A stretch of 64,000 bases of DNA. Origin: Thermus neutrinimicus. GTDB taxonomy: Bacteria > Deinococcota > Deinococci > Deinococcales > Thermaceae. The notes under the pieces are model-generated. The model did not search any database. It saw only the letters and a program-made list of their open reading frames with translations, and had not been told where the DNA came from. The stretch is taken from contig NZ_JAKTNU010000012.1 in assembly GCF_022760955.1 (NCBI RefSeq), positions 1 through 64,000 of the forward strand, in the 5' to 3' direction. The position numbers were made by a program, and so were the translations under genes. Shown here in pieces: positions 1-64,000 of the stretch; position 1 is the first letter of the stretch, and each line of letters opens with the position of its first letter.

Positions 1-48
1 CTTGCGGGCGTTAGGGGGAGTAGAGGTGGTTTTTTAGTGGGAGGGCAC

Positions 49-747
49 TTAAAAGCCCGGGATGAGGACCCTCCCCTCCTCATCCCGCAGGCTGGCAATG
101 GCCCGGCTCAAACGGTAAATGGGGTTCTCCACCACCGCCCCGTAGGAGGAGTGCAGGTCAAAGGCGGCGGTGCGCACCCGAAGCTCGAGGGCCACGATCC
201 CCTTAAGCCCCGCATAAAGGTAAGGACGGCCCTTGGCGTCCACTCCCCCCGCCTCCCAGACGATGGCCCCGGCTCCCAGGAGGTCCCTTTTGTCCCTGAC
301 GTAGTCCGCCAGGTGAGGGCTTCCCACCTCCTCCTCCCCCTCCACCACAAACTTCACCCGGGGAAGAAACCCGTGCTTTTCCCGAAACAAGCGCAGGGCC
401 ATGACCCTGGCCACCAGCTCCCCCTTGTCGTCATGGGTACCCCGGCCATACCAGGCCCCCTCCCGCTCCACCAGAACAAAGGGATCGCTTTCCCATAGCT
501 CCAGGGGATCCGGGGGCTGAACATCGTAATGGTTGTAAAACAAAAGGACCCTTTCCCCCTCACCCCCCTCGGCGTAGACCACCGGGGGCCCGTAACCCCC
601 GTGGAGCTCCGCCCTAAGGCCCAGGTCCTGGAGCACCTCCGCCACCCTGGCCGCACCCTCCCCCAGGGCCCTTCCCTCGGCGCTCACCGTGGGCAAGGCC
701 ACCAGCTCCGCCAAAAGCGTCCTGGCCTCTTCCAGAAACGACCTCAT
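49..747 (-). pseudogene. M20-family metallopeptidase, C-terminally truncated
   Basis: The 232-residue product matches the front half of M20 (carboxypeptidase/dipeptidase) zinc hydrolases. It has the HYDVQP metal motif near residue 73, GRGTHDDKG near 101 with a metal Asp, and the GEEEVGS Glu pair near 138 (general base plus ligand). The family is normally about 450 residues, and the lid/dimerisation domain is interrupted after LIPGF. The last metal-binding His, which lies near the family C-terminus, is absent. The frame ends in TAA and the remaining bases to the window edge do not resemble the missing half. Loss by insertion or rearrangement at about position 45 is inferred. The catalytic core is otherwise intact, so the lesion looks recent. 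Confidence 0.75.
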
Positions 748-764
748 GGTAGACTGAGCATACT

Positions 765-1256
765 ATGGTGGAACCCTCCTTGGTCCTCTACGGGACCCTG
801 TACCAGCGGGCCATGGATGTGCTCCAGGAAGCCCTGCAGGAAACGGGGGCCCGCTATGCCCTCTTCATTGACCGTAAGGGATTCGTCCTGGCCCATAAGG
901 AGGCCCTCTGGGCCCCCAAGCCCCCGCCTTTGGACTCCCTGGCCACCCTGGTGGCGGGAAACGCCGCCGCCACCCAGGCCCTGGCCAAGCTACTGGGAGA
1001 GGCCCGCTTCCAAGAGGTGGTGCACCAAGGGGAACACATGGGGCTCTACGTGGACGAGGTCGGCGAGGCAGCCCTCCTGGTCCTGGTCTTTGACGAGAAC
1101 GCTCCCTTGGGCAAGATCAAACTCCACGGGAAGCGGGCAGCGGAGACCCTGGCCCGCCTGGCCGAGGAAGCCTTGGCCAATCCGCCCAAGCTGAACCTGG
1201 ACACCCAGTACCGCGAGGAGGCCAAAGCCCTGCTGGACGAACTTTTCGGTAACTAG
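765..1256 (+). CDS. mglB: Roadblock/LC7 protein MglB, GAP of the polarity GTPase MglA
   Basis: A 163-residue single roadblock/LC7-domain protein, immediately followed (1 base) by the small GTPase MglA. In this family MglB forms dimers that bind MglA and stimulate GTP hydrolysis, setting the cell pole used for surface motility. The opening segment, the central [10 protein letters not shown] and the hydrophobic strands around LLVLVFDEN fit the roadblock fold. The ATG at 765 is directly followed by an in-frame GTG, so the start could be one codon later. The T. thermophilus MglA-MglB pair is structurally characterised, which supports the assignment. The pair is transcribed away from the truncated peptidase. 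Confidence 0.88.
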
Positions 1257-1257
1257 C

Positions 1258-1845
1258 ATGAGCACCATCAACTTCGCCAACCGCGAGATCAACTTCAAAA
1301 TCGTCTACTACGGCCCGGGGCTCTCCGGGAAAACCACCAACCTGAAGTGGATATACAGCCGCATCCCCGAAGGCCGCAAAGGGGAGATGGTCTCCCTGGC
1401 CACCGAGGACGAACGCACCCTTTTCTTTGACTTTCTCCCCCTGGACTTGGGCGAGGTCAAGGGTTTTAAGACCCGCTTCCATCTCTACACCGTGCCAGGG
1501 CAGGTCTTTTACAATGCCAGCCGCAAGCTGATCCTGAGGGGTGTGGATGGCATCGTCTTCGTGGCGGACTCCGCCCCCAACCGCCTCAGGGCCAACGCGG
1601 AGAGCATGCGCAACATGCGGGAGAACCTGGCGGAGTATGGGCTTAAGGTGGAGGACATCCCCGTGGTACTCCAGGTGAACAAACGGGACCTGCCCGACGC
1701 CCTCCCCGTGGAGATGGTGCAGGCGGTGGTGGACCCCGAAGGACGCTTTCCCGTCTTCGAAGCGGTGGCCACGGAGGGAAAAGGGGTGTTTGAAACCCTC
1801 AAGGAAGTAAGCCGCCAGGTGCTGGCCCGGGTAGGTAGCACCTGA
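1258..1845 (+). CDS. mglA: Ras-like GTPase MglA, cell-polarity and motility switch
   Basis: A 195-residue small GTPase with P-loop GPGLSGKT (residues 19-26), a TVPGQ switch II in place of the classical DxxG, and base-specificity motif NKRD near 141. It forms one unit with mglB: the ATG lies one base after the mglB stop. GTP-bound MglA marks the leading pole in gliding bacteria; in Thermus it is presumably linked to type IV pilus twitching. The switch II Pro-Gly is the known MglA variant of the Ras motif. The protein is cytoplasmic or peripheral, with no signal peptide. Confidence 0.9.
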
Positions 1846-1853
1846 GCCCGCCC

Positions 1854-1883
1854 TTGGGATGCTTTACCCCCTCTGGGTATAAG
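1854..1883 (+). promoter_or_regulatory. Candidate sigma-A promoter for the ba3 oxidase operon
   Basis: TTGGGA (1854-1859) and TATAAG (1878-1883) are separated by 18 bases in the gap between mglA and cbaD. It would leave a leader of about 115 bases before cbaD. The leader is locally AT-richer than its surroundings and carries a strong GGGAGGAAGGG ribosome-binding site just before cbaD. No clear FNR- or CRP-type palindrome was recognised. Confidence 0.45.
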
Positions 1884-2005
1884 CGTGAGAATATCAACTT
1901 CCCTTAGTTTCCTTTTTCCGAAGGGACAAATGTACTTCACCCTTTTCTCAGCTTTGGGCTAACATGGGCGCCGTATACGGCAACCCGCCGTAAGGGAGGA
2001 AGGGT

Positions 2006-2110
2006 ATGGAGGAAAAACCAATCGGCGCCACGGGAGTGATAGTGGTTCTTACCCTCACCATCCTGATCTTCTGGCTGGGGGTATACGCCATCTTCTTCGC
2101 TAGGGGGTAG
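2006..2110 (+). CDS. cbaD: ba3-type cytochrome c oxidase subunit IIa (CbaD)
   Basis: A 34-residue single-helix membrane peptide: short charged head (MEEKPIGA), about 22 hydrophobic residues, then FFARG. Length and sequence match the small third subunit of T. thermophilus cytochrome ba3, whose helix packs next to subunits I and II and replaces one of the two subunit II helices of other oxidases. The ATG has a good GGGAGGAAGGG site 2 bases upstream, and the stop is 3 bases before cbaB. This gene is easy to miss because of its size. Confidence 0.95.
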   Translation: MEEKPIGATGVIVVLTLTILIFWLGVYAIFFARG

Positions 2111-2113
2111 GGT

Positions 2114-2620
2114 ATGGTGGACGAGCACAAGGCCCACAAAGCGATTCTGACTTATGAGAAGGGCTGGCTGGCCTTCTCCTTGGTGATGCTGGTGGTCTTC
2201 ATCGCCCTCATCGCCTACACCCTGGCCACCCACAGCGCAGGGGTCATCCCCGCGGGACAGCTGGAACGGGTGGACCCCACCAAGGTGCGGTTCGAGGGCC
2301 CGTGGGCCGACCCTGCCCAGGCGGTGGTGGAGACCGGCCCCAACCAGTACACGGTCCATGTCCTGGCCTTCGCCTTCGGCTACCAGCCCAATCCCATAGA
2401 GGTGCCCAAGGGGGCGGAGATCATCTTCAAGATCACCAGCCCGGACGTGATCCACGGCTTCCACGTGGAGGGCACCAACATCAACGTGGAGGTCCTCCCC
2501 GGGGAGGTATCCACCGTGCGCTACACCTTTAAGAAGGCCGGGGAGTACCGGATCATCTGCAACCAGTACTGCGGCATAGGCCACCAGAACATGTTCGGCA
2601 AGATCGTGGTGAAGGAGTGA
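2114..2620 (+). CDS. cbaB: ba3-type cytochrome c oxidase subunit II (CbaB), CuA protein
   Basis: A 168-residue protein with one N-terminal membrane helix (about residues 18-40) and a periplasmic cupredoxin domain. The binuclear CuA ligands are visible: His in VIHGFHVEG near 114, then CNQYCGIGHQNM containing two Cys, His and Met. It accepts electrons from cytochrome c552 and passes them to heme b of CbaA. The length equals T. thermophilus CbaB. It sits between cbaD (3 bases upstream) and cbaA (3 bases downstream), so the three structural subunits are co-translated. Confidence 0.97.
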   Translation: MVDEHKAHKAILTYEKGWLAFSLVMLVVFIALIAYTLATHSAGVIPAGQLERVDPTKVRFEGPWADPAQAVVETGPNQYTVHVLAFAFGYQPNPIEVPKGAEIIFKITSPDVIHGFHVEGTNINVEVLPGEVSTVRYTFKKAGEYRIICNQYCGIGHQNMFGKIVVKE

Positions 2621-2623
2621 GCC

Positions 2624-4324
2624 ATGGCGGTGCGCACCTCTGACTTCAGCCGAGTCTACGAGGCCTACCCGGAAAAGAAGGCCACCCTCTACTTCCTGGT
2701 CTTGGGCTTCGTCGCCCTCATCATCGGCAGCCTTTTCGGTCCCTTCCAGGCCCTGAACTACGGGAACGTGGACGCCTATCCGCTTCTTAAGCGCCTCCTT
2801 CCCTTCGTCCAGTCCTACTACCAGGGCCTTACCCTGCACGGGGTGCTGAACGCCATCGTCTTCACCCAGCTCTTCGCCCAGGCCATCATGGTCTACCTGC
2901 CGGCCCGGGAGCTGAACCTGCGCCCCAACATGGGCCTCATGTGGCTCTCCTGGTGGATGGCCTTCGTCGGCCTGGTGATGGCGGCCCTGCCCCTTCTGGC
3001 CAACGAGGCCACGGTCCTTTACACCTTCTACCCTCCCCTCCAGGGCCACTGGGCCTTCTACCTGGGGGCCAGCATCTTCGTCCTCTCCTCTTGGGTGAGC
3101 ATCTACCTGGTCCTGGACCTGTGGCGGCGCTGGAAGGCGCAAAACCCTGGGAAGGTGACCCCTTTGGTCACCTACATGGCGGTGGTCTACTGGCTCATGT
3201 GGCTTATCGCCTCCATTGGCCTGGTCCTGGAGGCGGTGCTCTTCCTCCTGCCCTGGTCCTTTGGCCTCATCAAGGGGGTTGACCCCCTGATCGCCCGCAC
3301 CCTCTTCTGGTGGACGGGCCACCCCATCGTCTACTTCTGGCTCATGCCCGCTTACGCTATCATCTACACCGTGCTTCCCAAGCAGGCGGGGGGCAAGCTG
3401 GTTTCCGACCCCATGGCCCGCTTGGCCTTCTTGCTCTTTCTCCTCCTTTCCACCCCGGTGGGGTTCCACCACCAGTTCGCCGACCCCGGCATCGACCCCA
3501 CCTGGAAGATGATCCACTCCGTCCTTACCTTGTTCGTGGCCGTACCCAGCCTGATGACCGCCTTCACCATTGCGGCCAGCTTGGAGCTGGCTGGCCGGAT
3601 GCGGGGAGGCAAGGGCCTTTTCGGCTGGATCAAGGCCCTGCCCTGGGGCAACCCCGCTTTCGTGGCCCCGGTGCTGGGCCTGATTGGGTTTATCCCGGGT
3701 GGCGCCGGGGGCATAGTGAACGCCAGCTTCACCTTGGACTACGTGGTCCACAACACCATTTGGATCGCCGGGCACTTCCACCTGCAGGTGGCAAGCCTGG
3801 TAACCCTTACGGGTATGGGGTCTTTGTGGTGGCTCATCCCCAACCTCACCGGCAAGCCCATCTCCGACGGCCAGAGGCGGCTGGGGTTGGCGGTGGTCTG
3901 GCTTTGGTTTATCGGCATGATGGTCATGGCCCTGGGGCTTCACTGGCAAGGGCTCCTTAACGTGCCGCGGCGGGCCTACATCGCCGACCGCGTGCTTCAG
4001 GAAGCCGGCGCCTATGCCCATGCTGCCCTTCCCATGGTCTTCAGCATCCTTGCGGGCATCATCCTCTTGGTGGCCCTTCTCCTCTTCATCTACGGCCTCT
4101 TTGGCGTCCTCCTGGGCCGGGAGCGTAGGGCAGAGCTGGCCGAGGCCCCGGTGCCCTTCGCCGAGGTCATCTCTGGCCCCGAGGACCGCCCCCTGGTGCA
4201 GGCCATGGACCGCATCGGCTTCTGGTTCCTGGTGGCGGTGATCCTGGTGGTGCTGGCCTACGGGCCCACCCTGGTGCAGCTTTTCAGCAACCTGAACCCG
4301 GTACCCGGCATGCGCCTCTGGTAG
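2624..4324 (+). CDS. cbaA: ba3-type cytochrome c oxidase subunit I (CbaA)
   Basis: A 566-residue heme-copper oxidase catalytic subunit of the B family, close to the 562 residues of T. thermophilus CbaA. It has about 13 membrane helices. Visible signatures are the TLHGVLNAIVF segment with the low-spin heme His, WWTGHPIVYFWLMPAY with the CuB His and cross-linked Tyr, HHQF with two CuB His, and GHFHLQV with the two heme ligands. It reduces O2 at low oxygen tension and pumps protons through a single K-type pathway, which is known for the family. A perfect hairpin follows the stop (4343-4367). Confidence 0.97.
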   Translation: MAVRTSDFSRVYEAYPEKKATLYFLVLGFVALIIGSLFGPFQALNYGNVDAYPLLKRLLPFVQSYYQGLTLHGVLNAIVFTQLFAQAIMVYLPARELNLRPNMGLMWLSWWMAFVGLVMAALPLLANEATVLYTFYPPLQGHWAFYLGASIFVLSSWVSIYLVLDLWRRWKAQNPGKVTPLVTYMAVVYWLMWLIASIGLVLEAVLFLLPWSFGLIKGVDPLIARTLFWWTGHPIVYFWLMPAYAIIYTVLPKQAGGKLVSDPMARLAFLLFLLLSTPVGFHHQFADPGIDPTWKMIHSVLTLFVAVPSLMTAFTIAASLELAGRMRGGKGLFGWIKALPWGNPAFVAPVLGLIGFIPGGAGGIVNASFTLDYVVHNTIWIAGHFHLQVASLVTLTGMGSLWWLIPNLTGKPISDGQRRLGLAVVWLWFIGMMVMALGLHWQGLLNVPRRAYIADRVLQEAGAYAHAALPMVFSILAGIILLVALLLFIYGLFGVLLGRERRAELAEAPVPFAEVISGPEDRPLVQAMDRIGFWFLVAVILVVLAYGPTLVQLFSNLNPVPGMRLW

Positions 4325-4342
4325 CCGGGCCACACGGGCAGG

Positions 4343-4374
4343 CAAGGGCCGGGCCTTCCGGCCCTTGACCTTTT
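4343..4374 (+). terminator. Intrinsic (probably partial) terminator after cbaA
   Basis: Perfect 10-bp stem CAAGGGCCGG / CCGGCCCTTG (4343-4352 / 4358-4367) with a 5-base loop, followed by ACCTTTT. It lies inside the transcription unit that in T. thermophilus also covers cbaX, so it may lower expression of the maturation genes relative to the subunits. A TATAGG box at 4393-4398 could give a separate downstream promoter. Confidence 0.7.
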
Positions 4375-4399
4375 CTGGGTAAAAGGAAAAGCTATAGGC

Positions 4400-4879
4400 G
4401 TGGGCTTCATCCCCTCGCCCGGACTCCCTTGGATAGCGGGTCTTTCCCTCCTCCCCTTCTTCCTTCAGTTTCTGGGGCTGGGCCTCGAGGGGGTCCTGGG
4501 CCAAGGCCTATGCGGCAGCGCCCTAGGGGTGTCGGAGCTGGAGGCCGTAAAGTACGGCCTGGTGAGCGAGTATTACCTCTACGGACAGCTTTTCCTGGCC
4601 CTCTTGGCCCTAAAGGTCACCTACGCCCTGGTCCTGATGGCCCTCCGCTTGATGTATCCCGAGAAAGACCCGCCCTTTGCCCCTCTGGTCTGGAAGGTGG
4701 GCGTGGGGCTTTCCCTGGTCCTCCTCCTCCTTTTTCTCGCCACCCGCACGCTACCGCTACCCTTCAGCACCCCTTTGGGCCCCGCCCTCCTCTCTCCTGC
4801 CCCCTTGGATCCCCTCTCGGTCATGATGGTTCTGCCCGAGCCCTTCCTGCTGGGTCTTTACCTCCGCTTCCGACCATGA
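4400..4879 (+). CDS. cbaX: Heme a insertion factor CbaX for ba3 oxidase
   Basis: A 159-residue membrane protein with about four hydrophobic segments (residues 12-30, 62-84, 98-118 and near the C-terminus), directly downstream of cbaA. In T. thermophilus the open reading frame at this place, cbaX, is reported as a Thermaceae-specific factor needed for heme a insertion into ba3 oxidase. It is functionally like Surf1 but unrelated in sequence. The assignment rests on position, size and topology. The GTG at 4400 is the only convincing in-frame start. The stop overlaps the next gene as ATGA (4876-4879), indicating translational coupling. Confidence 0.7.
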   Translation: MGFIPSPGLPWIAGLSLLPFFLQFLGLGLEGVLGQGLCGSALGVSELEAVKYGLVSEYYLYGQLFLALLALKVTYALVLMALRLMYPEKDPPFAPLVWKVGVGLSLVLLLLFLATRTLPLPFSTPLGPALLSPAPLDPLSVMMVLPEPFLLGLYLRFRP

Positions 4880-6030
4880 AGCTTCCTCTTCAGGTATACC
4901 TGTTGGGCCTTGTCAGCTTCCTCATGGACGTGGCCAGCGAGATGGTCTATCCCCTCCTACCCCTTTTTCTGACCAGCCTAGGGGCGGGCGCAGGGGTGCT
5001 GGGCCTGGTGGAGGGCATGGCCGAGGCCACGGCCAGCCTCTTCAAGGTGGTGGGTGGAAGGATTTCCGACCGGTTGGGCCGAAGAAAACCCTTACTCCTC
5101 CTGGGATATGGGTTGCCCGCCTTCCTGAGACCCATTTTGGCCCTAGCCCAAAGCCCCGCCCATGTGCTCCTTTACCGTTTCCTGGACCGCACCGGTAAGG
5201 GCTTGCGCACCGCACCCCGTGATGCCTTACTGGCGGAGAGCGTGGACCAGGATGCCTTTGGCCGGGCCTACGGCCTCCACCGGGGCCTGGACACCCTGGG
5301 AGCCACCGTGGGTCCCTTCTTGGCCTTTCTCCTCCTACCCCACCTGGGAATCCGGGGCGTGTTTTGGGCGTCGGCTATCCCTGCTTTTCTGGCCTTTATG
5401 GCCCTCTTTTGGGTCCGGGAGGCCAAGGCCCCGCGGGCCAGGACCCCCCTACCCCCCTTCCGCCTCACCTACCTGGGTACCCTTCCCGTCCCCTACCGCC
5501 GGTTTCTCCTGGTTTCCGGCGTCTTCGCCTTGGCCCTCTCCTCTAATGCCTTTCTGCTCCTCCGCCTGAAGGAGCTGGGCCTAACCCAGGAGGCCGTGAC
5601 CCTGGCCTACACGGGCTACAACCTTCTCTACGCTCTTTTGGCCTACCCTCTGGGTAGCCTGGCGGACCGGGTGGGCTTAAGGCGGGTGGTGGCATGGGGG
5701 TTTGGCCTCTACGCCCTGGTGTATTTAGGCTTTGCCCTGGCAAAAACCGCCCTCGCAGGTGTGGCCCTGCTACTCCTCTATGCCCTTTATTCGGCCGCCT
5801 TCGAGGGAGCCAGCCGGGCCTATCTGGCCACCTTGATACCCCAGGAAACGAAGGCCACAGCCATCGGACTCTACCACACGGTGGTGGGGGTTCTGCTCTT
5901 ACCGGCCAGCGTGATCTTTGGCTTTCTTTGGCAAAGCTACGGGCCCGGGCTGGCCTTCGGCGTGGGAGCGGGCCTGGCCCTTTTGGCCCTCACCCTCTTC
6001 CTGCTTGACGGAAAGAGGAGGAGGCCCTAA
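4876..6030 (+). CDS. Major facilitator superfamily transporter, coupled to cbaX
   Basis: A 384-residue, 12-helix MFS protein. The N-terminal half has the DRLGRRKP loop between helices 2 and 3 and a DRTGKGLRTAPRDAL segment between helices 4 and 5; the C-terminal half repeats ADRVGLRR. Such MFS proteins with a FRTGKGxRxxxRDAL-like motif are common but of unassigned substrate. The ATG at 4876 overlaps the cbaX stop by ATGA, so it is translated with the oxidase maturation factor. A role in metal or heme supply for the oxidase is possible but unproven. Confidence 0.8.
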   Translation: MKLPLQVYLLGLVSFLMDVASEMVYPLLPLFLTSLGAGAGVLGLVEGMAEATASLFKVVGGRISDRLGRRKPLLLLGYGLPAFLRPILALAQSPAHVLLYRFLDRTGKGLRTAPRDALLAESVDQDAFGRAYGLHRGLDTLGATVGPFLAFLLLPHLGIRGVFWASAIPAFLAFMALFWVREAKAPRARTPLPPFRLTYLGTLPVPYRRFLLVSGVFALALSSNAFLLLRLKELGLTQEAVTLAYTGYNLLYALLAYPLGSLADRVGLRRVVAWGFGLYALVYLGFALAKTALAGVALLLLYALYSAAFEGASRAYLATLIPQETKATAIGLYHTVVGVLLLPASVIFGFLWQSYGPGLAFGVGAGLALLALTLFLLDGKRRRP

Positions 6031-6037
6031 CCTAGAG

Positions 6038-6083
6038 GAGGTCCTTCGGGACCTCGAGGAGGAAGGGGCCAAAAGCGCCTTCC
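6038..6083 (+). promoter_or_regulatory. Structured leader of rpsO, likely S15 autoregulatory site
   Basis: Two adjacent hairpins lie between the MFS gene and rpsO. The first is a 7-bp stem GAGGTCC/GGACCTC closed by a TTCG tetraloop (6038-6055). The second has GGAAGGGGC/GCGCCTTCC arms with one mismatch (6061-6069 / 6075-6083). In T. thermophilus, S15 represses its own translation by binding an rRNA-like junction in this leader. The hairpins here suggest the same control. The ribosome-binding site CGGAGGT follows at 6091-6097. Confidence 0.6.
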
Positions 6084-6101
6084 CCCCTGACGGAGGTAGA
6101 A

Positions 6102-6371
6102 ATGCCCATCAGCAAGGAAGAGAAGCAGAAGGTGATAGAGGAGTTCGCCCGCTTCCCTGGGGATACGGGGAGCACCGAGGTGCAGGTGGCCTTGCTCACC
6201 TTGCGCATCAACCGGCTTTCCGAGCACCTCAAGGTCCACAAGCACGACCACCACTCCCACCGGGGTCTTTTGATGATGGTGGGGCAGAGGCGTAGGCTTC
6301 TTCGCTACCTGGAGCGGGAAGACCCCGAGCGCTACCAGGCCCTGGTTGAGAAACTGGGCCTGAGGAAGTAA
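6102..6371 (+). CDS. rpsO: 30S ribosomal protein S15
   Basis: The 89-residue protein shows the full S15 pattern: [15 protein letters not shown] at the N-terminus, [13 protein letters not shown] near 21, and [20 protein letters not shown] near 46-65, the 16S-binding helix and loop. It is a primary binder of the central 16S domain three-way junction. It is followed by pnp, the order found in many bacteria. The leader carries probable S15-binding structures. Confidence 0.98.
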
Positions 6372-6388
6372 ACTGGTATGTAGGTCGG

Positions 6389-6412
6389 GGGCGGGGCCTT
6401 AGGGCTCCGCCC
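6389..6412 (+). terminator. rpsO-pnp intercistronic hairpin
   Basis: A 10-bp stem GGGCGGGGCC / GGCTCCGCCC with one G-T pair and a TTAG loop, followed by TTCGCTT. It can act as an attenuator after rpsO or as a processing site controlling pnp mRNA decay. E. coli has both kinds of element at the same place, but conservation of mechanism is not established. Confidence 0.5.
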
Positions 6413-6428
6413 TTCGCTTGAGGAAACT

Positions 6429-8573
6429 ATGCCGGAAGCCACACCCAACACCCCCCAGGCCCATAGGTACGAAACCCAGGTGGCTGGCCGCCCCCTGGTG
6501 TTGGAGGCAGGGAAATACGCCAAACAGGCCTCGGGCTCGGTCCTGGTGCGCTACGGGGACACCGTGGTCCTGGCCACCGCCCAGGCCTCCGAGGAGCCCA
6601 TAGAGGCGGACTTCCTCCCCCTCACCGTGGAGTTTGAGGAGCGGCACTACGCCGTGGGCAAGATCCCGGGAAGCTTCATGCGCCGGGAAGGGCGGCCCGG
6701 GGAAAAGGCCATCCTCTCCGCCCGCATGACGGATAGGCCCATCCGCCCCCTCTTCCCCAAGGGGTTCCGGCACGAGGTGCAGGTGATCGTAACCGTGCTC
6801 TCTGCCGACCAGAAGAACCCCCCGGACATCCTGGGGCCCACGGCAGCCAGCGCCGCCCTCATGCTCTCGGACATCCCCTGGGAAGGCCCCGTGGCCGCGG
6901 TGCGGGTGGGTCTCATCGGGGGGCAGTTCGTCCTCAACCCCACCCTGCAGGAGCTGGAGGAGAGCACCCTGGACCTGGTGGTGGCGGGAAGCCGGGAGGC
7001 CATCCTCATGGTGGAGGCCGGGGCCCAGGAGGTGGACGAGGAAACCCTGGTCCAGGCCCTGGAGTTCGCCCACCGGGAGATGCAGCCCATCCTGGACCTG
7101 CAGGAGGAGATGGCCCGGGCCCTGGCCAAGCCCAAAATGGCCTGGACGCCTCCCGAAACCCTTAGCGAGGAGGAAAAGGAGGCCTTCTACCGCCTAGCCG
7201 TGGAACGGGGGCTTTCCGCCGTGCTCCAGACCGCCAGCAAGGGGGAAAGGAGCCGGGCCCTCGAGGCCTTCGCCGAAGCCTTGATCGCCGAGGTTTTGCC
7301 CAAGAAGGAGGACGGCACCCCGGACGAGAGCAGGAAGCCCCTTTACGAAAGCGCCTTTGACGAGGTGGTGCGCAAGGAGCTCAGGCGGCTCGTGCTGGAG
7401 GAGGGCAAGCGGGCGGATGGCCGCACCCCCAAGGACCTCCGGCCCATATGGATCGAGGTGGACGTCCTCCCCCGCGCCCACGGCTCCGCCGTCTTCACCC
7501 GGGGGGAGACCCAGGTGCTGGGCACCGTCACCCTGGGCACGGGCCGGGACGAGCAGATCATCGACGACCTGGGGATTGACGAGACGGAAAAGTTCCTGGT
7601 GCACTACAACTTTCCCCCCTTCTCCACGGGGGAGGTCAAGCGCCTGAGGGGGGTTTCCCGCCGCGAGGTGGGCCACGGCAATCTGGCCAAGCGGGCCCTG
7701 AAGGCGGTGCTACCCCCCGAGGACGCCTTCCCCTACACCATCCGGGTGGTGGGGGATGTCCTGGAGTCCAACGGCAGCAGCTCCATGGCCACGGTCTGCG
7801 CGGGATGCCTGGCCCTGATGGATGCCGGCGTCCCCATCCGCGCCCCGGTGGCGGGGGTGGCCATGGGTTTGGTGTGGGAGGGGGAGCGGGCAGTGATCCT
7901 CACCGACATCCTGGGGTTGGAGGATGCCCTGGGGGACATGGACTTCAAGGTGGCGGGAACAAGGAAGGGGGTCACCGCCTTGCAGATGGACAACAAGGTG
8001 GGTGGGCTCCCCCGGGAGGTGCTCAAGGAAGCCCTCATGCAGGCCCGGGAGGCCCGCATGAGGATCCTGGACCTCATGGAAAGCGTCCTTCCCGCCCCGC
8101 GCCCCGAGCTCAAGCCCTTTGCCCCCCGCATCCTCTCCCTGAAGGTGCCCGTGGAGAAGATCGGCTTGGTCATCGGGCCTGGGGGTAAGAACGTGCGGGC
8201 CCTCGAGGAGCTGGGTGTGGAAGTGGACATTGAAGAGGACGGGACGGTGCGCATCTACTCCAGCGACATGGAGGCTGCAAAGAAGGCCAAAAAGCGCATA
8301 GAGGAGCTCACCATGGAGGCCAAGGTGGGCGAGATCTACGAGGGCACCGTGACCAAGATCACCCCCTTTGGTGCCTTCATCAGCCTCTTCCCCGGGACCG
8401 AGGGCCTCTTGCACATCAGCCAGATCGCCCCAGGACGCGTGGAGCGGGTGGAGGACCACCTGAAGGTGGGGGATGTCATCAAGGTCAAGGTGCACCGCAT
8501 TGACGAAAGGGGCAAGATAGACCTGATCCGCCCCGAGCTGGAGGGCAAGATTCCCCCCAGGCGGCGCAGCTAG
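6429..8573 (+). CDS. pnp: Polyribonucleotide nucleotidyltransferase (PNPase)
   Basis: At 714 residues it is of standard length. There are two RNase PH-like cores: the first ends near residue 230, an all-alpha linker follows, and the second spans about 315-550 with the conserved FTRGETQ and GSSSMA segments. Then come a KH domain with [13 protein letters not shown]-type GXXG near 585 and an S1 domain near 630-700 ([15 protein letters not shown]). It degrades RNA 3'-to-5' phosphorolytically. It is in an operon with rpsO and followed by RNase J, so three RNA-metabolism genes sit together. Confidence 0.98.
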
Positions 8574-8617
8574 CCTAAGGGGGTTTTCCTTAGGGTAAGG
8601 TCCCGGCCTAGCCGGGA
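8574..8617 (+). promoter_or_regulatory. Tandem hairpins between pnp and RNase J gene
   Basis: Two perfect hairpins in 44 bases: CCTAAGG/CCTTAGG with loop GGGTTTT (8574-8594), and TCCCGGC/GCCGGGA with loop CTA (8601-8617). The first begins directly after the pnp stop. They may form a terminator or a stability/processing element; there is no clear T tract. The RNase J gene has its own GGGAGGT site at 8622-8628. Confidence 0.5.
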
Positions 8618-8630
8618 AGATGGGAGGTTT

Positions 8631-10361
8631 ATGGAAAACCAGGAACGCAGACCAAGAAAAAGACGGCGTAGAAGGCCATCGGAGGCCACTCCCATAAATC
8701 CGGGGGATGCCAGGGATTACCTGGAAATCATCCCCCTAGGGGGGATGGGGGAGATCGGCAAGAACATCACCGCTTTCCGCTTCCGGGACGAGATTTTTGT
8801 GCTGGATGGGGGGCTTGCCTTCCCCGACGAGGGGATGCCCGGGGTGGACCTCCTCATCCCCCGGGTGGACTACCTGATGGAAAACCGGCACCTCATCAAG
8901 GCCTGGGTGCTCACCCATGGCCACGAGGACCACATCGGGGGGCTCCCCTTTATCCTGCCCATGGTCTTCGGGAAGGAAAGCCAGGTGCCCATCTACGGGG
9001 CCAAGCTCACCCTGGGCCTCCTTAAGGGGAAGCTGGAAGAGTTCGGGTTGAGACCGGGGAGCTTTAACCTCAAGGAGATCTCTCCCGACGACCGCATCCC
9101 CGTGGGCCGGTACTTTACCCTGGACCTATTCCGCATGACCCACTCCATCCCCGACAACTCCGGCCTGGTGATCCGCACCCCCATCGGCACCATCGTGCAC
9201 ACCGGGGACTTCAAGCTGGACGCCACCCCCATAGACGGAAAGGTTTCCCACCTGGCCAAGGTGGCCCAGGCGGGCGCCGAGGGGGTCTTGCTCCTCATCG
9301 CCGACTCCACCAACGCCGAACGCCCCGGCTACACCCCCAGCGAAATGGAGATCGCCAAGGAGCTGGACCGGGTCATCGGCCGGGCCCCGGGTAGGGTCTT
9401 CGTCACCACCTTCGCCAGCCACATCCACCGCATCCAGGCCGTGATCTGGGCGGCGGAGAAGTACGGGCGCAAGGTGGCCATGGAAGGGCGAAGCATGGTG
9501 CGCTTTAGCCGCATCGCCATGGAGCTGGGCTACCTGAAGGTGAAGGACCGCCTGTACACCCTCGAGGAGGTGAAGGACCTCCCCGACCACCAGGTGCTGA
9601 TCCTGGCCACGGGAAGCCAGGGGCAGCCCATGTCCGTCCTCCACCGCCTGGCCTTTGAGGGCCACGCCAAGATGGCCATCAAACCCGGGGACACGGTGAT
9701 CCTCTCCAGTAGCCCCATCCCTGGCAACGAGGAGGCGGTGAACCGGGTCATCAACCGCCTCTACGCCCTAGGGGCCTACGTCCTCTACCCTCCCGCCTAC
9801 AAGGTCCATGCCTCCGGCCACGCCTCCCAGGAGGAGCTCAAGCTCATCCTGAACCTCACCACCCCCCGTTTCTTCATGCCCTGGCACGGGGAGGTGCGCC
9901 ACCAAACCAACTTCAAGTGGTTGGCGGAGTCCATGAGCCGCCCCCCGGAAAAAACCCTCATCGGGGAAAACGGCGCCGTTTACCGCCTTACCCGGGAAAC
10001 CTTTGAGAAGGTGGCCCAGGTGCCCTCCGGGGTCCTCTATGTGGACGGCCTAGGCGTGGGGGACATCACCGAGGAGATCCTGGCCGACCGCCAGCACATG
10101 GCCGAGGAGGGAATCGTGGTCATCACCGCCTTGGCGGGCCAGGACCCGGTGGTGGAGGTGGTGTCCCGGGGGTTCGTCAAGGCCGGGGAAAGGCTCTTGG
10201 GCGAGGTGAGGCGCATGGCCCTCGAGGCCCTGCAAAACGGGGTGCGGGAGAAAAAGCCCTTGGAGCGCATCCGTGACGACATCTACTATCCGGTTAAAAA
10301 GTTCTTGAAAAAGGCCACGGGCCGCGACCCGGTGATCCTGCCCGTGGTGATCGAGGGGTGA
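8631..10361 (+). CDS. rnj: Ribonuclease J
   Basis: A 576-residue metallo-beta-lactamase/beta-CASP nuclease. It shows a short basic N-terminal tail, the metal motif LTHGHEDHIGG near residue 95, HTGDFKLD near 190, a beta-CASP segment with SHIHRIQA near 262, HASGHA near 388, and a C-terminal RNase J domain. It acts as 5'-3' exonuclease and endonuclease in mRNA turnover and rRNA maturation. The position 57 bases after pnp groups the main 3'-5' and 5'-3' RNases. Confidence 0.96.
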   Translation: MENQERRPRKRRRRRPSEATPINPGDARDYLEIIPLGGMGEIGKNITAFRFRDEIFVLDGGLAFPDEGMPGVDLLIPRVDYLMENRHLIKAWVLTHGHEDHIGGLPFILPMVFGKESQVPIYGAKLTLGLLKGKLEEFGLRPGSFNLKEISPDDRIPVGRYFTLDLFRMTHSIPDNSGLVIRTPIGTIVHTGDFKLDATPIDGKVSHLAKVAQAGAEGVLLLIADSTNAERPGYTPSEMEIAKELDRVIGRAPGRVFVTTFASHIHRIQAVIWAAEKYGRKVAMEGRSMVRFSRIAMELGYLKVKDRLYTLEEVKDLPDHQVLILATGSQGQPMSVLHRLAFEGHAKMAIKPGDTVILSSSPIPGNEEAVNRVINRLYALGAYVLYPPAYKVHASGHASQEELKLILNLTTPRFFMPWHGEVRHQTNFKWLAESMSRPPEKTLIGENGAVYRLTRETFEKVAQVPSGVLYVDGLGVGDITEEILADRQHMAEEGIVVITALAGQDPVVEVVSRGFVKAGERLLGEVRRMALEALQNGVREKKPLERIRDDIYYPVKKFLKKATGRDPVILPVVIEG

Positions 10362-10364
10362 CCT

Positions 10365-10826
10365 ATGTACCAAAGCCTCCTCCTTCCCACCGACGGAAGC
10401 CCGGCCGCGGAGGCCGGGGTAAGGGAGGGGCTCCGCCTGGCCAAGGCCCTGGGGGCCCGGGTGGCCTTCCTCTACGTCCTGGAGCCCTTGGGACCCAGGC
10501 TCCTCCTGGGCCCCGAGACCCTTCCCTACCACCAAGCCCTGATGGAGGACATGCGCAACGAGGGCCTGGCCACCTTGGACCGGGCCACCCGCATGGCGGA
10601 GGAGCTTGGGGTGGGGTTTGAGGCCCACCTCCTCGAGGGGCGGGCGGCGGAGGTGATCCTAAAGGAGGCGGGGAAGTACGACCTGGTGGTCATGGCCACC
10701 CACGGGCGCACGGGGCTGGACGCGGTGCTTTTGGGTAGCGTGACCCAGGAGGTGGTCCGCCGAAGCCCCAAGCCCGTCCTGGTGGTGCCCTACCGGGCCA
10801 AAGGAAGCGAGGCCGCAAGCAGGTAG
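10365..10826 (+). CDS. Universal stress protein (UspA family)
   Basis: A 153-residue single USP domain. It starts YQSLLLPTDGSPAAEAG, has a central region rich in Ala/Glu, and ends with the ATP-binding pattern ATHGRTGLDAVLLGSV followed by SPKPVLVVPY, so it is probably of the ATP-binding class. The start is 3 bases after the RNase J stop, so it is part of the rpsO-pnp-rnj transcription unit or its end. Its last 37 bases overlap the convergent antiporter gene. Confidence 0.9.
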   Translation: MYQSLLLPTDGSPAAEAGVREGLRLAKALGARVAFLYVLEPLGPRLLLGPETLPYHQALMEDMRNEGLATLDRATRMAEELGVGFEAHLLEGRAAEVILKEAGKYDLVVMATHGRTGLDAVLLGSVTQEVVRRSPKPVLVVPYRAKGSEAASR

Positions 10827-11755
10827 AGGGCCAGGATGGCCCAGGAATCGTAAGCCAGGACCCATAGCTTCCTAAGGCTTTGGTACATGAGCCCGGTGAG
10901 CACCGTCCCCGCCATACCCAGGAGGACCAGGAGGCTCAATAGGTGGCTTCCCCCCACCTGGGCCAAGAGGGGGCCGGGGGCCAGGAAATCCGCATGGGGG
11001 AGGAGAAAGGTGTTGAACATGACGCTTCCCAACACGTTGCCCAAGGCCAGGTCCACCGCCCCCAGGCGGGCAGCGGCCAGGGTCACCGTGGCCTCGGGCA
11101 AGGTGGTCACCAGGCCCACCAGGAAGGTGCCCACCCAAGCCTGCCCAAGCCCTGTTTCCCGGGCCAAGGCCTCGGCCAAACCCGGAAGGAGCACCGCAGC
11201 CCCCACCAAAACCCCCGCCCCCAGCAGGTAGCGCCCGAAGGCCAGCCTCAAAGGGATATGGGCGTAGGCCTCCTCCTCGAGGGTCTCGTCCCGGGGGAAG
11301 CGCCTGGCATAGCGAAAGGAAAGCCAGAGGGCAAAGAGATAGAGGGGAAAGAGGGCCAGGGCAAACCCCCCCACCCGCCCCAACCCCCGCTCCGCCACAA
11401 GGCCAAGCCCCGCCACGGCCAAAAGCAGGATGGCCAGCCCCAGGCTCAAGGCATGCCCCTGGCTGGCCCGGGCGGTGAGGGGGCGGGGGTGGACGGCGTC
11501 CAGCACGGTGAGGAGTAGGAAGTTCACCATGCTGGCTCCCAAAAGGTTCCCCACGGCGATCTCAGGGAGGCCTTGAAGGGCCGCGCTGGTCACGTTGAAA
11601 AGCTCCGGCAAGCTGGTGGTGATGCCCACCAGAAAAAGGCCCATGAAGGTGCGGCCAAGCCCCGTTTTCCCCGCCAGGACGTCCCCGTAGAAGGCCACCT
11701 GCCGGCCGGCCAGGAGGATGACCGCCGCCACCGCCAAGAAGGCCAGCCAGGTCAT
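10790..11755 (-). CDS. Ca2+/cation antiporter (CaCA family)
   Basis: A 321-residue membrane protein with about 10 helices and the two inverted alpha repeats typical of sodium/calcium exchangers. The first is TTSLPELF...GNLLGASMVNF near residues 47-84; the second is TTLPEATV...GNVLGSVMFN near 210-250. It presumably exports Ca2+ or another cation against H+ or Na+. The ATG overlaps the stop of the CBS gene (ATGA at 11752-11755), so it is the last gene of a coupled three-gene operon. Its 3' end overlaps the convergent usp gene by 37 bases. Confidence 0.9.
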   Translation of the reverse strand: MTWLAFLAVAAVILLAGRQVAFYGDVLAGKTGLGRTFMGLFLVGITTSLPELFNVTSAALQGLPEIAVGNLLGASMVNFLLLTVLDAVHPRPLTARASQGHALSLGLAILLLAVAGLGLVAERGLGRVGGFALALFPLYLFALWLSFRYARRFPRDETLEEEAYAHIPLRLAFGRYLLGAGVLVGAAVLLPGLAEALARETGLGQAWVGTFLVGLVTTLPEATVTLAAARLGAVDLALGNVLGSVMFNTFLLPHADFLAPGPLLAQVGGSHLLSLLVLLGMAGTVLTGLMYQSLRKLWVLAYDSWAILALYLLAASLPLAR

Positions 11756-12201
11756 AGCTGGGACTGGAGCAGGCGGAGCAGGTCAAACCGGGTGATGATG
11801 CCCTGGGGTCTACCCTCACCGTCCACCACGGGAACGTGGTTGATATCGTAGGCCAGCATCAGTTCCAAAACCCGGGAAAGAGGCTCCTCCGGCCCCACGG
11901 CGTGCACCGGGCTCGTCATGATCTCCTCCACCCGGGTACCCCTGGCCTCCGCCAATACCGCTTCCAAGCCGTCGGCACCCAGGAACCGACCCAGGAGCAT
12001 GGGCGCCCGGAAGGTGGAAAAGGGCACACCCCGTTCCTTCAGGAAATCGCTTTCCGTCACTATGCCCACCAGGCGGCCCTCCTTGTCCACCACCAGCACG
12101 CTCCCGATTCCCTTTCCCAACATCAGCCGGGCCGCCTCCGCCAGGGAAGTTTCCGGAAGCACGCTCACCGCAGGGCTGGTCATGGCATCCTTGGCCTTCA
12201 T
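11752..12201 (-). CDS. Tandem CBS-domain protein
   Basis: A 149-residue protein made only of two CBS motifs. The first is at about residues 1-60 (AMTSPAVSV...GSVLVVDKEGRLVGIVTESD). The second is at about 85-145 (IMTSPVHAV...NHVPVVDGEGRPQGIITRFDLL). Such Bateman modules bind adenine nucleotides and gate transporters or enzymes. It is coupled by ATGA to the P-type ATPase upstream and by ATGA to the antiporter downstream. A stand-alone regulator of one or both transporters is the natural inference; no direct evidence is seen. Confidence 0.9.
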   Translation of the reverse strand: MKAKDAMTSPAVSVLPETSLAEAARLMLGKGIGSVLVVDKEGRLVGIVTESDFLKERGVPFSTFRAPMLLGRFLGADGLEAVLAEARGTRVEEIMTSPVHAVGPEEPLSRVLELMLAYDINHVPVVDGEGRPQGIITRFDLLRLLQSQL

Positions 12202-14639
12202 CGCCGAGCCTCCTTCCGCCATACTAACCGGTCCACCCCTTCGGCCAACAGCCAGGCAAGGAGCGCCATGCCCAAAACCAGCCCCCAGATCCACGCGGGA
12301 ACCGGAACGGCCTCCAAGACCCCAGGGGCCAGGGTACCCAGGCCGAGCTGGATGAGGATGCCCAGGGCCACCGCCCCATGCAGGTAGGGATTGGGCAGGG
12401 GCATGAGATGGGTATGCCTGGCGGCATAGGCAAAGAAGAGCTGGCCCAGGGTCATGAAGTGGAACGTGGCCGTGCGGGCCACCTCCGTCGCCTCCGAAAG
12501 GGAAACCCTCTGACCCATCCAGCCGGGCAACAGACCCAAGATGGCCAGGGCAAAAAGGGCCTTGATGCTTCCGGTAACCAGGATGAACCGCCAAGAAGGC
12601 GGATCCAGAAGAGGGCTTTCCTTGGGCCTGGGCGGTCGGTCCAAGACCCCGGGGTTACGGTCCAAGGCCAAGGCCAGGGCGGGAAGGCCATCGGTCACCA
12701 GGTTGATCCAAAGGATTTGCACCGCGGTCAGGGGAAGGAGGAGGTGCCCCGCCTCGTCCCGCAGATGGAGAAGGGCGGCGAACACCATGCCCAAGGCCAC
12801 CACCAGGATCTCGGAGAGATTGGTGGAAAAGAGGAAGCGGATGAACTTCTGGATATTCTCGTAGATGCTCCGCCCCTCCTCTATGGCGGCCACGATGGTG
12901 GCAAAATTGTCGTCCATAAGGACCAGGTCCGCCACCTCCCGGGAAACATCCGAGCCCCGCTGGCCCATGGCCACCCCCACGTCCGCCCGCTTCAGGGCCG
13001 GGGCATCGTTCACCCCATCCCCGGTCATGGCCACCACTTCCCCCGCTCTCTGGAAGGCCTCAACGATGCGTAGCTTATCCTCGGGCTTAACCCGGGCGAA
13101 GACATCCACCTCCAGAAGCTCCTCGTCGGAAAGCCCCTCTATCTCCTCTCCGGTGGCCACCACCTCGGCGGGAATGCCCACCCTACGGGCGATGGCCAAG
13201 GCGGTGGCCGGGTGGTCCCCGGTGACCATCACCACCCTAACCCCCGCCTTCAAGACCTTGGCCACCGCCTGGGGCACCTCCGGGCGGGGCGGATCCAGGA
13301 GAAGGACAAACCCCAGAAAGCTTAGGCCTTCTTCCCGCTCCCCCTCCCCATGGGCCAGGGCCAGAACCCGGAAGCCCTTCTGCGCATGGGCCTCCGCCTC
13401 CTCTAAAAGGGAGGCCTTCTCCTCTTGGCCCAGGGCAAGGCGGGGGATTAGGGCCTCGGGAGCCCCTTTTAGGAAGCTACCCCCGGGCGTGGTCACCCGC
13501 ATGTACTTCCAGGCGCTGTCAAAGGGCCTTTCGGAAAGCCGGGGGTATTCCTGGCGCACCTGCCTCACGTCCAGGTGCTGGGCCGCATACCGCAAAAGAC
13601 CCAGCTCCAGGGGATCCCCGGCCCCGGTTTCCAGATCGGCATCGTTGCACAGGACCATGGCGAGAAGGGCCCTTTGGGGATCCGGCCCCACCACCTTCTG
13701 CACCTCCATGCGATTTTCCGTGAGGGTGCCCGTCTTGTCCGTGGCGATAACGGTGACGCTCCCCAAGGCCTCCACCGCCGCCAGGCGCCGCACCACCGCC
13801 TTGCGACGGGCCATGCGTTCCACCCCCAGGGCCAAGGCCAGGGTGAGGACGGCCGGAAGCCCCTCGGGAACCGCCGCCACCGCCAGGGCCACCGCGAAAA
13901 GGAGCACCTTGGCGGAAAAGCCTTCCACCAGAAACCCCAAAACCACCAGGGCCACGGCAAGGGCCAACACCCAGCGGGCCACCCTGTGGCCAAAGGCCTC
14001 GAGGCGCCGCTCCAGGGGGGTTTTCTCCTCCTCCATCCCCGCAAGGAGCCCGGCGATGCGGCCCATGGCGCTTTTTAGGCCGGTGCGGCTCACCTCCATC
14101 AGGGCCCTACCCCGCACCAGAAGGGTGCCGGAAAACACCTCCTCTCCCTCCCCTTTCTCCACCGGGACGCTCTCCCCGGTGAGCACGCTCTCGTCCACCA
14201 GGACCCCGCTGGCCTCGAGGAGAACCCCATCCGCCGGGATGCGGTCCCCCGCCTCCAAGCGCACCACATCCCCTGGCACGATCTCCCGGCTGGGGAGGTG
14301 CTGGAAGCGCCCATCCCTTAGGACCCAGACCAGGGGCTCCGCCAGGGCCTTTAGGCGCCTTAGAGCCTCTTCCGAGCGCTTCTCCTGCAGGGTACCCAGC
14401 CCGGCATTGAGAAGGAGGATGGCTAGGATGGCGAAGGACTCCAAGGGAAGCCCATGGGCCCCCTCATAAAGCCAAAGGCCCAGGTCCACCGCCAAGGCGA
14501 AGAGGAGGATGTAGATGAGAGGGCTTTGAAACTGGCGCAGGAACTTCCGCCAAAGGGGCTCGGGGGGCTTTTCGGGCAGGGCGTTGGGCCCGTATTCCGC
14601 CAGGCGTCCCTGCGCTTCGTGTGAGGTAAGCCCCCGCAT
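12198..14639 (-). CDS. P-type Ca2+-transporting ATPase (P2A/SERCA-like)
   Basis: At 813 residues it has all P-type landmarks: actuator TGES near 155, phosphorylation site DKTGT near 305, KGAPE near 382 in the nucleotide domain and the [17 protein letters not shown] hinge near 545. Ion-site helices read [16 protein letters not shown] (M4) and [15 protein letters not shown] (M6), the pattern of Ca2+ pumps of the SERCA/PMR1 class. Short cytosolic N-terminus without a metal-binding domain. First gene of the ATPase-CBS-antiporter operon. A TATCAT -10 box 6 bases before the ATG suggests a leaderless mRNA. Confidence 0.93.
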
Positions 14640-14645
14640 GGGGGC

Positions 14646-14701
14646 ATGATACCAAGGCCCCGAGGGGCTTATTGTCCTTAGGGATGTGCTTAGGGTATCA
14701 T
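14646..14701. promoter_or_regulatory. Divergent promoters between the Ca2+-ATPase and thioredoxin-like genes
   Basis: Minus strand: -10 TATCAT (complement of 14646-14651), 6 bases before the ATPase ATG. Plus strand: -35 TTGTCC (14672-14677), 18-base spacer, -10 TATCAT (14696-14701), 6 bases before the ATG at 14708. The two -10 boxes are identical and both genes would be leaderless. The plus -10 rules out an upstream TTG as start of the thioredoxin-like gene. Confidence 0.65.
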
Positions 14702-14707
14702 GGCCCC

Positions 14708-15274
14708 ATGCTGCAGTACCCCGAGTTGCCCCTAGAAAGCCCCTTGATCGATGCCGAACTTCCCGACCCCAGGGGAGGACGGTACCGGCTTTCCCAGTTC
14801 CAGGAGCCCCTCTTGGCGGTGATCTTCATGTGCAATCACTGCCCCTACGTGAAGGGCTCCATCCGGGAGATCGTCTCCCTGGCGGAAAGGTACCGGGGCC
14901 AGGTGGCCTTTGTGGGCATCAACCCCAACGACTACGAGCGCTACCCCGACGACGCCCCGGAGAGGATGGTGGAGTTCGCCAAGGAACACGGCATCTTCTT
15001 CCCCTACCTCCTGGATGAAACCCAGGAGGTGGCCAAGGCCTACAAGGCCATGCGCACCCCCGAGGTCTTCCTGTTCGACCCAAGGCGCCTCCTCCGCTAC
15101 CACGGCCGGGTGAACGACAATCCCAAGTTCCCCGACCAGGTGCAAAGCCACGACCTGGAGGCGGCCATAGAAGCCTTGCTCAGGGGGGAGGAACCCCCTT
15201 TGAAGGAGGCCCCGGCCTTGGGGTGCACCATCAAGTGGCGGCCCGGCAACGAGCCCGAGGTTAAGATCGGTTAG
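14708..15274 (+). CDS. Thioredoxin-like (AhpC/TSA-type) protein
   Basis: A 188-residue thioredoxin-fold protein. The redox site reads [11 protein letters not shown] near residue 40 (CxxC), followed by [14 protein letters not shown] and a conserved TPEVFLFD cis-Pro strand near 118. This is the cytosolic thioredoxin-like family with CNHCP, found widely in Thermus and related bacteria, probably a thiol peroxidase or oxidoreductase of unsettled substrate. No signal peptide. The ATG at 14708 was chosen because a promoter -10 box ends 6 bases upstream. Confidence 0.85.
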
Positions 15275-15342
15275 CCCTACCCTCTAGGCCTGTTAGGATG
15301 GGCCTGCTTTGGCCTGCGGCTTCCAGGCAGGCGGGAGGTGGT

Positions 15343-16275
15343 ATGCGCGTACTGGTGACGGGTGGAGCGGGGTTTATCGGGAGCCATATCGCAGAAAGCC
15401 TTCTCCAGGAGGGCCTCGAGGTGGCAGTCTTGGACAACCTTTCCACGGGCAGACGGGAAAACGTCCCCAAGGGCATCTACTTCTACAAGGTGGACCTCAG
15501 GGACAAGGACGGCCTAGAACGGGTTTTCCGGGAGTTCCGCCCCACCCACGTTTCCCACCAGGCGGCCCAGGCCTCGGTGAAGGTAAGCGTGGACAACCCC
15601 CTCCTGGACTTCGAGGTGAACCTTCTGGGCGGCCTGAACCTCCTCGAGGCCATGCGCAAGTGGCAGGCGGAAAAAATCGTTTTTGCCTCCACGGGCGGGG
15701 CCATCTACGGGGAGGTTCCGGAAGGGGAACGGGCCGAGGAGACCTGGCCCCCCAAGCCCAAAAGCCCCTACGCCGCCAGCAAGGCGGCCTTTGAGCACTA
15801 CCTCTCCGCCTACGGGCAAAACTATGGGCTCAAATGGGTCTCCCTCCGCTACGGCAACGTCTATGGCCCCCGGCAGGACCCCCACGGGGAGGCCGGGGTG
15901 GTGGCCATCTTTGCGGATAGGGTGCTCAAGGGGGAGCCGGTTACCCTGTACGCCAGAAGGAGCCCCGGGGACGAGGGGTGCGTCCGGGACTACATCTATG
16001 TGGCCGACGTGGTGCGGGCCCACAACCTGGCCCTAAAGGGACTGGAAGGCATCTACAACGTGGGAACGGGGGAGGGGCGCACCACCCGGGAGGTCCTCCT
16101 GGCGGTGGCCGAGGCCGCCGGACAAAGGCCAGAGGTGAACCCCGCCCCCCCGCGTCCCGGCGACCTGGAAAGAAGCGTGCTCTCCCCCCTAAAGCTCATG
16201 GCCCACGGCTGGCGGCCCGAGGTGGGCTTCCAGGAGGGGATCCGGCTCACCGTGGAATACTTCCGCAGCCGTTGA
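15343..16275 (+). CDS. NAD-dependent sugar-nucleotide epimerase (GalE-like SDR)
   Basis: A 310-residue extended short-chain dehydrogenase. It has Rossmann motif GGAGFIGSH at the N-terminus, DNLSTG near 35, catalytic Ser-Thr near STGGA, and YxxxK in SPYAASKAAF near 148. It most resembles UDP-glucose/UDP-galactose 4-epimerases used for glycan precursors; 4,6-dehydratase is less likely because the conserved Asp-Glu pair is not evident. The start at 15343 has GGGAGGT 8 bases upstream, which excludes a longer version. No other sugar genes lie nearby. Confidence 0.85.
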   Translation: MRVLVTGGAGFIGSHIAESLLQEGLEVAVLDNLSTGRRENVPKGIYFYKVDLRDKDGLERVFREFRPTHVSHQAAQASVKVSVDNPLLDFEVNLLGGLNLLEAMRKWQAEKIVFASTGGAIYGEVPEGERAEETWPPKPKSPYAASKAAFEHYLSAYGQNYGLKWVSLRYGNVYGPRQDPHGEAGVVAIFADRVLKGEPVTLYARRSPGDEGCVRDYIYVADVVRAHNLALKGLEGIYNVGTGEGRTTREVLLAVAEAAGQRPEVNPAPPRPGDLERSVLSPLKLMAHGWRPEVGFQEGIRLTVEYFRSR

Positions 16276-16276
16276 C

Positions 16277-16310
16277 ATACCCCCCACCCCTATCTGATGA
16301 TGGGGGGTAT
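16277..16310 (+). promoter_or_regulatory. 10-bp perfect inverted repeat over the TDT transporter start
   Basis: ATACCCCCCA (16277-16286) and TGGGGGGTAT (16301-16310) are perfect complements with a 14-base gap. The right arm contains the GGGGGGT ribosome-binding site and the first bases of the ATG at 16309. A consensus TTGACA sits at 16272-16277. It could be an operator or an RNA hairpin hiding the start site. It begins just after the epimerase stop, so it could also serve as its terminator. Confidence 0.6.
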
Positions 16311-17370
16311 GAGCGCGCGCTTCTTCCATCCCGCCTGGTTCGCCATGATCATGGGGGGAAGCGGGGTGGCCCTCGCCCTGCACCGCTTCGGCCTCGAGGG
16401 CCTGGCCCTGGTGAATTACGGTGTGGTGGCCCTTCTCTTCCTCGTAAGCTTGGGCATTTTCCTGGTGAAGCTTTTCCGCCACCGGGACCGGGTCGTTGAG
16501 GAGCTCCACCACCCCCTTCTTTCCCAGCTCTACGCCACCTTCCCCCTGGCCTTTTTGCTCTTCAGCCTGGCCACCCACGAGGTTTTGGGGCAAGGGGGGC
16601 TGGCCTTGATCCTCTTTGCCGTGGGCTCGCTTTTGGTCCTCCTTTCCAGCCTCCTTCTCAGCTACCTGATCTTTACCCGCATGCGCCTTCCCTTTGAAAC
16701 CGCCAACGGCACCTGGTTCATCCCGCCGGTGTCCTCCATTGTGGTGCCCCTGGCGGGAGGCCCCCTCCTACCCCTCATGGGGCCTTGGGCCAAGGAGGGG
16801 TTCTACTGGATGCTCATGTTCCTAGGCCTCGGCCTCATCCTCTTCCTCTGGGTGGGGGCCAACCTCCTGGCCCGCCTCTACGCCCATGAACGGCCGGCCC
16901 CCGAGCTGGTACCCAGCTTTTTCATCGGCCTTGCCCCGGTGGGGGTGGGAATCCTCGCTCCCCTCTCCCTCTTTAAGGGCGCCAAGGCCTTGGGCCTTTT
17001 CCCAGGAGACCTTGAGGGCCTGTACCTGTTGGGGATCGCCCTTTGGGGCCTGGGCGGGTGGTGGTTTGCCCTGGCCATGGCCCTTTTTCTGGAGAACCTT
17101 CTCCTCCACCGGATCCCCCTAGGGTTCCAACCAGGGCTGTGGGCCTTTGTCTTTCCCCTGGCGGCCTTCACCCTGGCCACCCGGGCCCTGGCCGAGGGCC
17201 TCCACAGCCTGCTCCTCCACCTCCTAGCCCTGGGGCTCTTCCTGGTGCTCCTCTCCTTCTACCTGCCCCTGCTGATCCGTAGCCTTCTCGCCTTCCTCCG
17301 CCTGGAAACCCTCAGGCCCTTTGGCCAACAGCCGCCTGGCCAGGCGCACCCGAGCCCGCAGGGCCGCTAG
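16309..17370 (+). CDS. TDT-family transporter (TehA/SLAC1-like)
   Basis: About 353 residues with 10 hydrophobic helices. The N-terminus [20 protein letters not shown] is characteristic of the tellurite-resistance/dicarboxylate (TDT) family, which includes bacterial TehA, yeast Mae1 and plant SLAC1 anion channels. Substrate could be C4-dicarboxylates, sulfite or small anions. The ATG at 16309 is preferred because GGGGGGT precedes it; an in-frame ATG at 16297 is the alternative. Its last 147 bases overlap the convergent lyase gene in antisense. Confidence 0.8.
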
Positions 17371-18672
17371 GGCCTTCCGGTCCTCCTTAAGCCGGTCCTT
17401 GGCCCGGGCCATGGCCTCCGCCCGGGCCTTGGGGCCCACGCCCCCCAGGACCTCCCGGCGGGCAAAGAAGGCCTCGAGGCTCATCCAAGCCAGGAGCTCC
17501 TCCCGCGCCACCCCCAAGAGCTCGGGCCGCACCCCGGGCAGGGCCCCCTGGACCCGCCGGTAAGCCTCGGCAAGGGGCACCCCCTTGCGCACCAACAGGT
17601 CCACCGCCTCCGAGGCCAGGACCTCGGGGGAAAGCTCCTCCAGGAGAAGGGCCGGCTCAAATCGGCTTTCCTCGAGGGCCACCCGGGTTAGCTCCAAAGC
17701 CGCCTCAGCGCTTTCCAAAAGGGCCGTCAAGGGCTCCAGTACCCCGGTGGAGTGGTCGTTCAGGTCGGTGAAGGGGGTGTTGTGGTTCAAGGAAGCCAAG
17801 GTACCCATCCCGCCCACCAGCCGGCCGGCATGGATGCGGGCGTGCTCCAACACCACGGGATTCCGCTTCTGCGGCATAAAGCTGGAACCCTGGGCCAGCC
17901 CCTCCCCCACCACGAAGGCCCCCCGCTCCGCCAGGGCCAGAAGGTCCGTGAGGAAGCGGGAAAGGGAGGTGCCCAGTCCCGCCAGGGCCGAGGCCAGCTC
18001 CAGGGCGTAATCCCCCGAGGCCACGGCATCCAAGGTGTTCTCCACCGGCCCAGAAAAGCCCAAAAGGGCGGCGAGCCGCCACCGGTCCACGGGATAGGGG
18101 TTCCCCGCCAGGGCACTGGCCCCCAAGGGGCAACGGTCCAGGGTATCCAAAGCCCGCCTCAGGCGGCGGAAGTCCCTTTCTAAAAGCGCCTCCACCCCGA
18201 GGAGGTAATGGTCCAAGGTGGAGGGCTGGGCCGGCCGGTGGTGGGTGCGGAGGACCAGGGGTACCCCGGCATGGGCCTGGGCAACCCGGAGCACCGCCCC
18301 CCTTAGGCGGAGAAAATCCCCCAGCAAGGCCAGCGCCCGGTCCCTCAGGTAGGCGCGAAAGGCGGTGAGGTCCAGGTCGTTGCGGGATAACCCCCGGCGT
18401 ATGGCCCCCGCCACCTCCTCCCCCCAGTGCTCGGCCAGCTGGGAGTAGATGGAGAAGAAGACATCCTCCACCTCTCCTGTAAAGCTGGGCAAAGGAAGGG
18501 TGCGGAGTTCCTGCAAAGCCGCCACCGCCGTTTGGGCTCGAGGAAGGCCCAGGCGGGCAAGCTCCATGGCATAGGCGGTGAGGGCATCAAAGAAATGGGG
18601 CACCAGGACCTCACGGGCAAACCGGTAGTGGCGGCCCAGGACAAAACGGCGGTAAACCGCATGCCAGCGCAT
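17224..18672 (-). CDS. Argininosuccinate lyase-like protein (fumarase/aspartase superfamily)
   Basis: A 482-residue lyase. The superfamily signature [11 protein letters not shown] is intact near residue 267, the [13 protein letters not shown] stretch near 148 gives the general-acid His region, and GDYALEL lies near 215. It departs from true ArgH: the usual WGGRF opening is missing and the GRSRNDQ motif reads GLSRNDLDL. It may act on another fumarate-releasing substrate. The last 40 or so residues, antisense to the TDT gene, are low-complexity Glu/Gln and probably extra. A TAGGAT box (18679-18684, minus) 6 bases before the ATG suggests a leaderless mRNA. Confidence 0.75.
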
Positions 18673-18848
18673 GATCCCATCCTAGGGCCTGGGGGCCTTC
18701 CACCCCCCTAAGCCCCTCACCCTGCCGGGAAGCCCAAGGGGGGTACCAGGCCAGCCCCCGACCCGCTTGGCAAAGGAGAGAAAGCAGCATCCCTCAGGCG
18801 GGGCGGGCCCCTTTCCCAATGCTTAGGCGGTGGGCAAGGTCCCAGGGC

Positions 18849-18877
18849 TTGCCGAATGGAATGGGACATGGTATCTT
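18849..18877 (+). promoter_or_regulatory. Promoter of the ABC importer operon
   Basis: TTGCCG (18849-18854), a 17-base spacer and TATCTT (18872-18877) lie about 33 bases ahead of the substrate-binding protein gene. The leader holds a strong AAAGGAGGCG ribosome-binding site. The rest of the 237-base gap to the divergent lyase gene shows no other clear element. Confidence 0.6.
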
Positions 18878-18909
18878 TGCACCGAGCACAACCCGAAAGG
18901 AGGCGCAGG

Positions 18910-20094
18910 ATGAAACGCAGGGAGTTTTTGAGGAAGCTGGGTGTGGGTACGTTGACGGCCCTAGGGATGCCCTACCTCGCCACCGCCCAGGCCAGGCCGG
19001 TGAAGCTGGCCACCCTTCTCCCCCTCACGGGGCCTTTTGCCTTTGCCGGCAACGCAGGCCGGGAGGGGTTCGTGGACGGGGTGGAGTACGTGAACGAGGT
19101 CCTGGGGGGTATTGCCGGCCGCAAGCTGGAGCTCATCGTGGAGGATACCGGCTACGATGTGGCCAAGGGGACCGCCGCCTTCAACCGGGTGGCGTCCCGG
19201 GAGCGCCCTGAGGAGCTTCTCTTCGTCTATGGGGACTCCACCGGCCTTTCCAAGGCCCTGGCGCCGGAGATTGCCCGCATGGGCCTTCCCTACTCCGCCA
19301 CCAGCTTCGCCAGCGAACTGGCCGACCCCAAGACCTACCCCACCATCTTCGTCTTTGGCCCCACCTACAACGACATGATGGAGGCCCTCCTCAGGCAGAT
19401 CCGCCTGCAAAAGGGCCGGGCCAAGATCGCCTTGGTCTACTCCAACACCGAGTTCGGCCGCGATCCCATCCCCTACGCCAAGGAAAGGGCCAAGGCCATG
19501 GGGATGGAGGTGGTCCACGAGGAGGTGACGCCCCCGGCCTTCACCGACGCCACCCCCGTGGTCCTTAACCTGCGCCGAGCCAACCCTGACTTCGTGATCC
19601 TTCAGGGCTATGCCCTTTCCGTCGAACCCCTGATCCTCCGCACCGCGCGGGAGCAGGGCCTAAGGGCCCAGTTCATGGGTACCTATTACTCGGCGGAGCT
19701 GGCCCTTATCCAGCGGGCAGGCCCTGCTGCCGAGGGTTTCACCGTCACCTACCACAACGCCTACTGGTACGACACCCTGGTGCCCGCGGTGGACGAGATG
19801 CGGAAATTCCGCCAGAGGAAGGGCCGGGACATCTCCTACCGCCCCACCTACTACATGGGGAGCCTGGCGGTGGTCCTGGGCATCGCCGAGGCCATGCGCC
19901 GGGCGGCGGGAGCGGGCAAGCTCACCCGGGCCGGGGTGGTGGAGTACCTGGAGAGGCTAGGGGACTATAACGGCCTGGGCCTGCAACGGAGCTTCCAGTT
20001 TGTGAACCACCGCCTCCCCTACACCAAGCTCTACCGGGCCGGCGTGAAGGAGGGGCGTTTCAACGCCATCACCGACTGGATCAAGCTGGCCTAA
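18910..20094 (+). CDS. ABC transporter substrate-binding protein, Leu/Ile/Val-type
   Basis: A 394-residue periplasmic-binding-protein (type 1) of the HAAT/LivJ class. The N-terminus MKRREFLRKLG with a hydrophobic stretch and AxA-like TAQA near residue 22-25 is a Tat-type signal peptide. The mature start KLATLLPLTGPFAFAGN is the standard fold opening. The ATG at 18910 has an optimal AAAGGAGG site. First gene of a six-gene operon with two permeases, two ATPases and an acyl-CoA ligase, so the ligand may be a carboxylic acid rather than an amino acid. Confidence 0.9.
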   Translation: MKRREFLRKLGVGTLTALGMPYLATAQARPVKLATLLPLTGPFAFAGNAGREGFVDGVEYVNEVLGGIAGRKLELIVEDTGYDVAKGTAAFNRVASRERPEELLFVYGDSTGLSKALAPEIARMGLPYSATSFASELADPKTYPTIFVFGPTYNDMMEALLRQIRLQKGRAKIALVYSNTEFGRDPIPYAKERAKAMGMEVVHEEVTPPAFTDATPVVLNLRRANPDFVILQGYALSVEPLILRTAREQGLRAQFMGTYYSAELALIQRAGPAAEGFTVTYHNAYWYDTLVPAVDEMRKFRQRKGRDISYRPTYYMGSLAVVLGIAEAMRRAAGAGKLTRAGVVEYLERLGDYNGLGLQRSFQFVNHRLPYTKLYRAGVKEGRFNAITDWIKLA

Positions 20095-20139
20095 CCCTAA
20101 CCCGGTTACCCATGATCCCGGGGGCCTTCCCACACGCCC

Positions 20140-21015
20140 ATGTCTGACCTCCTGCCTTATCTGATCGGCGGCCTAGCCAACGGGGCCCTTTACGGCCTGC
20201 TAGCCTTGGGGTTCGTCCTGGTCTACCGGGCCACCAGCGTGGTGAACTTCGCCATAGGCGAGTTTCTGCTGGTGGGGGCCTACCTCACCTACACCTTCGC
20301 CCTTTTCCTGCCCCTTCCCCTGGCCATGCTGGCCGCCCTACCCGTGGCCTTTCTCTTCGGCCTCCTGGTGGAGCGGGGCTTCGTGCGGCCCCTCCTGGGG
20401 CGGAACGTGGTGGCGGTGATCATGGCCACCATCGGGTTGGCCGCGGCCCTGGACGGCGGGGTGCAGCTAGTCTGGGGGCCGGACCTCAAGTACCTCAGGG
20501 GGGAACTGCCCCAGCTGGGTTTCCAGCTAGGAGACGCTTTCGTGCCCTCCCGCGCCGTCTGGAACCTCCTTCTTTCCCTGCCCTTGGGCCTTGGCCTCCT
20601 TTGGCTCCTTAGGAAAAGCCGGTATGGGATCCTGGTTCGGGCCATCTCCGAGCGGGAGGTGGCTGCGCTGGCCCTGGGCATCCCCACGGCCCGGATCCTG
20701 GCGGGGGTTTGGGGCATCTCCGCCCTCCTGGCCACCCTAGCCGGGGCCCTGCTGGCCGTGGCCAGCGGGGTGGGCCCCAACCTGGTCTTCCTGGGCCTCA
20801 AGGTCTTTCCCGTGGCCATCCTGGGCGGGATGGACTCGGTGGGCGGGGCCTTGCTGGCAGGGTTTATCCTTGGGGTCTTGGAGGCGCTTTCCCAGCGCTA
20901 CCTGGAACCCGTTCTCCCCGGCTTCACCGAGGCCTTGCCCTTCGTGGTGGTACTCCTGGTGCTTCTGGTGCGACCCTATGGCCTATTGGGTGAGCGGCAG
21001 ATTGAGCGGGTGTGA
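20140..21015 (+). CDS. livH: Branched-chain-type ABC permease (LivH family)
   Basis: A 291-residue, eight-helix permease. Family motifs: GLANGALYGLLALGFVLVYRATSVVNFAIGEF near the N-terminus and RAISEREVAALALGI near 168-182 (the loop that contacts the ATPase). It forms the membrane channel with the LivM-type protein encoded at the end of the operon. It lies 45 bases after the binding-protein gene. The liv symbol denotes family only. Confidence 0.92.
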   Translation: MSDLLPYLIGGLANGALYGLLALGFVLVYRATSVVNFAIGEFLLVGAYLTYTFALFLPLPLAMLAALPVAFLFGLLVERGFVRPLLGRNVVAVIMATIGLAAALDGGVQLVWGPDLKYLRGELPQLGFQLGDAFVPSRAVWNLLLSLPLGLGLLWLLRKSRYGILVRAISEREVAALALGIPTARILAGVWGISALLATLAGALLAVASGVGPNLVFLGLKVFPVAILGGMDSVGGALLAGFILGVLEALSQRYLEPVLPGFTEALPFVVVLLVLLVRPYGLLGERQIERV

Positions 21016-21082
21016 TACCCTTCCGCCCAAGATGTCCAGGGTGTAAGCCCCGATGGAGGCCTCTTAAGGGCCAAGCGGGAAG

Positions 21083-21880
21083 ATGCGTGAGGGAAATGGC
21101 ATGGTCCTTTCTGTGGAAAACCTCAAGGTGGTCTACCGGGGAGTAATCCTGGCCCTGGATGGGGTGTCCCTGGAGGTTAGGGAGGGGGAGGCTGTGGCCC
21201 TCCTCGGGCCCAACGGTGCCGGCAAGAGCTCCTTGGTGCGGGCGGTGGCCGGCCTTCTTCCCAAGTTTGAGGGAAGGGTGCTGGACGGGCACGTGCGCCT
21301 CTTCGGCCAGGAGGCCACCCACCTGGATCCCGTGCGGATCAACGGCCTTGGGCTCACCGCGGTCCTCGAGGGGCGCCCCCTCTTCCGCTACCTGACCCCT
21401 GTGGAGAACCTGGTGGCCGCCGGCCACCGCCTCTCTCCCCGGGAGCTTAAGGAAGGCATAGAGGAGGTCTTCGCCCGCTTCCCCCGGATCTACGAAAGGC
21501 GCCACGAACAGGCCGGCTACCTTTCCGGGGGCGAACAGCAGATGCTCCTCCTGGGCATGGCCCTCCTCACCCGCCCCAAGGTGCTGGTGGTGGACGAGCC
21601 TTCCTTGGGCCTAGCCCCCAAGCTGGTGGAGGAGGTGATGCGCACCCTCGAGGCCTTAAGGCGGGAGAAAAACCTGAGCCTTCTTCTGGTGGAGCAAAAT
21701 GCCCGGGCCGCCCTGGCCATCGTGGACCGGGTGTATGTCATGGAGCGGGGCCGGGTGGTCTTCGAGGGAGATGCCCTGACCGCTCAAGAGGACCAGGACG
21801 TGATGGAGTTCTACTTGGGCAAGGAAGAGGTGGGTTTCCGCCAGGCCAAGCGTTACCGGAGGAGGAAGCGGTGGGTGTGA
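21083..21880 (+). CDS. livF: ABC transporter ATPase, LivF type
   Basis: A 265-residue ABC ATPase: Walker A GPNGAGKSS near 46, Q-loop near 96, signature LSGGEQQM near 150, Walker B VLVVDEPSLGLAP, and switch His region. The short linker and the ENLVAAGH and MLLLGMALL segments are LivF-like. An in-frame ATG at 21101 (MVLSVENL) is an equally possible start. The end overlaps the LivG-type gene by 10 bases. Confidence 0.92.
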   Translation: MREGNGMVLSVENLKVVYRGVILALDGVSLEVREGEAVALLGPNGAGKSSLVRAVAGLLPKFEGRVLDGHVRLFGQEATHLDPVRINGLGLTAVLEGRPLFRYLTPVENLVAAGHRLSPRELKEGIEEVFARFPRIYERRHEQAGYLSGGEQQMLLLGMALLTRPKVLVVDEPSLGLAPKLVEEVMRTLEALRREKNLSLLLVEQNARAALAIVDRVYVMERGRVVFEGDALTAQEDQDVMEFYLGKEEVGFRQAKRYRRRKRWV

Positions 21881-22620
21881 TCCTGGAGGTTAAGGACCTG
21901 CACCTTTCCTTCAAAGGGGTAAAGGCCCTGGCGGGGGTAGGGTTCAGCGTGGCCGAGGGGGAGTTCTTCGCGGTCATCGGCCCCAACGGCGCCGGAAAGA
22001 CCACCCTCTTGAACGTGCTTTCCGGGGTGTACGAGCCCGAAAAGGGGGAAGTGGTGTTTCTCGGCCAGAACCTCCGCGGGAAAAGCCCTCAGGAAAGGGC
22101 CCGCTTGGGCCTGGGGCGCACCTTCCAGGGCCTGGAGATCTTCCGTGGCATGAGCGTTTTGGACAACGTGAAGCTGGGAGCCGAGTTGGCCCTTCCCTCC
22201 TATCCCCTAGCCCTACCCCAGGCCGAGCGGGAATGGCGGCTTAGGGCTTGGGCTGAGGAGGTCTTGGACTACCTCCACCTCTCCCCCTTTCGCCACGCCC
22301 CCGCCGGGATGCTTCCCTACGGCCTGCAGAAGCGGGTGGAGGTGGCCCGGGCCCTGGCCAGCAGGCCCAAGCTCCTCCTCCTGGACGAACCCATGGCCGG
22401 GCTTTCCCTGGAGGAGAAGCAGGACCTGGCCCGCTTTCTCCTGGATGCCCGGGAGGAATGGGGGGTAACCCTCCTCTGGGTGGAACACGACCTAAGGGCG
22501 GTTCTGGAGCTTTCCGATAGGGTCCTGGTCCTCTCCTACGGGGAGGTGCTCTACCATGGCCCCCCGCAAGGGGTGCGCCAGGATCCCAAGGTGGCGGAGG
22601 CCTACCTGGGGCAGGCTTGA
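21871..22620 (+). CDS. livG: ABC transporter ATPase, LivG type
   Basis: A 249-residue ABC ATPase with Walker A GPNGAGKTT near 37, the LivG-type GLGRTFQGLEIF Q-loop, Walker B LLLLDEPMAGLS, and VEHDLRAVLELSDRVLVLSYG. The signature segment reads LPYGLQKRVEVARALA, the usual LivG variant of LSGGQ. Start is a GTG at 21871 with a GGAGGAGGAAG site, overlapping the previous stop. It heterodimerises with the LivF-type protein. Confidence 0.92.
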   Translation: MGVILEVKDLHLSFKGVKALAGVGFSVAEGEFFAVIGPNGAGKTTLLNVLSGVYEPEKGEVVFLGQNLRGKSPQERARLGLGRTFQGLEIFRGMSVLDNVKLGAELALPSYPLALPQAEREWRLRAWAEEVLDYLHLSPFRHAPAGMLPYGLQKRVEVARALASRPKLLLLDEPMAGLSLEEKQDLARFLLDAREEWGVTLLWVEHDLRAVLELSDRVLVLSYGEVLYHGPPQGVRQDPKVAEAYLGQA

Positions 22621-22626
22621 GGCGCT

Positions 22627-24480
22627 ATGGAAGGAACGCTGCTTGCCTACCTGTACCACCACGCCAAGGAAAGACCCCATGCTCCGGCTTTGCGGGCGAA
22701 GCGGCTTGGGGTCTGGCAGAAAACCTCCTGGAAGGAGCTTTTGGAGCGTACCCTTAGCCTCGCCGGGGGGCTTTGGGCCTTGGGCCTTCGGGAAGGGGAG
22801 GTCCTGGCCATCCTGGGGCACAACGCCCCCGAGTGGGTGGAAGCCGAGCTGGCTGCCCAGACCCTGGGGGCCCTTCCCATGGGCATTTACGCGGACGCCA
22901 TGCCCGAGGAGGTGGGGTACTTCCTGGAGTTCACCGGGGCCAGGGGCATCGTGGTCTCCGACGAGGAGCAACTGGACAAGGTCTACCCCCACCTGCACCT
23001 TTTGGACTTCGTCCTGGTCTGGGAGGAAGCGGGGATGTCCCGCCACTTCCAGGGCAAGGTGCTCCGGTTTAGCCAGGCCCTTGGGGATCCCAGGGTGGGG
23101 GAAGAGGCTATGAACAAGCGCCGTCCTGAGGAAACCGCCCTCCTCGCCCCCACCTCGGGCACCACGGGAAGGAGCAAGCTGGCCATGCTCTCCCACCAGA
23201 ACCTCCTCGCTGGCCACTTCGCCCTGGGCCAGGCCCTGGGGTTCCAGAAGGGAGCCTGGGTCTTCAGCTACCTACCCCTTCCCTGGATCGGGGAGCAGAT
23301 GCTCACCGTGGTGCAGGGCCTGGTGGAGGGCTCCACCGTGCACTTCCCCGAGGACCCCACCACCCTCCGGGAGGACCTTAAGGAGGTCCAGCCCGACTTC
23401 TTCCTGGCCCCGCCCAGGCTTTGGGAGGATATGGCCAGCCTCATCCAAAGCCGCATGGCAGACGCCGACCCCATGAAGGCCTTCTTCTACCGGGTGGGGA
23501 TGGGGGCTCTCCTGGAGGGGGCGAGGCGGGAGTTCCGCGGGGAAAAGGTGGGCCTGTGGCTCAACCTCAAGCGGAGCCTCTTCTATCCCCTCATCGCCAG
23601 GCCCCTCAGGGCCAGGCTGGGCCTTGCCGCCTGCCGCATCGCCGTCACCGGAGGAGCCCCCTTGGGCCCAGAGGTGTTCACCTTTTTCCGCGCCTTAGGC
23701 CTGGACATCCGCCAGGTCTACGGCCAGTCGGAAACCGCCGCCACCACCGCCGCCCACACCACCGGGGATGCCCCGCCAGAGACCGTGGGCCCCCCACTTC
23801 CCCGCACGGAGGTGCGCATCAGCGAGGAGGGGGAGATCCTGGTGAAAGGGCCCCAGGTCTTCCAGGGTTATTTCCGCCAGGAAAAGGCCACCGCGGAGAC
23901 CTTCACCGAAGACGGCTTCTTCCGCACAGGGGATGCGGGCTTCTTTGACGAGCGGGGGCATCTGGTGATCCTGGGCCGGGTGAAGGAGGTGGGTGCCCTT
24001 ACGGACGGAACCCGCTTTGCTCCGCAATTTCTGGAAAACCGTCTTAAATACTCCCCCTATGTCCGCGAGGCCGTGGTGCTGGGGCACGGGAGACCCTTTG
24101 TCACCGCCCTCATCGAGCTGGATCCGGAAAACGTGCAGAACTGGGCCAGGAAGCGGGGGATCCCCTTTACCACTTACCTGTCCCTCACGGAAAGACCGGA
24201 GGTCAAGGCCCTGATCGCCGAGGAAATCCGCATGGTGAACAAAACCCTTCCCGAACGGCTCAAGATCCAGCGCTTCGCCATCCTCCCCAAGGAACTCCAC
24301 CCCGACGACGAGGAGATCACCCGCACCCGCAAGGTGCGCCGCCAGGTGGTGGAAGCCCGCTACGGCCCGGTGATCCAGGCCCTCTACGGGGAGGGGGGAC
24401 GGGTGGAGGTGGTGCTTCCCATCCGCTACCTGGAGGGGGAGGGGAGGCTCGAGGCCACCTTGGAGGTGCAGGAGGTCTAG
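22627..24480 (+). CDS. Long-chain-type acyl-CoA synthetase (AMP-forming)
   Basis: A 617-residue adenylating enzyme. The P-loop TSGTTGRSKLAMLSH lies near residue 177, the YGQSET core near 365, and the FRTGDAG ATP-binding motif near 436. The catalytic C-terminal Lys region ends in RTRKVRRQVVE. It converts a carboxylic acid, ATP and CoA to acyl-CoA. It lies between the LivG- and LivM-type genes, 6 and 1 bases apart, so it is made with the importer. This suggests trapping of the imported acid as a CoA ester. Substrate is not determinable from sequence. Confidence 0.9.
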   Translation: MEGTLLAYLYHHAKERPHAPALRAKRLGVWQKTSWKELLERTLSLAGGLWALGLREGEVLAILGHNAPEWVEAELAAQTLGALPMGIYADAMPEEVGYFLEFTGARGIVVSDEEQLDKVYPHLHLLDFVLVWEEAGMSRHFQGKVLRFSQALGDPRVGEEAMNKRRPEETALLAPTSGTTGRSKLAMLSHQNLLAGHFALGQALGFQKGAWVFSYLPLPWIGEQMLTVVQGLVEGSTVHFPEDPTTLREDLKEVQPDFFLAPPRLWEDMASLIQSRMADADPMKAFFYRVGMGALLEGARREFRGEKVGLWLNLKRSLFYPLIARPLRARLGLAACRIAVTGGAPLGPEVFTFFRALGLDIRQVYGQSETAATTAAHTTGDAPPETVGPPLPRTEVRISEEGEILVKGPQVFQGYFRQEKATAETFTEDGFFRTGDAGFFDERGHLVILGRVKEVGALTDGTRFAPQFLENRLKYSPYVREAVVLGHGRPFVTALIELDPENVQNWARKRGIPFTTYLSLTERPEVKALIAEEIRMVNKTLPERLKIQRFAILPKELHPDDEEITRTRKVRRQVVEARYGPVIQALYGEGGRVEVVLPIRYLEGEGRLEATLEVQEV

Positions 24481-24481
24481 G

Positions 24482-25549
24482 ATGTTCCACCTCGCCAAAG
24501 GGCTCACCGACGCCTTTAGCCGCCGCTTTGCCCGTGCGGTGCGGGAAACCTACCGGCAGGACGAGGCCTACGCCAGCACGCCCCTTGGGCGTTTGGCCCT
24601 CGGGGTTTTCCTGGTCCTCCTCCTTCTTCTTCCCCTCCTCCTCCCCCCCTATCCCATGTACGTGACCACCCTAGTGGCCATCGGGGCCTTAAGCGCCCTG
24701 GGCCTCCACCTCCTGGTGGGGGGTGCGGGGCAGATCTCCTTGGGCCACGCCGCCTTTATGGGGGTGGGAGCCTACGCCGCAAGCCACCTCCACGGCCCCT
24801 TGGCTCCCTTGGGCATCCTCCTTGGGGGAGGCATCGCCGCCCTCTTGGGCCTCGTGCTGGGCCTCCCCTCCTTGCGCATCAAGGGGGTGTACCTGGCCAT
24901 CGCCACCCTGGCCTTCCAGTTCCTGGCGGATTATGTCTTCAAAAACTGGGAAGGGGTGACGGGGGGCATCCGGGGGCGGACCCTCCCCCCTGCGGAGCTT
25001 TTCGGCTTAACCCTGGACACCCCTGGGAGGCTTTGGTACCTGGTGCTCCTCTTCGCCCTACCCCTCTTCTTCTACGGCAAGCGCCTCCTCATGACCCGGG
25101 CGGGCCGGGCCTTCATGGCCGTGCGGGACAACGACCTCTCCGCCCGGGTGGCGGGGGTAGACCTGGTGCGGGTAAAGCTTCTGGCCTTCGCCCTCTCCGC
25201 CTTCTACGCCGGGGTGGCCGGGGGACTTCTGGCCCAGCTTTACAAGGCGGTGACCCCCGAGTACTTCCCCCTCACGGTGAGCATCCAGTACCTGGCCATG
25301 GTCATCGTGGGCGGGGCGGGCACGGTGCTGGGGGCGGTATTGGGGGCCTTCTTCGTCCTCCTCATCCCCGAGGTCTTAAACAGCCTGGTGGGGTCCCTGG
25401 GCCCCCAGTACGCCGCCACCCTGGCGGCCTGGCGCAACGTGGTCTTTGGCCTTCTCATCCTGGCCTTTTTGATCCTGGAACCCCTGGGATTGGTGGGTCT
25501 TTGGGGAAGAATCCGCAACTACTTCCGCACCTGGCCCCTCCCCTACTGA
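24482..25549 (+). CDS. livM: Branched-chain-type ABC permease (LivM family)
   Basis: A 355-residue permease with an N-terminal extension of about 40 polar residues, then about nine helices. Family motifs: GGAGQISLGHAAFMGVGAYAA near 80, LRIKGVYLAIATLAFQF near 140, VRDNDLSARVAGVD near 215 and VIVGGAGTVLGAVLGAF near 280. It pairs with the LivH-type permease. It is the last gene of the importer operon; the next gene is convergent with no gap. Confidence 0.92.
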   Translation: MFHLAKGLTDAFSRRFARAVRETYRQDEAYASTPLGRLALGVFLVLLLLLPLLLPPYPMYVTTLVAIGALSALGLHLLVGGAGQISLGHAAFMGVGAYAASHLHGPLAPLGILLGGGIAALLGLVLGLPSLRIKGVYLAIATLAFQFLADYVFKNWEGVTGGIRGRTLPPAELFGLTLDTPGRLWYLVLLFALPLFFYGKRLLMTRAGRAFMAVRDNDLSARVAGVDLVRVKLLAFALSAFYAGVAGGLLAQLYKAVTPEYFPLTVSIQYLAMVIVGGAGTVLGAVLGAFFVLLIPEVLNSLVGSLGPQYAATLAAWRNVVFGLLILAFLILEPLGLVGLWGRIRNYFRTWPLPY

Positions 25550-26092
25550 CTACCGTTGCCAGTCCTTGAGGTGGCGTAAAGCCACGGGAAGACCGAGCCC
25601 TAACCCGAAAAGGAGGTAAGGGGGAACCGGGTGCAGAACGCTGGCCAGGAAGGGCTGGGCCAGGGCCACGGCCAGGGCCACCCGGTAGGGCCTTCGGAAA
25701 AGGGCAAAAAGCATGGCGAAAAGCAGGAGGGAAAGGAGGAGAAGCCGGGGGTCCACGGCAAGGAGCACCCCGGCCCCCGCGGCCAGGCCCTTTCCCCCCT
25801 TGAGGAGGAGCCAGGGGGAGAAGGCATGCCCCCACACCGCCCCCACGCCCCCGGCAAGGCCGCCCAGAGGGCTTCCCGCCACCCCCTCTCCCAGGGCCAC
25901 GGCCAGGATCCCCTTGAAGAGGTCCAGAAGGAGAACCAGGAAACCCGGCACGGGACCCAGCACCCGGTAAGCGTTCAGGGCTCCTGGGTTGCCCGACCCC
26001 TCCCGCAGGAGATCCCTTCCCCGCAGGGCTCCAAACCAGTAGGCGATGGGCAAGCTACCCAGGAAGTACCCAAGGAAAAGCGCTAGGAACAT
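25550..26092 (-). CDS. plsY: Glycerol-3-phosphate acyltransferase PlsY
   Basis: A 180-residue membrane acyltransferase with five to six helices. The three PlsY motifs are seen: GSLPIAYW and GSGNPGALNAYR near 30-45 (usually GSGNIGATN, so Ile-Gly-Ala-Thr is changed), DLFKG near 63, and HAFSPWLLLKGGKGLA near 90-105. It transfers the acyl group from acyl-phosphate to glycerol-3-phosphate, the first step of phospholipid synthesis. It is probably co-transcribed with the upstream sufE-like, SDR and coaE genes (3-9 base gaps). Confidence 0.93.
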   Translation of the reverse strand: MFLALFLGYFLGSLPIAYWFGALRGRDLLREGSGNPGALNAYRVLGPVPGFLVLLLDLFKGILAVALGEGVAGSPLGGLAGGVGAVWGHAFSPWLLLKGGKGLAAGAGVLLAVDPRLLLLSLLLFAMLFALFRRPYRVALAVALAQPFLASVLHPVPPYLLFGLGLGLPVALRHLKDWQR

Positions 26093-26095
26093 GGG

Positions 26096-26506
26096 CTAGG
26101 AAAGGGCCCTTTGCACCTGGGCTTGGAGCCGCAGGAGGGCCGCCTCGAGGCCCCTTAGGCGCAAGGGGGTGAGGAGTTCCTCTAGCCCCGCCCCCTGGTA
26201 GAAGGTGGGGGGCACGGAAAGCACCGCCTCTGGGGGCTCGCCCTCGAGGCCCTCCTTGAGAAGCCCGGCAAAGGCCTTTACCGTGGGGGCTTCATGGGGG
26301 ACGAGGAAGTAAAGCCTAACCCTGCCTTCCTCCACCTCCGCCCTCAGGAAGAAGGGGGTCTGGCATTCATGCACCCGTTCCAGCTCCACCCCAGGGGGCG
26401 GGGTGGGCACCTTTCTGGCATACTCCAGAAGCACCTGGGCCTTAAGCTCCTTGGGCATGGCCCGAATCAGGTCCAGGGCTTCCTGAAGCCTCTTGGGCAA
26501 GGCCAT
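26096..26506 (-). CDS. sufE: SufE-like sulfur-acceptor protein
   Basis: A 136-residue SufE/CsdE fold protein. The key segment reads VHECQTPFFLRAEVEEGRV: the sulfur-accepting Cys is at about residue 48, where E. coli SufE has GCQSQVW. SufE takes persulfide sulfur from SufS and passes it to the SufBCD scaffold for Fe-S cluster assembly. No suf genes adjoin it; its neighbours are plsY (3 bases) and an SDR. Confidence 0.82.
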   Translation of the reverse strand: MALPKRLQEALDLIRAMPKELKAQVLLEYARKVPTPPPGVELERVHECQTPFFLRAEVEEGRVRLYFLVPHEAPTVKAFAGLLKEGLEGEPPEAVLSVPPTFYQGAGLEELLTPLRLRGLEAALLRLQAQVQRALS

Positions 26507-26515
26507 AGCCGTAGC

Positions 26516-27208
26516 TTAATCCACCCGGGGAGCGGTATGGGTGGGGCGGAGCTCCATCTCGCTCACCAAGGCCCTCTCCGGCATCTCCGCCGCAAAGAGC
26601 ACCGCCTGGGCCACATCCTCTGGGGAAAGCTTCCAGGATGCTCCCGGGGTATTGCCGGCAAAACCCGTATCCACCGAGCCGGGCAGGATATTCACCACCC
26701 GCACCCCAGCTTCCCGAAGTTCCAGCATGGCCGCCCCCATGAGGCCCAAGAACCCAAACTTGCTGGCGTTGTAGGCGGCCCCGCCCTTAAAGGCGTTCTT
26801 ACCCGCCAGGCTGGCGATGTTCACCACCACCCCCCTCGAGGCCAAGAGGGCAGGCAAAGCCGCCTTGAGGCCCAAAAAGGGCCCCACCAGGTTCACCTCC
26901 AAAACCTGGCGGAACTCCTCCTCGCTGAGCTCGGCCACGGGCCTCATCACGCCGATCCCGGCGTTGTTGACCAGGAGGTCCAGCCGGCCGTAAGCCTCCA
27001 CGAGGCCTGCCACCGCCCTCTGCCAGTCCCCAAAGGAGCGCACGTCCCCAGGCAAGGCCATGGCCCCCTCCCCTAGCTCCGAGGCCAAGGCCCCAAGCCT
27101 ACCTCCATCCCGGGCAAAAAGGCCCACCCGGTACCCTTTGGCGTGGAGAAGCCGGGCGATGGCCTCCCCGATGCCCCGGCTCGCCCCCGATACCAAGGCC
27201 ACCCTCAT
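26516..27208 (-). CDS. Short-chain dehydrogenase/reductase
   Basis: A 230-residue classical SDR. Cofactor motif GASRGIGEA near 8-16 followed by FARDGGRL (Arg after strand 2 favours NADPH), NNAGIG near 82, catalytic Ser in NIASLAG near 131 and YNASK near 144. The specific substrate is not clear; homologues of this size with [12 protein letters not shown] are annotated 3-oxoacyl-ACP-type or generic reductases. It lies 9 bases upstream of sufE and follows coaE by 5 bases on the minus strand. Confidence 0.88.
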
Positions 27209-27213
27209 GCCCC

Positions 27214-27819
27214 CTAGCTTAGCCCAAAGCGCTCCTTGATCCGGGACAAAACCCCCCTTAACCCCTCTTCCAGCTCCTCAACCCCTCCCCGGTTCTCCAA
27301 AACCCAGGTGGCCCGCCTCCTCTTCTCCTCCTCGGGCATCTGGGCCCTTTCCCGGGCCAGGACCTCCTCCGGCGAAAGCCCGGAGCGCGCCACCACCCGC
27401 CTCACCCGCTCCTCCACAGGGGCCGCCACCAAAAGGGTCCCATCCAGACGGGCTTCCCAACCCTTCTCAAAAAGAAGGGGGATTTCCAGGAAAACCAGGG
27501 GGGCCTGGATCCTGCCCAACTCCTCGGCCAACAGCCTCCGCACCTCGGGGTGGAGGAGGTCCTCGAGGGCCCTTAGCCTTTCCGGGTGGGAAAAGACCAG
27601 CTGGGCCAGCACCCTGCGGTCCAGTTCCTCGCCGGCAAAGGCCTCGGGGAAAAGCCGCTTAAGCTCCGCCTTCTTGTTCTCCCTGGCCCTTGCGGCCAGC
27701 TCGTCCAGGTCCAGGACCGGGTAGCCCCAGGACCTGAGGAGGGCGGCCACCGTGCTCTTGCCGCTTCCGATGTTCCCGGTAATGCCGATAATGATGGGGT
27801 GCTTCGCCCTATCGCCCAT
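27214..27819 (-). CDS. coaE: Dephospho-CoA kinase
   Basis: A 201-residue P-loop kinase: [12 protein letters not shown] near 13-24, DLDELAARA near 38 (substrate-binding Asp), and [10 protein letters not shown] near 110, all typical of CoaE. It phosphorylates dephospho-CoA to CoA, the last step of CoA synthesis. It heads the minus-strand group coaE-SDR-sufE-plsY. A TATAAA box (complement of 27833-27838) lies 13 bases before the ATG. Confidence 0.95.
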
Positions 27820-29115
27820 AGGGACTTCCCCTTTTATACCCCCAAGGGGGCCATCCCCGTGGGGGGTGTCCTAAGGGACCTCCTTCTGGGAAGGAGGCCC
27901 CAGGACCTGGACTTCGTGGCAGAGGACCCGAGGAAGGCGGCAGAGGATGCCCAAAACCACCTGGGGGGCACCCTTTTCCCCTTGGACGAGGAACGGGGCC
28001 AGTACCGCCTGGTGGCGGGTGGCCTTGTCCTGGACTTCTCCCCCTTAGAGGGCAGCCTGGAGGAGGACCTCCTCAAGCGGGACTTCCGCCTAAATGCGCT
28101 TATCTGGAGGCAAAACCGCATCCTTGGTATCCCAGGGGCGGGAGGGGATCTCTCCAAGAGGGTGCTGGTTCCCGTACGGGAGGCCAATTTCTACCAGGAC
28201 CACCTGCGAAGCCTCCGCGCGGTGCGCCTGGCCGCCAGCCTGGGCCTTGGCCTGCCCGGGGAAACCCGAAAAGCCCTTTCCCGCCATGCCCGCTTCCTCC
28301 AGGACCACCTCGAGGCCCTTCCCGCCCGGGAGCGGGTGAAGGAGGAACTGATCCGACTCCTCCTTTCCCCAAGGGCAACCTGGGGCCTTCATCTTTTGGA
28401 GCGCACGGGCCTTTTGGACCTCTACCTCCCCGAGCTCCGCCCCCTGGTGGGCCTTAAGCAGGGGGGCGTCCATCATCTGGATGGCTGGCAGCACACCCTC
28501 TCCGTGGTCCTCCACCTGGTCTGGCTTTGGCCCGAGGCCCCCTTGGAGGCCCGGCTGGCCGCCCTGTACCACGACGTGGGCAAGCCCTTAACCCGCCGCT
28601 TTGACCCCCAGGTGGGCCGCTTCCGCTTCCTGGGGCATGCGGAGGTGGGGGCGGAGATGGCCAAGGCTGCCCTCCTTTGGCTCCGTTTTCCCAAGGAGGC
28701 CGTGGAAAAGGTGGAGGCTTTGGTGCGTCGCCACATGGACCGGTTACCAGACGAGGCCAAAGCCCTCCGGCGCTTTCTCTTCCGCCGAAAGGACCTTCTG
28801 CCCCACCTGGTTTACCTCATGGCCGCAGACCGCCTGGGCACAAGGGGGGTGGAGGAGGAGGCCTGGGGGGTCTTGGAAGCCTACCAAAAGGCCTTATCCC
28901 AGCCCCTGCCCACCCGTCCCCTCCTTTCCGGGGAGGAGGTGATGGCCCTCCTTTCCCTAAGGCCCGGCCCCCTGGTGGGGAAGGCCCTGGAAGCCCTCCT
29001 CTTGGCCCAGGTGGAGGGAAGGGTTACGACCCCAGAAGAGGCCAAGGCCTTTCTCCTATATTGGAAGGGCCATGGAGCGGATACGCCTGCGGGAACCCCA
29101 GATCACCCCTATTGA
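27799..29115 (+). CDS. tRNA nucleotidyltransferase / poly(A) polymerase family protein with HD domain
   Basis: A class II nucleotidyltransferase. Head motif VGGVLRDLLLGRRPQDLDFV contains the catalytic Asp pair, RDFRLNALIW is motif B, and QDHLRSLRAVRL carries the Asp and Arg that read incoming bases in CCA enzymes. A C-terminal HD phosphohydrolase domain shows HHLDGWQHT and LYHDVGK. It should add or repair tRNA 3' CCA ends (CC-, A- or CCA-adding cannot be separated here). Start uncertain: GTG at 27799 overlaps coaE antisense by 21 bases but keeps the GAIPVGG context; GTG at 27859 has AAGGGGG upstream. Confidence 0.82.
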   Translation: MLRPIAHRDFPFYTPKGAIPVGGVLRDLLLGRRPQDLDFVAEDPRKAAEDAQNHLGGTLFPLDEERGQYRLVAGGLVLDFSPLEGSLEEDLLKRDFRLNALIWRQNRILGIPGAGGDLSKRVLVPVREANFYQDHLRSLRAVRLAASLGLGLPGETRKALSRHARFLQDHLEALPARERVKEELIRLLLSPRATWGLHLLERTGLLDLYLPELRPLVGLKQGGVHHLDGWQHTLSVVLHLVWLWPEAPLEARLAALYHDVGKPLTRRFDPQVGRFRFLGHAEVGAEMAKAALLWLRFPKEAVEKVEALVRRHMDRLPDEAKALRRFLFRRKDLLPHLVYLMAADRLGTRGVEEEAWGVLEAYQKALSQPLPTRPLLSGEEVMALLSLRPGPLVGKALEALLLAQVEGRVTTPEEAKAFLLYWKGHGADTPAGTPDHPY

Positions 29116-30202
29116 GGGGGGGTTCCTGGTTTCCGACCCCTACGGGGTCTTCCCCAAACCCCTGGCCCTTACGGAAGGAGGGCTTTTCCTCCTCTCCCTC
29201 CTGGAGGGACGCACCCTGGAGGAAGTGCAGGAGGAGGTATTCAAAACCCACGGGGTGCTGGTACCTAAGAAGGAGCTGGAGGAGCTGGTCAAGGCCCTGG
29301 AGGAGGCCGGACTGCTCCTTACCGAGGAGGTGGAGAGGCGGCTTAAGGAGGAAGAGGACAAGCTGAAAAAGGAGCGCCCCATGCGCCTGGCAGGGCTTTC
29401 CTACCCCCAAGGGGAACGGGAGGCCCGGGCCTTCCTCCAGGCCTTCCGGGCCAGCTTCCCGGGGCCAAGGCCCCAAGGGGACCCCTCCATCCTCCTGCTT
29501 CCCCATCTGGAGCCGAGCCGGGTGCCCGAGGCCTACGGAGCCGCCCTGGCAGCCTTGGAGGGCATACCGGAACCCGAGCGGGTCTACCTGGTGGGGGTGG
29601 CCCACCGGCCCCTGAGGGAGAAGGCCGCCGCCCTCCCCGTTCCCTTCCAAACTCCCTTTGGCCCCGCGGAGCCCGACCTTGCCGCCCTGCAGGCCCTGGA
29701 CGCCCTCCTGCCCTACGAGCTCTTCAACACCCCCCTGGCCTTCCGGGAGGAGCACAGCCTGGAGCTACCCCTTTTCTTCCTCAAGGGAGCCTTTCCCCAG
29801 GCTAAGCTCCTCCCCCTCCTGGTGGGCCGCGGGAGCCTCGAGCTGGGGGAGGCCCTGAGGGTGGTCCTTAAGGACCATCCCGGCCTTCTGGTCCTGGCGG
29901 TGGACCTCTCCCACGTGGGGCCCCGCTTCGGCGACCAACCCCTTTCCCGCTCCCTGGCGGAGGAGGCCCGGAGGCGGGACCTGGGCTTTTTGGAAAGGCT
30001 CGCCCAGGGAGAGCCGGAGGCCGCCCTGGCCTTCCTGGGGGGAAATCCCACCCGCGTGGACGCCGTGGAGGTGGTGAAAAGCCTAGCCCCCCTCCTCACC
30101 GCCCAGCGGGGCCAGGTCCTGGCCTACCGCCTGGACCTCGAGGCCCCCACCCTCTCCGCCGTGGGGGCCGGCACCCTGGTCTTCCCCGCCCCTCCCGCCT
30201 AG
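29072..30202 (+). CDS. MEMO1-family protein with N-terminal PqqD-like domain (AmmeMemoRadiSam protein B)
   Basis: A 376-residue two-domain protein. Residues 1-90 form a PqqD-like winged helix (ITPIEGGFLVSDPYG... followed by an amphipathic, Glu/Lys-rich helix). Residues 105-370 are a MEMO1 fold with LLLPHLEPSR, VGVAHRP, EEHSLELPLFFLK and VDLSHVGPRFG, which hold the usual His/Asp site of this dioxygenase-like fold. The partner AMMECR1 and radical-SAM genes of the three-part system are not adjacent. The ATG overlaps the previous gene by 44 bases. Function is unknown; the PqqD part suggests peptide binding. Confidence 0.85.
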   Translation: MERIRLREPQITPIEGGFLVSDPYGVFPKPLALTEGGLFLLSLLEGRTLEEVQEEVFKTHGVLVPKKELEELVKALEEAGLLLTEEVERRLKEEEDKLKKERPMRLAGLSYPQGEREARAFLQAFRASFPGPRPQGDPSILLLPHLEPSRVPEAYGAALAALEGIPEPERVYLVGVAHRPLREKAAALPVPFQTPFGPAEPDLAALQALDALLPYELFNTPLAFREEHSLELPLFFLKGAFPQAKLLPLLVGRGSLELGEALRVVLKDHPGLLVLAVDLSHVGPRFGDQPLSRSLAEEARRRDLGFLERLAQGEPEAALAFLGGNPTRVDAVEVVKSLAPLLTAQRGQVLAYRLDLEAPTLSAVGAGTLVFPAPPA

Positions 30203-30207
30203 TGGGG

Positions 30208-30245
30208 CTTGCCCCCTTCCCCCCATACCGCGGGGGGAGGGCAAG
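30208..30245. terminator. Bidirectional hairpin between the convergent MEMO1-type and RNase R genes
   Basis: Arms CTTGCC...TTCCCCCC and GGGGGGAGGGCAAG pair with a small bulge around a short loop. It starts 6 bases after the MEMO1-type stop; the RNase R gene ends at 30303 from the other side. No T tract is present, as is common for GC-rich terminators in Thermus. Confidence 0.5.
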
Positions 30246-30302
30246 GCCTGGCCCAGGGATCCCCCAGGGCTCCCGTCCTGGCCTCGCCAAGGCGGGGTGG
30301 TG

Positions 30303-32555
30303 TCAGCGGCGCCTGCGCCGCCTCTTGGCCCTGGTCTTCACCGGGCGGTGCACCCCGGCCTTCTCCTCCCTGGGAGCCCACTCGCCGAAGTACACGGTGT
30401 TCACCGTGGCCCTTTCAGGCCGGCTGTCGCGGCTTTTATCCGTAGGCGGTCCTACCACCTTGCGCATTTCTACCTCCTTTGCCTTCTTCACCAGGGTTTT
30501 CCCCCTGGAAGATTCCCTCTTTTCCCCCTCCCGGTAGGGCAGGAGGTCGATCTGCCGAAGCCTGGGGTTGGCGGCGGCGATCACCACCTCCATCTCGTCC
30601 CCCAGGCGGATCCTCTTGCCCTTGGGACCCAAAAGGGCCAGGGCCTCCTCGCTGTAGCTGTAAGGGCCCAGGGCCTCGAGGCGCACCAGACCCTCCACCC
30701 CGTTTTTCAGCGTGACAAAGGCGCCAAAGCTGGCCACCCCGGTCACCTTGCCCAGGAAACGCTCCCCCAGGTGGAGCTCCGCCCACTTGGCCATGTAGTA
30801 CTTGGTGAGCTCCCGCTCCGCCGCCTCCGCCTTCCTCTCCATCTCCGAGGCGTGCTCGGCCATGGCGGGGAAGGTTTCCAGCCAGCGGGCCTTTTTGGCC
30901 GGGGTGAGGGTGCGCCGAAGGATGGCCTTTAGCACCCGGTGCACCACCAGATCCGGATAGCGGCGGATGGGGCTCGTGAAGTGCAGGTAGTGCTCCATGG
31001 CCAGGCCGAAATGCCCCAGGTTCTCGGCAGCGTACCGGGCCAGGCGCAAGGAGCGCAGGACCAGGTTGGCCACCACGGGCTCCTCGGGGCGGCCCTTGGC
31101 CTCGAGGAGGACCCGTTGCAAGGCCTTGGAGGAGAGCTTCTCCGGCAGGGTATACCCCAGCCGGGCCAAGGCCAGGCGGAGCTTTCCGTAGGCCTCCTCC
31201 AGGGGCTCCTCGTGCACCCGGAAAAGCCCGGGAAGCCCCTTGTTCACCAGGTGCTCGGCCACCACCCGATTGGCCAGGAGCATGAGCTCCTCGATAAGGC
31301 TACGCGCCTTAGCCTCCTCCTGGGGGATGAGGTGGAGGGTGCCCTCCTCCACCTCCACCTTCACCTCGGGGAAGGAGAAGTCCAGGGACCCCGCCTCGAG
31401 GCGCCTTTGCCTGAGCCTTTGGGTAAGGTCCAGGAGAAGGCTTAGATCCTCCGCCAAAAAGGCGTGCTCCTCGGGCAGTCCGAAGCCCTCGGCGAAGGCC
31501 TCCACCTCCGTGTAGGTCATCCGGGCCACGCTGCGGATAACCCCCTCGGCAAAGCGCACCCGCCTCACCCTAAGGTCCTCGTCCAGCTCCACCAGCACGG
31601 AGAGGACCAGCCGGTCCTCATGGGGCCTCAGGGAGCACACCCCGTTGGAAAGCCTCTCGGGGAGCATGGGCAGGACCCGCCCCGGCAGGTAGACGCTGGT
31701 GCCCCTTAGGAAGGCCTCCTGGTCCAGGGCGCTACCCTCCTTGACGTAGTGGGACACGTCGGCGATGTGCACCCCGACGCGGTACCCCTTGGAAAGGCGC
31801 TCCACGTGGATGGCGTCGTCAAAGTCCTTGGCGTCCACCCCGTCGATGGTGAAGACCCGGAGGCCCCGGAAGTCCTGCCGCCTCCTAAGCTCTGCCTCGG
31901 GGATCTCCAGGGGAATGGCCTCCGCCTCCCTTAGCACCTCCTGGGGAAACTCGGCCCTTAGGCCGTACTTGGCGATCACCGCCTCGGTTTCCGTCTCCGG
32001 GGCGTCCCCCTCCCCCAGGTACTCCAAAAACTCCCCGTAAGGGCGCCGGCCATAGTGAACCTTCGCCACGATCCGGCTTCCCCGCTTAAGGCCGTGGAGC
32101 CCCTCGGGAAGAAGCCTGAGCTCGGGCAGGCCCGGCTCATCGGGCAAGAGGACCGCATACCCCTTGCGGAAATCCAGGGTACCCACCACCCGTTCCCGGG
32201 CCCGCTTTAGCACCCGCTCCACCACCCCCCAGGGCTTCCCGTCCCGGCCAGGGGGCATGACGCGGGCCTCCACCAGGTCGCCGGGCCAGGCATCCTGGGT
32301 GTAGCCGGGCGGGATGAAAAGGTCCTTTTCGGGAAGGCGCACAAAGCCATACCCGTCCCGGTGGAGGCTGATGGGCCCCTGCACCCGGGCGGGGAGGAAG
32401 TACTGGCTTCCCCTCTTCTCCAACAGCCCTTCCCGCACCAGGGCCTTAAGGTAGGCCTTGGCCTCCCGCTTTTCCAGCCCAAAGCGCCTTAGGATCTCCT
32501 CCAGGCGGTGGGGCTTGCCGGTCCTTTTGAAAAACTCCAGTAAGGTTTCCCGCAT
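30303..32555 (-). CDS. rnr: Ribonuclease R
   Basis: A 750-residue RNase II/R family exoribonuclease. It has a winged-helix start (residues 1-60), two cold-shock domains, the RNB catalytic core with TIDGVDAKDFDDAIHVE near 265 (metal-binding Asp residues), HFTSPIRRYPDLVVHR near 555, an S1 domain near 620-700 (GKVTGVASFGAFV), and a very basic Arg/Lys tail ending RAKRRRRRR. It degrades structured RNA 3'-5'; in other bacteria it assists tmRNA quality control. The start MRETLLEFF was chosen over a longer antisense-like extension; it lies 1 base after the aminotransferase stop. Confidence 0.95.
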   Translation of the reverse strand: MRETLLEFFKRTGKPHRLEEILRRFGLEKREAKAYLKALVREGLLEKRGSQYFLPARVQGPISLHRDGYGFVRLPEKDLFIPPGYTQDAWPGDLVEARVMPPGRDGKPWGVVERVLKRARERVVGTLDFRKGYAVLLPDEPGLPELRLLPEGLHGLKRGSRIVAKVHYGRRPYGEFLEYLGEGDAPETETEAVIAKYGLRAEFPQEVLREAEAIPLEIPEAELRRRQDFRGLRVFTIDGVDAKDFDDAIHVERLSKGYRVGVHIADVSHYVKEGSALDQEAFLRGTSVYLPGRVLPMLPERLSNGVCSLRPHEDRLVLSVLVELDEDLRVRRVRFAEGVIRSVARMTYTEVEAFAEGFGLPEEHAFLAEDLSLLLDLTQRLRQRRLEAGSLDFSFPEVKVEVEEGTLHLIPQEEAKARSLIEELMLLANRVVAEHLVNKGLPGLFRVHEEPLEEAYGKLRLALARLGYTLPEKLSSKALQRVLLEAKGRPEEPVVANLVLRSLRLARYAAENLGHFGLAMEHYLHFTSPIRRYPDLVVHRVLKAILRRTLTPAKKARWLETFPAMAEHASEMERKAEAAERELTKYYMAKWAELHLGERFLGKVTGVASFGAFVTLKNGVEGLVRLEALGPYSYSEEALALLGPKGKRIRLGDEMEVVIAAANPRLRQIDLLPYREGEKRESSRGKTLVKKAKEVEMRKVVGPPTDKSRDSRPERATVNTVYFGEWAPREEKAGVHRPVKTRAKRRRRRR

Positions 32556-32556
32556 T

Positions 32557-33801
32557 CTAACCCAAGAGGCCTTCCAGGGCCTTCTCCGTGGCCTTAAGGC
32601 TCTCCGAGAAGGCCGAAAGGGCCTCGTCCACGTGCTCCTTGCCGATGATGAGGGGGGGCTCGAGGCGCACCACCTTGGGGTTATTGAGCCCAAAGGCGGT
32701 GATCACTCCCCTCTCCGCCAGCTCCGCCACCACCAAGGCGCCGATGTCCGCATCGGCGAACTCCACACCCAGCATGAGACCCCGGCCCCGCACGTCCGCC
32801 ATGAGGTGAGGATACTGGGCCTTAAGCCCCTTGAGCCCCGCCATCAGGTACTCCCCCATCTCCAGGGCCCTTTGCGGCAGGTTCTCCTCCAGGGTGACCT
32901 CTATGGCCGCCAAGGCCGCCGCCGCCGCCAGGGGGTTACCCCCAAAGGTGGAGGAGTGGAAGAGGGGGTTTTGCCGGAAGATCTCAAAGATCTCCCTCCG
33001 GCCCACGCAGGCCCCAATGGGCATCACCCCGCCCCCTAAGGCCTTGGCCAGGGTCATGAGGTCGGGGGCCACCCCCTCCCAGTCCACCCCAAAGAGCCTC
33101 CCCGTGCGCCCCAGGCCGGTCTGCACCTCGTCGGCGATCATGAGGACGCCCCTTGCCCGCGTAAGCTCCCGCACCCCCTTCAGGTAGCCCTGCGGGGGCA
33201 CCCGGATCCCCCCTTCCCCCTGGATGGGCTCCACGATCACCGCGGCGGTCTCCCCGTCTATGGCGGCCTCCAGGGCCTCGAGGTCCCCATAGGGCACCGC
33301 CTTCACCCCGGGGAGAAGGGGCTTGGCCGGATCCTGATACTCGGGCTTGGGGGTAAGGGAAAGGGCCCCCATGGTCTTGCCGTGGAACCCCCCATGGGTG
33401 GTGACGATGCCCGGCTTGCCCGTGTAGGCCCGCGCCAGCTTGATGGCGGCCTCCACCGCCTCCGCCCCGGAGTTGCCGAAGAAGACCATTTCCAGGCCTT
33501 CGGGGGTGATCTCCGCCAGTTTCGCCGCAAGCCTCGCCGTGGGCTCGGAAACCAGGACCCGCACGGACATGGGCATGCGCTCAAGCTGGGCCCTAACCGC
33601 CGCCAGCACCTTGGGGTGGCGGTGGCCCAGGTTCAAGGTGCCGTACAGGCCCAAAAAGTCCAGGTAGCGCTTGCCCGTGGTGTCCCAGACGTAAGGGCCT
33701 TCCGCATGGGACTCTACCCGGTCCAAACCGGTGAAGCGCAACAACCCTGCCAAGCCGGGATTGATGTGCCGCTCAAAAAGCGTGAAGGGGTCGTGGCTCA
33801 T
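32557..33801 (-). CDS. Class III aminotransferase (ornithine/putrescine type)
   Basis: About 414 residues, fold-type I PLP enzyme. Motifs: NSGAEAVEAAIKLAR (phosphate binding), ADEVQTGLGRTG near 225 and the PLP Lys in LAKALGGGVMPIGA near 255. It resembles putrescine and acetylornithine/ornithine aminotransferases. The ERHINPGLAGLLRF opening favours the putrescine/ornithine subgroup, so a role in polyamine or arginine metabolism is likely but not fixed. A GTG two codons upstream is an alternative start. A TAGCAT box 7 bases before the ATG can drive a leaderless mRNA. Confidence 0.85.
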   Translation of the reverse strand: MSHDPFTLFERHINPGLAGLLRFTGLDRVESHAEGPYVWDTTGKRYLDFLGLYGTLNLGHRHPKVLAAVRAQLERMPMSVRVLVSEPTARLAAKLAEITPEGLEMVFFGNSGAEAVEAAIKLARAYTGKPGIVTTHGGFHGKTMGALSLTPKPEYQDPAKPLLPGVKAVPYGDLEALEAAIDGETAAVIVEPIQGEGGIRVPPQGYLKGVRELTRARGVLMIADEVQTGLGRTGRLFGVDWEGVAPDLMTLAKALGGGVMPIGACVGRREIFEIFRQNPLFHSSTFGGNPLAAAAALAAIEVTLEENLPQRALEMGEYLMAGLKGLKAQYPHLMADVRGRGLMLGVEFADADIGALVVAELAERGVITAFGLNNPKVVRLEPPLIIGKEHVDEALSAFSESLKATEKALEGLLG

Positions 33802-33808
33802 GCCCACA

Positions 33809-33814
33809 ATGCTA
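33809..33814 (-). promoter_or_regulatory. -10 box of the aminotransferase gene, overlapping the upstream stop
   Basis: TAGCAT (complement of 33809-33814) ends 7 bases before the ATG at 33801; its first three bases are the TAG stop of the thioesterase gene. It implies an internal leaderless promoter within the run of minus-strand genes. Confidence 0.45.
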
Positions 33815-34210
33815 CCCTAAGTGTAGCATACTCAAGGTTTGGTAGATGTCCTCGGGGATGCGCCCGGCCCTCTCCCCCACCTGGCAAAGGTGGCGGGTAA
33901 AACCCTCGGCCAACAGCACGCCCTCCCGCTCCACCCGGTAGCGGAAGAGAAGGTCCCGCCGGGAAAGGTGGGCCAGGCGGGTCCGCACCAAGACCTCCTC
34001 CCCAAAGCGGGCAGGGGCACGGAAGGTCAGGCCCAGCTCCACCACGGGGAAGAACACCCCCCGGGCCTCCACCCGGTGATAGGGTAGGCCCGCCCTCTCC
34101 AAAAACTCCACCCGGGCCGCCTCCAGGTACACCGCATACACGGAGTGGTGGACCACCCCCATCTGGTCGGTCTCCGCGTAGCGCACCTTTATGCGGGTCT
34201 CGCTCTCCAC
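33812..34210 (-). CDS. Acyl-CoA thioesterase (YbgC/FadM hotdog family)
   Basis: A 132-residue single hotdog domain. The catalytic pattern RYAETDQMGVVHHSVYAVYLEAAR near residues 10-32 contains the Asp and the helix start typical of 4-hydroxybenzoyl-CoA thioesterase-type enzymes. It hydrolyses acyl-CoA esters of unknown chain length. It overlaps the end of rbfA by 22 bases and so is translationally linked to it. Confidence 0.88.
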   Translation of the reverse strand: MESETRIKVRYAETDQMGVVHHSVYAVYLEAARVEFLERAGLPYHRVEARGVFFPVVELGLTFRAPARFGEEVLVRTRLAHLSRRDLLFRYRVEREGVLLAEGFTRHLCQVGERAGRIPEDIYQTLSMLHLG

Positions 34211-34479
34211 GGCACGAACTCCAGACGGGGCAGGTGGCGCAGCCGCACCCTGCGGGCGATCTCGGAAAGGAGCCTTCCCTCGGCGTGGCCTAAGGCCACG
34301 AGGGCCTTTTCCTCCTCGGCAAAGGCCTCCACGTACACCGTGAGCACCCGGCCATCGGGGGAAAGGCGGACCGCCTCCACGGTGAGGAGGAAAAGCCTGG
34401 GGTCCTCCAGGCCACCGATGGCCTCGGCCAGCGCCCGCCTAAGGCGCTCCTCCAGGTGGGCCCTTCCGTAACTCACCAC
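34189..34479 (-). CDS. rbfA: Ribosome-binding factor A
   Basis: A 96-residue KH-like protein: YGRAHLEERLRRALAEAIGGLEDPRL at the start, then VRLSPDGRVLTVYVEAF and RLLSEIARRVRLRHLPRLEFV, the usual RbfA layout without a long tail. It binds the 30S subunit during late 16S maturation. In many bacteria rbfA follows infB; here it lies 24 kb away, 7 bases after glmM. Confidence 0.9.
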   Translation of the reverse strand: MVSYGRAHLEERLRRALAEAIGGLEDPRLFLLTVEAVRLSPDGRVLTVYVEAFAEEEKALVALGHAEGRLLSEIARRVRLRHLPRLEFVPWRARPA

Positions 34480-34486
34480 CTAAAGC

Positions 34487-35788
34487 TTACTCCCCATCCA
34501 GGCGTAAGACCAAGGCGGCCAGCTCCCTCGCCACCTCCTCCGCCCCCTCCTTGGCCTCCACCATGACCCGCACCACGGGCTCGGTCCCCGAGGGGCGCAC
34601 GTTCACCCGGCCCAAGCCCCCAAGCCTTTCCTGCGCCTCCTGCACCGCTTCCTTGAGCCTGGGATGGGCCATGATCCGATTCTTGTCGGAAACCCGCACG
34701 TTCAAAAGCACCTGGGGGTACATGGGCAATGCCTCGTACCAATCCGCCAGATCCCCCCCTAGGGCCCTTAGGGCCTTCAGGGCGAGGAGGGCGGTGAGGA
34801 GGCCATCCCCCGTGGTGTGGTGCCTGAGGAAGATCACGTGCCCCGAGGGTTCCCCGCCCAAGGCCAGCCCCTTTTCCTTAAGCATCTCCAAAACGTACCG
34901 GTCCCCCACCGCCGCCCGGTGGAAGGCCAGCCCCTTTTCCCTCAAGGCCACCTCGAGGCCCATGTTGCTCATCACCGTTCCCACCACCCCCTTTTCCCCG
35001 AAGGCCAAGGCGGCGAGGTAGAGGATGTGGTCCCCGTGAAAAAGCCGTCCCTTCCGGTCTATGAACTGCACCCGATCCCCATCCCCATCAAAGGCGATGC
35101 CCAGGTCCAGGCCCAGCTCCACCACGAAGCGGGAAAGGGCCCTGGGATCCGTGGCGCCACACTCCTTGTTGATGTTGCGGCCGTCCGGGGTGTTGAAGAA
35201 GGCCATCACCTCGGCCCCCGCCCGCTGAAAGAGCCTGGGCCCCAGGCGGTAGGTGGCCCCGTGGGCCAGGTCAAGGCCGATCCTCAGGCCCGAAAGGTCG
35301 GGGGCGTGGGAGAGGAGGAAGTCCAGGTAGATCCTCTCCGCCTCCCGGAAATCCCCCACGGTACCGATGCCCCGCGTGGGGTGCTCCTCTTCCAAGAGGG
35401 CCTCCACCTCCTCCTCCACCGGGTCGGGAAGCTTCTCCCCCTCGGGCCCGAAAAACTTGATGCCGTTGTCCTGGTAAGGGTTGTGGCTGGCGGAGATCAT
35501 GGCCCCGGCGCTGGCCCTAAGGTGCCGGGTGAGGTAGGCAAGCCCCGGGGTGGGTAGGACCCCCAGGTGCTCCACCCTCACCCCCTGGCTCAGAAGCCCC
35601 GCCGCCAAGGCGGCCTCCAAAAGGTCGCTGGATTCCCGGGTATCCTTGGCCAAGAGGACCACCGGCCTGGGGCTCGCCTTGCGGAAATAGGCCCCCGCCG
35701 CCTGGCCGAGCCTCAGGACGAACCCAGGGGTCAGGGGGGGCTTGCCCGCCTCCCCTCGCACCCCGTCAGTGCCGAAGTAACGCCTCAT
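34487..35788 (-). CDS. glmM: Phosphoglucosamine mutase
   Basis: A 433-residue alpha-phosphohexomutase. N-terminal FGTDGVRGEAG, active-site Ser in AGAMISASHNPYQDNGIKFFG near 95-105, metal loop DGDGDR near 237, and sugar loop GGEPSGHVIF near 320. It converts glucosamine-6-P to glucosamine-1-P for peptidoglycan. The start MRRYFGTDG gives family length; upstream in-frame codons look non-coding. TATATT (35796-35801, minus) lies 7 bases before the ATG, suggesting a leaderless mRNA. Confidence 0.95.
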   Translation of the reverse strand: MRRYFGTDGVRGEAGKPPLTPGFVLRLGQAAGAYFRKASPRPVVLLAKDTRESSDLLEAALAAGLLSQGVRVEHLGVLPTPGLAYLTRHLRASAGAMISASHNPYQDNGIKFFGPEGEKLPDPVEEEVEALLEEEHPTRGIGTVGDFREAERIYLDFLLSHAPDLSGLRIGLDLAHGATYRLGPRLFQRAGAEVMAFFNTPDGRNINKECGATDPRALSRFVVELGLDLGIAFDGDGDRVQFIDRKGRLFHGDHILYLAALAFGEKGVVGTVMSNMGLEVALREKGLAFHRAAVGDRYVLEMLKEKGLALGGEPSGHVIFLRHHTTGDGLLTALLALKALRALGGDLADWYEALPMYPQVLLNVRVSDKNRIMAHPRLKEAVQEAQERLGGLGRVNVRPSGTEPVVRVMVEAKEGAEEVARELAALVLRLDGE

Positions 35789-35795
35789 GGGCAAG

Positions 35796-35801
35796 AATAT
35801 A
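35796..35801 (-). promoter_or_regulatory. -10 box of glmM
   Basis: TATATT on the minus strand, 7 bases before the glmM ATG, preceded by GG as in an extended -10 context (GGTATATT). No good -35 hexamer is seen. The rest of the 156-base gap up to polA contains only short GC hairpins such as TCCGG/CCGGA at 35823-35840. Confidence 0.5.
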
Positions 35802-35944
35802 CCCCAGGCCCCCCCGGGGCTATCCGGACTCCTTGCCGGACGTTTCCCTCCACCATGCGCCGTAAGCTGGGGGACCCGGTCCCCTACCCCGGCCTCAGGG
35901 GGGTCTGCCATCCCGGGAACCTCGAGGCCCTTCACCTGGGCCCC

Positions 35945-38437
35945 TTAGGCCTTGGCGGAAAGCCAGTCCTCCCCGATGCCCACCTCCACCTCCAAGGGCA
36001 CCTTAAGGGGCCACACCTCCTCCATGGTCCCCTTGGCCACCTGGGCAACCTCCTCCGCCCTCTCCTTGGGCGCCTCGAGGACCAGCTCGTCGTGCACCTG
36101 CAAAAGCATCCTGGCCCCCAGCTCCTCAAGTCTGGGGAAGAGCCTCACCATGGCCAGTTTCATCAAATCCGCGGCGGTCCCCTGCACCGGCATGTTGAAG
36201 GCCATGCGCTCGGCGGCCTCCCGGATGCTCTTCACCCGGGAGGCCAAGTCAGGCACGTAGCGCCGCCGGCCAAAGAGGGTTTCCACGTAACCCCTCTCCC
36301 GCCCCTCGGCCAAGGTTTTCTCAATCCAGGCGCGCACCTTGGGGTAACTCTGGAAATACCGCTCAATGAAGGCCACCGCCTCCTCGTAGGGGATGGCCAG
36401 CTCCCCCGAAAGCCGGTGGGCGGACATCCCGTAGAGGACGCCGAAGTTGATGGTCTTGGCCGCCCGGCGCATGGGGGAATCCACGGCCTCAGGGGGCACG
36501 CCGAACATCCAGCTGGCCGTCTGGGTGTGGATGTCCCGCCCCTCCTGGAAGACCCGGATCAGGTTCTCGTCCCCGGAAAGGTGCGCCAGGACCCTGAGCT
36601 CGATCTGGCTGTAGTCCAAGGCCACCAGGGTCCACCCCTCCTCGGCGATGAAGGCGCGGCGGATGCGCTGGCCCAAGGGGGTGCGCACGGGGATGTTTTG
36701 CAGGTTGGGGTCGGAGCTACTCAGGCGCCCCGTGGCGGTGGCCGTCTGGTTGAAGCGGGTGTGCAGCCGGCCCGTCTTGGGGTGGACCAGGGCGGGCAAG
36801 GGGTCGATGTAGGTGCCCTTGAGCTTGGACAGTTCCCGGTACTGGAGGATGTGGTCCACGATGGGATGGACCTCCCTCAACGCCTCCAAAACCGCGGCGC
36901 TGGTGGAGCGCTTGCCCGTCTTCTCCGTCTTGCCGATGGCGGGAAGCCCCAGCTCGTCAAAGAGTACCCTTTCCAGCTGGTCCCTTGAGTTCAGGTTGAA
37001 AGGATGCCCGGCCAGGCGGTGGACCTCCTCCTCGAGGCGCCTAAGCTCCGCCTCCACCTCCAGGGAAAGGGCCTGCAAATAGGCCACATCCAACCGAACC
37101 CCCGTGGCCTCCATGTGGGCCAGGACCCGGGAAAGGGGCTTTTCCACCTCCTCATAGAGCCAAAGAAGCCTCTCCTCCCCCTTAAGCCGCTCCCGGAGGG
37201 CGGCGTAAAGCCTTTCGGCAAGGAGCGCCCTTTCCCCCGCCTCCTCGGTCCACTCTCCCCCGTAGCGCCTGGCTACCCCTTCGGGGGCCGTGTTGGAGGG
37301 GTCCAGGAGGTAGGCGAGGAGCATGGGGTCATCGCCCGAGGCCAGGGCAATCCCCTCCCGCAGGGCCAGCACCGCCAGGTCCTTGGCCAAAAGCCCCCTC
37401 ACCTCCCCAAGCCCCCGCAAGGCCTCGAGGGGCTCCTCCGCCCGGTAAACCCGCCCCTCCCAGGCCGCGGCCAAGGCCCTGAGCTCTGCCCACATGGGCT
37501 CGGGGCGGGTAAGCACGTAGCCCACGAAGGCTCCCCCTGGGGGCGGCCAGGGAGCCTCCTCCACCGCCACCGGGCTTTCCAACAGGCCGAACTCGTGGAG
37601 GAGGCTTCCGAACTCCAACCTCTCCAGAAAGGCCCTGAGCCCCTCCCGGTCTGGCTCCCGGCGCCGGGTGAAGTCCACCTCCAAGGGCAGGTCCGCATGC
37701 ACCCGGGAAAGCTCCAGGGAAAGCCTAAGGTCCTCCATGTGGCTAAGGATCTTCTCCCGCACGGATGCAGGCTTCACCCGGTCCAGGTGTTGGAGCAGGT
37801 TTTCCAGGCTTCCAAACTCCCGGATCAGCTTGGCCGCAGTCTTCTCCCCGATGCCCTTCACGCCGGGGATGTTGTCGGAAGGGTCCCCGGCCAAGGCCCG
37901 GTAGTCCACCCACTGGGAGGGCTTAAGCCCGTACCTCTCCCAAAGCCATTCCGGGGTGATCAGGTGCCCCTCCGGGTGGAGGATGGAGATCCGGTCCGAA
38001 AGAAGCTGGTAGAGGTCCCGGTCCGCGGTGAGGATGCGCACCTCGTAGCCCTCCCCCTCCGCCTTCTTGGCCAGGGTGGCCAGGACGTCGTCCGCCTCAA
38101 AGCCCGGCACCTCGAGGCGCATGAGCCCCATTAGGTCCACCAGTTCCTTGATGAGGGCAAGCTGCCGGGGAAAATCCTCGGGGGTAGGGGCCCGCCCCGC
38201 CTTGTAGGCCTCGTAGGCCTGGTGGCGGAAGGAGGGGGCCTTGGCGTCAAACACCACCATCACCACATCCCCGTCTTCCTTTAGCGCCTTCAACAAGCTC
38301 TTGGCAAAGCCGTACACCGCCTGGACCGGCTCCCCGCGGCTGGTGGTGAGGCCCTTTAGGGCAAAAAAGGTGCGGTAGGCCAGGTGGTGGCCGTCCACCA
38401 GAAGCACCCGGCCCTTGGGCTCAAAGAGGGGCAGCAT
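35945..38437 (-). CDS. polA: DNA polymerase I (Taq-type)
   Basis: An 830-residue family A polymerase. Residues 1-290 are the 5'-nuclease (LLVDGHHLAYRTFF, EADDVLATLA, ALAGDPSDNIPGVKGIGEKTAA). Residues 290-420 are the vestigial 3'-5' exonuclease domain, lacking the acidic metal ligands. The polymerase follows with TGRLSSSDPNLQNIP, ALDYSQIELRVLAH (motif A), RRAAKTINFGVLYG (O helix with Phe, not Tyr) and VHDELVLEAP (motif C). It lacks proofreading, as in Taq. Length and sequence resemble polymerases of the T. scotoductus group. TAGCAT 7 bases before the ATG suggests a leaderless mRNA. Confidence 0.98.
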   Translation of the reverse strand: MLPLFEPKGRVLLVDGHHLAYRTFFALKGLTTSRGEPVQAVYGFAKSLLKALKEDGDVVMVVFDAKAPSFRHQAYEAYKAGRAPTPEDFPRQLALIKELVDLMGLMRLEVPGFEADDVLATLAKKAEGEGYEVRILTADRDLYQLLSDRISILHPEGHLITPEWLWERYGLKPSQWVDYRALAGDPSDNIPGVKGIGEKTAAKLIREFGSLENLLQHLDRVKPASVREKILSHMEDLRLSLELSRVHADLPLEVDFTRRREPDREGLRAFLERLEFGSLLHEFGLLESPVAVEEAPWPPPGGAFVGYVLTRPEPMWAELRALAAAWEGRVYRAEEPLEALRGLGEVRGLLAKDLAVLALREGIALASGDDPMLLAYLLDPSNTAPEGVARRYGGEWTEEAGERALLAERLYAALRERLKGEERLLWLYEEVEKPLSRVLAHMEATGVRLDVAYLQALSLEVEAELRRLEEEVHRLAGHPFNLNSRDQLERVLFDELGLPAIGKTEKTGKRSTSAAVLEALREVHPIVDHILQYRELSKLKGTYIDPLPALVHPKTGRLHTRFNQTATATGRLSSSDPNLQNIPVRTPLGQRIRRAFIAEEGWTLVALDYSQIELRVLAHLSGDENLIRVFQEGRDIHTQTASWMFGVPPEAVDSPMRRAAKTINFGVLYGMSAHRLSGELAIPYEEAVAFIERYFQSYPKVRAWIEKTLAEGRERGYVETLFGRRRYVPDLASRVKSIREAAERMAFNMPVQGTAADLMKLAMVRLFPRLEELGARMLLQVHDELVLEAPKERAEEVAQVAKGTMEEVWPLKVPLEVEVGIGEDWLSAKA

Positions 38438-38444
38438 CGCCCTT

Positions 38445-38450
38445 ATGCTA
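38445..38450 (-). promoter_or_regulatory. -10 box of polA
   Basis: TAGCAT (complement of 38445-38450) within GGGTAGCATAAGGGCG, ending 7 bases before the polA ATG and just after the yigZ stop. It would give polA its own leaderless transcript within the aroE-yigZ-polA series. Confidence 0.5.
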
Positions 38451-38452
38451 CC

Positions 38453-39031
38453 CTAGCCCTCCGCGTACGCCTGCCCCCGGGTGAGGTCTCTGAGCTCCTG
38501 CAAAAAGGCCTCCCTTTCCTCCGCGGGAACCCTTAGGCAAAACCGCACCCCTTCCGCCAGGTACTCCTCCGAAGCCCTCCAGGAGCGGGCGGCTAAAAGC
38601 CTGTGCACCCGGCCCACCTGGGAAAAAGGGACCACAAACCGCACCTCTTCCCACTGCGTCAAGGGCACCTTGGGAGCCCGTCGCAGGGCCTCCGCGGCCA
38701 CCCCCCCGTAGGCCCGGACAAGCCCCCCGGCTCCCAGCTTGACCCCGCCGAAGTAACGCACCACCAAAACCACCACCCGGTCCAGCCCTTGGGCCTCAAT
38801 GGCGTGGAGGATGGGCTTACCCGCTGTGCCCGCGGGCTCGCCGTCGTCAGAGAAGCGGTAGAGGTTGCCCAGCTTGTACGCATAGCAGTTGTGGGTGGCC
38901 TGGGGTTCCCGCTGGGCCTGCAAAAAGGCCAAGGCTTCCTCCTCCGAGGCCACCGGGGCCGCCTTGGCGATGAAGCGGCTCTTCTGAATGTTTTCCTCGT
39001 GAACCACCGGGGCCGCCAGGGTATAGGCCAT
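38453..39031 (-). CDS. yigZ: YigZ/IMPACT family protein
   Basis: A 192-residue protein with the UPF0029/IMPACT N-terminal domain: SRFIAKAAPVASEEEALAFL, then ATHNCYAYKLG, FSDDGEPAGTAGKPIL and VVVLVVRYFGGVKLGAGGLVRAYGG, followed by a ferredoxin-like C-terminal part. Bacterial members are conserved but of unclear function; eukaryotic IMPACT acts in translation control. The ATG directly abuts the aroE stop. Confidence 0.9.
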   Translation of the reverse strand: MAYTLAAPVVHEENIQKSRFIAKAAPVASEEEALAFLQAQREPQATHNCYAYKLGNLYRFSDDGEPAGTAGKPILHAIEAQGLDRVVVLVVRYFGGVKLGAGGLVRAYGGVAAEALRRAPKVPLTQWEEVRFVVPFSQVGRVHRLLAARSWRASEEYLAEGVRFCLRVPAEEREAFLQELRDLTRGQAYAEG

Positions 39032-39826
39032 TCACTCCCCCTCCAGGGCCTGGCGGGCCGCCTCCTCCATGCCCTTGGGGTCAGGGAGAAGGCCTGTCCA
39101 GATGCGGAAGGCCAAGGCCCCCTGCCAGGCCAGCATGCCTAACCCCGTCTGCACCCCTAGGCCCCTTTCCTTGGCCTCCTTGAGAAACCGGGTCCACAGG
39201 GGGCGGTAAACGAGATCCACCGCCGCCCCCTCCTCGGGGAAAAGCTCGGCCGGCAAGGGGGTGGCTAGCGGATCCCTAAGCCCCACGCTGGTGGCGTTGA
39301 CCAGGAGCCTGGCCTCCCGGGCCCGTTCCAAGGGAACCGGCTTTAGTCCAAACTCCTCCGCCAGGGCCTTGGCCTTTTCCCAGGTGCGGTTCCAGATCCA
39401 GACCTCGAGGCCCGCCCCCCTCAAGGCCCAGGCCACCGCCCGCCCCGCACCCCCTGCCCCCAGGACCAAGGCGGGGCCCACGAGGGGGATCCCCCCGGCC
39501 CCCAGGGCCCGCAAAAACCCTGGGGCATCGGTGTTGAAGCCAAGGAGCCTCCCCTCCACGGAAAGCACCGTGTTCACCGCCCCGATGGCCCGGGCCTCTG
39601 GGGCCACCCAGTCCAAGAGGGGCAAGGCCGCCTCCTTAAGGGGGATGGTCAGGTTCACGCCCCGGTATTCCCGGCGCACCTCCTCCAGGCGGTCCCTCAG
39701 GGCCTCGAGGGGGGTCTCCAAGGCCTCGTAGCTGCCCTCGAGACCAAAGGACCTTAAGGCGTACCGGTGCATGGCCGGGGACAGGGAATGGGCTATGGGT
39801 TTGCCCAACACCGCCAGGCGCAGCAT
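39032..39826 (-). CDS. aroE: Shikimate dehydrogenase
   Basis: A 264-residue AroE: substrate site KPIAHSLSPAMHRYAL near 9-24, NLTIPLKEAAL with the catalytic Lys near 62, NTD near 98-101, NADP loop LGAGGAGRAVAWAL near 122 and NRTWEKA. It reduces 3-dehydroshikimate in aromatic amino acid synthesis. The start at MLRLAVLG gives normal length. TATCCT (39834-39839, minus) is 7 bases before the ATG. Confidence 0.96.
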   Translation of the reverse strand: MLRLAVLGKPIAHSLSPAMHRYALRSFGLEGSYEALETPLEALRDRLEEVRREYRGVNLTIPLKEAALPLLDWVAPEARAIGAVNTVLSVEGRLLGFNTDAPGFLRALGAGGIPLVGPALVLGAGGAGRAVAWALRGAGLEVWIWNRTWEKAKALAEEFGLKPVPLERAREARLLVNATSVGLRDPLATPLPAELFPEEGAAVDLVYRPLWTRFLKEAKERGLGVQTGLGMLAWQGALAFRIWTGLLPDPKGMEEAARQALEGE

Positions 39827-39833
39827 GAATCCC

Positions 39834-39871
39834 AGGATACCCCACCCCACTCCCCGCCCAAGCCGTATAGA
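39834..39871. promoter_or_regulatory. Divergent -10 boxes between aroE and the NfeD-type gene
   Basis: Minus strand TATCCT (39834-39839) is 7 bases before the aroE ATG. Plus strand TATAGA (39866-39871) touches an ATG at 39872 and is 9 bases before a GTG at 39881. Transcription from TATAGA would start at or past that ATG, so GTG 39881 is the better start for the NfeD-type gene. Confidence 0.5.
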
Positions 39872-39880
39872 ATGGAGGCG

Positions 39881-41140
39881 GTGAAAAGGCTCCTTGCCCT
39901 ATGCCTCCTCCTCCCCCTGGCCCTAGGGAAGACCTATCTCGTGCCCATCCAGGGGGAGATTGACCCCGCCTTGGCGGTCTTTGTGGAGCAGGCCCTAACC
40001 CGCGCCGAGCGGGAAGGGGCAAGCGGCGTGGCCTTCCTCATCGACACCCCGGGGGGCCGGGTGGACGCCGCCATCCGCATCTCCGACCGGATCCTGCAAA
40101 CCCCCCTTCCCACCCTGGCCGTGGTGCAAAACGCCTTTTCCGCTGGGGCCCTAATCGCCCTTTCCTGCCGGCAGGTGGCCATGCTGCCGGGCTCGGAGAT
40201 CGGCGCAGCCCTCCCGGTGGTGGCCCTGCCCCTGCAACAACCCCAGGCGGCGGACCAGAAGATCATCTCTGCCCTCAAGGGGAAGTTCCGCGCGGTGGCC
40301 GAGGCTCGGGGAAGGCCGGTGGAGCTGGCGGAGGCCATGGTGGACCCCAGCCTGGAAATCCCCGGGCTTTCCGCCAAGGGGGAGCCCCTCACCCTCTCCG
40401 CCGACAAGGCGGTGGAGCTCAAGGTGGCGGACTTTAAGGCGGGAAGCCTGGCCGAGGCCCTGCGGCAGGCGGGGTATAGCCTGGAGACGGAAAGGCTCGA
40501 GCCCGGCCCTAGGGTGCAGGTGGCCCGGTTCCTCACCAGCTCCACCGTGGCGGGGCTTCTTTTGGCCCTCGGGCTTCTCCTTCTCCTCCTCGAGCTTTTC
40601 ACCCCGGGCTTCGGGGTCATGGGGGCCCTGGGCCTGGCCTTTTTGGCCCTTTACTTCGCCGGGGGATGGCTCGCCGGGCTTTCCGGGGCCTTCGAGCTGG
40701 TTCTCTTCTTTCTGGGGGTAGCCCTCCTCCTGGCCGAGGCCTTCCTCTTCCCCGGGTTTGGCATCGCGGGCGCCTTGGGGGTGGGATCCATCCTGGCCTC
40801 CGTGTACTTCACCTTTGGGGAGAACGCCCTCTTGGTCATCGCCATCGCGGTGATCGCCTTTGGCCTTGGTCTTCTTTTGGTCTTCCGCTTCCTGCCCAGG
40901 ACCCGGCCGGCAAGGGCCTTGGTGCTGGAAAGCGCCATCGCGGAGCACGCCACGGGGGACGAGGTGGAGGTGGGCGCCATCGGCGTGGCCCTCACCGACC
41001 TGAGGCCCGGCGGGGTGGCCCGCTTCGGCAACAAGCGCATCGATGTGGTGGCCAACCGGGGTTTCCTGCCCAAGGGCACCACCTTAAGGGTGGTGGAGGT
41101 CAGGGGACCCACGGTGGTGGTGGAAGCCTTGGAGGAATGA
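39881..41140 (+). CDS. NfeD-type membrane serine protease (ClpP-class)
   Basis: About 419 residues. A cleavable signal peptide ([16 protein letters not shown]) is followed by a ClpP-like protease domain with [11 protein letters not shown] near 50 and [11 protein letters not shown] near 78, where the Ser is the nucleophile, plus a downstream Lys. Then come four or five membrane helices (about 230-340) and a C-terminal OB-fold NfeD domain ending [13 protein letters not shown]. Such long NfeD proteins pair with flotillins; the flotillin-like floA is the next gene, 1 base away. Start chosen from the promoter position. Confidence 0.88.
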
Positions 41141-41141
41141 T

Positions 41142-42119
41142 ATGGAAGGACTCGGTGTGCTCTTTCTGGCCTTTGTTGTTCTCATCCTCGTTTTTCTCTT
41201 CTTCAGCTTCATCCCGGTAGGCCTCTGGATCTCCGCCTGGGCCGCAGGGGTCAGGGTACCCTTGATCACCCTGGTGGCCATGCGCCTAAGGCGGGTTCCC
41301 CCGGCCAAGATCATCTACCCCCTCATCAAGGCCACCAAGGCGGGGCTGGACGTCCGCCTGGACCGCCTCGAGGCCCACTACCTGGCCGGGGGCAATGTGG
41401 ACCGGGTGGTGGATGCCCTCATCGCCGCCGACAAGGCGGGCATCAAGCTCTCCTTTGACCGGGCGGCGGCCATCGACCTGGCGGGACGGGATGTGCTGGA
41501 GGCGGTGCGGGTCTCCGTGAACCCCAAGGTGATCCAGACCCCCATGGTGGCCGCGGTGGCCAAGGACGGGATCCAGCTTCTGGCCACCGCCCGGGTAACG
41601 GTGAGGGCCAACATCGACCGCCTGGTGGGCGGGGCCGGGGAGGAGACCATCATCGCCCGGGTGGGGGAAGGCATCGTGACCACCATCGGCAGCGCCAACT
41701 CCCACAAGGAGGTCCTGGAAAACCCGGATCGCATCAGCAAAACCGTGCTGGAAAAGGGCCTGGACGCCGGCACCGCCTTTGAGATCCTCTCCGTGGACAT
41801 CGCCGATGTGGACGTGGGCAAGAACATCGGGGCCCAGCTCCAGATCGACCAGGCGGAGGCCGACAAGAAGATCGCCCAGGCCAAGGCGGAGGAACGCCGG
41901 GCCATGGCGGTGGCCGCGGAGCAGGAGAACCGGGCCCTGGTGGAGGCCATGCGGGCCAAGCTGGTGGAGGCCCAGGCCCAGGTGCCCCTGGCCCTGGCGG
42001 AGGCCTTGCGGGCGGGAAGGCTTGGGGTTATGGACTACTACCGCCTGAAGAACATTGAGGCCGACACGGACATGCGGGAGTCCATCAGCCGGGCCGCCAA
42101 GCCCGAGGGTGAGGAATGA
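41142..42119 (+). CDS. floA: Flotillin-like protein FloA (YqfA/UPF0365)
   Basis: A 325-residue SPFH-type membrane scaffold. One N-terminal hydrophobic hairpin (residues 5-40) and [58 protein letters not shown] and an Ala/Glu-rich coiled coil (about 230-290) match FloA. It organises membrane microdomains in Bacillus. It is encoded with the NfeD protease, the standard pairing. The stop overlaps the next gene as ATGA. Confidence 0.95.
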
Positions 42120-42520
42120 GCCTAGACGACCTCCTGGGTCTCCTTTTCCTCCTCTTCTTCATCGTCATCCCGGCCCTGCAGGGCCTAAGCCGCCGGGGCC
42201 AGCCTCCCCCCACCCCCCCGGGCTTTCCCGAGGAGCTGCCCGTACCCGAACCCCCGCCCCGCCCCAAGCCCAAGGCCAAGCCCAAGCCCAAGGTCCCGCC
42301 GCCCTCGTCCCTTCCCCCACCCAGGAAGCCGGAGGCGGAGAGTCTAGAGCGGCCCTCCAGCCTCGAGCGGCAACCCTTGGAGGTGCGGTTCCGCGAGGCA
42401 TCCCCGCCGGAGGAGGAGGGAAAGAAGCCCCCGCGGAAAAAACTCCTCACCACCGATAGGGAAAGCATCTTGAAAGGGGTGATATGGCACGAAATCCTGA
42501 AGAAGCCCAAAGGCTGGTGA
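42116..42520 (+). CDS. Small membrane-anchored proline-rich protein
   Basis: A 134-residue protein: one membrane helix (about residues 5-22), a long Pro/Lys/Glu linker (roughly 28-100) and a short conserved-looking tail ending [17 protein letters not shown]. The linker would be extended and the tail could be a docking peptide. The ATG overlaps the floA stop (ATGA) and its 3' end overlaps phoH by 37 bases, so it is co-translated with both. No function is recognised; a flotillin accessory protein is a guess from position. Confidence 0.75.
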
Positions 42521-43479
42521 TCCCCCTAAAACCAGAGGAAACCCTGGCCTTTTTAGGCCAGGCGGACCGGAACCTAAAAAAGCTCCGCTCCCTCTTGCGG
42601 GAGGCTTTCGGCGATCGGCTTAAGCTCATCATGCGGGGCAACCAGGTGGAGCTGGAGGGCGAAGGGGAGGCGGTGGAGGTGGCCCACCGGGCGGTACGGG
42701 ACCTTTTGGCCCTCCTAAGGCAGGGAGCCGAGCTGGACCCCCCCACCCTGGAACAGGCGGTGGCCCTGGCCCTGCAAGGGGAGGGTCTGTACCAGGCCAC
42801 CAGCCCGGAGACCGAGCTCGCGCTACCGGGGCGTCTCAGGCCCAAAACCCCTGGGCAAAGGCGGTACGTGGAAGCCATCGCCCACCACGACATCACCTTT
42901 GGGGTAGGCCCCGCGGGCACCGGCAAAACCTATTTGGCGGTGGCCATGGCGGTGAGCCACCTCCGGGCCAAAAGGGTTAAGCGCATCATCCTCACCCGGC
43001 CGGCGGTGGAGGCAGGGGAGAAGCTGGGGTTCTTGCCGGGGGACATCCAGGCCAAGGTGGACCCCTATCTCCGCCCCCTTTACGACGCCCTCTTTGACAT
43101 GATCGACGCCGAACGCTTTGAGCAGTACCTCCAGTCCGGGATCATCGAGGTGGCCCCTTTGGCCTTCATGCGGGGCCGCACCCTCAACGACGCCTTCATC
43201 ATCCTGGACGAGGCCCAAAACACCACCCCGGAGCAGATGAAGATGTTCCTCACCCGCATGGGCTTCTCCTCCAAGATGGTCATCACCGGGGACATCACCC
43301 AGATCGACCTCCCCAAGCACCAAAGGTCGGGGCTGGTGGAGGCCATCCGCATCCTCGAGGGCATTGAGGGCATCGCCTTCGTGTATTTCAAGGAATCCGA
43401 CGTGGTGCGCCATCCCCTGGTGGCCCGCATCATCAAGGCCTACGAGGAAGCCGAGCGTGGTGGAGATCGTAGCCAATAA
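42484..43479 (+). CDS. phoH: PhoH-like ATPase
   Basis: A 331-residue PhoH/YbeZ protein: an N-terminal KH-like region (about 30-80), then a helicase-like ATPase with Walker [12 protein letters not shown] near 140, [18 protein letters not shown] near 170 and Walker [10 protein letters not shown] near 238. Partner of YbeY in RNA processing; ybeY follows directly with a 23-base overlap. The ATG at 42484 overlaps the preceding gene and has AAAGGGGTGAT upstream. Confidence 0.93.
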
Positions 43480-43876
43480 GCGTACCCCCCGGGGCCTCAT
43501 CCCCAGGCTCCGCCGGGCCCTTATTGCCCTGATGGAGGAGCTGGGCGTGGGGGACAAGGCGGTCACGGTCATCCTCACCGGGGACCGCAGGATCCGGATC
43601 CTCAAGCGGCAGTGGTGGGGAGAGGATGAGGCCACGGACGTCCTTTCCTTTCCCCACTACGAGCCGGGGGACCCCTTCATACCCCCCCACCTGGGGGATA
43701 TCTGGATCAGCCTGGACACCGCAAGGAGGCAGGCGGAGGAACGAGGGACTTCCCTGGAGGAGGAGGTGCTGGTCCTGGCGGCCCATGGGCTATGGCACCT
43801 CCTGGGCCATGACCACCAGCAGGAGGAGGATTGGGAGGGGTTCCGCCGCGTCCAAGAGAGGATCCTCAGCCTCTAA
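43457..43876 (+). CDS. ybeY: Endoribonuclease YbeY (rRNA maturation factor)
   Basis: A 139-residue metal-dependent RNase. The zinc motif HGLWHLLGHDH lies near residue 105, preceded by ATDVLSFPHYEPGD and GDIWISLDTARRQAEE. It takes part in 16S 3'-end maturation and 70S quality control. Start is one of two adjacent GTG codons (43457, 43460), overlapping phoH; further upstream in-frame sequence is phoH in another frame. Confidence 0.93.
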   Translation: MVEIVANKRTPRGLIPRLRRALIALMEELGVGDKAVTVILTGDRRIRILKRQWWGEDEATDVLSFPHYEPGDPFIPPHLGDIWISLDTARRQAEERGTSLEEEVLVLAAHGLWHLLGHDHQQEEDWEGFRRVQERILSL

Positions 43877-44229
43877 AAGGGGTTTGGCGCTCCCTGGGCT
43901 ACGCCTGGGAGGGCGTTTTGTACGCCTGGCGGGTGCAGCGCAACTTCCGCCTCGAGGCCTACCTGGCCCTTCTGGCCCTGGGGCTTGCCCTCTGGCTGGA
44001 GGTGAACCCGGTGCCGGTGCTATTGGTCAGCGCCCTGGTGCTTTCCCTGGAGCTCATGAACACTGCCCTCGAGGCCCTGGCCGACCTGGTGAGCCCGGTA
44101 TTCCATCCCCTGGTCAAAAGGGCTAAGGACACCGCGGCGGCGGCGGTGCTCTTGGCCAGCTTCCTCGCCCTCCTCATGGGCCTCTACCTCTTTCTACCTC
44201 CCCTCCTGGCCCGCTTTGGGCTAAGCTAA
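43831..44229 (+). CDS. dgkA: Diacylglycerol/undecaprenol kinase, DgkA family
   Basis: Up to 132 residues, three membrane helices. Family segments: SLGYAWEGVLYAWRVQRNFRLEAYLALLALGLAL, then SLELMNTALEALADLV and HPLVKRAKDTAAAAVL, holding the catalytic Glu and Asp. Gram-positive-type members act on undecaprenol. The start is unclear: a TTG at 43831 lies inside ybeY (46-base overlap) and no ATG/GTG occurs nearer the conserved region. Translation is probably coupled to ybeY. Confidence 0.85.
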   Translation: MGGVPPRPREDPQPLKGVWRSLGYAWEGVLYAWRVQRNFRLEAYLALLALGLALWLEVNPVPVLLVSALVLSLELMNTALEALADLVSPVFHPLVKRAKDTAAAAVLLASFLALLMGLYLFLPPLLARFGLS

Positions 44230-44233
44230 AGGT

Positions 44234-44596
44234 ATGGACCACGAGGAAAGGGAGATGATCCTGGAGATCTTTCCAGGCACTCCCCCAGAGCTTCTCCCCA
44301 TTGGGGAGATTCTTTATTATCGTGACGAGGAAGGCCGGGTGATCATCCAGGAAAAGGGGCCCCCGGAGCTCCGCCTGGCCCTGGAACCCCTGCCGGGAAC
44401 CCTGGGAAGCCCCCAGGTGTGCGAGGCCTGCCGCCGCCACCTTTCGGGAAGCGCCTTGGGTTTCTTCCGCCACCCCGTGGGGGGCAGGGAGACCCACCTC
44501 CGCTATCTGGTCCTCTGCCGGGACACCGCAGCCTGCGCCAGCCACGCGGAGCCCGAGCGTTTGAGGGAAATCCTCCTTCGCGGTATACTCACCTGA
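44234..44596 (+). CDS. Small Cys-rich protein, possible treble-clef zinc finger
   Basis: A 120-residue soluble protein. The first 60 residues are acidic with a beta-rich look (ILYYRDEEGRVIIQEKG). The second half has VCEACRRHL near 63 and LCRDTAACASH near 94, a C-x2-C / C-x5-C-x2-H arrangement suited to bind one zinc. The CRDxxxC element recalls the C-terminal zinc finger of FusB/FBP-type EF-G-binding proteins; this is a weak resemblance. It lies between dgkA (4 bases) and gfh1 (63 bases) in a translation/transcription-related run. Confidence 0.65.
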   Translation: MDHEEREMILEIFPGTPPELLPIGEILYYRDEEGRVIIQEKGPPELRLALEPLPGTLGSPQVCEACRRHLSGSALGFFRHPVGGRETHLRYLVLCRDTAACASHAEPERLREILLRGILT

Positions 44597-44659
44597 GAAG
44601 GAGGCCCTGGGGCCAAGGAGGTCGGCTTTGGCCGGCCTCCATGACTTACGAGGTGAGCT

Positions 44660-46608
<1,949 letters not shown>

Positions 46609-47481
46609 GTGGCGGAAAGGGCTGCCCGCCTTAGCCTCCTGGTGGCCCTTTTGGTCTTGGGGCTCAAGGCCTTGGCCTATCTCCTCACGGGCTCGGTGGC
46701 GCTTCTATCGGACGCCCTCGAGTCCACGGTGAACGTGGCCGCGGCCCTCCTGGCCCTTTTCGCCATACGCTTTGCCCACCGCCCCCCCGACGAAACCCAT
46801 CCCTTCGGCCACACCAAGGCCGAGTACTTCTCCGCGGTCCTGGAGGGGGTTTTGGTGGTGGTGGCGGCCCTTTTGATCGCCCAAGAAGCCCTGCCCCGCC
46901 TCCTCCAGCCCAAGCCCCTCGAGGGCCTGGGGCTGGGCCTGGTGGTTAGCCTCGCCGCCTCCCTCCTTAACGGCCTCCTGGCCTGGCACCTTATCCGTAA
47001 GGGCAAGGTCCTCCGTTCCCCCGCCCTCACCGCCGACGGGTACCACGTGCTTTCCGACGTGCTCACCTCGGCGGGGGTTCTCGCCGGGGTGGGGCTTGCC
47101 GGGCTCACGGGGCTATGGGTGCTGGACCCCCTCCTGGCCCTGTTGGTGGCAGGGAACATCCTTTTCATGGGCTTCCGCCTGGTACGCCAGTCCGTGGGAG
47201 GGCTTATGGACGAGGGGCTTCCCGCGGAGGAGGTGGGGCGGATGCGAAAGACCATCGCCGAGGCCCTTGGGGGGAGGGCCCTCGAGGTGCACGACCTTAA
47301 AACCCGTAAGGCAGGGCACCGGACCTTTTTGGAGTTCCACCTGGTGGTGCCGGGGTCCATGACCGTGGAGGAGGCCCACAGGCTCTGCGACGAGTTGGAA
47401 AGGGTCTTGGAGGAAGGCTTCCCCGGGCTTACCGTCACCATCCACGTGGAACCCGAAAGCGAAAAGAAGCGCCTGGGGTGA
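46609..47481 (+). CDS. Cation diffusion facilitator (Zn/Fe/Mn efflux)
   Basis: A 290-residue CDF protein with six helices. The metal site is split between SDALES in helix 2 and HVLSDVL in helix 5, with HPFGHTKAEYF between; a cytosolic ferredoxin-like domain follows from about 205 with a His-containing tail. Exports divalent metal in exchange for protons. The start is a GTG immediately after the lysS stop. Metal specificity cannot be read reliably: the Asp/His set fits Zn2+ or Fe2+. Confidence 0.9.
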   Translation: MAERAARLSLLVALLVLGLKALAYLLTGSVALLSDALESTVNVAAALLALFAIRFAHRPPDETHPFGHTKAEYFSAVLEGVLVVVAALLIAQEALPRLLQPKPLEGLGLGLVVSLAASLLNGLLAWHLIRKGKVLRSPALTADGYHVLSDVLTSAGVLAGVGLAGLTGLWVLDPLLALLVAGNILFMGFRLVRQSVGGLMDEGLPAEEVGRMRKTIAEALGGRALEVHDLKTRKAGHRTFLEFHLVVPGSMTVEEAHRLCDELERVLEEGFPGLTVTIHVEPESEKKRLG

Positions 47482-47549
47482 GGAAGGCCGCGGCCCAATG
47501 CTCCGGGAAGACCCAGGGGACGGCATTCCCCGCTGCCCTGGCCACCCTG

Positions 47550-47565
47550 CCCCTTGCAAAAGGGG
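47550..47565 (+). terminator. Short GNRA-capped hairpin after the CDF gene
   Basis: CCCCTT/AAGGGG stem with a GCAA tetraloop in the 207-base gap between the CDF and mutase genes. No T tract follows, so it is only a candidate terminator for the gfh1-lysS-CDF unit. The rest of the gap holds no recognisable gene. Confidence 0.35.
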
Positions 47566-47663
47566 GCTCGCGAAAAGGGTAGGCCGGGGCCCTAACCCCC
47601 AGGGCTTCCCGCCCCGGCAGCTTGGGATGGCATAACGCTCTTTTCCTTAGGCGCACAAAAGCG

Positions 47664-47669
47664 TAGAAT
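47664..47669 (+). promoter_or_regulatory. -10 box of the acyl-CoA mutase operon
   Basis: TAGAAT, with a weak TTTCCT 16 bases upstream. It gives a short leader with a strong AAGGGAGGG ribosome-binding site ahead of the ATG at 47689, unlike the leaderless genes elsewhere in the window. Confidence 0.45.
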
Positions 47670-47688
47670 ATGGCCCAAGGGAGGGCCC

Positions 47689-49344
<1,656 letters not shown>

Positions 49345-49353
49345 GATGGGGTT

Positions 49354-49773
49354 ATGGACCGGCGCATACGGGTGCTCATCGCCAAGCCCGGGCTGGACGG
49401 CCACGACCGGGGGGCCAAGGTGGTGGCCCGGGCCCTAAGGGATGCGGGCATGGAGGTGATCTACACTGGGCTCAGGCAAACCCCGGAGATGATCGTCTCC
49501 GCGGCCATTCAGGAGGACGTGGACGCCATAGGGTTATCCATCCTCTCGGGGGCGCACATGCACTACTTCCGGGAGGTGAAAAGGCTCCTCGAGGAGCAAG
49601 GGGCCTCAGACATCCTCCTCTTCGGGGGAGGAATCATCCCCGACGAGGACGTGCCCAAGCTGAAGGAGCTAGGGGTGGCAGCGGTGTTCGGCCCCGGGAC
49701 CAGCACCCAGGAGATCGTGGACTTCCTAAGGCGGGCGGTGCCGGAGCGCTGGCAGGCCCAGGGCTTAGCATGA
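49354..49773 (+). CDS. B12-binding small subunit of the acyl-CoA mutase
   Basis: A 139-residue cobalamin-binding flavodoxin-like domain. The signature LDGHDRG near residue 16 supplies the lower-axial His; LSILSGAH and GGGIIPDED form the nucleotide-tail pocket. It assembles with the large subunit encoded 9 bases upstream. Its size matches IcmB or the stand-alone small subunits of archaeal mutases. The stop overlaps the thioesterase start as ATGA. Confidence 0.93.
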
Positions 49774-50258
49774 AGGCCATCCAGCTCTACTACCCACCGG
49801 AGTGGGCCCACTGCTACGGGTGCGGCTACCTGAACCCCATGGGCCTCCACCTCAAGACCTACTGGAAGGCGGAGGAGGGCCAGAGCGAAACCCGTTTCAC
49901 CCCCAGCCCCCACCACACCGCCATCCCCGGGTTCGTCTACGGGGGGCTTCTCGCCTCCCTGGTGGACTGCCACTCCACCGCCACCGCCGCAGCCGCCAAG
50001 GCCCATGCGGAGGGCTTGGATTTGGAAACCCATCCCCTGCGCTTCGTCACCGCCAGCCTCAAGGTGGACTACCTGAAGCCCACCCCCTTGGGACCCGAGC
50101 TGCTCCTTCTGGGCCGGGCCAAGGAGATTAAGGGGAAGAAGGTGGTGGTGGAAACCGAGCTCTACGCCAACGGGGAGGTAACCGTGCGGGGGGAGGCGGT
50201 TTTGGTGCAGATCACCGGGGGTTTTGGTCAGGAAAATAGCGCTCCAAAAGCTGGATGA
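49770..50258 (+). CDS. Hotdog-fold thioesterase (PaaI-like), coupled to the mutase
   Basis: A 162-residue hotdog protein. [16 protein letters not shown] near the N-terminus, then [27 protein letters not shown], the PaaI/4HBT-type active region with Asp at about residue 65. It hydrolyses acyl-CoA thioesters; location in the mutase operon by ATGA overlap suggests removal of mutase substrates or products. Its last 47 bases overlap the convergent small gene. Confidence 0.85.
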
Positions 50259-50553
50259 TTTGGGAAAGGGCTTGGGCCTTTGGTGAGGCCATCAGGACCA
50301 GTTCCAGCCAGGCCTCTTCCAGGACCTTCTTCAAAGCCGCAAGCTCAGGACCCGGAAACACCTGCCCCAACGCCACCGCCTGGGTACGCTCATAGCACTC
50401 CCACTTTTCCTTCCAAAGATGCCGGATTTCCTGCTGGGCGTCAAAAAGGGCCGCTTCCAACTGGGTGATGCGGTCGTGCAAAGGCTTCTCTTCCCAGCGC
50501 TTCCGTTCCATCTCCCGCCGGATTAGCTTGTCCAGCTCGTCATCCCAATGCAT
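50212..50553 (-). CDS. Hypothetical coiled-coil protein
   Basis: A 113-residue protein with charged heptad-like stretches (DELDKLIRREMERKRWEEK, then RITQLEAALFDAQQEIRHLWKEKW), thus helical and probably coiled coil. No family recognised. Base composition is clearly more AT-rich than neighbours, which may mean recent acquisition. A TATTCT box 6 bases before the ATG supports real expression as a leaderless mRNA. It converges on the thioesterase gene and overlaps it by 47 bases. Confidence 0.6.
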   Translation of the reverse strand: MHWDDELDKLIRREMERKRWEEKPLHDRITQLEAALFDAQQEIRHLWKEKWECYERTQAVALGQVFPGPELAALKKVLEEAWLELVLMASPKAQALSQIIQLLERYFPDQNPR

Positions 50554-50559
50554 GCCTTA

Positions 50560-50565
50560 AGAATA
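50560..50565 (-). promoter_or_regulatory. -10 box of the coiled-coil protein gene
   Basis: TATTCT on the minus strand, 6 bases before the ATG at 50553. No -35 match was found. Confidence 0.4.
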
Positions 50566-50610
50566 GAAGGTCCCCCAAAGACCGGGGTGTGATCCATGCA
50601 CACGGGGAAA

Positions 50611-50642
50611 CCCAAGGCCCGCTAGCCCCACTGGACCTTGGG
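50611..50642 (-). terminator. Candidate terminator after the VWA protein gene
   Basis: Arms CCCAAGG (50611-50617) and CCTTGGG (50636-50642) bracket an 18-base loop, about 35 bases beyond the VWA stop on the minus strand. A second small palindrome, GTGTG/CACAC, lies at about 50587-50603. Confidence 0.35.
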
Positions 50643-50676
50643 TCCTTAGGAGGAGGGTGTGGAGAAGAGGGTGGCC

Positions 50677-52788
50677 TCATCTGGGAAAACCCCGCCGTGC
50701 CTCGCCGAAGCGCTCCAGGAGGAAAAGCGCCAAGGCCAAGGCCAGCAGGTAGGGGCGCAGGGGAAGCGGGGCCGCTACTGGCCGCCCTAGGTCCTCGAGG
50801 GTCAAAAGCCTTCCCCCAGAGGCCTCAGCCATGGCCCTGAGAACCTCTTTTCCCTCCCTGGGAGCCCACTCCCCGGGAAGGGGCGGGGCTAGGGGTATGC
50901 GGCGCTTCCCGTCCAAGAGCACCCCCGCTTCCCCAACCCGCACCTCGTAGCGCGCAGGACCCGTGGGCACCAGGGGGACTTCCTTTCCCCCGCTAAGGAA
51001 AAGGGGGGCCTCTAGACGGCCCAGGACCACGGCACGGACCCCGTTCCCCTCAGGGTAGGCGTAGAGGCCCAGGGCCTTCACGCTTCCCATGAGGTAGCGG
51101 GCAAGCCCCCCAAGAAAGGGAGCCGCCCCTTCCCAACCCCGCCAGGATCGGGAAAGGTCGGTGGCCAAGGCGGCCACCCGCCCCTCTCCCCTTTCGCCCA
51201 GGGCCAACACCGCCCGCCCCTCGCTTTCCAGGATCACCTGGGCCCAAGGCTCGGCCCGGGCGGGGAGGAGGACGGCGAGGGGGGGTGGGGCCAGGCCCTC
51301 GGTGAGGGGATGGGGCTTGGCCTGGAGGGGGAACCGGCCTTCCAACCTCTCCCCCTGGAAGACCTCCTGGCCCTCCCTCAGGAAGAGCCGGGGAAGTTCC
51401 CGGGCGGTGGCCGCCTGGTAGTACCGCCCCCCGCCCCGGCGGGAAAGCTCCTCCAAGAAGGCCCGGTCGGCGTCGGGCCCCAGGGCCACGGCGCTCACCT
51501 CGAGGCCCGAGGCCTCCGCCAGCTCCAGGATGGGCCCCTGGGGATCGGAGATGAGGCCATCGCTCAGGACCAAGACCCCTCTGCGCTCCAGCGGCACCCC
51601 CTGCAAAAGCCGCACCGCCTCCCGGAAGGCGGGGCCCAACACCGTGCCGCCCCCCGCCCGCACGGAGAGGAGAAGGCTTTCCGCCTCCTTCTTGCCCTGT
51701 TCCGTCATGGGCCTAGGGGGGAAAAGGACCCGATGGGTTGAGGAGAAGAGGACCACGCCCAGGTGGTCCTCCGCCGCCGCCGAGCGCACCAGTTCCAAGG
51801 CCCCGGCCACCGCCAGGGAAAGCTTCTCCCCCTCCATGCTTCCGGAAACGTCCAGGACCAGGACCAAGGCCGCCCCCTTGCGCCCCCAGGGCTTTAAGGG
51901 GAGGTCCTCCGGCAAGGCCCGGTCCCAACCGCCAAAGAAAAGGCCCCTGGGGGTGGCGGTGAAAAGAAGCCCTCCTCCCCGGCGTAGGTAATCCCTAAGG
52001 GCCTCCGGGGCCTCCTCCGGCAGGTCCAGGACCCCGAGGCCCACCACCACCAGGTCGGCCTCCAAGGGCATGCGGAAGGGGCCCTCCTCCACCTGAAAAC
52101 CCTGGGCCTCCAGGTAACGGGCCAAGGCCGGATCCCCCAACACCAGGGCCTTGCCGCGGTCGGCAGGTTCCAGGCTCACCTGGGCCTCGCTCCTGCCCCA
52201 GGCGCCTTCCACCACCGCCCTCACCTGGGCCTCCTCCGTAAGGGAGAAGGTATAGGCCAGGGTTTTGCGACCCTCCACCCAAAGACTCTTTTCCACGGAC
52301 CCCCCAGGACCCTCCACCCTAAGCCGGGCCTCCACGGGTAGGGGAGCCTCGAGGACCACCCCCACCCCCACCGTTTCCCCCTGGAGGGAGTAAGGAGGAG
52401 GGACCAGGCGCACGTCCACATGGGGCATGGGGGGCACATAGAGGGCATCCAGGGGAAAAGGGGCCGGTATGGGATCAAAAAGCCCATCGGAAACCAGCAC
52501 CACCCGGGCGGGCTTTAGGGCCTCCGCCTCCTGAAAGGCCGCCTTCAGGTTTGTCGCCTCCCCCAGGTCCAGCCTGCGGGCGGTGGGGGAGGGAAGCTTC
52601 ACCGCCCTCCCGGCAAAGGCCACATACAGGCCATCCCTAGGAAGCCGATCCGCCAGGGCAAAGACGCTTTCCCGGGCAGAAGGGGAAAAGTCCAGGAGGT
52701 ACACCACCCGCCCCGGCATGGGCCACCTGGGGTCCAGGAAGGCCAGGAAGAGGAGCGCGAGGACCCCAACCCTAAGAGCCCGGAGCAT
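50677..52788 (-). CDS. Membrane VWA-domain protein with glutamine-amidotransferase-like fold
   Basis: A 703-residue protein. There are membrane helices at the N-terminus (1-20) and near the C-terminus (about 675-695). A VWA domain at about 300-460 contains an intact MIDAS (LVLDVSGSMEG, then a TVLG Thr and VLVLSDGLI). Before it lies an extracytoplasmic beta-rich part, and LVVVGLGVL...LRRGGGLLFTATPRG resembles class I amidotransferase-like domains seen in Bacteroidetes/Deinococcus-Thermus VWA proteins. It probably binds metal-dependent ligands or partners at the cell envelope. A TAGCAT box 7 bases before the ATG suggests a leaderless mRNA. No specific function is known. Confidence 0.8.
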   Translation of the reverse strand: MLRALRVGVLALLFLAFLDPRWPMPGRVVYLLDFSPSARESVFALADRLPRDGLYVAFAGRAVKLPSPTARRLDLGEATNLKAAFQEAEALKPARVVLVSDGLFDPIPAPFPLDALYVPPMPHVDVRLVPPPYSLQGETVGVGVVLEAPLPVEARLRVEGPGGSVEKSLWVEGRKTLAYTFSLTEEAQVRAVVEGAWGRSEAQVSLEPADRGKALVLGDPALARYLEAQGFQVEEGPFRMPLEADLVVVGLGVLDLPEEAPEALRDYLRRGGGLLFTATPRGLFFGGWDRALPEDLPLKPWGRKGAALVLVLDVSGSMEGEKLSLAVAGALELVRSAAAEDHLGVVLFSSTHRVLFPPRPMTEQGKKEAESLLLSVRAGGGTVLGPAFREAVRLLQGVPLERRGVLVLSDGLISDPQGPILELAEASGLEVSAVALGPDADRAFLEELSRRGGGRYYQAATARELPRLFLREGQEVFQGERLEGRFPLQAKPHPLTEGLAPPPLAVLLPARAEPWAQVILESEGRAVLALGERGEGRVAALATDLSRSWRGWEGAAPFLGGLARYLMGSVKALGLYAYPEGNGVRAVVLGRLEAPLFLSGGKEVPLVPTGPARYEVRVGEAGVLLDGKRRIPLAPPLPGEWAPREGKEVLRAMAEASGGRLLTLEDLGRPVAAPLPLRPYLLALALALFLLERFGEARRGFPR

Positions 52789-52795
52789 AGCCTCA

Positions 52796-52801
52796 TGCTA
52801 G
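52796..52801 (-). promoter_or_regulatory. -10 box of the VWA protein gene
   Basis: TAGCAT (complement of 52796-52801), 7 bases upstream of the ATG at 52788, within the 50-base gap after ribBA. It makes the VWA gene independent of the FMN-controlled rib operon. Confidence 0.45.
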
Positions 52802-52838
52802 GGGCTTTGGAGCCACCCAGACCGCCCTGGAAACCCCA

Positions 52839-54041
52839 TCAGTCCATCCAGTGCCCGAGCTTCTCCTTCTTGGCCTGGAGGTACCGCTCGTTGTGGGGAT
52901 TGTCCCCGGCCCGCAAGGGAAGGCGCTCCACGATCTCGATGCCGAAGCCGGACAGGGCCTTCACCTTGCGCGGGTTATTGGTGAGAAGGCGCATCTTGCG
53001 CACCCCCAGGTCGTAGAGGATCTGGGCCCCCACCCCGTAGTCCCTTAGATCCGGAGGAAATCCCAAGGCCAGGTTGGCCTCCACCGTGTCCAGCCCTTGG
53101 TCCTGCAGGTGGTAGGCCCGGATCTTGTTGACGAGGCCGATTCCCCGCCCCTCCTGCCTCAGGTAGACCAAAACCCCCTTCCCCTCCTGGGCGATCCGTT
53201 CCAGGGCCAGGTCCCGCTGGAAGCCGCAGTCGCACCTCAAGGAGTGGAGGGCATCCCCGGTGAGGCACTCGGAGTGCATGCGCACCAGGATGGGCTCCTC
53301 AGGGTCCCAGCTTCCCATGACCAAGGCGGCGTGCTCCTCCCCCGTGAGGCTATCCCGGTAGCCCAAGATGCGGAACTCGCCAAACCGGGTGGGCAACAGG
53401 GCCTCCGCCTCCCGCTTCACGTAGAGGTCCCCCTTCTCCAAGCGGTAGCGGATGAGGTCGGCGATGGTGCCCACCTTAAGCCCGTGGCGCCTGGCAAAGT
53501 CCAGGAGGTCGGGTAGCCGGGCCATGGTGCCATCCTCCTTGAGAATCTCGATGAGGCTTCCCACCGGCCTAAGCCCCGCCAGGCGCAAAAGGTCCACCGT
53601 GGCCTCGGTGTGCCCGGCCCGCCTCAGGACCCCGCCCGGCCTGGCCACCAGGGGGAAGATATGCCCCGGGCGGCGGAAATCCTGGGGGGTGGCCTCGGGA
53701 TCAGCCAGGAGCCTGATGGTGGCCGCCCGCTCAAAGGCGGAAATCCCCGTGCTGGTCCCCCGGGCATCCACGCTCACGGTGAAGCGGGTGCCCTGGGGAT
53801 CCTGGTTCCTCTCCACCATGAGGGGCAGGTCCAAGGCCTTGGCCCGCTCCTCCGTGAGGGCCACGCAAAGGAGGCCCCGGCACTCCTTGAGCATAAAGTT
53901 CACCCACTCCGGGGTCACGTGTTCCGCCGCCATGATGAGGTCGCCCTCGTTTTCCCGGTCCTCGTCGTCCACCAGGATCACCGGGCGGCCCTGGCGGAGT
54001 TCCTCCAAAAGCTCCTTGACGCTGGCCAAACCCTCCATCAT
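52839..54041 (-). CDS. ribBA: Bifunctional DHBP synthase / GTP cyclohydrolase II
   Basis: A 400-residue fusion. Residues 1-205 are 3,4-dihydroxy-2-butanone-4-phosphate synthase (DDEDRENEGDLIMAAEHVT, RPGHIFPLVARPGGVL). Residues 206-400 are GTP cyclohydrolase II, with zinc Cys in SECLTGDALHSLRCDCGFQ and catalytic YLRQEGRGIGL. These supply the pentose and pyrimidine precursors of riboflavin. The start is the ATG overlapping the ribE stop (ATGA). Confidence 0.97.
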   Translation of the reverse strand: MMEGLASVKELLEELRQGRPVILVDDEDRENEGDLIMAAEHVTPEWVNFMLKECRGLLCVALTEERAKALDLPLMVERNQDPQGTRFTVSVDARGTSTGISAFERAATIRLLADPEATPQDFRRPGHIFPLVARPGGVLRRAGHTEATVDLLRLAGLRPVGSLIEILKEDGTMARLPDLLDFARRHGLKVGTIADLIRYRLEKGDLYVKREAEALLPTRFGEFRILGYRDSLTGEEHAALVMGSWDPEEPILVRMHSECLTGDALHSLRCDCGFQRDLALERIAQEGKGVLVYLRQEGRGIGLVNKIRAYHLQDQGLDTVEANLALGFPPDLRDYGVGAQILYDLGVRKMRLLTNNPRKVKALSGFGIEIVERLPLRAGDNPHNERYLQAKKEKLGHWMD

Positions 54042-54625
54042 TCCCCCCTCATGATCCGTTCCAGATAACGGGCGATGAGGTCCACCTCGAGGTTCACCCG
54101 CTCCCCCACCCGAAGGCTTCCCAGGTTGGTGACCTTTAGGGTGTGGGGGATGAGGGTCACAAAGAAGGCATCCCCCTCTAGCCCCGCCACCGTAAGGGAA
54201 ACCCCGTTTAAGGCCACGCTTCCCTTCTCGGCCACATAGCGGAGGAGCTCCCGGGGAGGGCGGAAGTAGTAGTCCCTGGCCCCCGGGGCCTCCCGGATGG
54301 CCACCACCTCCGCCACCCCGTCCACATGCCCGGTGACGAAATGCCCCCCAAGCCGGTCCCCCACCCTAAGGGCCCTTTCCAGGTTGGGCCGGTGCCCCAC
54401 CCGCCAGGTGGGAGCGGTGCGGCGCAGGGTCTCCTGGGCAAGCTCCACCCAGAAGCCCTCCCCGTCCACCGCCACCGCGGTGAGACAAACCCCGTCCACC
54501 GCCACCGAATCCCCCACCTTAAGGTCGGAAAGCACCTCCTGAGCGGCAATCCGGACCCTGAGGAAAGGGCCTTCCTCCACCCGTAGAATCTCGCCGGTTT
54601 CCTCCACCAGTCCCGTGAACATCAT
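54038..54625 (-). CDS. ribE: Riboflavin synthase alpha subunit
   Basis: About 195 residues with the internal two-lobed beta-barrel duplication: MFTGLVEETGEI and VGDSVAVDGVCLTAV in lobe 1, GHFVTGHVDGVAEV and VALNGVSLTVAGL in lobe 2. It dismutates two lumazines to riboflavin. Two adjacent ATG codons occur; the first overlaps the ribD stop as ATGA. ribH (lumazine synthase) is not in the window. Confidence 0.95.
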   Translation of the reverse strand: MMFTGLVEETGEILRVEEGPFLRVRIAAQEVLSDLKVGDSVAVDGVCLTAVAVDGEGFWVELAQETLRRTAPTWRVGHRPNLERALRVGDRLGGHFVTGHVDGVAEVVAIREAPGARDYYFRPPRELLRYVAEKGSVALNGVSLTVAGLEGDAFFVTLIPHTLKVTNLGSLRVGERVNLEVDLIARYLERIMRGE

Positions 54626-55755
54626 CCCTCCGGGTACGCTTCCAGCCAAAGGTCCTCCCCTAGCCACTCCTTCCGGACGATCCTGAGCCTTCTGGCCTCC
54701 GCCATGCGCTCCAGGGAAAAGCCCTCCAAGAACCCTCTCCCCTCCCCCAAAAGCTTAGGGGCCAGGAAAAGGGCCAGCTTGTCCACCAAACCCCTTTGCC
54801 AAAAGGCCCCGGCCAGCCTTGGGCCCCCTTCCAAGAGCACCCCGTCCAGGCCCTCCTCCAGCAAAAAGGTCAGGGCCGCCTCGAGGCTCACCCTTCCCCC
54901 CTCCCTGGGAAGCTCCACCACCTGGCCACCCGCCTCCTCCAGGGCCTTAAGCCTTTCCCTGGGCGCCCCCTGGCCCACCAGCACCCACACCCGGGCGGGC
55001 TCTCCCCGGGGCCCCTCCTGAAAGATGCGGGCGGTGGGAGGGGTGCGGGCCTCTGTGTCCAGGACCACCTTCACCGGGTCCCTAAGGGGCGGGGGCTCCA
55101 GCATCAGGGGAAAGGGCCTGAAGTCGGGCTCCCGCACGGTGAGCCAGGGGTCGTCCGTGAGGACCGTCCCCACCCCCACCATCACCGCGGGGAGCCACTG
55201 GCGGTAGGCCTGGGCCACGCGCCGGCTTGCCTCCGAGGACACGTGGCGGGCATCCCCGCTTGGGGCCGCCACCTTGCCGTCCAAGGTCAAGGCAGCCTTT
55301 AGGAGCACAAAGGGCCGGCCCTTTTCCTGAGCGTGGAAGAAGGCCTCGTTCTGCTCCCGGGCCTCGGCCTCCAGGAGCCCCGCCTCCACCTCCACCCCCC
55401 CGGCCCTGAGCCGTTCCAGACCCCCTTGGGCCCAGGGGTTAGGGTCCCGGGCCGCCGCCACCACCCGGGCCACCCCCGCCTGGAGAAGGGCCAGGGAACA
55501 AGGGGGGGTGCGGCCAAAGTGGTTGCAGGGTTCCAAGGACACGTAAAGGGTGGCCCCTTGGGCCAAGGGCCCGGCCTGCCTTAGGGCAAAAACCTCCGCA
55601 TGGGGCTCCCCTGCCCGGGGATGGTACCCCTCCCCCACGATGCGGCCCCCTTGCACCAGCACCGCCCCCACCAGGGGGTTGGGGTGGGTGTGGCCTCGAG
55701 CCCGCTCGGCCAGCTGCAACGCCCTACGGAGAAAACGCTCGTCCAGCTCTCGCAA
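54622..55755 (-). CDS. ribD: Bifunctional deaminase/reductase RibD
   Basis: About 377 residues. The N-terminal deaminase has zinc motifs HAEVFAL and EPCNHFGRTPPCS; the C-terminal HTP reductase contains VLLKAALTLDGKVAA and EGGPRLAGAF. It catalyses the second and third riboflavin steps. Start chosen as TTG at 55755: AAGGAGGT lies 3 bases upstream, whereas an in-frame ATG at 55773 falls inside the conserved 3' core of the FMN riboswitch and has no ribosome-binding site. First gene of ribD-ribE-ribBA, linked by ATGA overlaps. Confidence 0.93.
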   Translation of the reverse strand: MRELDERFLRRALQLAERARGHTHPNPLVGAVLVQGGRIVGEGYHPRAGEPHAEVFALRQAGPLAQGATLYVSLEPCNHFGRTPPCSLALLQAGVARVVAAARDPNPWAQGGLERLRAGGVEVEAGLLEAEAREQNEAFFHAQEKGRPFVLLKAALTLDGKVAAPSGDARHVSSEASRRVAQAYRQWLPAVMVGVGTVLTDDPWLTVREPDFRPFPLMLEPPPLRDPVKVVLDTEARTPPTARIFQEGPRGEPARVWVLVGQGAPRERLKALEEAGGQVVELPREGGRVSLEAALTFLLEEGLDGVLLEGGPRLAGAFWQRGLVDKLALFLAPKLLGEGRGFLEGFSLERMAEARRLRIVRKEWLGEDLWLEAYPEG

Positions 55756-55758
55756 ACG

Positions 55759-55877
55759 ACCTCCTTCTCCCATCCGGACTTTCACCGTCGGCCCCGGAAT
55801 TCCACCGGGTCGGGCCCCAAAGGGGCTTCGCGGGCTTTCACCGCCGGTGGGGACTTCCACCCCGCCCCGAAGGAGGT
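55759..55877 (-). promoter_or_regulatory. FMN riboswitch (RFN element) controlling the rib operon
   Basis: Read on the minus strand, all core blocks of the FMN aptamer are present: CCTTCGGGGCGGGGTGGAAG, CCCCACCGGCGGT, AGCCCGCGAAGCCCC, GGTGGAATTCCGG, GCCGACGGTGAAAGTCCGGA. The closing stem pairs ACCTCCTTC (5' side) with GAAGGAGGT (3' side), and the 3' strand is itself the ribosome-binding site of ribD. FMN binding should therefore block translation. A perfect GGTGCC-TCCT-GGCACC hairpin (55875-55890) at the 5' edge could compete with the closing stem. Confidence 0.95.
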
Positions 55878-55896
55878 GCCAGGAGGCACCAACCTC

Positions 55897-55924
55897 ACTT
55901 TACAACCTTAGAGGAAGGTCACAA
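55897..55924 (-). promoter_or_regulatory. Promoter of the rib operon
   Basis: On the minus strand, TTGTGA (55919-55924), a 16-base spacer and TAAAGT (55897-55902), just ahead of the riboswitch. The 112 bases between this and the tmRNA terminator show no gene. Confidence 0.5.
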
Positions 55925-56035
55925 GTTAGGATGCGCTACCGCCCTCCCCCCGGGCCTTAAGTTCCAGAAGGCGCTTCAAACTAGCAGATAAAGGGTGGTC
56001 TATTCCGTGGTGCCATACTGCCGCATAAGGGCCAC

Positions 56036-56066
56036 AACAAAATTAGGGGCCCTGACAGGCCCCTAG
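56036..56066 (-). terminator. Intrinsic terminator of ssrA
   Basis: Perfect 8-bp stem TAGGGGCC/GGCCCCTA (56045-56066) followed on the minus strand by ATTTTGTTG, located 7 bases past the tmRNA CCA end. The clearest classical terminator in the window. Confidence 0.85.
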
Positions 56067-56072
56067 CCCTTT

Positions 56073-56443
56073 GGTGGAGGTGGGGGGAGTTGAACCCCCG
56101 TCCGAAAGTCCCTACGGCAGGCCTCTACGCGCGTAGTCCGCGTTTAGGGTGTCCCCCTGGCTTGGCCCGCGGACGGGCGGCCAGGGGCAAGCCCCGCTTG
56201 GCTTCGCCTTGGGTTACGGGGCCTAGCCAAGGCTAGCCGGGTTTGTGTCCCCGCTACCGTGAGCCCCCGGCAGGGCTACCGGGCGGGGTCGCGGGCCTAA
56301 GCCGCGAGAGCGTAAGCAGGCTTGTTGGCCTTTATTCGTTTGCGGGTTTTTACGGTCAGCCCCCTCAGGGGCTACCTTCGAGGCCACCCGCACCTCGGCG
56401 CGCCACCTGCCCTCGGCGACCCCCGTCGAGACCGTTCACCCCC
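56073..56443 (-). ncRNA. ssrA: Transfer-messenger RNA (tmRNA)
   Basis: A 371-base RNA on the minus strand. The 5' end GGGGGTGAACGGTCTCGACG and 3' end GACGGGGGTTCAACTCCCCC...CCTCCACCA form the tRNA-like domain with encoded CCA. The tag reading frame (complement of 56297-56329) is GCC AAC AAG CCT GCT TAC GCT CTC GCG GCT TAG, giving A-N-K-P-A-Y-A-L-A-A. The YALAA end matches the T. thermophilus tag, but the front differs. The body carries the expected pseudoknots (GC-rich GCCCGTCCGCGGGC block). It rescues stalled ribosomes with SmpB. Confidence 0.96.
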
Positions 56444-56452
56444 ATGCCACTG

Positions 56453-56469
56453 GCCGGGTTCGGACCGGC
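56453..56469 (-). other. tRNA T-arm-like hairpin in the tmRNA leader
   Basis: Minus strand GCCGG-TCCGAAC-CCGGC, a 5-bp stem with a 7-base loop close to the TTCGAAY T-loop (C replaces T at the second position). It is preceded by AGGTT and followed by CAGTGGCA, the size of an acceptor strand plus discriminator base, and then directly by the mature tmRNA 5' end. No 5' half of a tRNA exists upstream. Either a tRNA remnant or a processing hairpin. Confidence 0.4.
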
Positions 56470-56476
56470 AACCTTG

Positions 56477-56526
56477 AGTGTACCAGGCTAAAGGGGTTGT
56501 AGTCAAGGGGGTTTTGGGTGTAAACT
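56477..56526. promoter_or_regulatory. Back-to-back promoters for ssrA and rimP-nusA-infB
   Basis: Minus: TTGACT (complement of 56501-56506), 18-base spacer, TACACT (56477-56482), driving ssrA. Plus: TTGTAG (56497-56502), 18-base spacer, TAAACT (56521-56526), driving rimP. The two -35 boxes overlap by 2 bases, so the promoters may compete for polymerase. Confidence 0.65.
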
Positions 56527-56595
56527 AGGGCCAGTGCTCCCAAGGGAGGGGGGTGGGTGTAAGCCCACCCTTCCTTTGTGAAGGGAGGTGGGGAG

Positions 56596-57027
56596 GTGCC
56601 TGTGGACCTTTGGCGGTTGGTGGAGGAAGCGGTAGGGCCCCTGGACCTCGAGGTCCTGGAGGTGAGGGAAGCCCCCGGGGAGGTCCTGGTCCGCCTGGAG
56701 CGGAAGGACGAAAGGCCCATCCGCGTGGCCGACCTGGAACGGGCCAGCCGGGCCATAGAGGCTGTCTTTGACCGGGAGGACCCCATCCCGGGAAGCTACC
56801 GCCTTCTCGTGGAGTCCCCCGGCCCCAAGCGCCCCCTCTTCACCCGCCGCCACTTTGAGCGTTTCCAGGGCCTCAAGGCCAAGGTGCCGGGGCCCGAGGG
56901 CTTCACCGGGCGCATCCTCCGGGTGGAGGAGGAGGAGGTGGTCTTCCAGGTGGGCCAGGAGGAAAAGCGCCTTAGGATCGGCACCTTCCGCGCCACCCTC
57001 GCCGAGTGGCCCAAGGAGCCCAGGTAA
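56596..57027 (+). CDS. rimP: Ribosome maturation factor RimP
   Basis: A 143-residue YhbC/RimP: an N-terminal alpha/beta domain with LERASRAIEAVFDREDPIPGSYRLLVESPGPKRPL (the family signature SPGxxRPL near 80) and a C-terminal SH3-like barrel. It assists 30S assembly. GTG at 56596 is preferred, 7 bases after AGGGAGG; GTG at 56602 is an alternative. First gene of the nusA-infB operon. Confidence 0.93.
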   Translation: MPVDLWRLVEEAVGPLDLEVLEVREAPGEVLVRLERKDERPIRVADLERASRAIEAVFDREDPIPGSYRLLVESPGPKRPLFTRRHFERFQGLKAKVPGPEGFTGRILRVEEEEVVFQVGQEEKRLRIGTFRATLAEWPKEPR

Positions 57028-57050
57028 CAGCGTAGGTACAGGGAGGAGAG

Positions 57051-58214
57051 ATGAACCGGGATTTCATCGACGCCATGCAGCAGTTGGCCTTGGAGCGGGG
57101 GGTGACCACCGAGGAGGTCCTCGAGGCCTTCAAGGAGGCCCTGCGCAAGGCCTACATCAAACGGCAAAAGGGATACCGCAAGGAGGAGATCGATGCGGGC
57201 AAGGGCCCGGAGGTGGACGTGTACATCGACCCCCAGACCGGGCGCATCGAGATGGTGGAGGTCCGCCGCGTGGTGGAAAAGGTGGAGGACCCCGACAAGG
57301 AAATCTCCCTCTCCGAGGCCCTCCAGTACGACCCTGAGGTCCAGGTGGGTGACGAGATGGAGTTCCCCATCGACCCCGAGGGCCTCTCCCGCATGGCCAT
57401 CCAGGACCTGCGCCAGATCCTCACCCAGCGCCTGAAGGAGTCCGAGCGCAACCGCATCTATAACGAGTACAAGGACAAGGAGGGCCAGGTCCTCACCGGG
57501 GTGGTGACCCGGGTGGACAACCGGGGCAACGTCTTCGTGGAGCTGGGCCGGGGGGAGGCTTACCTCCCCAAGAGCGAGCAGATTCCCACGGAGCGCTACT
57601 ACCCCGGGCAGCGCCTTAAGGTGTACCTGAAAAAGGTGGACCGCTCCGCCAAAGGCCCTTCCTTGATCGTTAGCCGGGCCCACGAGAAGCTCCTGGAGCA
57701 CCTCTTGAAGCAGGAGGTCCCCGAGATCGCCGAGGGCATCGTGGAGATCAAGGCCATCGCCCGCGAGCCCGGCCGCCGCAGCAAGGTGGCGGTCATGACC
57801 CACAACCCCAACGTCGACCCCATCGGGGCCTGCATCGGCCACAAGGGGCAGCGCATCCAGGCGGTATCCGCCGAGCTGGGCCGGGAGAAGGTGGACATCA
57901 TCCTCTGGGCCAAGGACCCCAAGGAGTTCATCCGTAACGCCCTCTCCCCCGCCCAGGTGGGTTCCATCGAGCTGGAACCCGACGGGCAAAGGGCCCGGGT
58001 CAAGGTGACCAAGGACCAGCACTCCCTGGCCATCGGCACCGGCGGCCAGAACGTGCGCCTGGCCTCCAAGCTCACGGGGTACGAGATCCACTTTGAGGAG
58101 GCGGAGATCTCCGACCTGGACGAGGCTATCCGCAAGGCCGCCATGGAGGAGGCGGAAACCGCCAGCCGGGCGAAAGAGGAGTTCGAGAAACTCTTCCGGG
58201 ACCTTTCCGAGTGA
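57051..58214 (+). CDS. nusA: Transcription termination/antitermination factor NusA
   Basis: A 387-residue protein: N-terminal RNA polymerase-binding domain (1-125), S1 domain (about 135-200: GQVLTGVVTRVDNRGNVFVELG), KH1 with VDPIGACIGHKGQRIQAV near 250, and KH2 with LAIGTGGQNVRLASKLTGY near 325. It lacks the C-terminal acidic repeats found in E. coli, as usual outside Proteobacteria. The stop overlaps ylxR. Confidence 0.97.
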   Translation: MNRDFIDAMQQLALERGVTTEEVLEAFKEALRKAYIKRQKGYRKEEIDAGKGPEVDVYIDPQTGRIEMVEVRRVVEKVEDPDKEISLSEALQYDPEVQVGDEMEFPIDPEGLSRMAIQDLRQILTQRLKESERNRIYNEYKDKEGQVLTGVVTRVDNRGNVFVELGRGEAYLPKSEQIPTERYYPGQRLKVYLKKVDRSAKGPSLIVSRAHEKLLEHLLKQEVPEIAEGIVEIKAIAREPGRRSKVAVMTHNPNVDPIGACIGHKGQRIQAVSAELGREKVDIILWAKDPKEFIRNALSPAQVGSIELEPDGQRARVKVTKDQHSLAIGTGGQNVRLASKLTGYEIHFEEAEISDLDEAIRKAAMEEAETASRAKEEFEKLFRDLSE

Positions 58215-58492
58215 TGGCGAAGCATCTCCCCATCCGCATGTGCGTGGCCTGCCGCAGGAGGCGGCCCAAAGGGGAGCTTTTGCGCATCCTGCTCATGCCG
58301 GAAGGGTTTCGCCTGGATCCCACGGGGAAGCTGCCGGGCCGGGGGGCCTATGTCTGTCCCGACAACCCGGAGTGCTGGACAGAAAAGAAGCTGAGGCGCT
58401 TTGCCGGAGGCCGGGCCAAGGCCCTGTCGGAAGCGCTCATCTCTCTTTTAGGAGGTACGGATGGCCAAAATACGCATCTACCAGCTGGCTAA
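58214..58492 (+). CDS. ylxR: YlxR-family RNA-binding protein (DUF448)
   Basis: A 92-residue protein with the YlxR core: PIRMCVACRRRRPKGELLRI, GRGAYVCPDNPECW and a Lys/Arg-rich helix. It is nearly always between nusA and infB. The ATG overlaps the nusA stop (TGATG; an in-frame GTG lies one codon earlier), and its end overlaps infB by 32 bases. It probably binds RNA or affects nucleoid/transcription; exact role unsettled. Confidence 0.92.
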   Translation: MAKHLPIRMCVACRRRRPKGELLRILLMPEGFRLDPTGKLPGRGAYVCPDNPECWTEKKLRRFAGGRAKALSEALISLLGGTDGQNTHLPAG

Positions 58493-60176
58493 AGAGCTGG
58501 GCATGACCAACGAGGAGCTCCTGGAGCTCCTGGACCAGATGGGGGTTCCCTACAAGTCCCATGCCTCCACCCTTTCCGAGGAGGATGCGGAGGCGGTGCG
58601 GGAACTCGTAAAGGAACAACGGGGCCTGCAGGAGAAGCTGGCGGAGGAGGAGCGGAGGAAAGCCCTGCCCCGAAGGCCTCCTGTGGTGGTCATCATGGGC
58701 CACGTGGACCACGGGAAGACCACCCTTCTGGACTATCTTCGCAAAAGCCGCATCGCCGAGAAGGAGGCCGGGGGAATCACCCAGCATGTGGGCGCCTTTG
58801 AGGTGAAAACCCCTCAGGGCACGGTGGTCTTCATCGACACCCCCGGGCACGAGGCCTTCACCACCATAAGGCAGCGGGGGGCCAAGGTGGCGGACATCGC
58901 CGTCATCGTCATCGCCGCCGACGACGGGATCATGCCGCAAACGGATGAGGCCATCGCCCACGCCAAGGCGGCCGGGGCCAAAATCCTCTTCGCCCTGAAT
59001 AAGATGGACCTGCCCCAGGCCGACCCCGACCGGGTCAAGCGCCAGCTGATGGAGCGGGGCTTCGTGCCCGAGGAGTACGGGGGGGACGCCGTTGTGGTGC
59101 CCATCAGCGCCAAAACGGGCCAAGGGGTGCAGGACCTTTTGGAGATGATCCTCCTCATCGCCGAGCTGGAGGACTACCGGGCCGACCCCAACGCCGAGCC
59201 CAAGGGGGTGATCCTCGAGTCCAAGCTGGACAAGCAGGCGGGGATCATCGCCAACATGCTGGTCCAGGAGGGCACCTTCCGGGTGGGGGACTACGTGGTG
59301 GCCGGGGAGGTGTATGGCCGCATCCGGGCCATGATGGACGCCGACGGCAACCAGCGCAAGGAGGCAGGCCCGGGAAGCGCCGTGCAGGTCTTGGGCTTCC
59401 AGGAGCTTCCCCACGCGGGGGACGTGGTGGAGTGGGTGCCGGACCTGGAGGCCGCCAAGGAGATCACCGAGGAGCGCAAGGAGGAGCGCAAGGCCCGGGA
59501 GGAGGCGGAGAGGGAGCGTCGCCCCCGGACCATGGCCGACCTGCTCCGGGCCCTGCAGGAGGAAGGGCAGAAGGAGGTTAACCTCATCCTGCGGGCGGAC
59601 ACCCAGGGCTCCCTGGAGGCCATCCAGCACATCCTGGCTAAGGAGAGCACCGAGGAGGTCAAGATCAACGTCCTCCTGGCCCAGGTGGGAGCCCCCACGG
59701 AGTCCGATGTCCTCCTGGCCCAGACGGCCAACGCCGCCATCCTGGCCTTTGGGGTAAACCCCTCGGGTGCGGTGAAGAAGGCGGCCGAGCAAAAGGGAGT
59801 CCTCCTCAAGACCTTCCGCATCATCTATGACCTCATCGACGAGGTCCGGTCCATGGTCAAGGGGCAAAAGGAGCCCGTATTCAAGGAGGAGGTCCTGGGC
59901 CGGGCCGAGGTGCGGGCCATCTTCCGCCTGCCCGGGGGCAAACAGGTGGCAGGGTGCATGGTCACCCAGGGCAAGGTGGTGCGGAGCGCCGAGGTGAGGG
60001 TTTTGCGTAAGGGCGAGGAGGTCTGGAAGGGCAGGATGGCCAGCCTCAAGCGCTTCAAGGAGGACGTGCGGGAAGTGGCCCAGGGCTACGAGTGCGGCAT
60101 TGGCCTCGAGGGGTTTGACGACTTCCAGGAAGGGGACATCATAGAGGCCTTCCAGATGGTGGAGGTGCCCGCGTAG
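58461..60176 (+). CDS. infB: Translation initiation factor IF-2
   Basis: At 571 residues it equals the short Thermus form without the long N-terminal extension of E. coli. A short N-terminal domain (IRIYQLAKELGMTNEELLELL) precedes the G domain with GHVDHGKTT near 77, DTPGHEAF near 124 and NKMD near 178. Domains II-IV follow, ending in the fMet-tRNA-binding C2 barrel. It has a good AGGAGGT site inside ylxR. Confidence 0.98.
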   Translation: MAKIRIYQLAKELGMTNEELLELLDQMGVPYKSHASTLSEEDAEAVRELVKEQRGLQEKLAEEERRKALPRRPPVVVIMGHVDHGKTTLLDYLRKSRIAEKEAGGITQHVGAFEVKTPQGTVVFIDTPGHEAFTTIRQRGAKVADIAVIVIAADDGIMPQTDEAIAHAKAAGAKILFALNKMDLPQADPDRVKRQLMERGFVPEEYGGDAVVVPISAKTGQGVQDLLEMILLIAELEDYRADPNAEPKGVILESKLDKQAGIIANMLVQEGTFRVGDYVVAGEVYGRIRAMMDADGNQRKEAGPGSAVQVLGFQELPHAGDVVEWVPDLEAAKEITEERKEERKAREEAERERRPRTMADLLRALQEEGQKEVNLILRADTQGSLEAIQHILAKESTEEVKINVLLAQVGAPTESDVLLAQTANAAILAFGVNPSGAVKKAAEQKGVLLKTFRIIYDLIDEVRSMVKGQKEPVFKEEVLGRAEVRAIFRLPGGKQVAGCMVTQGKVVRSAEVRVLRKGEEVWKGRMASLKRFKEDVREVAQGYECGIGLEGFDDFQEGDIIEAFQMVEVPA

Positions 60177-60184
60177 GAGGTCCC

Positions 60185-60571
60185 TTGGAGCGGGTCTGGT
60201 GGTCCTTTCCCAGGAGGCGCCCTGTGGTCCTTAGCCTCCCCTTGGAGTATCCCCAGCGGCAGGTCCCAGGGAGCGCCTGGGGAAGGTGGGGGCTGGTCCT
60301 GGCCGCTTTGGCCCTGGTCCTCCAGGGCCTACCCCCTTTCCTCGAGGCAAAGGGAAAGGGGGAAGCCGGGCTTCACGCCAAGGGACCTGGCTGGGTTCTC
60401 AAGGAGGAGCGCCAGGGAAACGGGCTTGCCCCCTTGGCCCAGGCTCCCACCCGGCCTCCCCATCCCCCCCTAAAGCCCCGGGATGGGGAGGCCAAGCCGC
60501 CGGCACCCAAGAGCCCTTCTCCATCCCCGCTTTACCTCCTTTATGGCCGCCTTCAGCTGGACGGAGGCTAG
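60185..60571 (+). CDS. Small membrane-anchored proline-rich protein between infB and secDF
   Basis: A 128-residue candidate: basic N-terminus (MERVWWSFPRRRPVV), one hydrophobic segment (about residues 35-50), then a Pro/Lys-rich tail of about 70 residues. The TTG start at 60185 has GGAGGT 3 bases upstream and sits 8 bases after infB, which favours translation. No family recognised. Topology would put the tail outside the cytoplasm or leave it flexible near the Sec machinery. It could be a fast-evolving local protein or a chance frame. Confidence 0.5.
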   Translation: MERVWWSFPRRRPVVLSLPLEYPQRQVPGSAWGRWGLVLAALALVLQGLPPFLEAKGKGEAGLHAKGPGWVLKEERQGNGLAPLAQAPTRPPHPPLKPRDGEAKPPAPKSPSPSPLYLLYGRLQLDGG

Positions 60572-60707
60572 GGCCTAAAACCCTCTCCCCTCGCGCCGGG
60601 GCAAGCCCAAGGGCCATCCGGCGCAGCCTAAGGTTAGGCTCTGGTATGCGGCTTTAAGCCCTTCTGCAAGCCAATCGGGCACATGCGTGCCCCAAAGGGT
60701 GAAGAGT

Positions 60708-62915
60708 ATGAACCGGAAGCTTCTCAACGGACTTCTCCTCCTGGGCCTTTTCCTCCTGGCCCTCCTCATGGTTTGGAAGCCCTGGGCCCCGGAAGAGCCC
60801 AAGGTCAAGCTGGGCCTAGACCTCAAAGGAGGTCTCCGCATTGTCCTCGAGGCCGCCGTGGAAAACCCCACCCCCGATGACCTGGAAAAGGCCCGCACCG
60901 TCTTAGAGAACCGCATCAACGCCCTGGGGGTGGCGGAACCCCTGATCCAGATCCAGGGGCAAAAGCGCATTGTGGTGGAGCTCCCCGGCCTCTCCCAGGC
61001 GGACCAGGACCGGGCCCTAAAGCTCATCGGCCAGCGGGCGGTCCTGGAGTTCCGCATCCTCAAGGAAGGGGCCACCGGCACCACCGTGGCCCAGATCAAC
61101 CAGGCCCTCAGGGAAAACCCCAGGCTTAAGCGGGAAGACCTGGAAAAGGACCTCATCAAGCCCGAGGACCTGGGCCCGGCCCTTCTCACGGGCGCGGACC
61201 TGGCCGACGCCCGGGCGGTCTTCGACCAGTTCGGCCGCCCCCAGGTGGCCCTCACCTTTACCCCGGAAGGGGCCAAGAAGTTTGAGGAGGTCACCCGGAC
61301 CAACGTGGGCAGGCAACTGGCCATTGTCCTGGACGGTAAGGTCTACACCGCCCCCGTGATCCGCCAGGCCATCACCGGGGGCCAGGCGGTGATCGAGGGG
61401 CTATCGGGCCTCGAGGAGGCCAGCGAGATCGCCCTGGTGTTGCGTTCCGGGGCGTTGCCCGTTCCCCTGGAGGTGGCGGAGATCCGCTCAATAGGCCCCA
61501 CCCTGGGCCAGGATGCCATCCAGGCCGGTAACCGCTCGGCCCTCATCGGTACCCTGGCCATCTTCCTCCTCATCTTCGCCTACTACGGTGCGGGCCTCGG
61601 TCTGGTGGCCTCCTTAGGCCTCATCTACACCTCGGTGCTGATCCTGGGGCTCCTATCCGGCCTCGGAGCCACCCTCACCCTCCCCGGCATCGCTGGCTTG
61701 GTGCTCACCCTGGGGGCTGCGGTGGACGGGAACGTGCTCTCCTTTGAGCGCATCAAGGAGGAGCTCAGGGCTGGAAAACGCTTCCGCCAGGCCATCCCCG
61801 AGGGCTTCAGGCACTCCACCCTGACCATCCTGGACGTAAACGCCGCCCACCTGTTGGCGGCCGCCGCCCTTTACCAGTACGCCACCGGGCCTGTTCGGGG
61901 CTTTGCGGTGGTCTTGGCCATCGGCGTGGTGGCCAGCGTCTTCTCCAACCTGGTTTTCAGCCGCTACCTCCTGGAGCGCATGGCTGACCGTGGGGAAGTC
62001 CGCCCTCCCATGTGGCTGGTGGACCCCCGGTTCAACTTCATGGGCCCGGCCCGCTTCGTCACCCTAGCTACCCTTCTCCTGGCCGTGCTGGCGGCAGGGG
62101 TGGTCTTCACCAAGGGCTTCAACTACTCCATCGATTTCACCGGGGGTACGGCGTATACCCTGCGCACGGGCCCCGAGGTGGGGGTGGACACCCTAAGACG
62201 CTTCCTGGAAACCAGGGGCTTCCCCGCCAAGGAGGCGGTCATCACCCAGGTGCAGGCTCCCACCGCCGACTTCCGGGAGTTTTCCCTAAAGCTCCCACCC
62301 CTTCCCGATGCCAAGCGTCTGGAACTGGAAGGGCTCTTTACCACGGAGTTAAAGGCCAGCGTCCTCACCTCGGAGACCGTGGGTCCCGCCATCGGTTCCG
62401 AACTTCGCCGCAATGCGGTGATGGCGGTCTTGGTGGGCCTTGGCCTCATCCTCCTCTACGTGGCCTTTCGCTTCGACTGGACCTTCGGGGTGGCCAGCGT
62501 CATCGCCGTGGCCCATGACGTGGCCATCGTGGCGGGGATGTACAGCCTCTTGGGCCTGGAGTTCTCCATCCCCACCATCGCCGCCCTTCTCACCATCGTG
62601 GGCTACTCCATCAACGACTCCATCGTGGTTTCCGACCGCATTCGGGAAAACCAGAAGCTCATGCGGGGCATCCCCTACCGGGAGATGGTGAACCGCTCCA
62701 TCAACCAGACCCTATCCCGCACGGTGATGACCAGCCTCACCACCCTCCTGCCCATCCTCGCCCTCCTTTTCCTGGGGGGAAGCGTCCTCAGGGACTTCTC
62801 CCTGGCCATCTTCGTGGGCATCTTCGTGGGCACCTACAGCTCCATCTATGTGGTGAGCGCCCTGGTGGTGTTCTGGAAGGAGTTGCGCCAAAAACAGACC
62901 AAAAGGGCCGCTTAA
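60708..62915 (+). CDS. secDF: Fused protein-export subunit SecDF
   Basis: A 735-residue, 12-helix fusion, the length of T. thermophilus SecDF. SecD half: LGLDLKGGLRI near 33, the large periplasmic P1 domain with ENRINALGV, and GAAVDGNVLSFERIKEEL near 345. SecF half: FNYSIDFTGGTAYTL near 475, and STINDSIVVSDRIREN-like GYSINDSIVVSDRIREN near 640. The conserved Asp residues couple proton flow to preprotein pulling at SecYEG. ATG at 60708 gives a clean signal-anchor N-terminus. A large hairpin follows. Confidence 0.97.
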   Translation: MNRKLLNGLLLLGLFLLALLMVWKPWAPEEPKVKLGLDLKGGLRIVLEAAVENPTPDDLEKARTVLENRINALGVAEPLIQIQGQKRIVVELPGLSQADQDRALKLIGQRAVLEFRILKEGATGTTVAQINQALRENPRLKREDLEKDLIKPEDLGPALLTGADLADARAVFDQFGRPQVALTFTPEGAKKFEEVTRTNVGRQLAIVLDGKVYTAPVIRQAITGGQAVIEGLSGLEEASEIALVLRSGALPVPLEVAEIRSIGPTLGQDAIQAGNRSALIGTLAIFLLIFAYYGAGLGLVASLGLIYTSVLILGLLSGLGATLTLPGIAGLVLTLGAAVDGNVLSFERIKEELRAGKRFRQAIPEGFRHSTLTILDVNAAHLLAAAALYQYATGPVRGFAVVLAIGVVASVFSNLVFSRYLLERMADRGEVRPPMWLVDPRFNFMGPARFVTLATLLLAVLAAGVVFTKGFNYSIDFTGGTAYTLRTGPEVGVDTLRRFLETRGFPAKEAVITQVQAPTADFREFSLKLPPLPDAKRLELEGLFTTELKASVLTSETVGPAIGSELRRNAVMAVLVGLGLILLYVAFRFDWTFGVASVIAVAHDVAIVAGMYSLLGLEFSIPTIAALLTIVGYSINDSIVVSDRIRENQKLMRGIPYREMVNRSINQTLSRTVMTSLTTLLPILALLFLGGSVLRDFSLAIFVGIFVGTYSSIYVVSALVVFWKELRQKQTKRAA

Positions 62916-62927
62916 GGGCCCTAGCGG

Positions 62928-62969
62928 AACCCAACCCCCGGGACCCTCTCCCCGCCCAGGGGTTGGGTT
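62928..62969 (+). terminator. Hairpin terminator after secDF
   Basis: Perfect 11-bp arms AACCCAACCCC (62928-62938) and GGGGTTGGGTT (62959-62969) with a 20-base loop, then T. It ends the rimP-to-secDF transcription unit. Confidence 0.65.
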
Positions 62970-63126
62970 TGCCCTATGGGAAAGGAGACCGGGTGCTTCC
63001 CTGGAACGGGCGCTCCCGCAGGGAGGGGGTTATGGCCGCAACCTCCTTAGGCCCTTGGCTTCCCGTAGCCGCCTCTCTTCACCCTGGGGCCTTGGGCCAC
63101 CCCCTTTCCTGGCCCACGGTCCGGAG

Positions 63127-63555
63127 GTGAGGTGGCTCTTTGCCTTAGAGCTGATGAGAAGGGCCTGCGAGGCCCACGCCGAAGCCCCTTTCCCCGATTC
63201 CCTAAAGGATTTTGAGGAAGGTCTGCACCTGGTAAGGGAGGGCCTCCGCACCCGGTCCCCTATCCTTTCCTCCCGGTGGGAAGGCTTTCTCCAACGGGTG
63301 GATCTCCTTGAGACCTTGGTACCCTACCTGGATTCAGCCCTAAGGACAGGGCTCACGGTTCAGCTGGCCTTGGGGATAAGGGGGTGGTAGCTACCGGGAG
63401 GGCGTCCTGGGAAGGCGGGCGGCTTACCGCCGTGGCTTTTCCTCCGGTGGCAGCTCGAGCTCTGGCTGGCAGAGCTGAAGCCCTTCCTTACCCCCGAATC
63501 CGGGTCCAGGATTGCCGAGGCCCCGGCCGTTTTGCAGGAGCTAGCTCTACGCTAG
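63127..63555 (+). pseudogene. Hypothetical gene interrupted by one in-frame TAG
   Basis: Starting at GTG 63127 (GGAG upstream), the frame encodes about 87 residues (WLFALELMRRACEAH..., amphipathic, Leu/Glu-rich), hits TAG at 63388-63390, then continues in the same frame for 54 codons of protein-like sequence (LFLRWQLELWLAELKPFL...) to TAG at 63553. The continuation has protein-like composition, so it may be one gene with a nonsense change or a degraded copy. Family not recognised. A 32-codon ATG frame with a GGGAGGGGG site (63032-63130) overlaps its start as GTGA. Confidence 0.4.
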
Positions 63556-63653
63556 TTCGGTTTGGCCCGAGCGGTTCCGGGATCCGGAAAGGACCAGGAA
63601 GGCTGTCCTCATCCGCTTCAAAACCGGACTGGTTGGGAACGTCGGACGGAGGC

Positions 63654-64000
63654 TCATGCCTCCAAACCCAGCTCCTGCAAAGCCCTCTGCCGGAGGAGAA
63701 GGGCTTCCTCTTGGACGGGGGTGCCGTAAAAACGCCGCAGAACCTCCTCATCCAGGGGATCCAGGCGCAAAGCCAAGAGCCAGTCCTCGAGCCTAGGACT
63801 TTGCAAAAGGGCCTGCCGCCGTTCCTCCAGGTAGGCTCTGGCCTGGTCTTCTAAAAAAGGGTGGTCAAGCCCCAGATAGGGCGGGGCAAGGGGAGCCTGG
63901 GGATCCAAAAGGTCCAGGTAGAGTTCCGGGGCTTGGCGGAAGAGGCCATAGGGTTTTTGGCGGAGGAAGTAAGGCTTTGCCCCCCTGGGACGGCCCGGCT
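63654..64000 (-). CDS. Hypothetical protein, N-terminus beyond window
   Basis: At least 115 residues, open to the right edge. Visible part: YFLRQKPYGLFRQAPELYLDLLD, then a helical C-terminal half (FLEDQARAYLEERRQALLQ, DWLLALRLDPLDEEVLRRFYG, LLLRQRALQELGLEA). The repeated helical pattern with DPLDEEVLRR looks like TPR/transcription-factor-like helix pairs, but no family is claimed. The composition is normal for this genome. The 98 bases between its stop and the interrupted frame show nothing recognisable. Confidence 0.6.
   Translation of the reverse strand, partial: PGRPRGAKPYFLRQKPYGLFRQAPELYLDLLDPQAPLAPPYLGLDHPFLEDQARAYLEERRQALLQSPRLEDWLLALRLDPLDEEVLRRFYGTPVQEEALLLRQRALQELGLEA

Follow-up and report, generated by a model that had tools for sequence, protein, structure and literature searches.

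A MEMO protein with a predicted RRE/PqqD-fold domain, encoded beside a tRNA nucleotidyltransferase gene in Thermus and inherited apart from the radical SAM gene

MEMO proteins form an ancient, iron-binding family that is also present in humans and for which no reaction is known (cited part of PMC11081632), and bacterial MEMO genes have so far been read mostly through the AMMECR1-radical SAM system. The window analyzed here, a 64,000-nucleotide stretch of DNA from Thermus neutrinimicus, carries a MEMO gene that raises two questions: does it belong to that system, and, if it does not, on what might its product act? A first-pass annotation of the DNA had described the product as a MEMO protein fused to a PqqD-like peptide-binding domain, standing alone after a tRNA nucleotidyltransferase gene, and had taken it for a piece of a three-part AMMECR1-MEMO-radical SAM system whose partner was missing nearby. 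The genes and signals concerned are as follows (window coordinates).

27214..27819, minus strand: coaE, divergent neighbor, conserved beside the nucleotidyltransferase gene
27799..29115, plus strand: HD-domain tRNA nucleotidyltransferase, probably CC-adding (PF01743, PF12627, HD)
29063..29068, plus strand: GGAAGG, Shine-Dalgarno-like, within the nucleotidyltransferase gene (read directly)
29072..29115, plus strand: 44 nt shared by the 3' end of the nucleotidyltransferase gene and the 5' end of RRE-MEMO
29072..30202, plus strand: RRE-MEMO fusion gene, 376 aa (open reading frame; PF01875 and TIGR04336 above cut-off; purifying selection)
30303..32693, minus strand: RNase R-type gene, convergent (bounds of the open reading frame as listed)

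The open reading frame at 29072-30202 (+) was confirmed as a real gene. Its dN/dS of approximately 0.15-0.21 (Jukes-Cantor, against five other Thermus) indicates purifying selection, and the constraint on the RRE part is close to that on the MEMO part. Its position was as first described, namely directly after the nucleotidyltransferase gene, with which it overlaps by 44 nt, and with no radical SAM gene next to it. The GTG start of the nucleotidyltransferase gene at 27799 was picked by comparing relatives, and a purine run similar to GGAAGG is found in most Thermus relatives. The convergent RNase R-type gene limits the unit to two genes, and a gene for a precursor peptide would not fit into it, as the two genes overlap and the gap to the convergent gene is 100 bp; among the neighbors (nucleotidyltransferase, coaE and RNase R-type gene) there is no gene of RiPP type. 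The genome encodes a second nucleotidyltransferase (G000:C14, 825 aa), whose N-terminal half is that of the A-adding enzyme and which scores 367 bits with NF041569, below the cut-off of 1440. Split CC- and A-adding enzymes have been described (cited part of PMC7014341), and by analogy the enzyme in the window is probably the CC-adding one. The C-terminal tail of this enzyme was also considered as a peptide that the RRE domain might grip, a candidate that found no support, the tail past the conserved part varying in both length and sequence; its last conserved aromatics fall on the Shine-Dalgarno-like stretch of RRE-MEMO, so that their conservation needs no peptide binding.

The protein divides into three parts:

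29072..29323, plus strand: N-terminal RRE/PqqD-fold domain, residues 1-84 (AlphaFold2 pLDDT 88.9; Foldseek and VIA-align to RREs and PqqD)
29324..29380, plus strand: charged linker helix, residues 85-103 (helix 85-101 in AlphaFold2 models)
29381..30181, plus strand: MEMO domain, residues 104-370 (Pfam; VIA-align to MEMO1 7kq8)

The N-terminal domain was said to be PqqD-like, and this holds by fold, not by sequence, as the PqqD profile PF05402 matches the window protein below cut-off (E 0.18; 12.6 bits against 23.4). None of 30 relatives reaches that cut-off, and seven of them give weak matches (best E 0.057). Many RREs are missed by this profile, according to the cited part of PMC7470986. The AlphaFold2 model of the full-length protein was of middling quality (mean pLDDT 72.2, pTM 0.69), with block means of 45-66 over residues 1-90, and residues 1-106 were predicted alone with ten Thermus sequences, giving a best model, out of five, with a pLDDT of 88.9 (others 51.6-85.9). 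In this model three strands are followed by three helices and then by the linker helix, the same order as in the RREs and PqqD (TbiB1 5v1v, 6jx3, 5sxy), which match over the full length of the predicted domain. In a Foldseek search of the PDB, the 12 top-ranking rows were all RREs (6jx3 at E 0.0099; no row reaching E 0.001). VIA-align placed the lasso-peptide RRE 6jx3 at Z 10.1 over 81 residues, 5v1v at Z 9.4, TigE at Z 9.0 and PqqD 5sxy at Z 7.5 over 80 residues, and with the full-length model 5v1v and 6jx3 reached Z 10.7 and 10.2, respectively. Winged-helix matches rank lower (MINA53 Z 7.4, NO66 Z 5.2). On the predicted model, the domain is thus of RRE/PqqD type at the level of fold, and the structural part of the earlier assignment stands. 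The two ribosomal oxygenases, in which an iron-oxygenase domain is combined with an RRE-like winged helix, are only weakly similar to RRE-MEMO and serve as an analogy only; their catalytic domain is JmjC, not MEMO.

For the MEMO domain, PF01875 matches the window protein at 185.7 bits (E 1.2e-54; cut-off 27) and matches 30/30 relatives, while TIGR04336 gives 68.9 bits (cut-off 26). Human MEMO1 is found by Foldseek at E 2.5e-10 and by profile at E 6.5e-7, and VIA-align superimposes MEMO1 7kq8 at Z 23.3 (rmsd 3.1, 255 residues). With residue equivalents derived from the PDB chain numbering of MEMO1, the pocket reads as follows.

29504..29506, plus strand: H145 codon, equivalent to MEMO1 metal ligand H49 (36/36 distinct copies; PDB MEMO1 alignment)
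29603..29605, plus strand: H178 codon, equivalent to MEMO1 metal ligand H81 (36/36; PDB MEMO1 alignment)
29753..29755, plus strand: H228 codon, EHSLE motif, MEMO1 H131 (36/36; PDB alignment)
29903..29914, plus strand: D278-H281 codons, DLSH motif, MEMO1 D189 and H192 (D278 and H281 36/36; PDB alignment)
30044..30061, plus strand: NPTRVD, surrounding the position at which the Cys ligand (MEMO1 C244) is lost (N325, T327 and D330 36/36)

Shared with human MEMO1 and the family at large are the fold, the two metal-binding His residues and the EHS[LIV]E and D[LF][SC]H motifs, and H145, H178, H228, D278, H281, N325, T327 and D330 are invariant among the 36 distinct RRE-MEMO sequences. What sets the group apart, besides the extra N-terminal domain, the invariant N325, T327 and D330, and PHLE in place of PHAG, is the loss of the third ligand: around the position equivalent to MEMO1 C244, no Cys occurs in any of the 36 sequences; 34 of them have no Cys at all, and the other two have a single Cys elsewhere. 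An ACG motif occupies this place in 21/21 sequences of the short MEMO type described below. As to what replaces the Cys, MAFFT sets T327 opposite it, hhalign aligns the stretch poorly, and the helix position in the model suits N325-T327. Human MEMO1 binds iron through H49, H81 and C244, and its C244S variant binds none (cited part of PMC11081632), so that metal binding by RRE-MEMO may be gone. RRE-MEMO is therefore a MEMO-fold relative without the canonical metal site, with both His ligands present and the Cys gone, and its pocket can be argued in two directions: conservation of the His/Asp set speaks for a functional site, and loss of the Cys for metal binding that is altered or absent.

The search for partners in the rest of the genome turned up the radical SAM gene and no match to AMMECR1. 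The radical SAM gene lies on another contig (C1) and scores 360.7 bits with TIGR04337, the AmmeMemoRadiSam family profile (cut-off 220). It stands directly before a second MEMO gene (G000:C1:243005-243766, minus strand), which is of the canonical short type with the metal-binding Cys. The pair (G000:C1:243005-244770; L003, L015) was also seen in 21 other Thermus, without AMMECR1, which profile searches found in 0/27 Thermus genomes and which adjoins the pair in ten genomes of family f4. In a tree of 57 MEMO domains, rooted at midpoint for drawing only, the window type (36 rows) and the short type (21 rows) form separate clades, each with 100/100 support, and a very long branch lies between them.

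We surveyed 111 Deinococcota genomes, among which matches numbered 42 for PF01875, 40 for TIGR04337 above cut-off and 11 for AMMECR1. RRE-MEMO, typed by score except in G056 and G068, where position beside the nucleotidyltransferase gene was used instead, is present in 38 of these genomes, i.e. 27/27 Thermus, G071 and ten of family f4; the genomes are related, and such presence and absence counts are not independent events. Judged by position, it is next to the radical SAM gene in none of the 38. Thirty of them have a radical SAM match above cut-off, in every case with another MEMO match next to it. The remaining eight (G054, G058, G060, G061, G065, G071, G009 and G013) have no such radical SAM match, and none has an intact short MEMO gene. 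We set G013 aside, since its AMMECR1 match ends 4 bases from a contig end and the other two genes are perhaps unassembled, leaving seven genomes, one of which (G009) is a single contig. In G060 (L104 3935-4546) a deletion has fused the first part of the radical SAM gene with the last part of the short MEMO gene, leaving a 203-aa remnant, and RRE-MEMO is intact. Three genomes (G014, G015 and G022) have the short MEMO, with RRE-MEMO and any close nucleotidyltransferase match both missing; as these genomes are 76-85% complete, we read the absences as missing contigs. Radical SAM gene and short MEMO gene are thus retained or lost as a pair, and RRE-MEMO does not follow them; its persistence in seven genomes missing both shows that it is inherited independently of the pair. 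The proposed membership of a three-part system and the idea of a missing partner both fall on these observations, the radical SAM gene having a short MEMO of its own, AMMECR1 having no match in the 27 Thermus genomes, and the seven genomes keeping RRE-MEMO without a radical SAM match or an intact short MEMO. Outside the survey, a scan of contigs from named genomes, limited to close relatives, placed 10/10 RRE-MEMO relatives in Thermus; tblastn found no relatives in plasmids, and none was confirmed in viral contigs.

The linkage that does persist is that with the nucleotidyltransferase gene, which immediately precedes RRE-MEMO in the same orientation in 37 of the 38 genomes, including lineages whose RRE-MEMO is only 42-51% identical to the window protein. 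In most loci the likely start of RRE-MEMO falls 17-47 nt inside the nucleotidyltransferase gene, the exceptions being L040 (5-nt gap) and L061 (7-nt gap or 17-nt overlap, depending on the start chosen); L014/L020 are frameshifted, with no readable start. The same-strand overlap is retained in both families that carry RRE-MEMO. In G062 (L106 2500-6392), about 4 kb of metal ABC transporter-like genes, found in this genome only and resembling by eye a metal-binding protein, an ATPase and two permeases, lie between the two genes, both of which are open. Two g2 genomes have a nucleotidyltransferase (46-47% identical) and no RRE-MEMO; together with the separation in G062, this means that the link is not obligatory. 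Moreover, coaE is divergent from the nucleotidyltransferase gene in lineages with and without RRE-MEMO, and adjacency alone is modest evidence, as the coaE pairing is conserved more widely still.

Similarity of fold does not show a function. We tentatively favor, as a reading somewhat more apt to be wrong than right, an RRE-guided MEMO-fold enzyme that acts on a translation-related client, with both substrate and chemistry inferred. The RRE fold argues for the gripping of an extended peptide, and the gene pair with the nucleotidyltransferase for a client in translation. In such a mechanism, the RRE domain would hold a protein partner by a stretch of extended peptide, and this stretch, or the partner's cargo, would be presented to the MEMO pocket, where a metal may be coordinated by H145, H178 and, as a new third ligand, a residue near N325-D330. 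The reaction would be tied to tRNA 3'-end maturation or to another step of translation, and a translation protein, possibly the nucleotidyltransferase itself, would be a more likely client than a secreted peptide. A peptide or ribosomal substrate, as suggested earlier, is a possible candidate. It counts against this explanation that no peptide, precursor or partner of RRE-MEMO was identified. A narrower form of it, in which the RRE directs a MEMO enzyme that lacks the Cys and has a new metal site to the CC-adding nucleotidyltransferase or to a client bound to tRNA, is distinctly unlikely; if true, a module for peptide recognition known chiefly from RiPP biosynthesis would work in tRNA 3'-end maturation or quality control, and a stand-alone bacterial MEMO protein would have its first defined task.

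The main rival to an RRE-guided enzyme is a non-catalytic accessory, unlikely in our estimate yet to be reckoned with, in which the winged helix binds tRNA or the nucleotidyltransferase, the Cys-less pocket is vestigial, and the protein regulates or scaffolds tRNA 3'-end addition. The missing Cys (36/36) and the adjoining tRNA enzyme (37/38) would fit such a protein, as would the resemblance of RREs to nucleic-acid-binding winged helices (cited part of PMC7470986) and the lower-ranking winged-helix matches in VIA-align. However, the invariance of both His ligands, H228, D278 and H281 goes beyond the needs of a dead pocket, and the closest fold matches are peptide-binding RREs rather than nucleic-acid binders. 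We consider it improbable that the gene order was inherited by chance and that the function is unrelated to tRNA, since the adjacency (37/38) and the same-strand overlap in both carrier families weigh against this, even though the conserved order of coaE and nucleotidyltransferase, the separation tolerated in G062 and the nucleotidyltransferases of other lineages that lack RRE-MEMO all speak in its favor. A role as maturation enzyme for an unrecognized RiPP, with the precursor gene elsewhere in the genome, would account for the predicted N-terminal RRE fold and for the surfacing of RRE-Memo fusions in RiPP genome mining (cited part of PMC12710340), but appears quite improbable for a gene that has been conserved by descent through two families beside a housekeeping neighbor, in a unit with neither a RiPP-type gene nor, in the overlap or the 100-bp gap, space for a precursor. 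Finally, that RRE-MEMO serves the genome's AmmeMemoRadiSam-type system as a second MEMO subunit, acting in trans together with the radical SAM enzyme of contig C1, is highly improbable and already largely refuted by distribution, for although TIGR04336 is above cut-off and the genome also carries the radical SAM gene, that gene has an adjacent MEMO of its own, RRE-MEMO persists in the seven genomes (including single-contig G009) missing both, and the two MEMO types are separate, fully supported clades.

With regard to known families, RRE-MEMO scores above cut-off for AmmeMemoRadiSam system protein B (TIGR04336), the name that an automatic pipeline would probably assign and a misleading one for a group that is unlinked to AMMECR1 and the radical SAM gene and inherited independently of them. 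The PCAD-Memo classification of Burroughs et al. 2019 reportedly splits Memo into several families, of which the RRE-MEMO group may be one. RREs and PqqD differ from the domain described here in that all 30 relatives fall below the PF05402 cut-off and in that no precursor peptide or RiPP gene is adjacent. The 'recently-described Memo-Ammecr1 systems' are mentioned, citing Burroughs et al. 2019, in a 2020 paper (cited part of PMC7159879). The fusion itself we do not claim as new, since the same domain pair is mentioned by Bregman et al. 2025 (PMC12710340), the cited part of which notes, in one sentence, Memo-like proteins among RRE fusions 'unprecedented in RiPPs'; the fusion is given there without organism, tRNA gene neighborhood, Cys loss or relation to radical SAM, and Thermus and tRNA nucleotidyltransferase have 0 occurrences in the main text. 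In the literature on Memo/AMMECR1/radical SAM, RREs and CC-adding enzymes, we found no description of the linkage to the nucleotidyltransferase gene, of the missing Cys ligand or of inheritance independent of the radical SAM/short MEMO pair; within the searchable literature these three features appear to be new. As a lineage that parts the MEMO domain from the AMMECR1-radical SAM system, RRE-MEMO offers a concrete, testable handle on what this domain can do, in the genetically tractable genus Thermus.

Several further observations concern the radical SAM family and the window. Six f5 genomes (G075, G076, G077, G079, G080 and G101) have a radical SAM match above cut-off and no MEMO match. In two of them (G075, L101 4577-5758; G079, L102 4134-5393), the TIGR04337 radical SAM proteins have an N-terminal Tat-type signal-like sequence, judged by eye. 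In G083, the radical SAM gene (L100 4922-6034; TIGR04337 601.5 bits) and the MEMO gene (L057 2971-3828) are far apart, and both are unlike the rest of the phylum. Elsewhere in the window, a tmRNA gene at 56072-56443 (minus strand) encodes the tag ANKPAYALAA.
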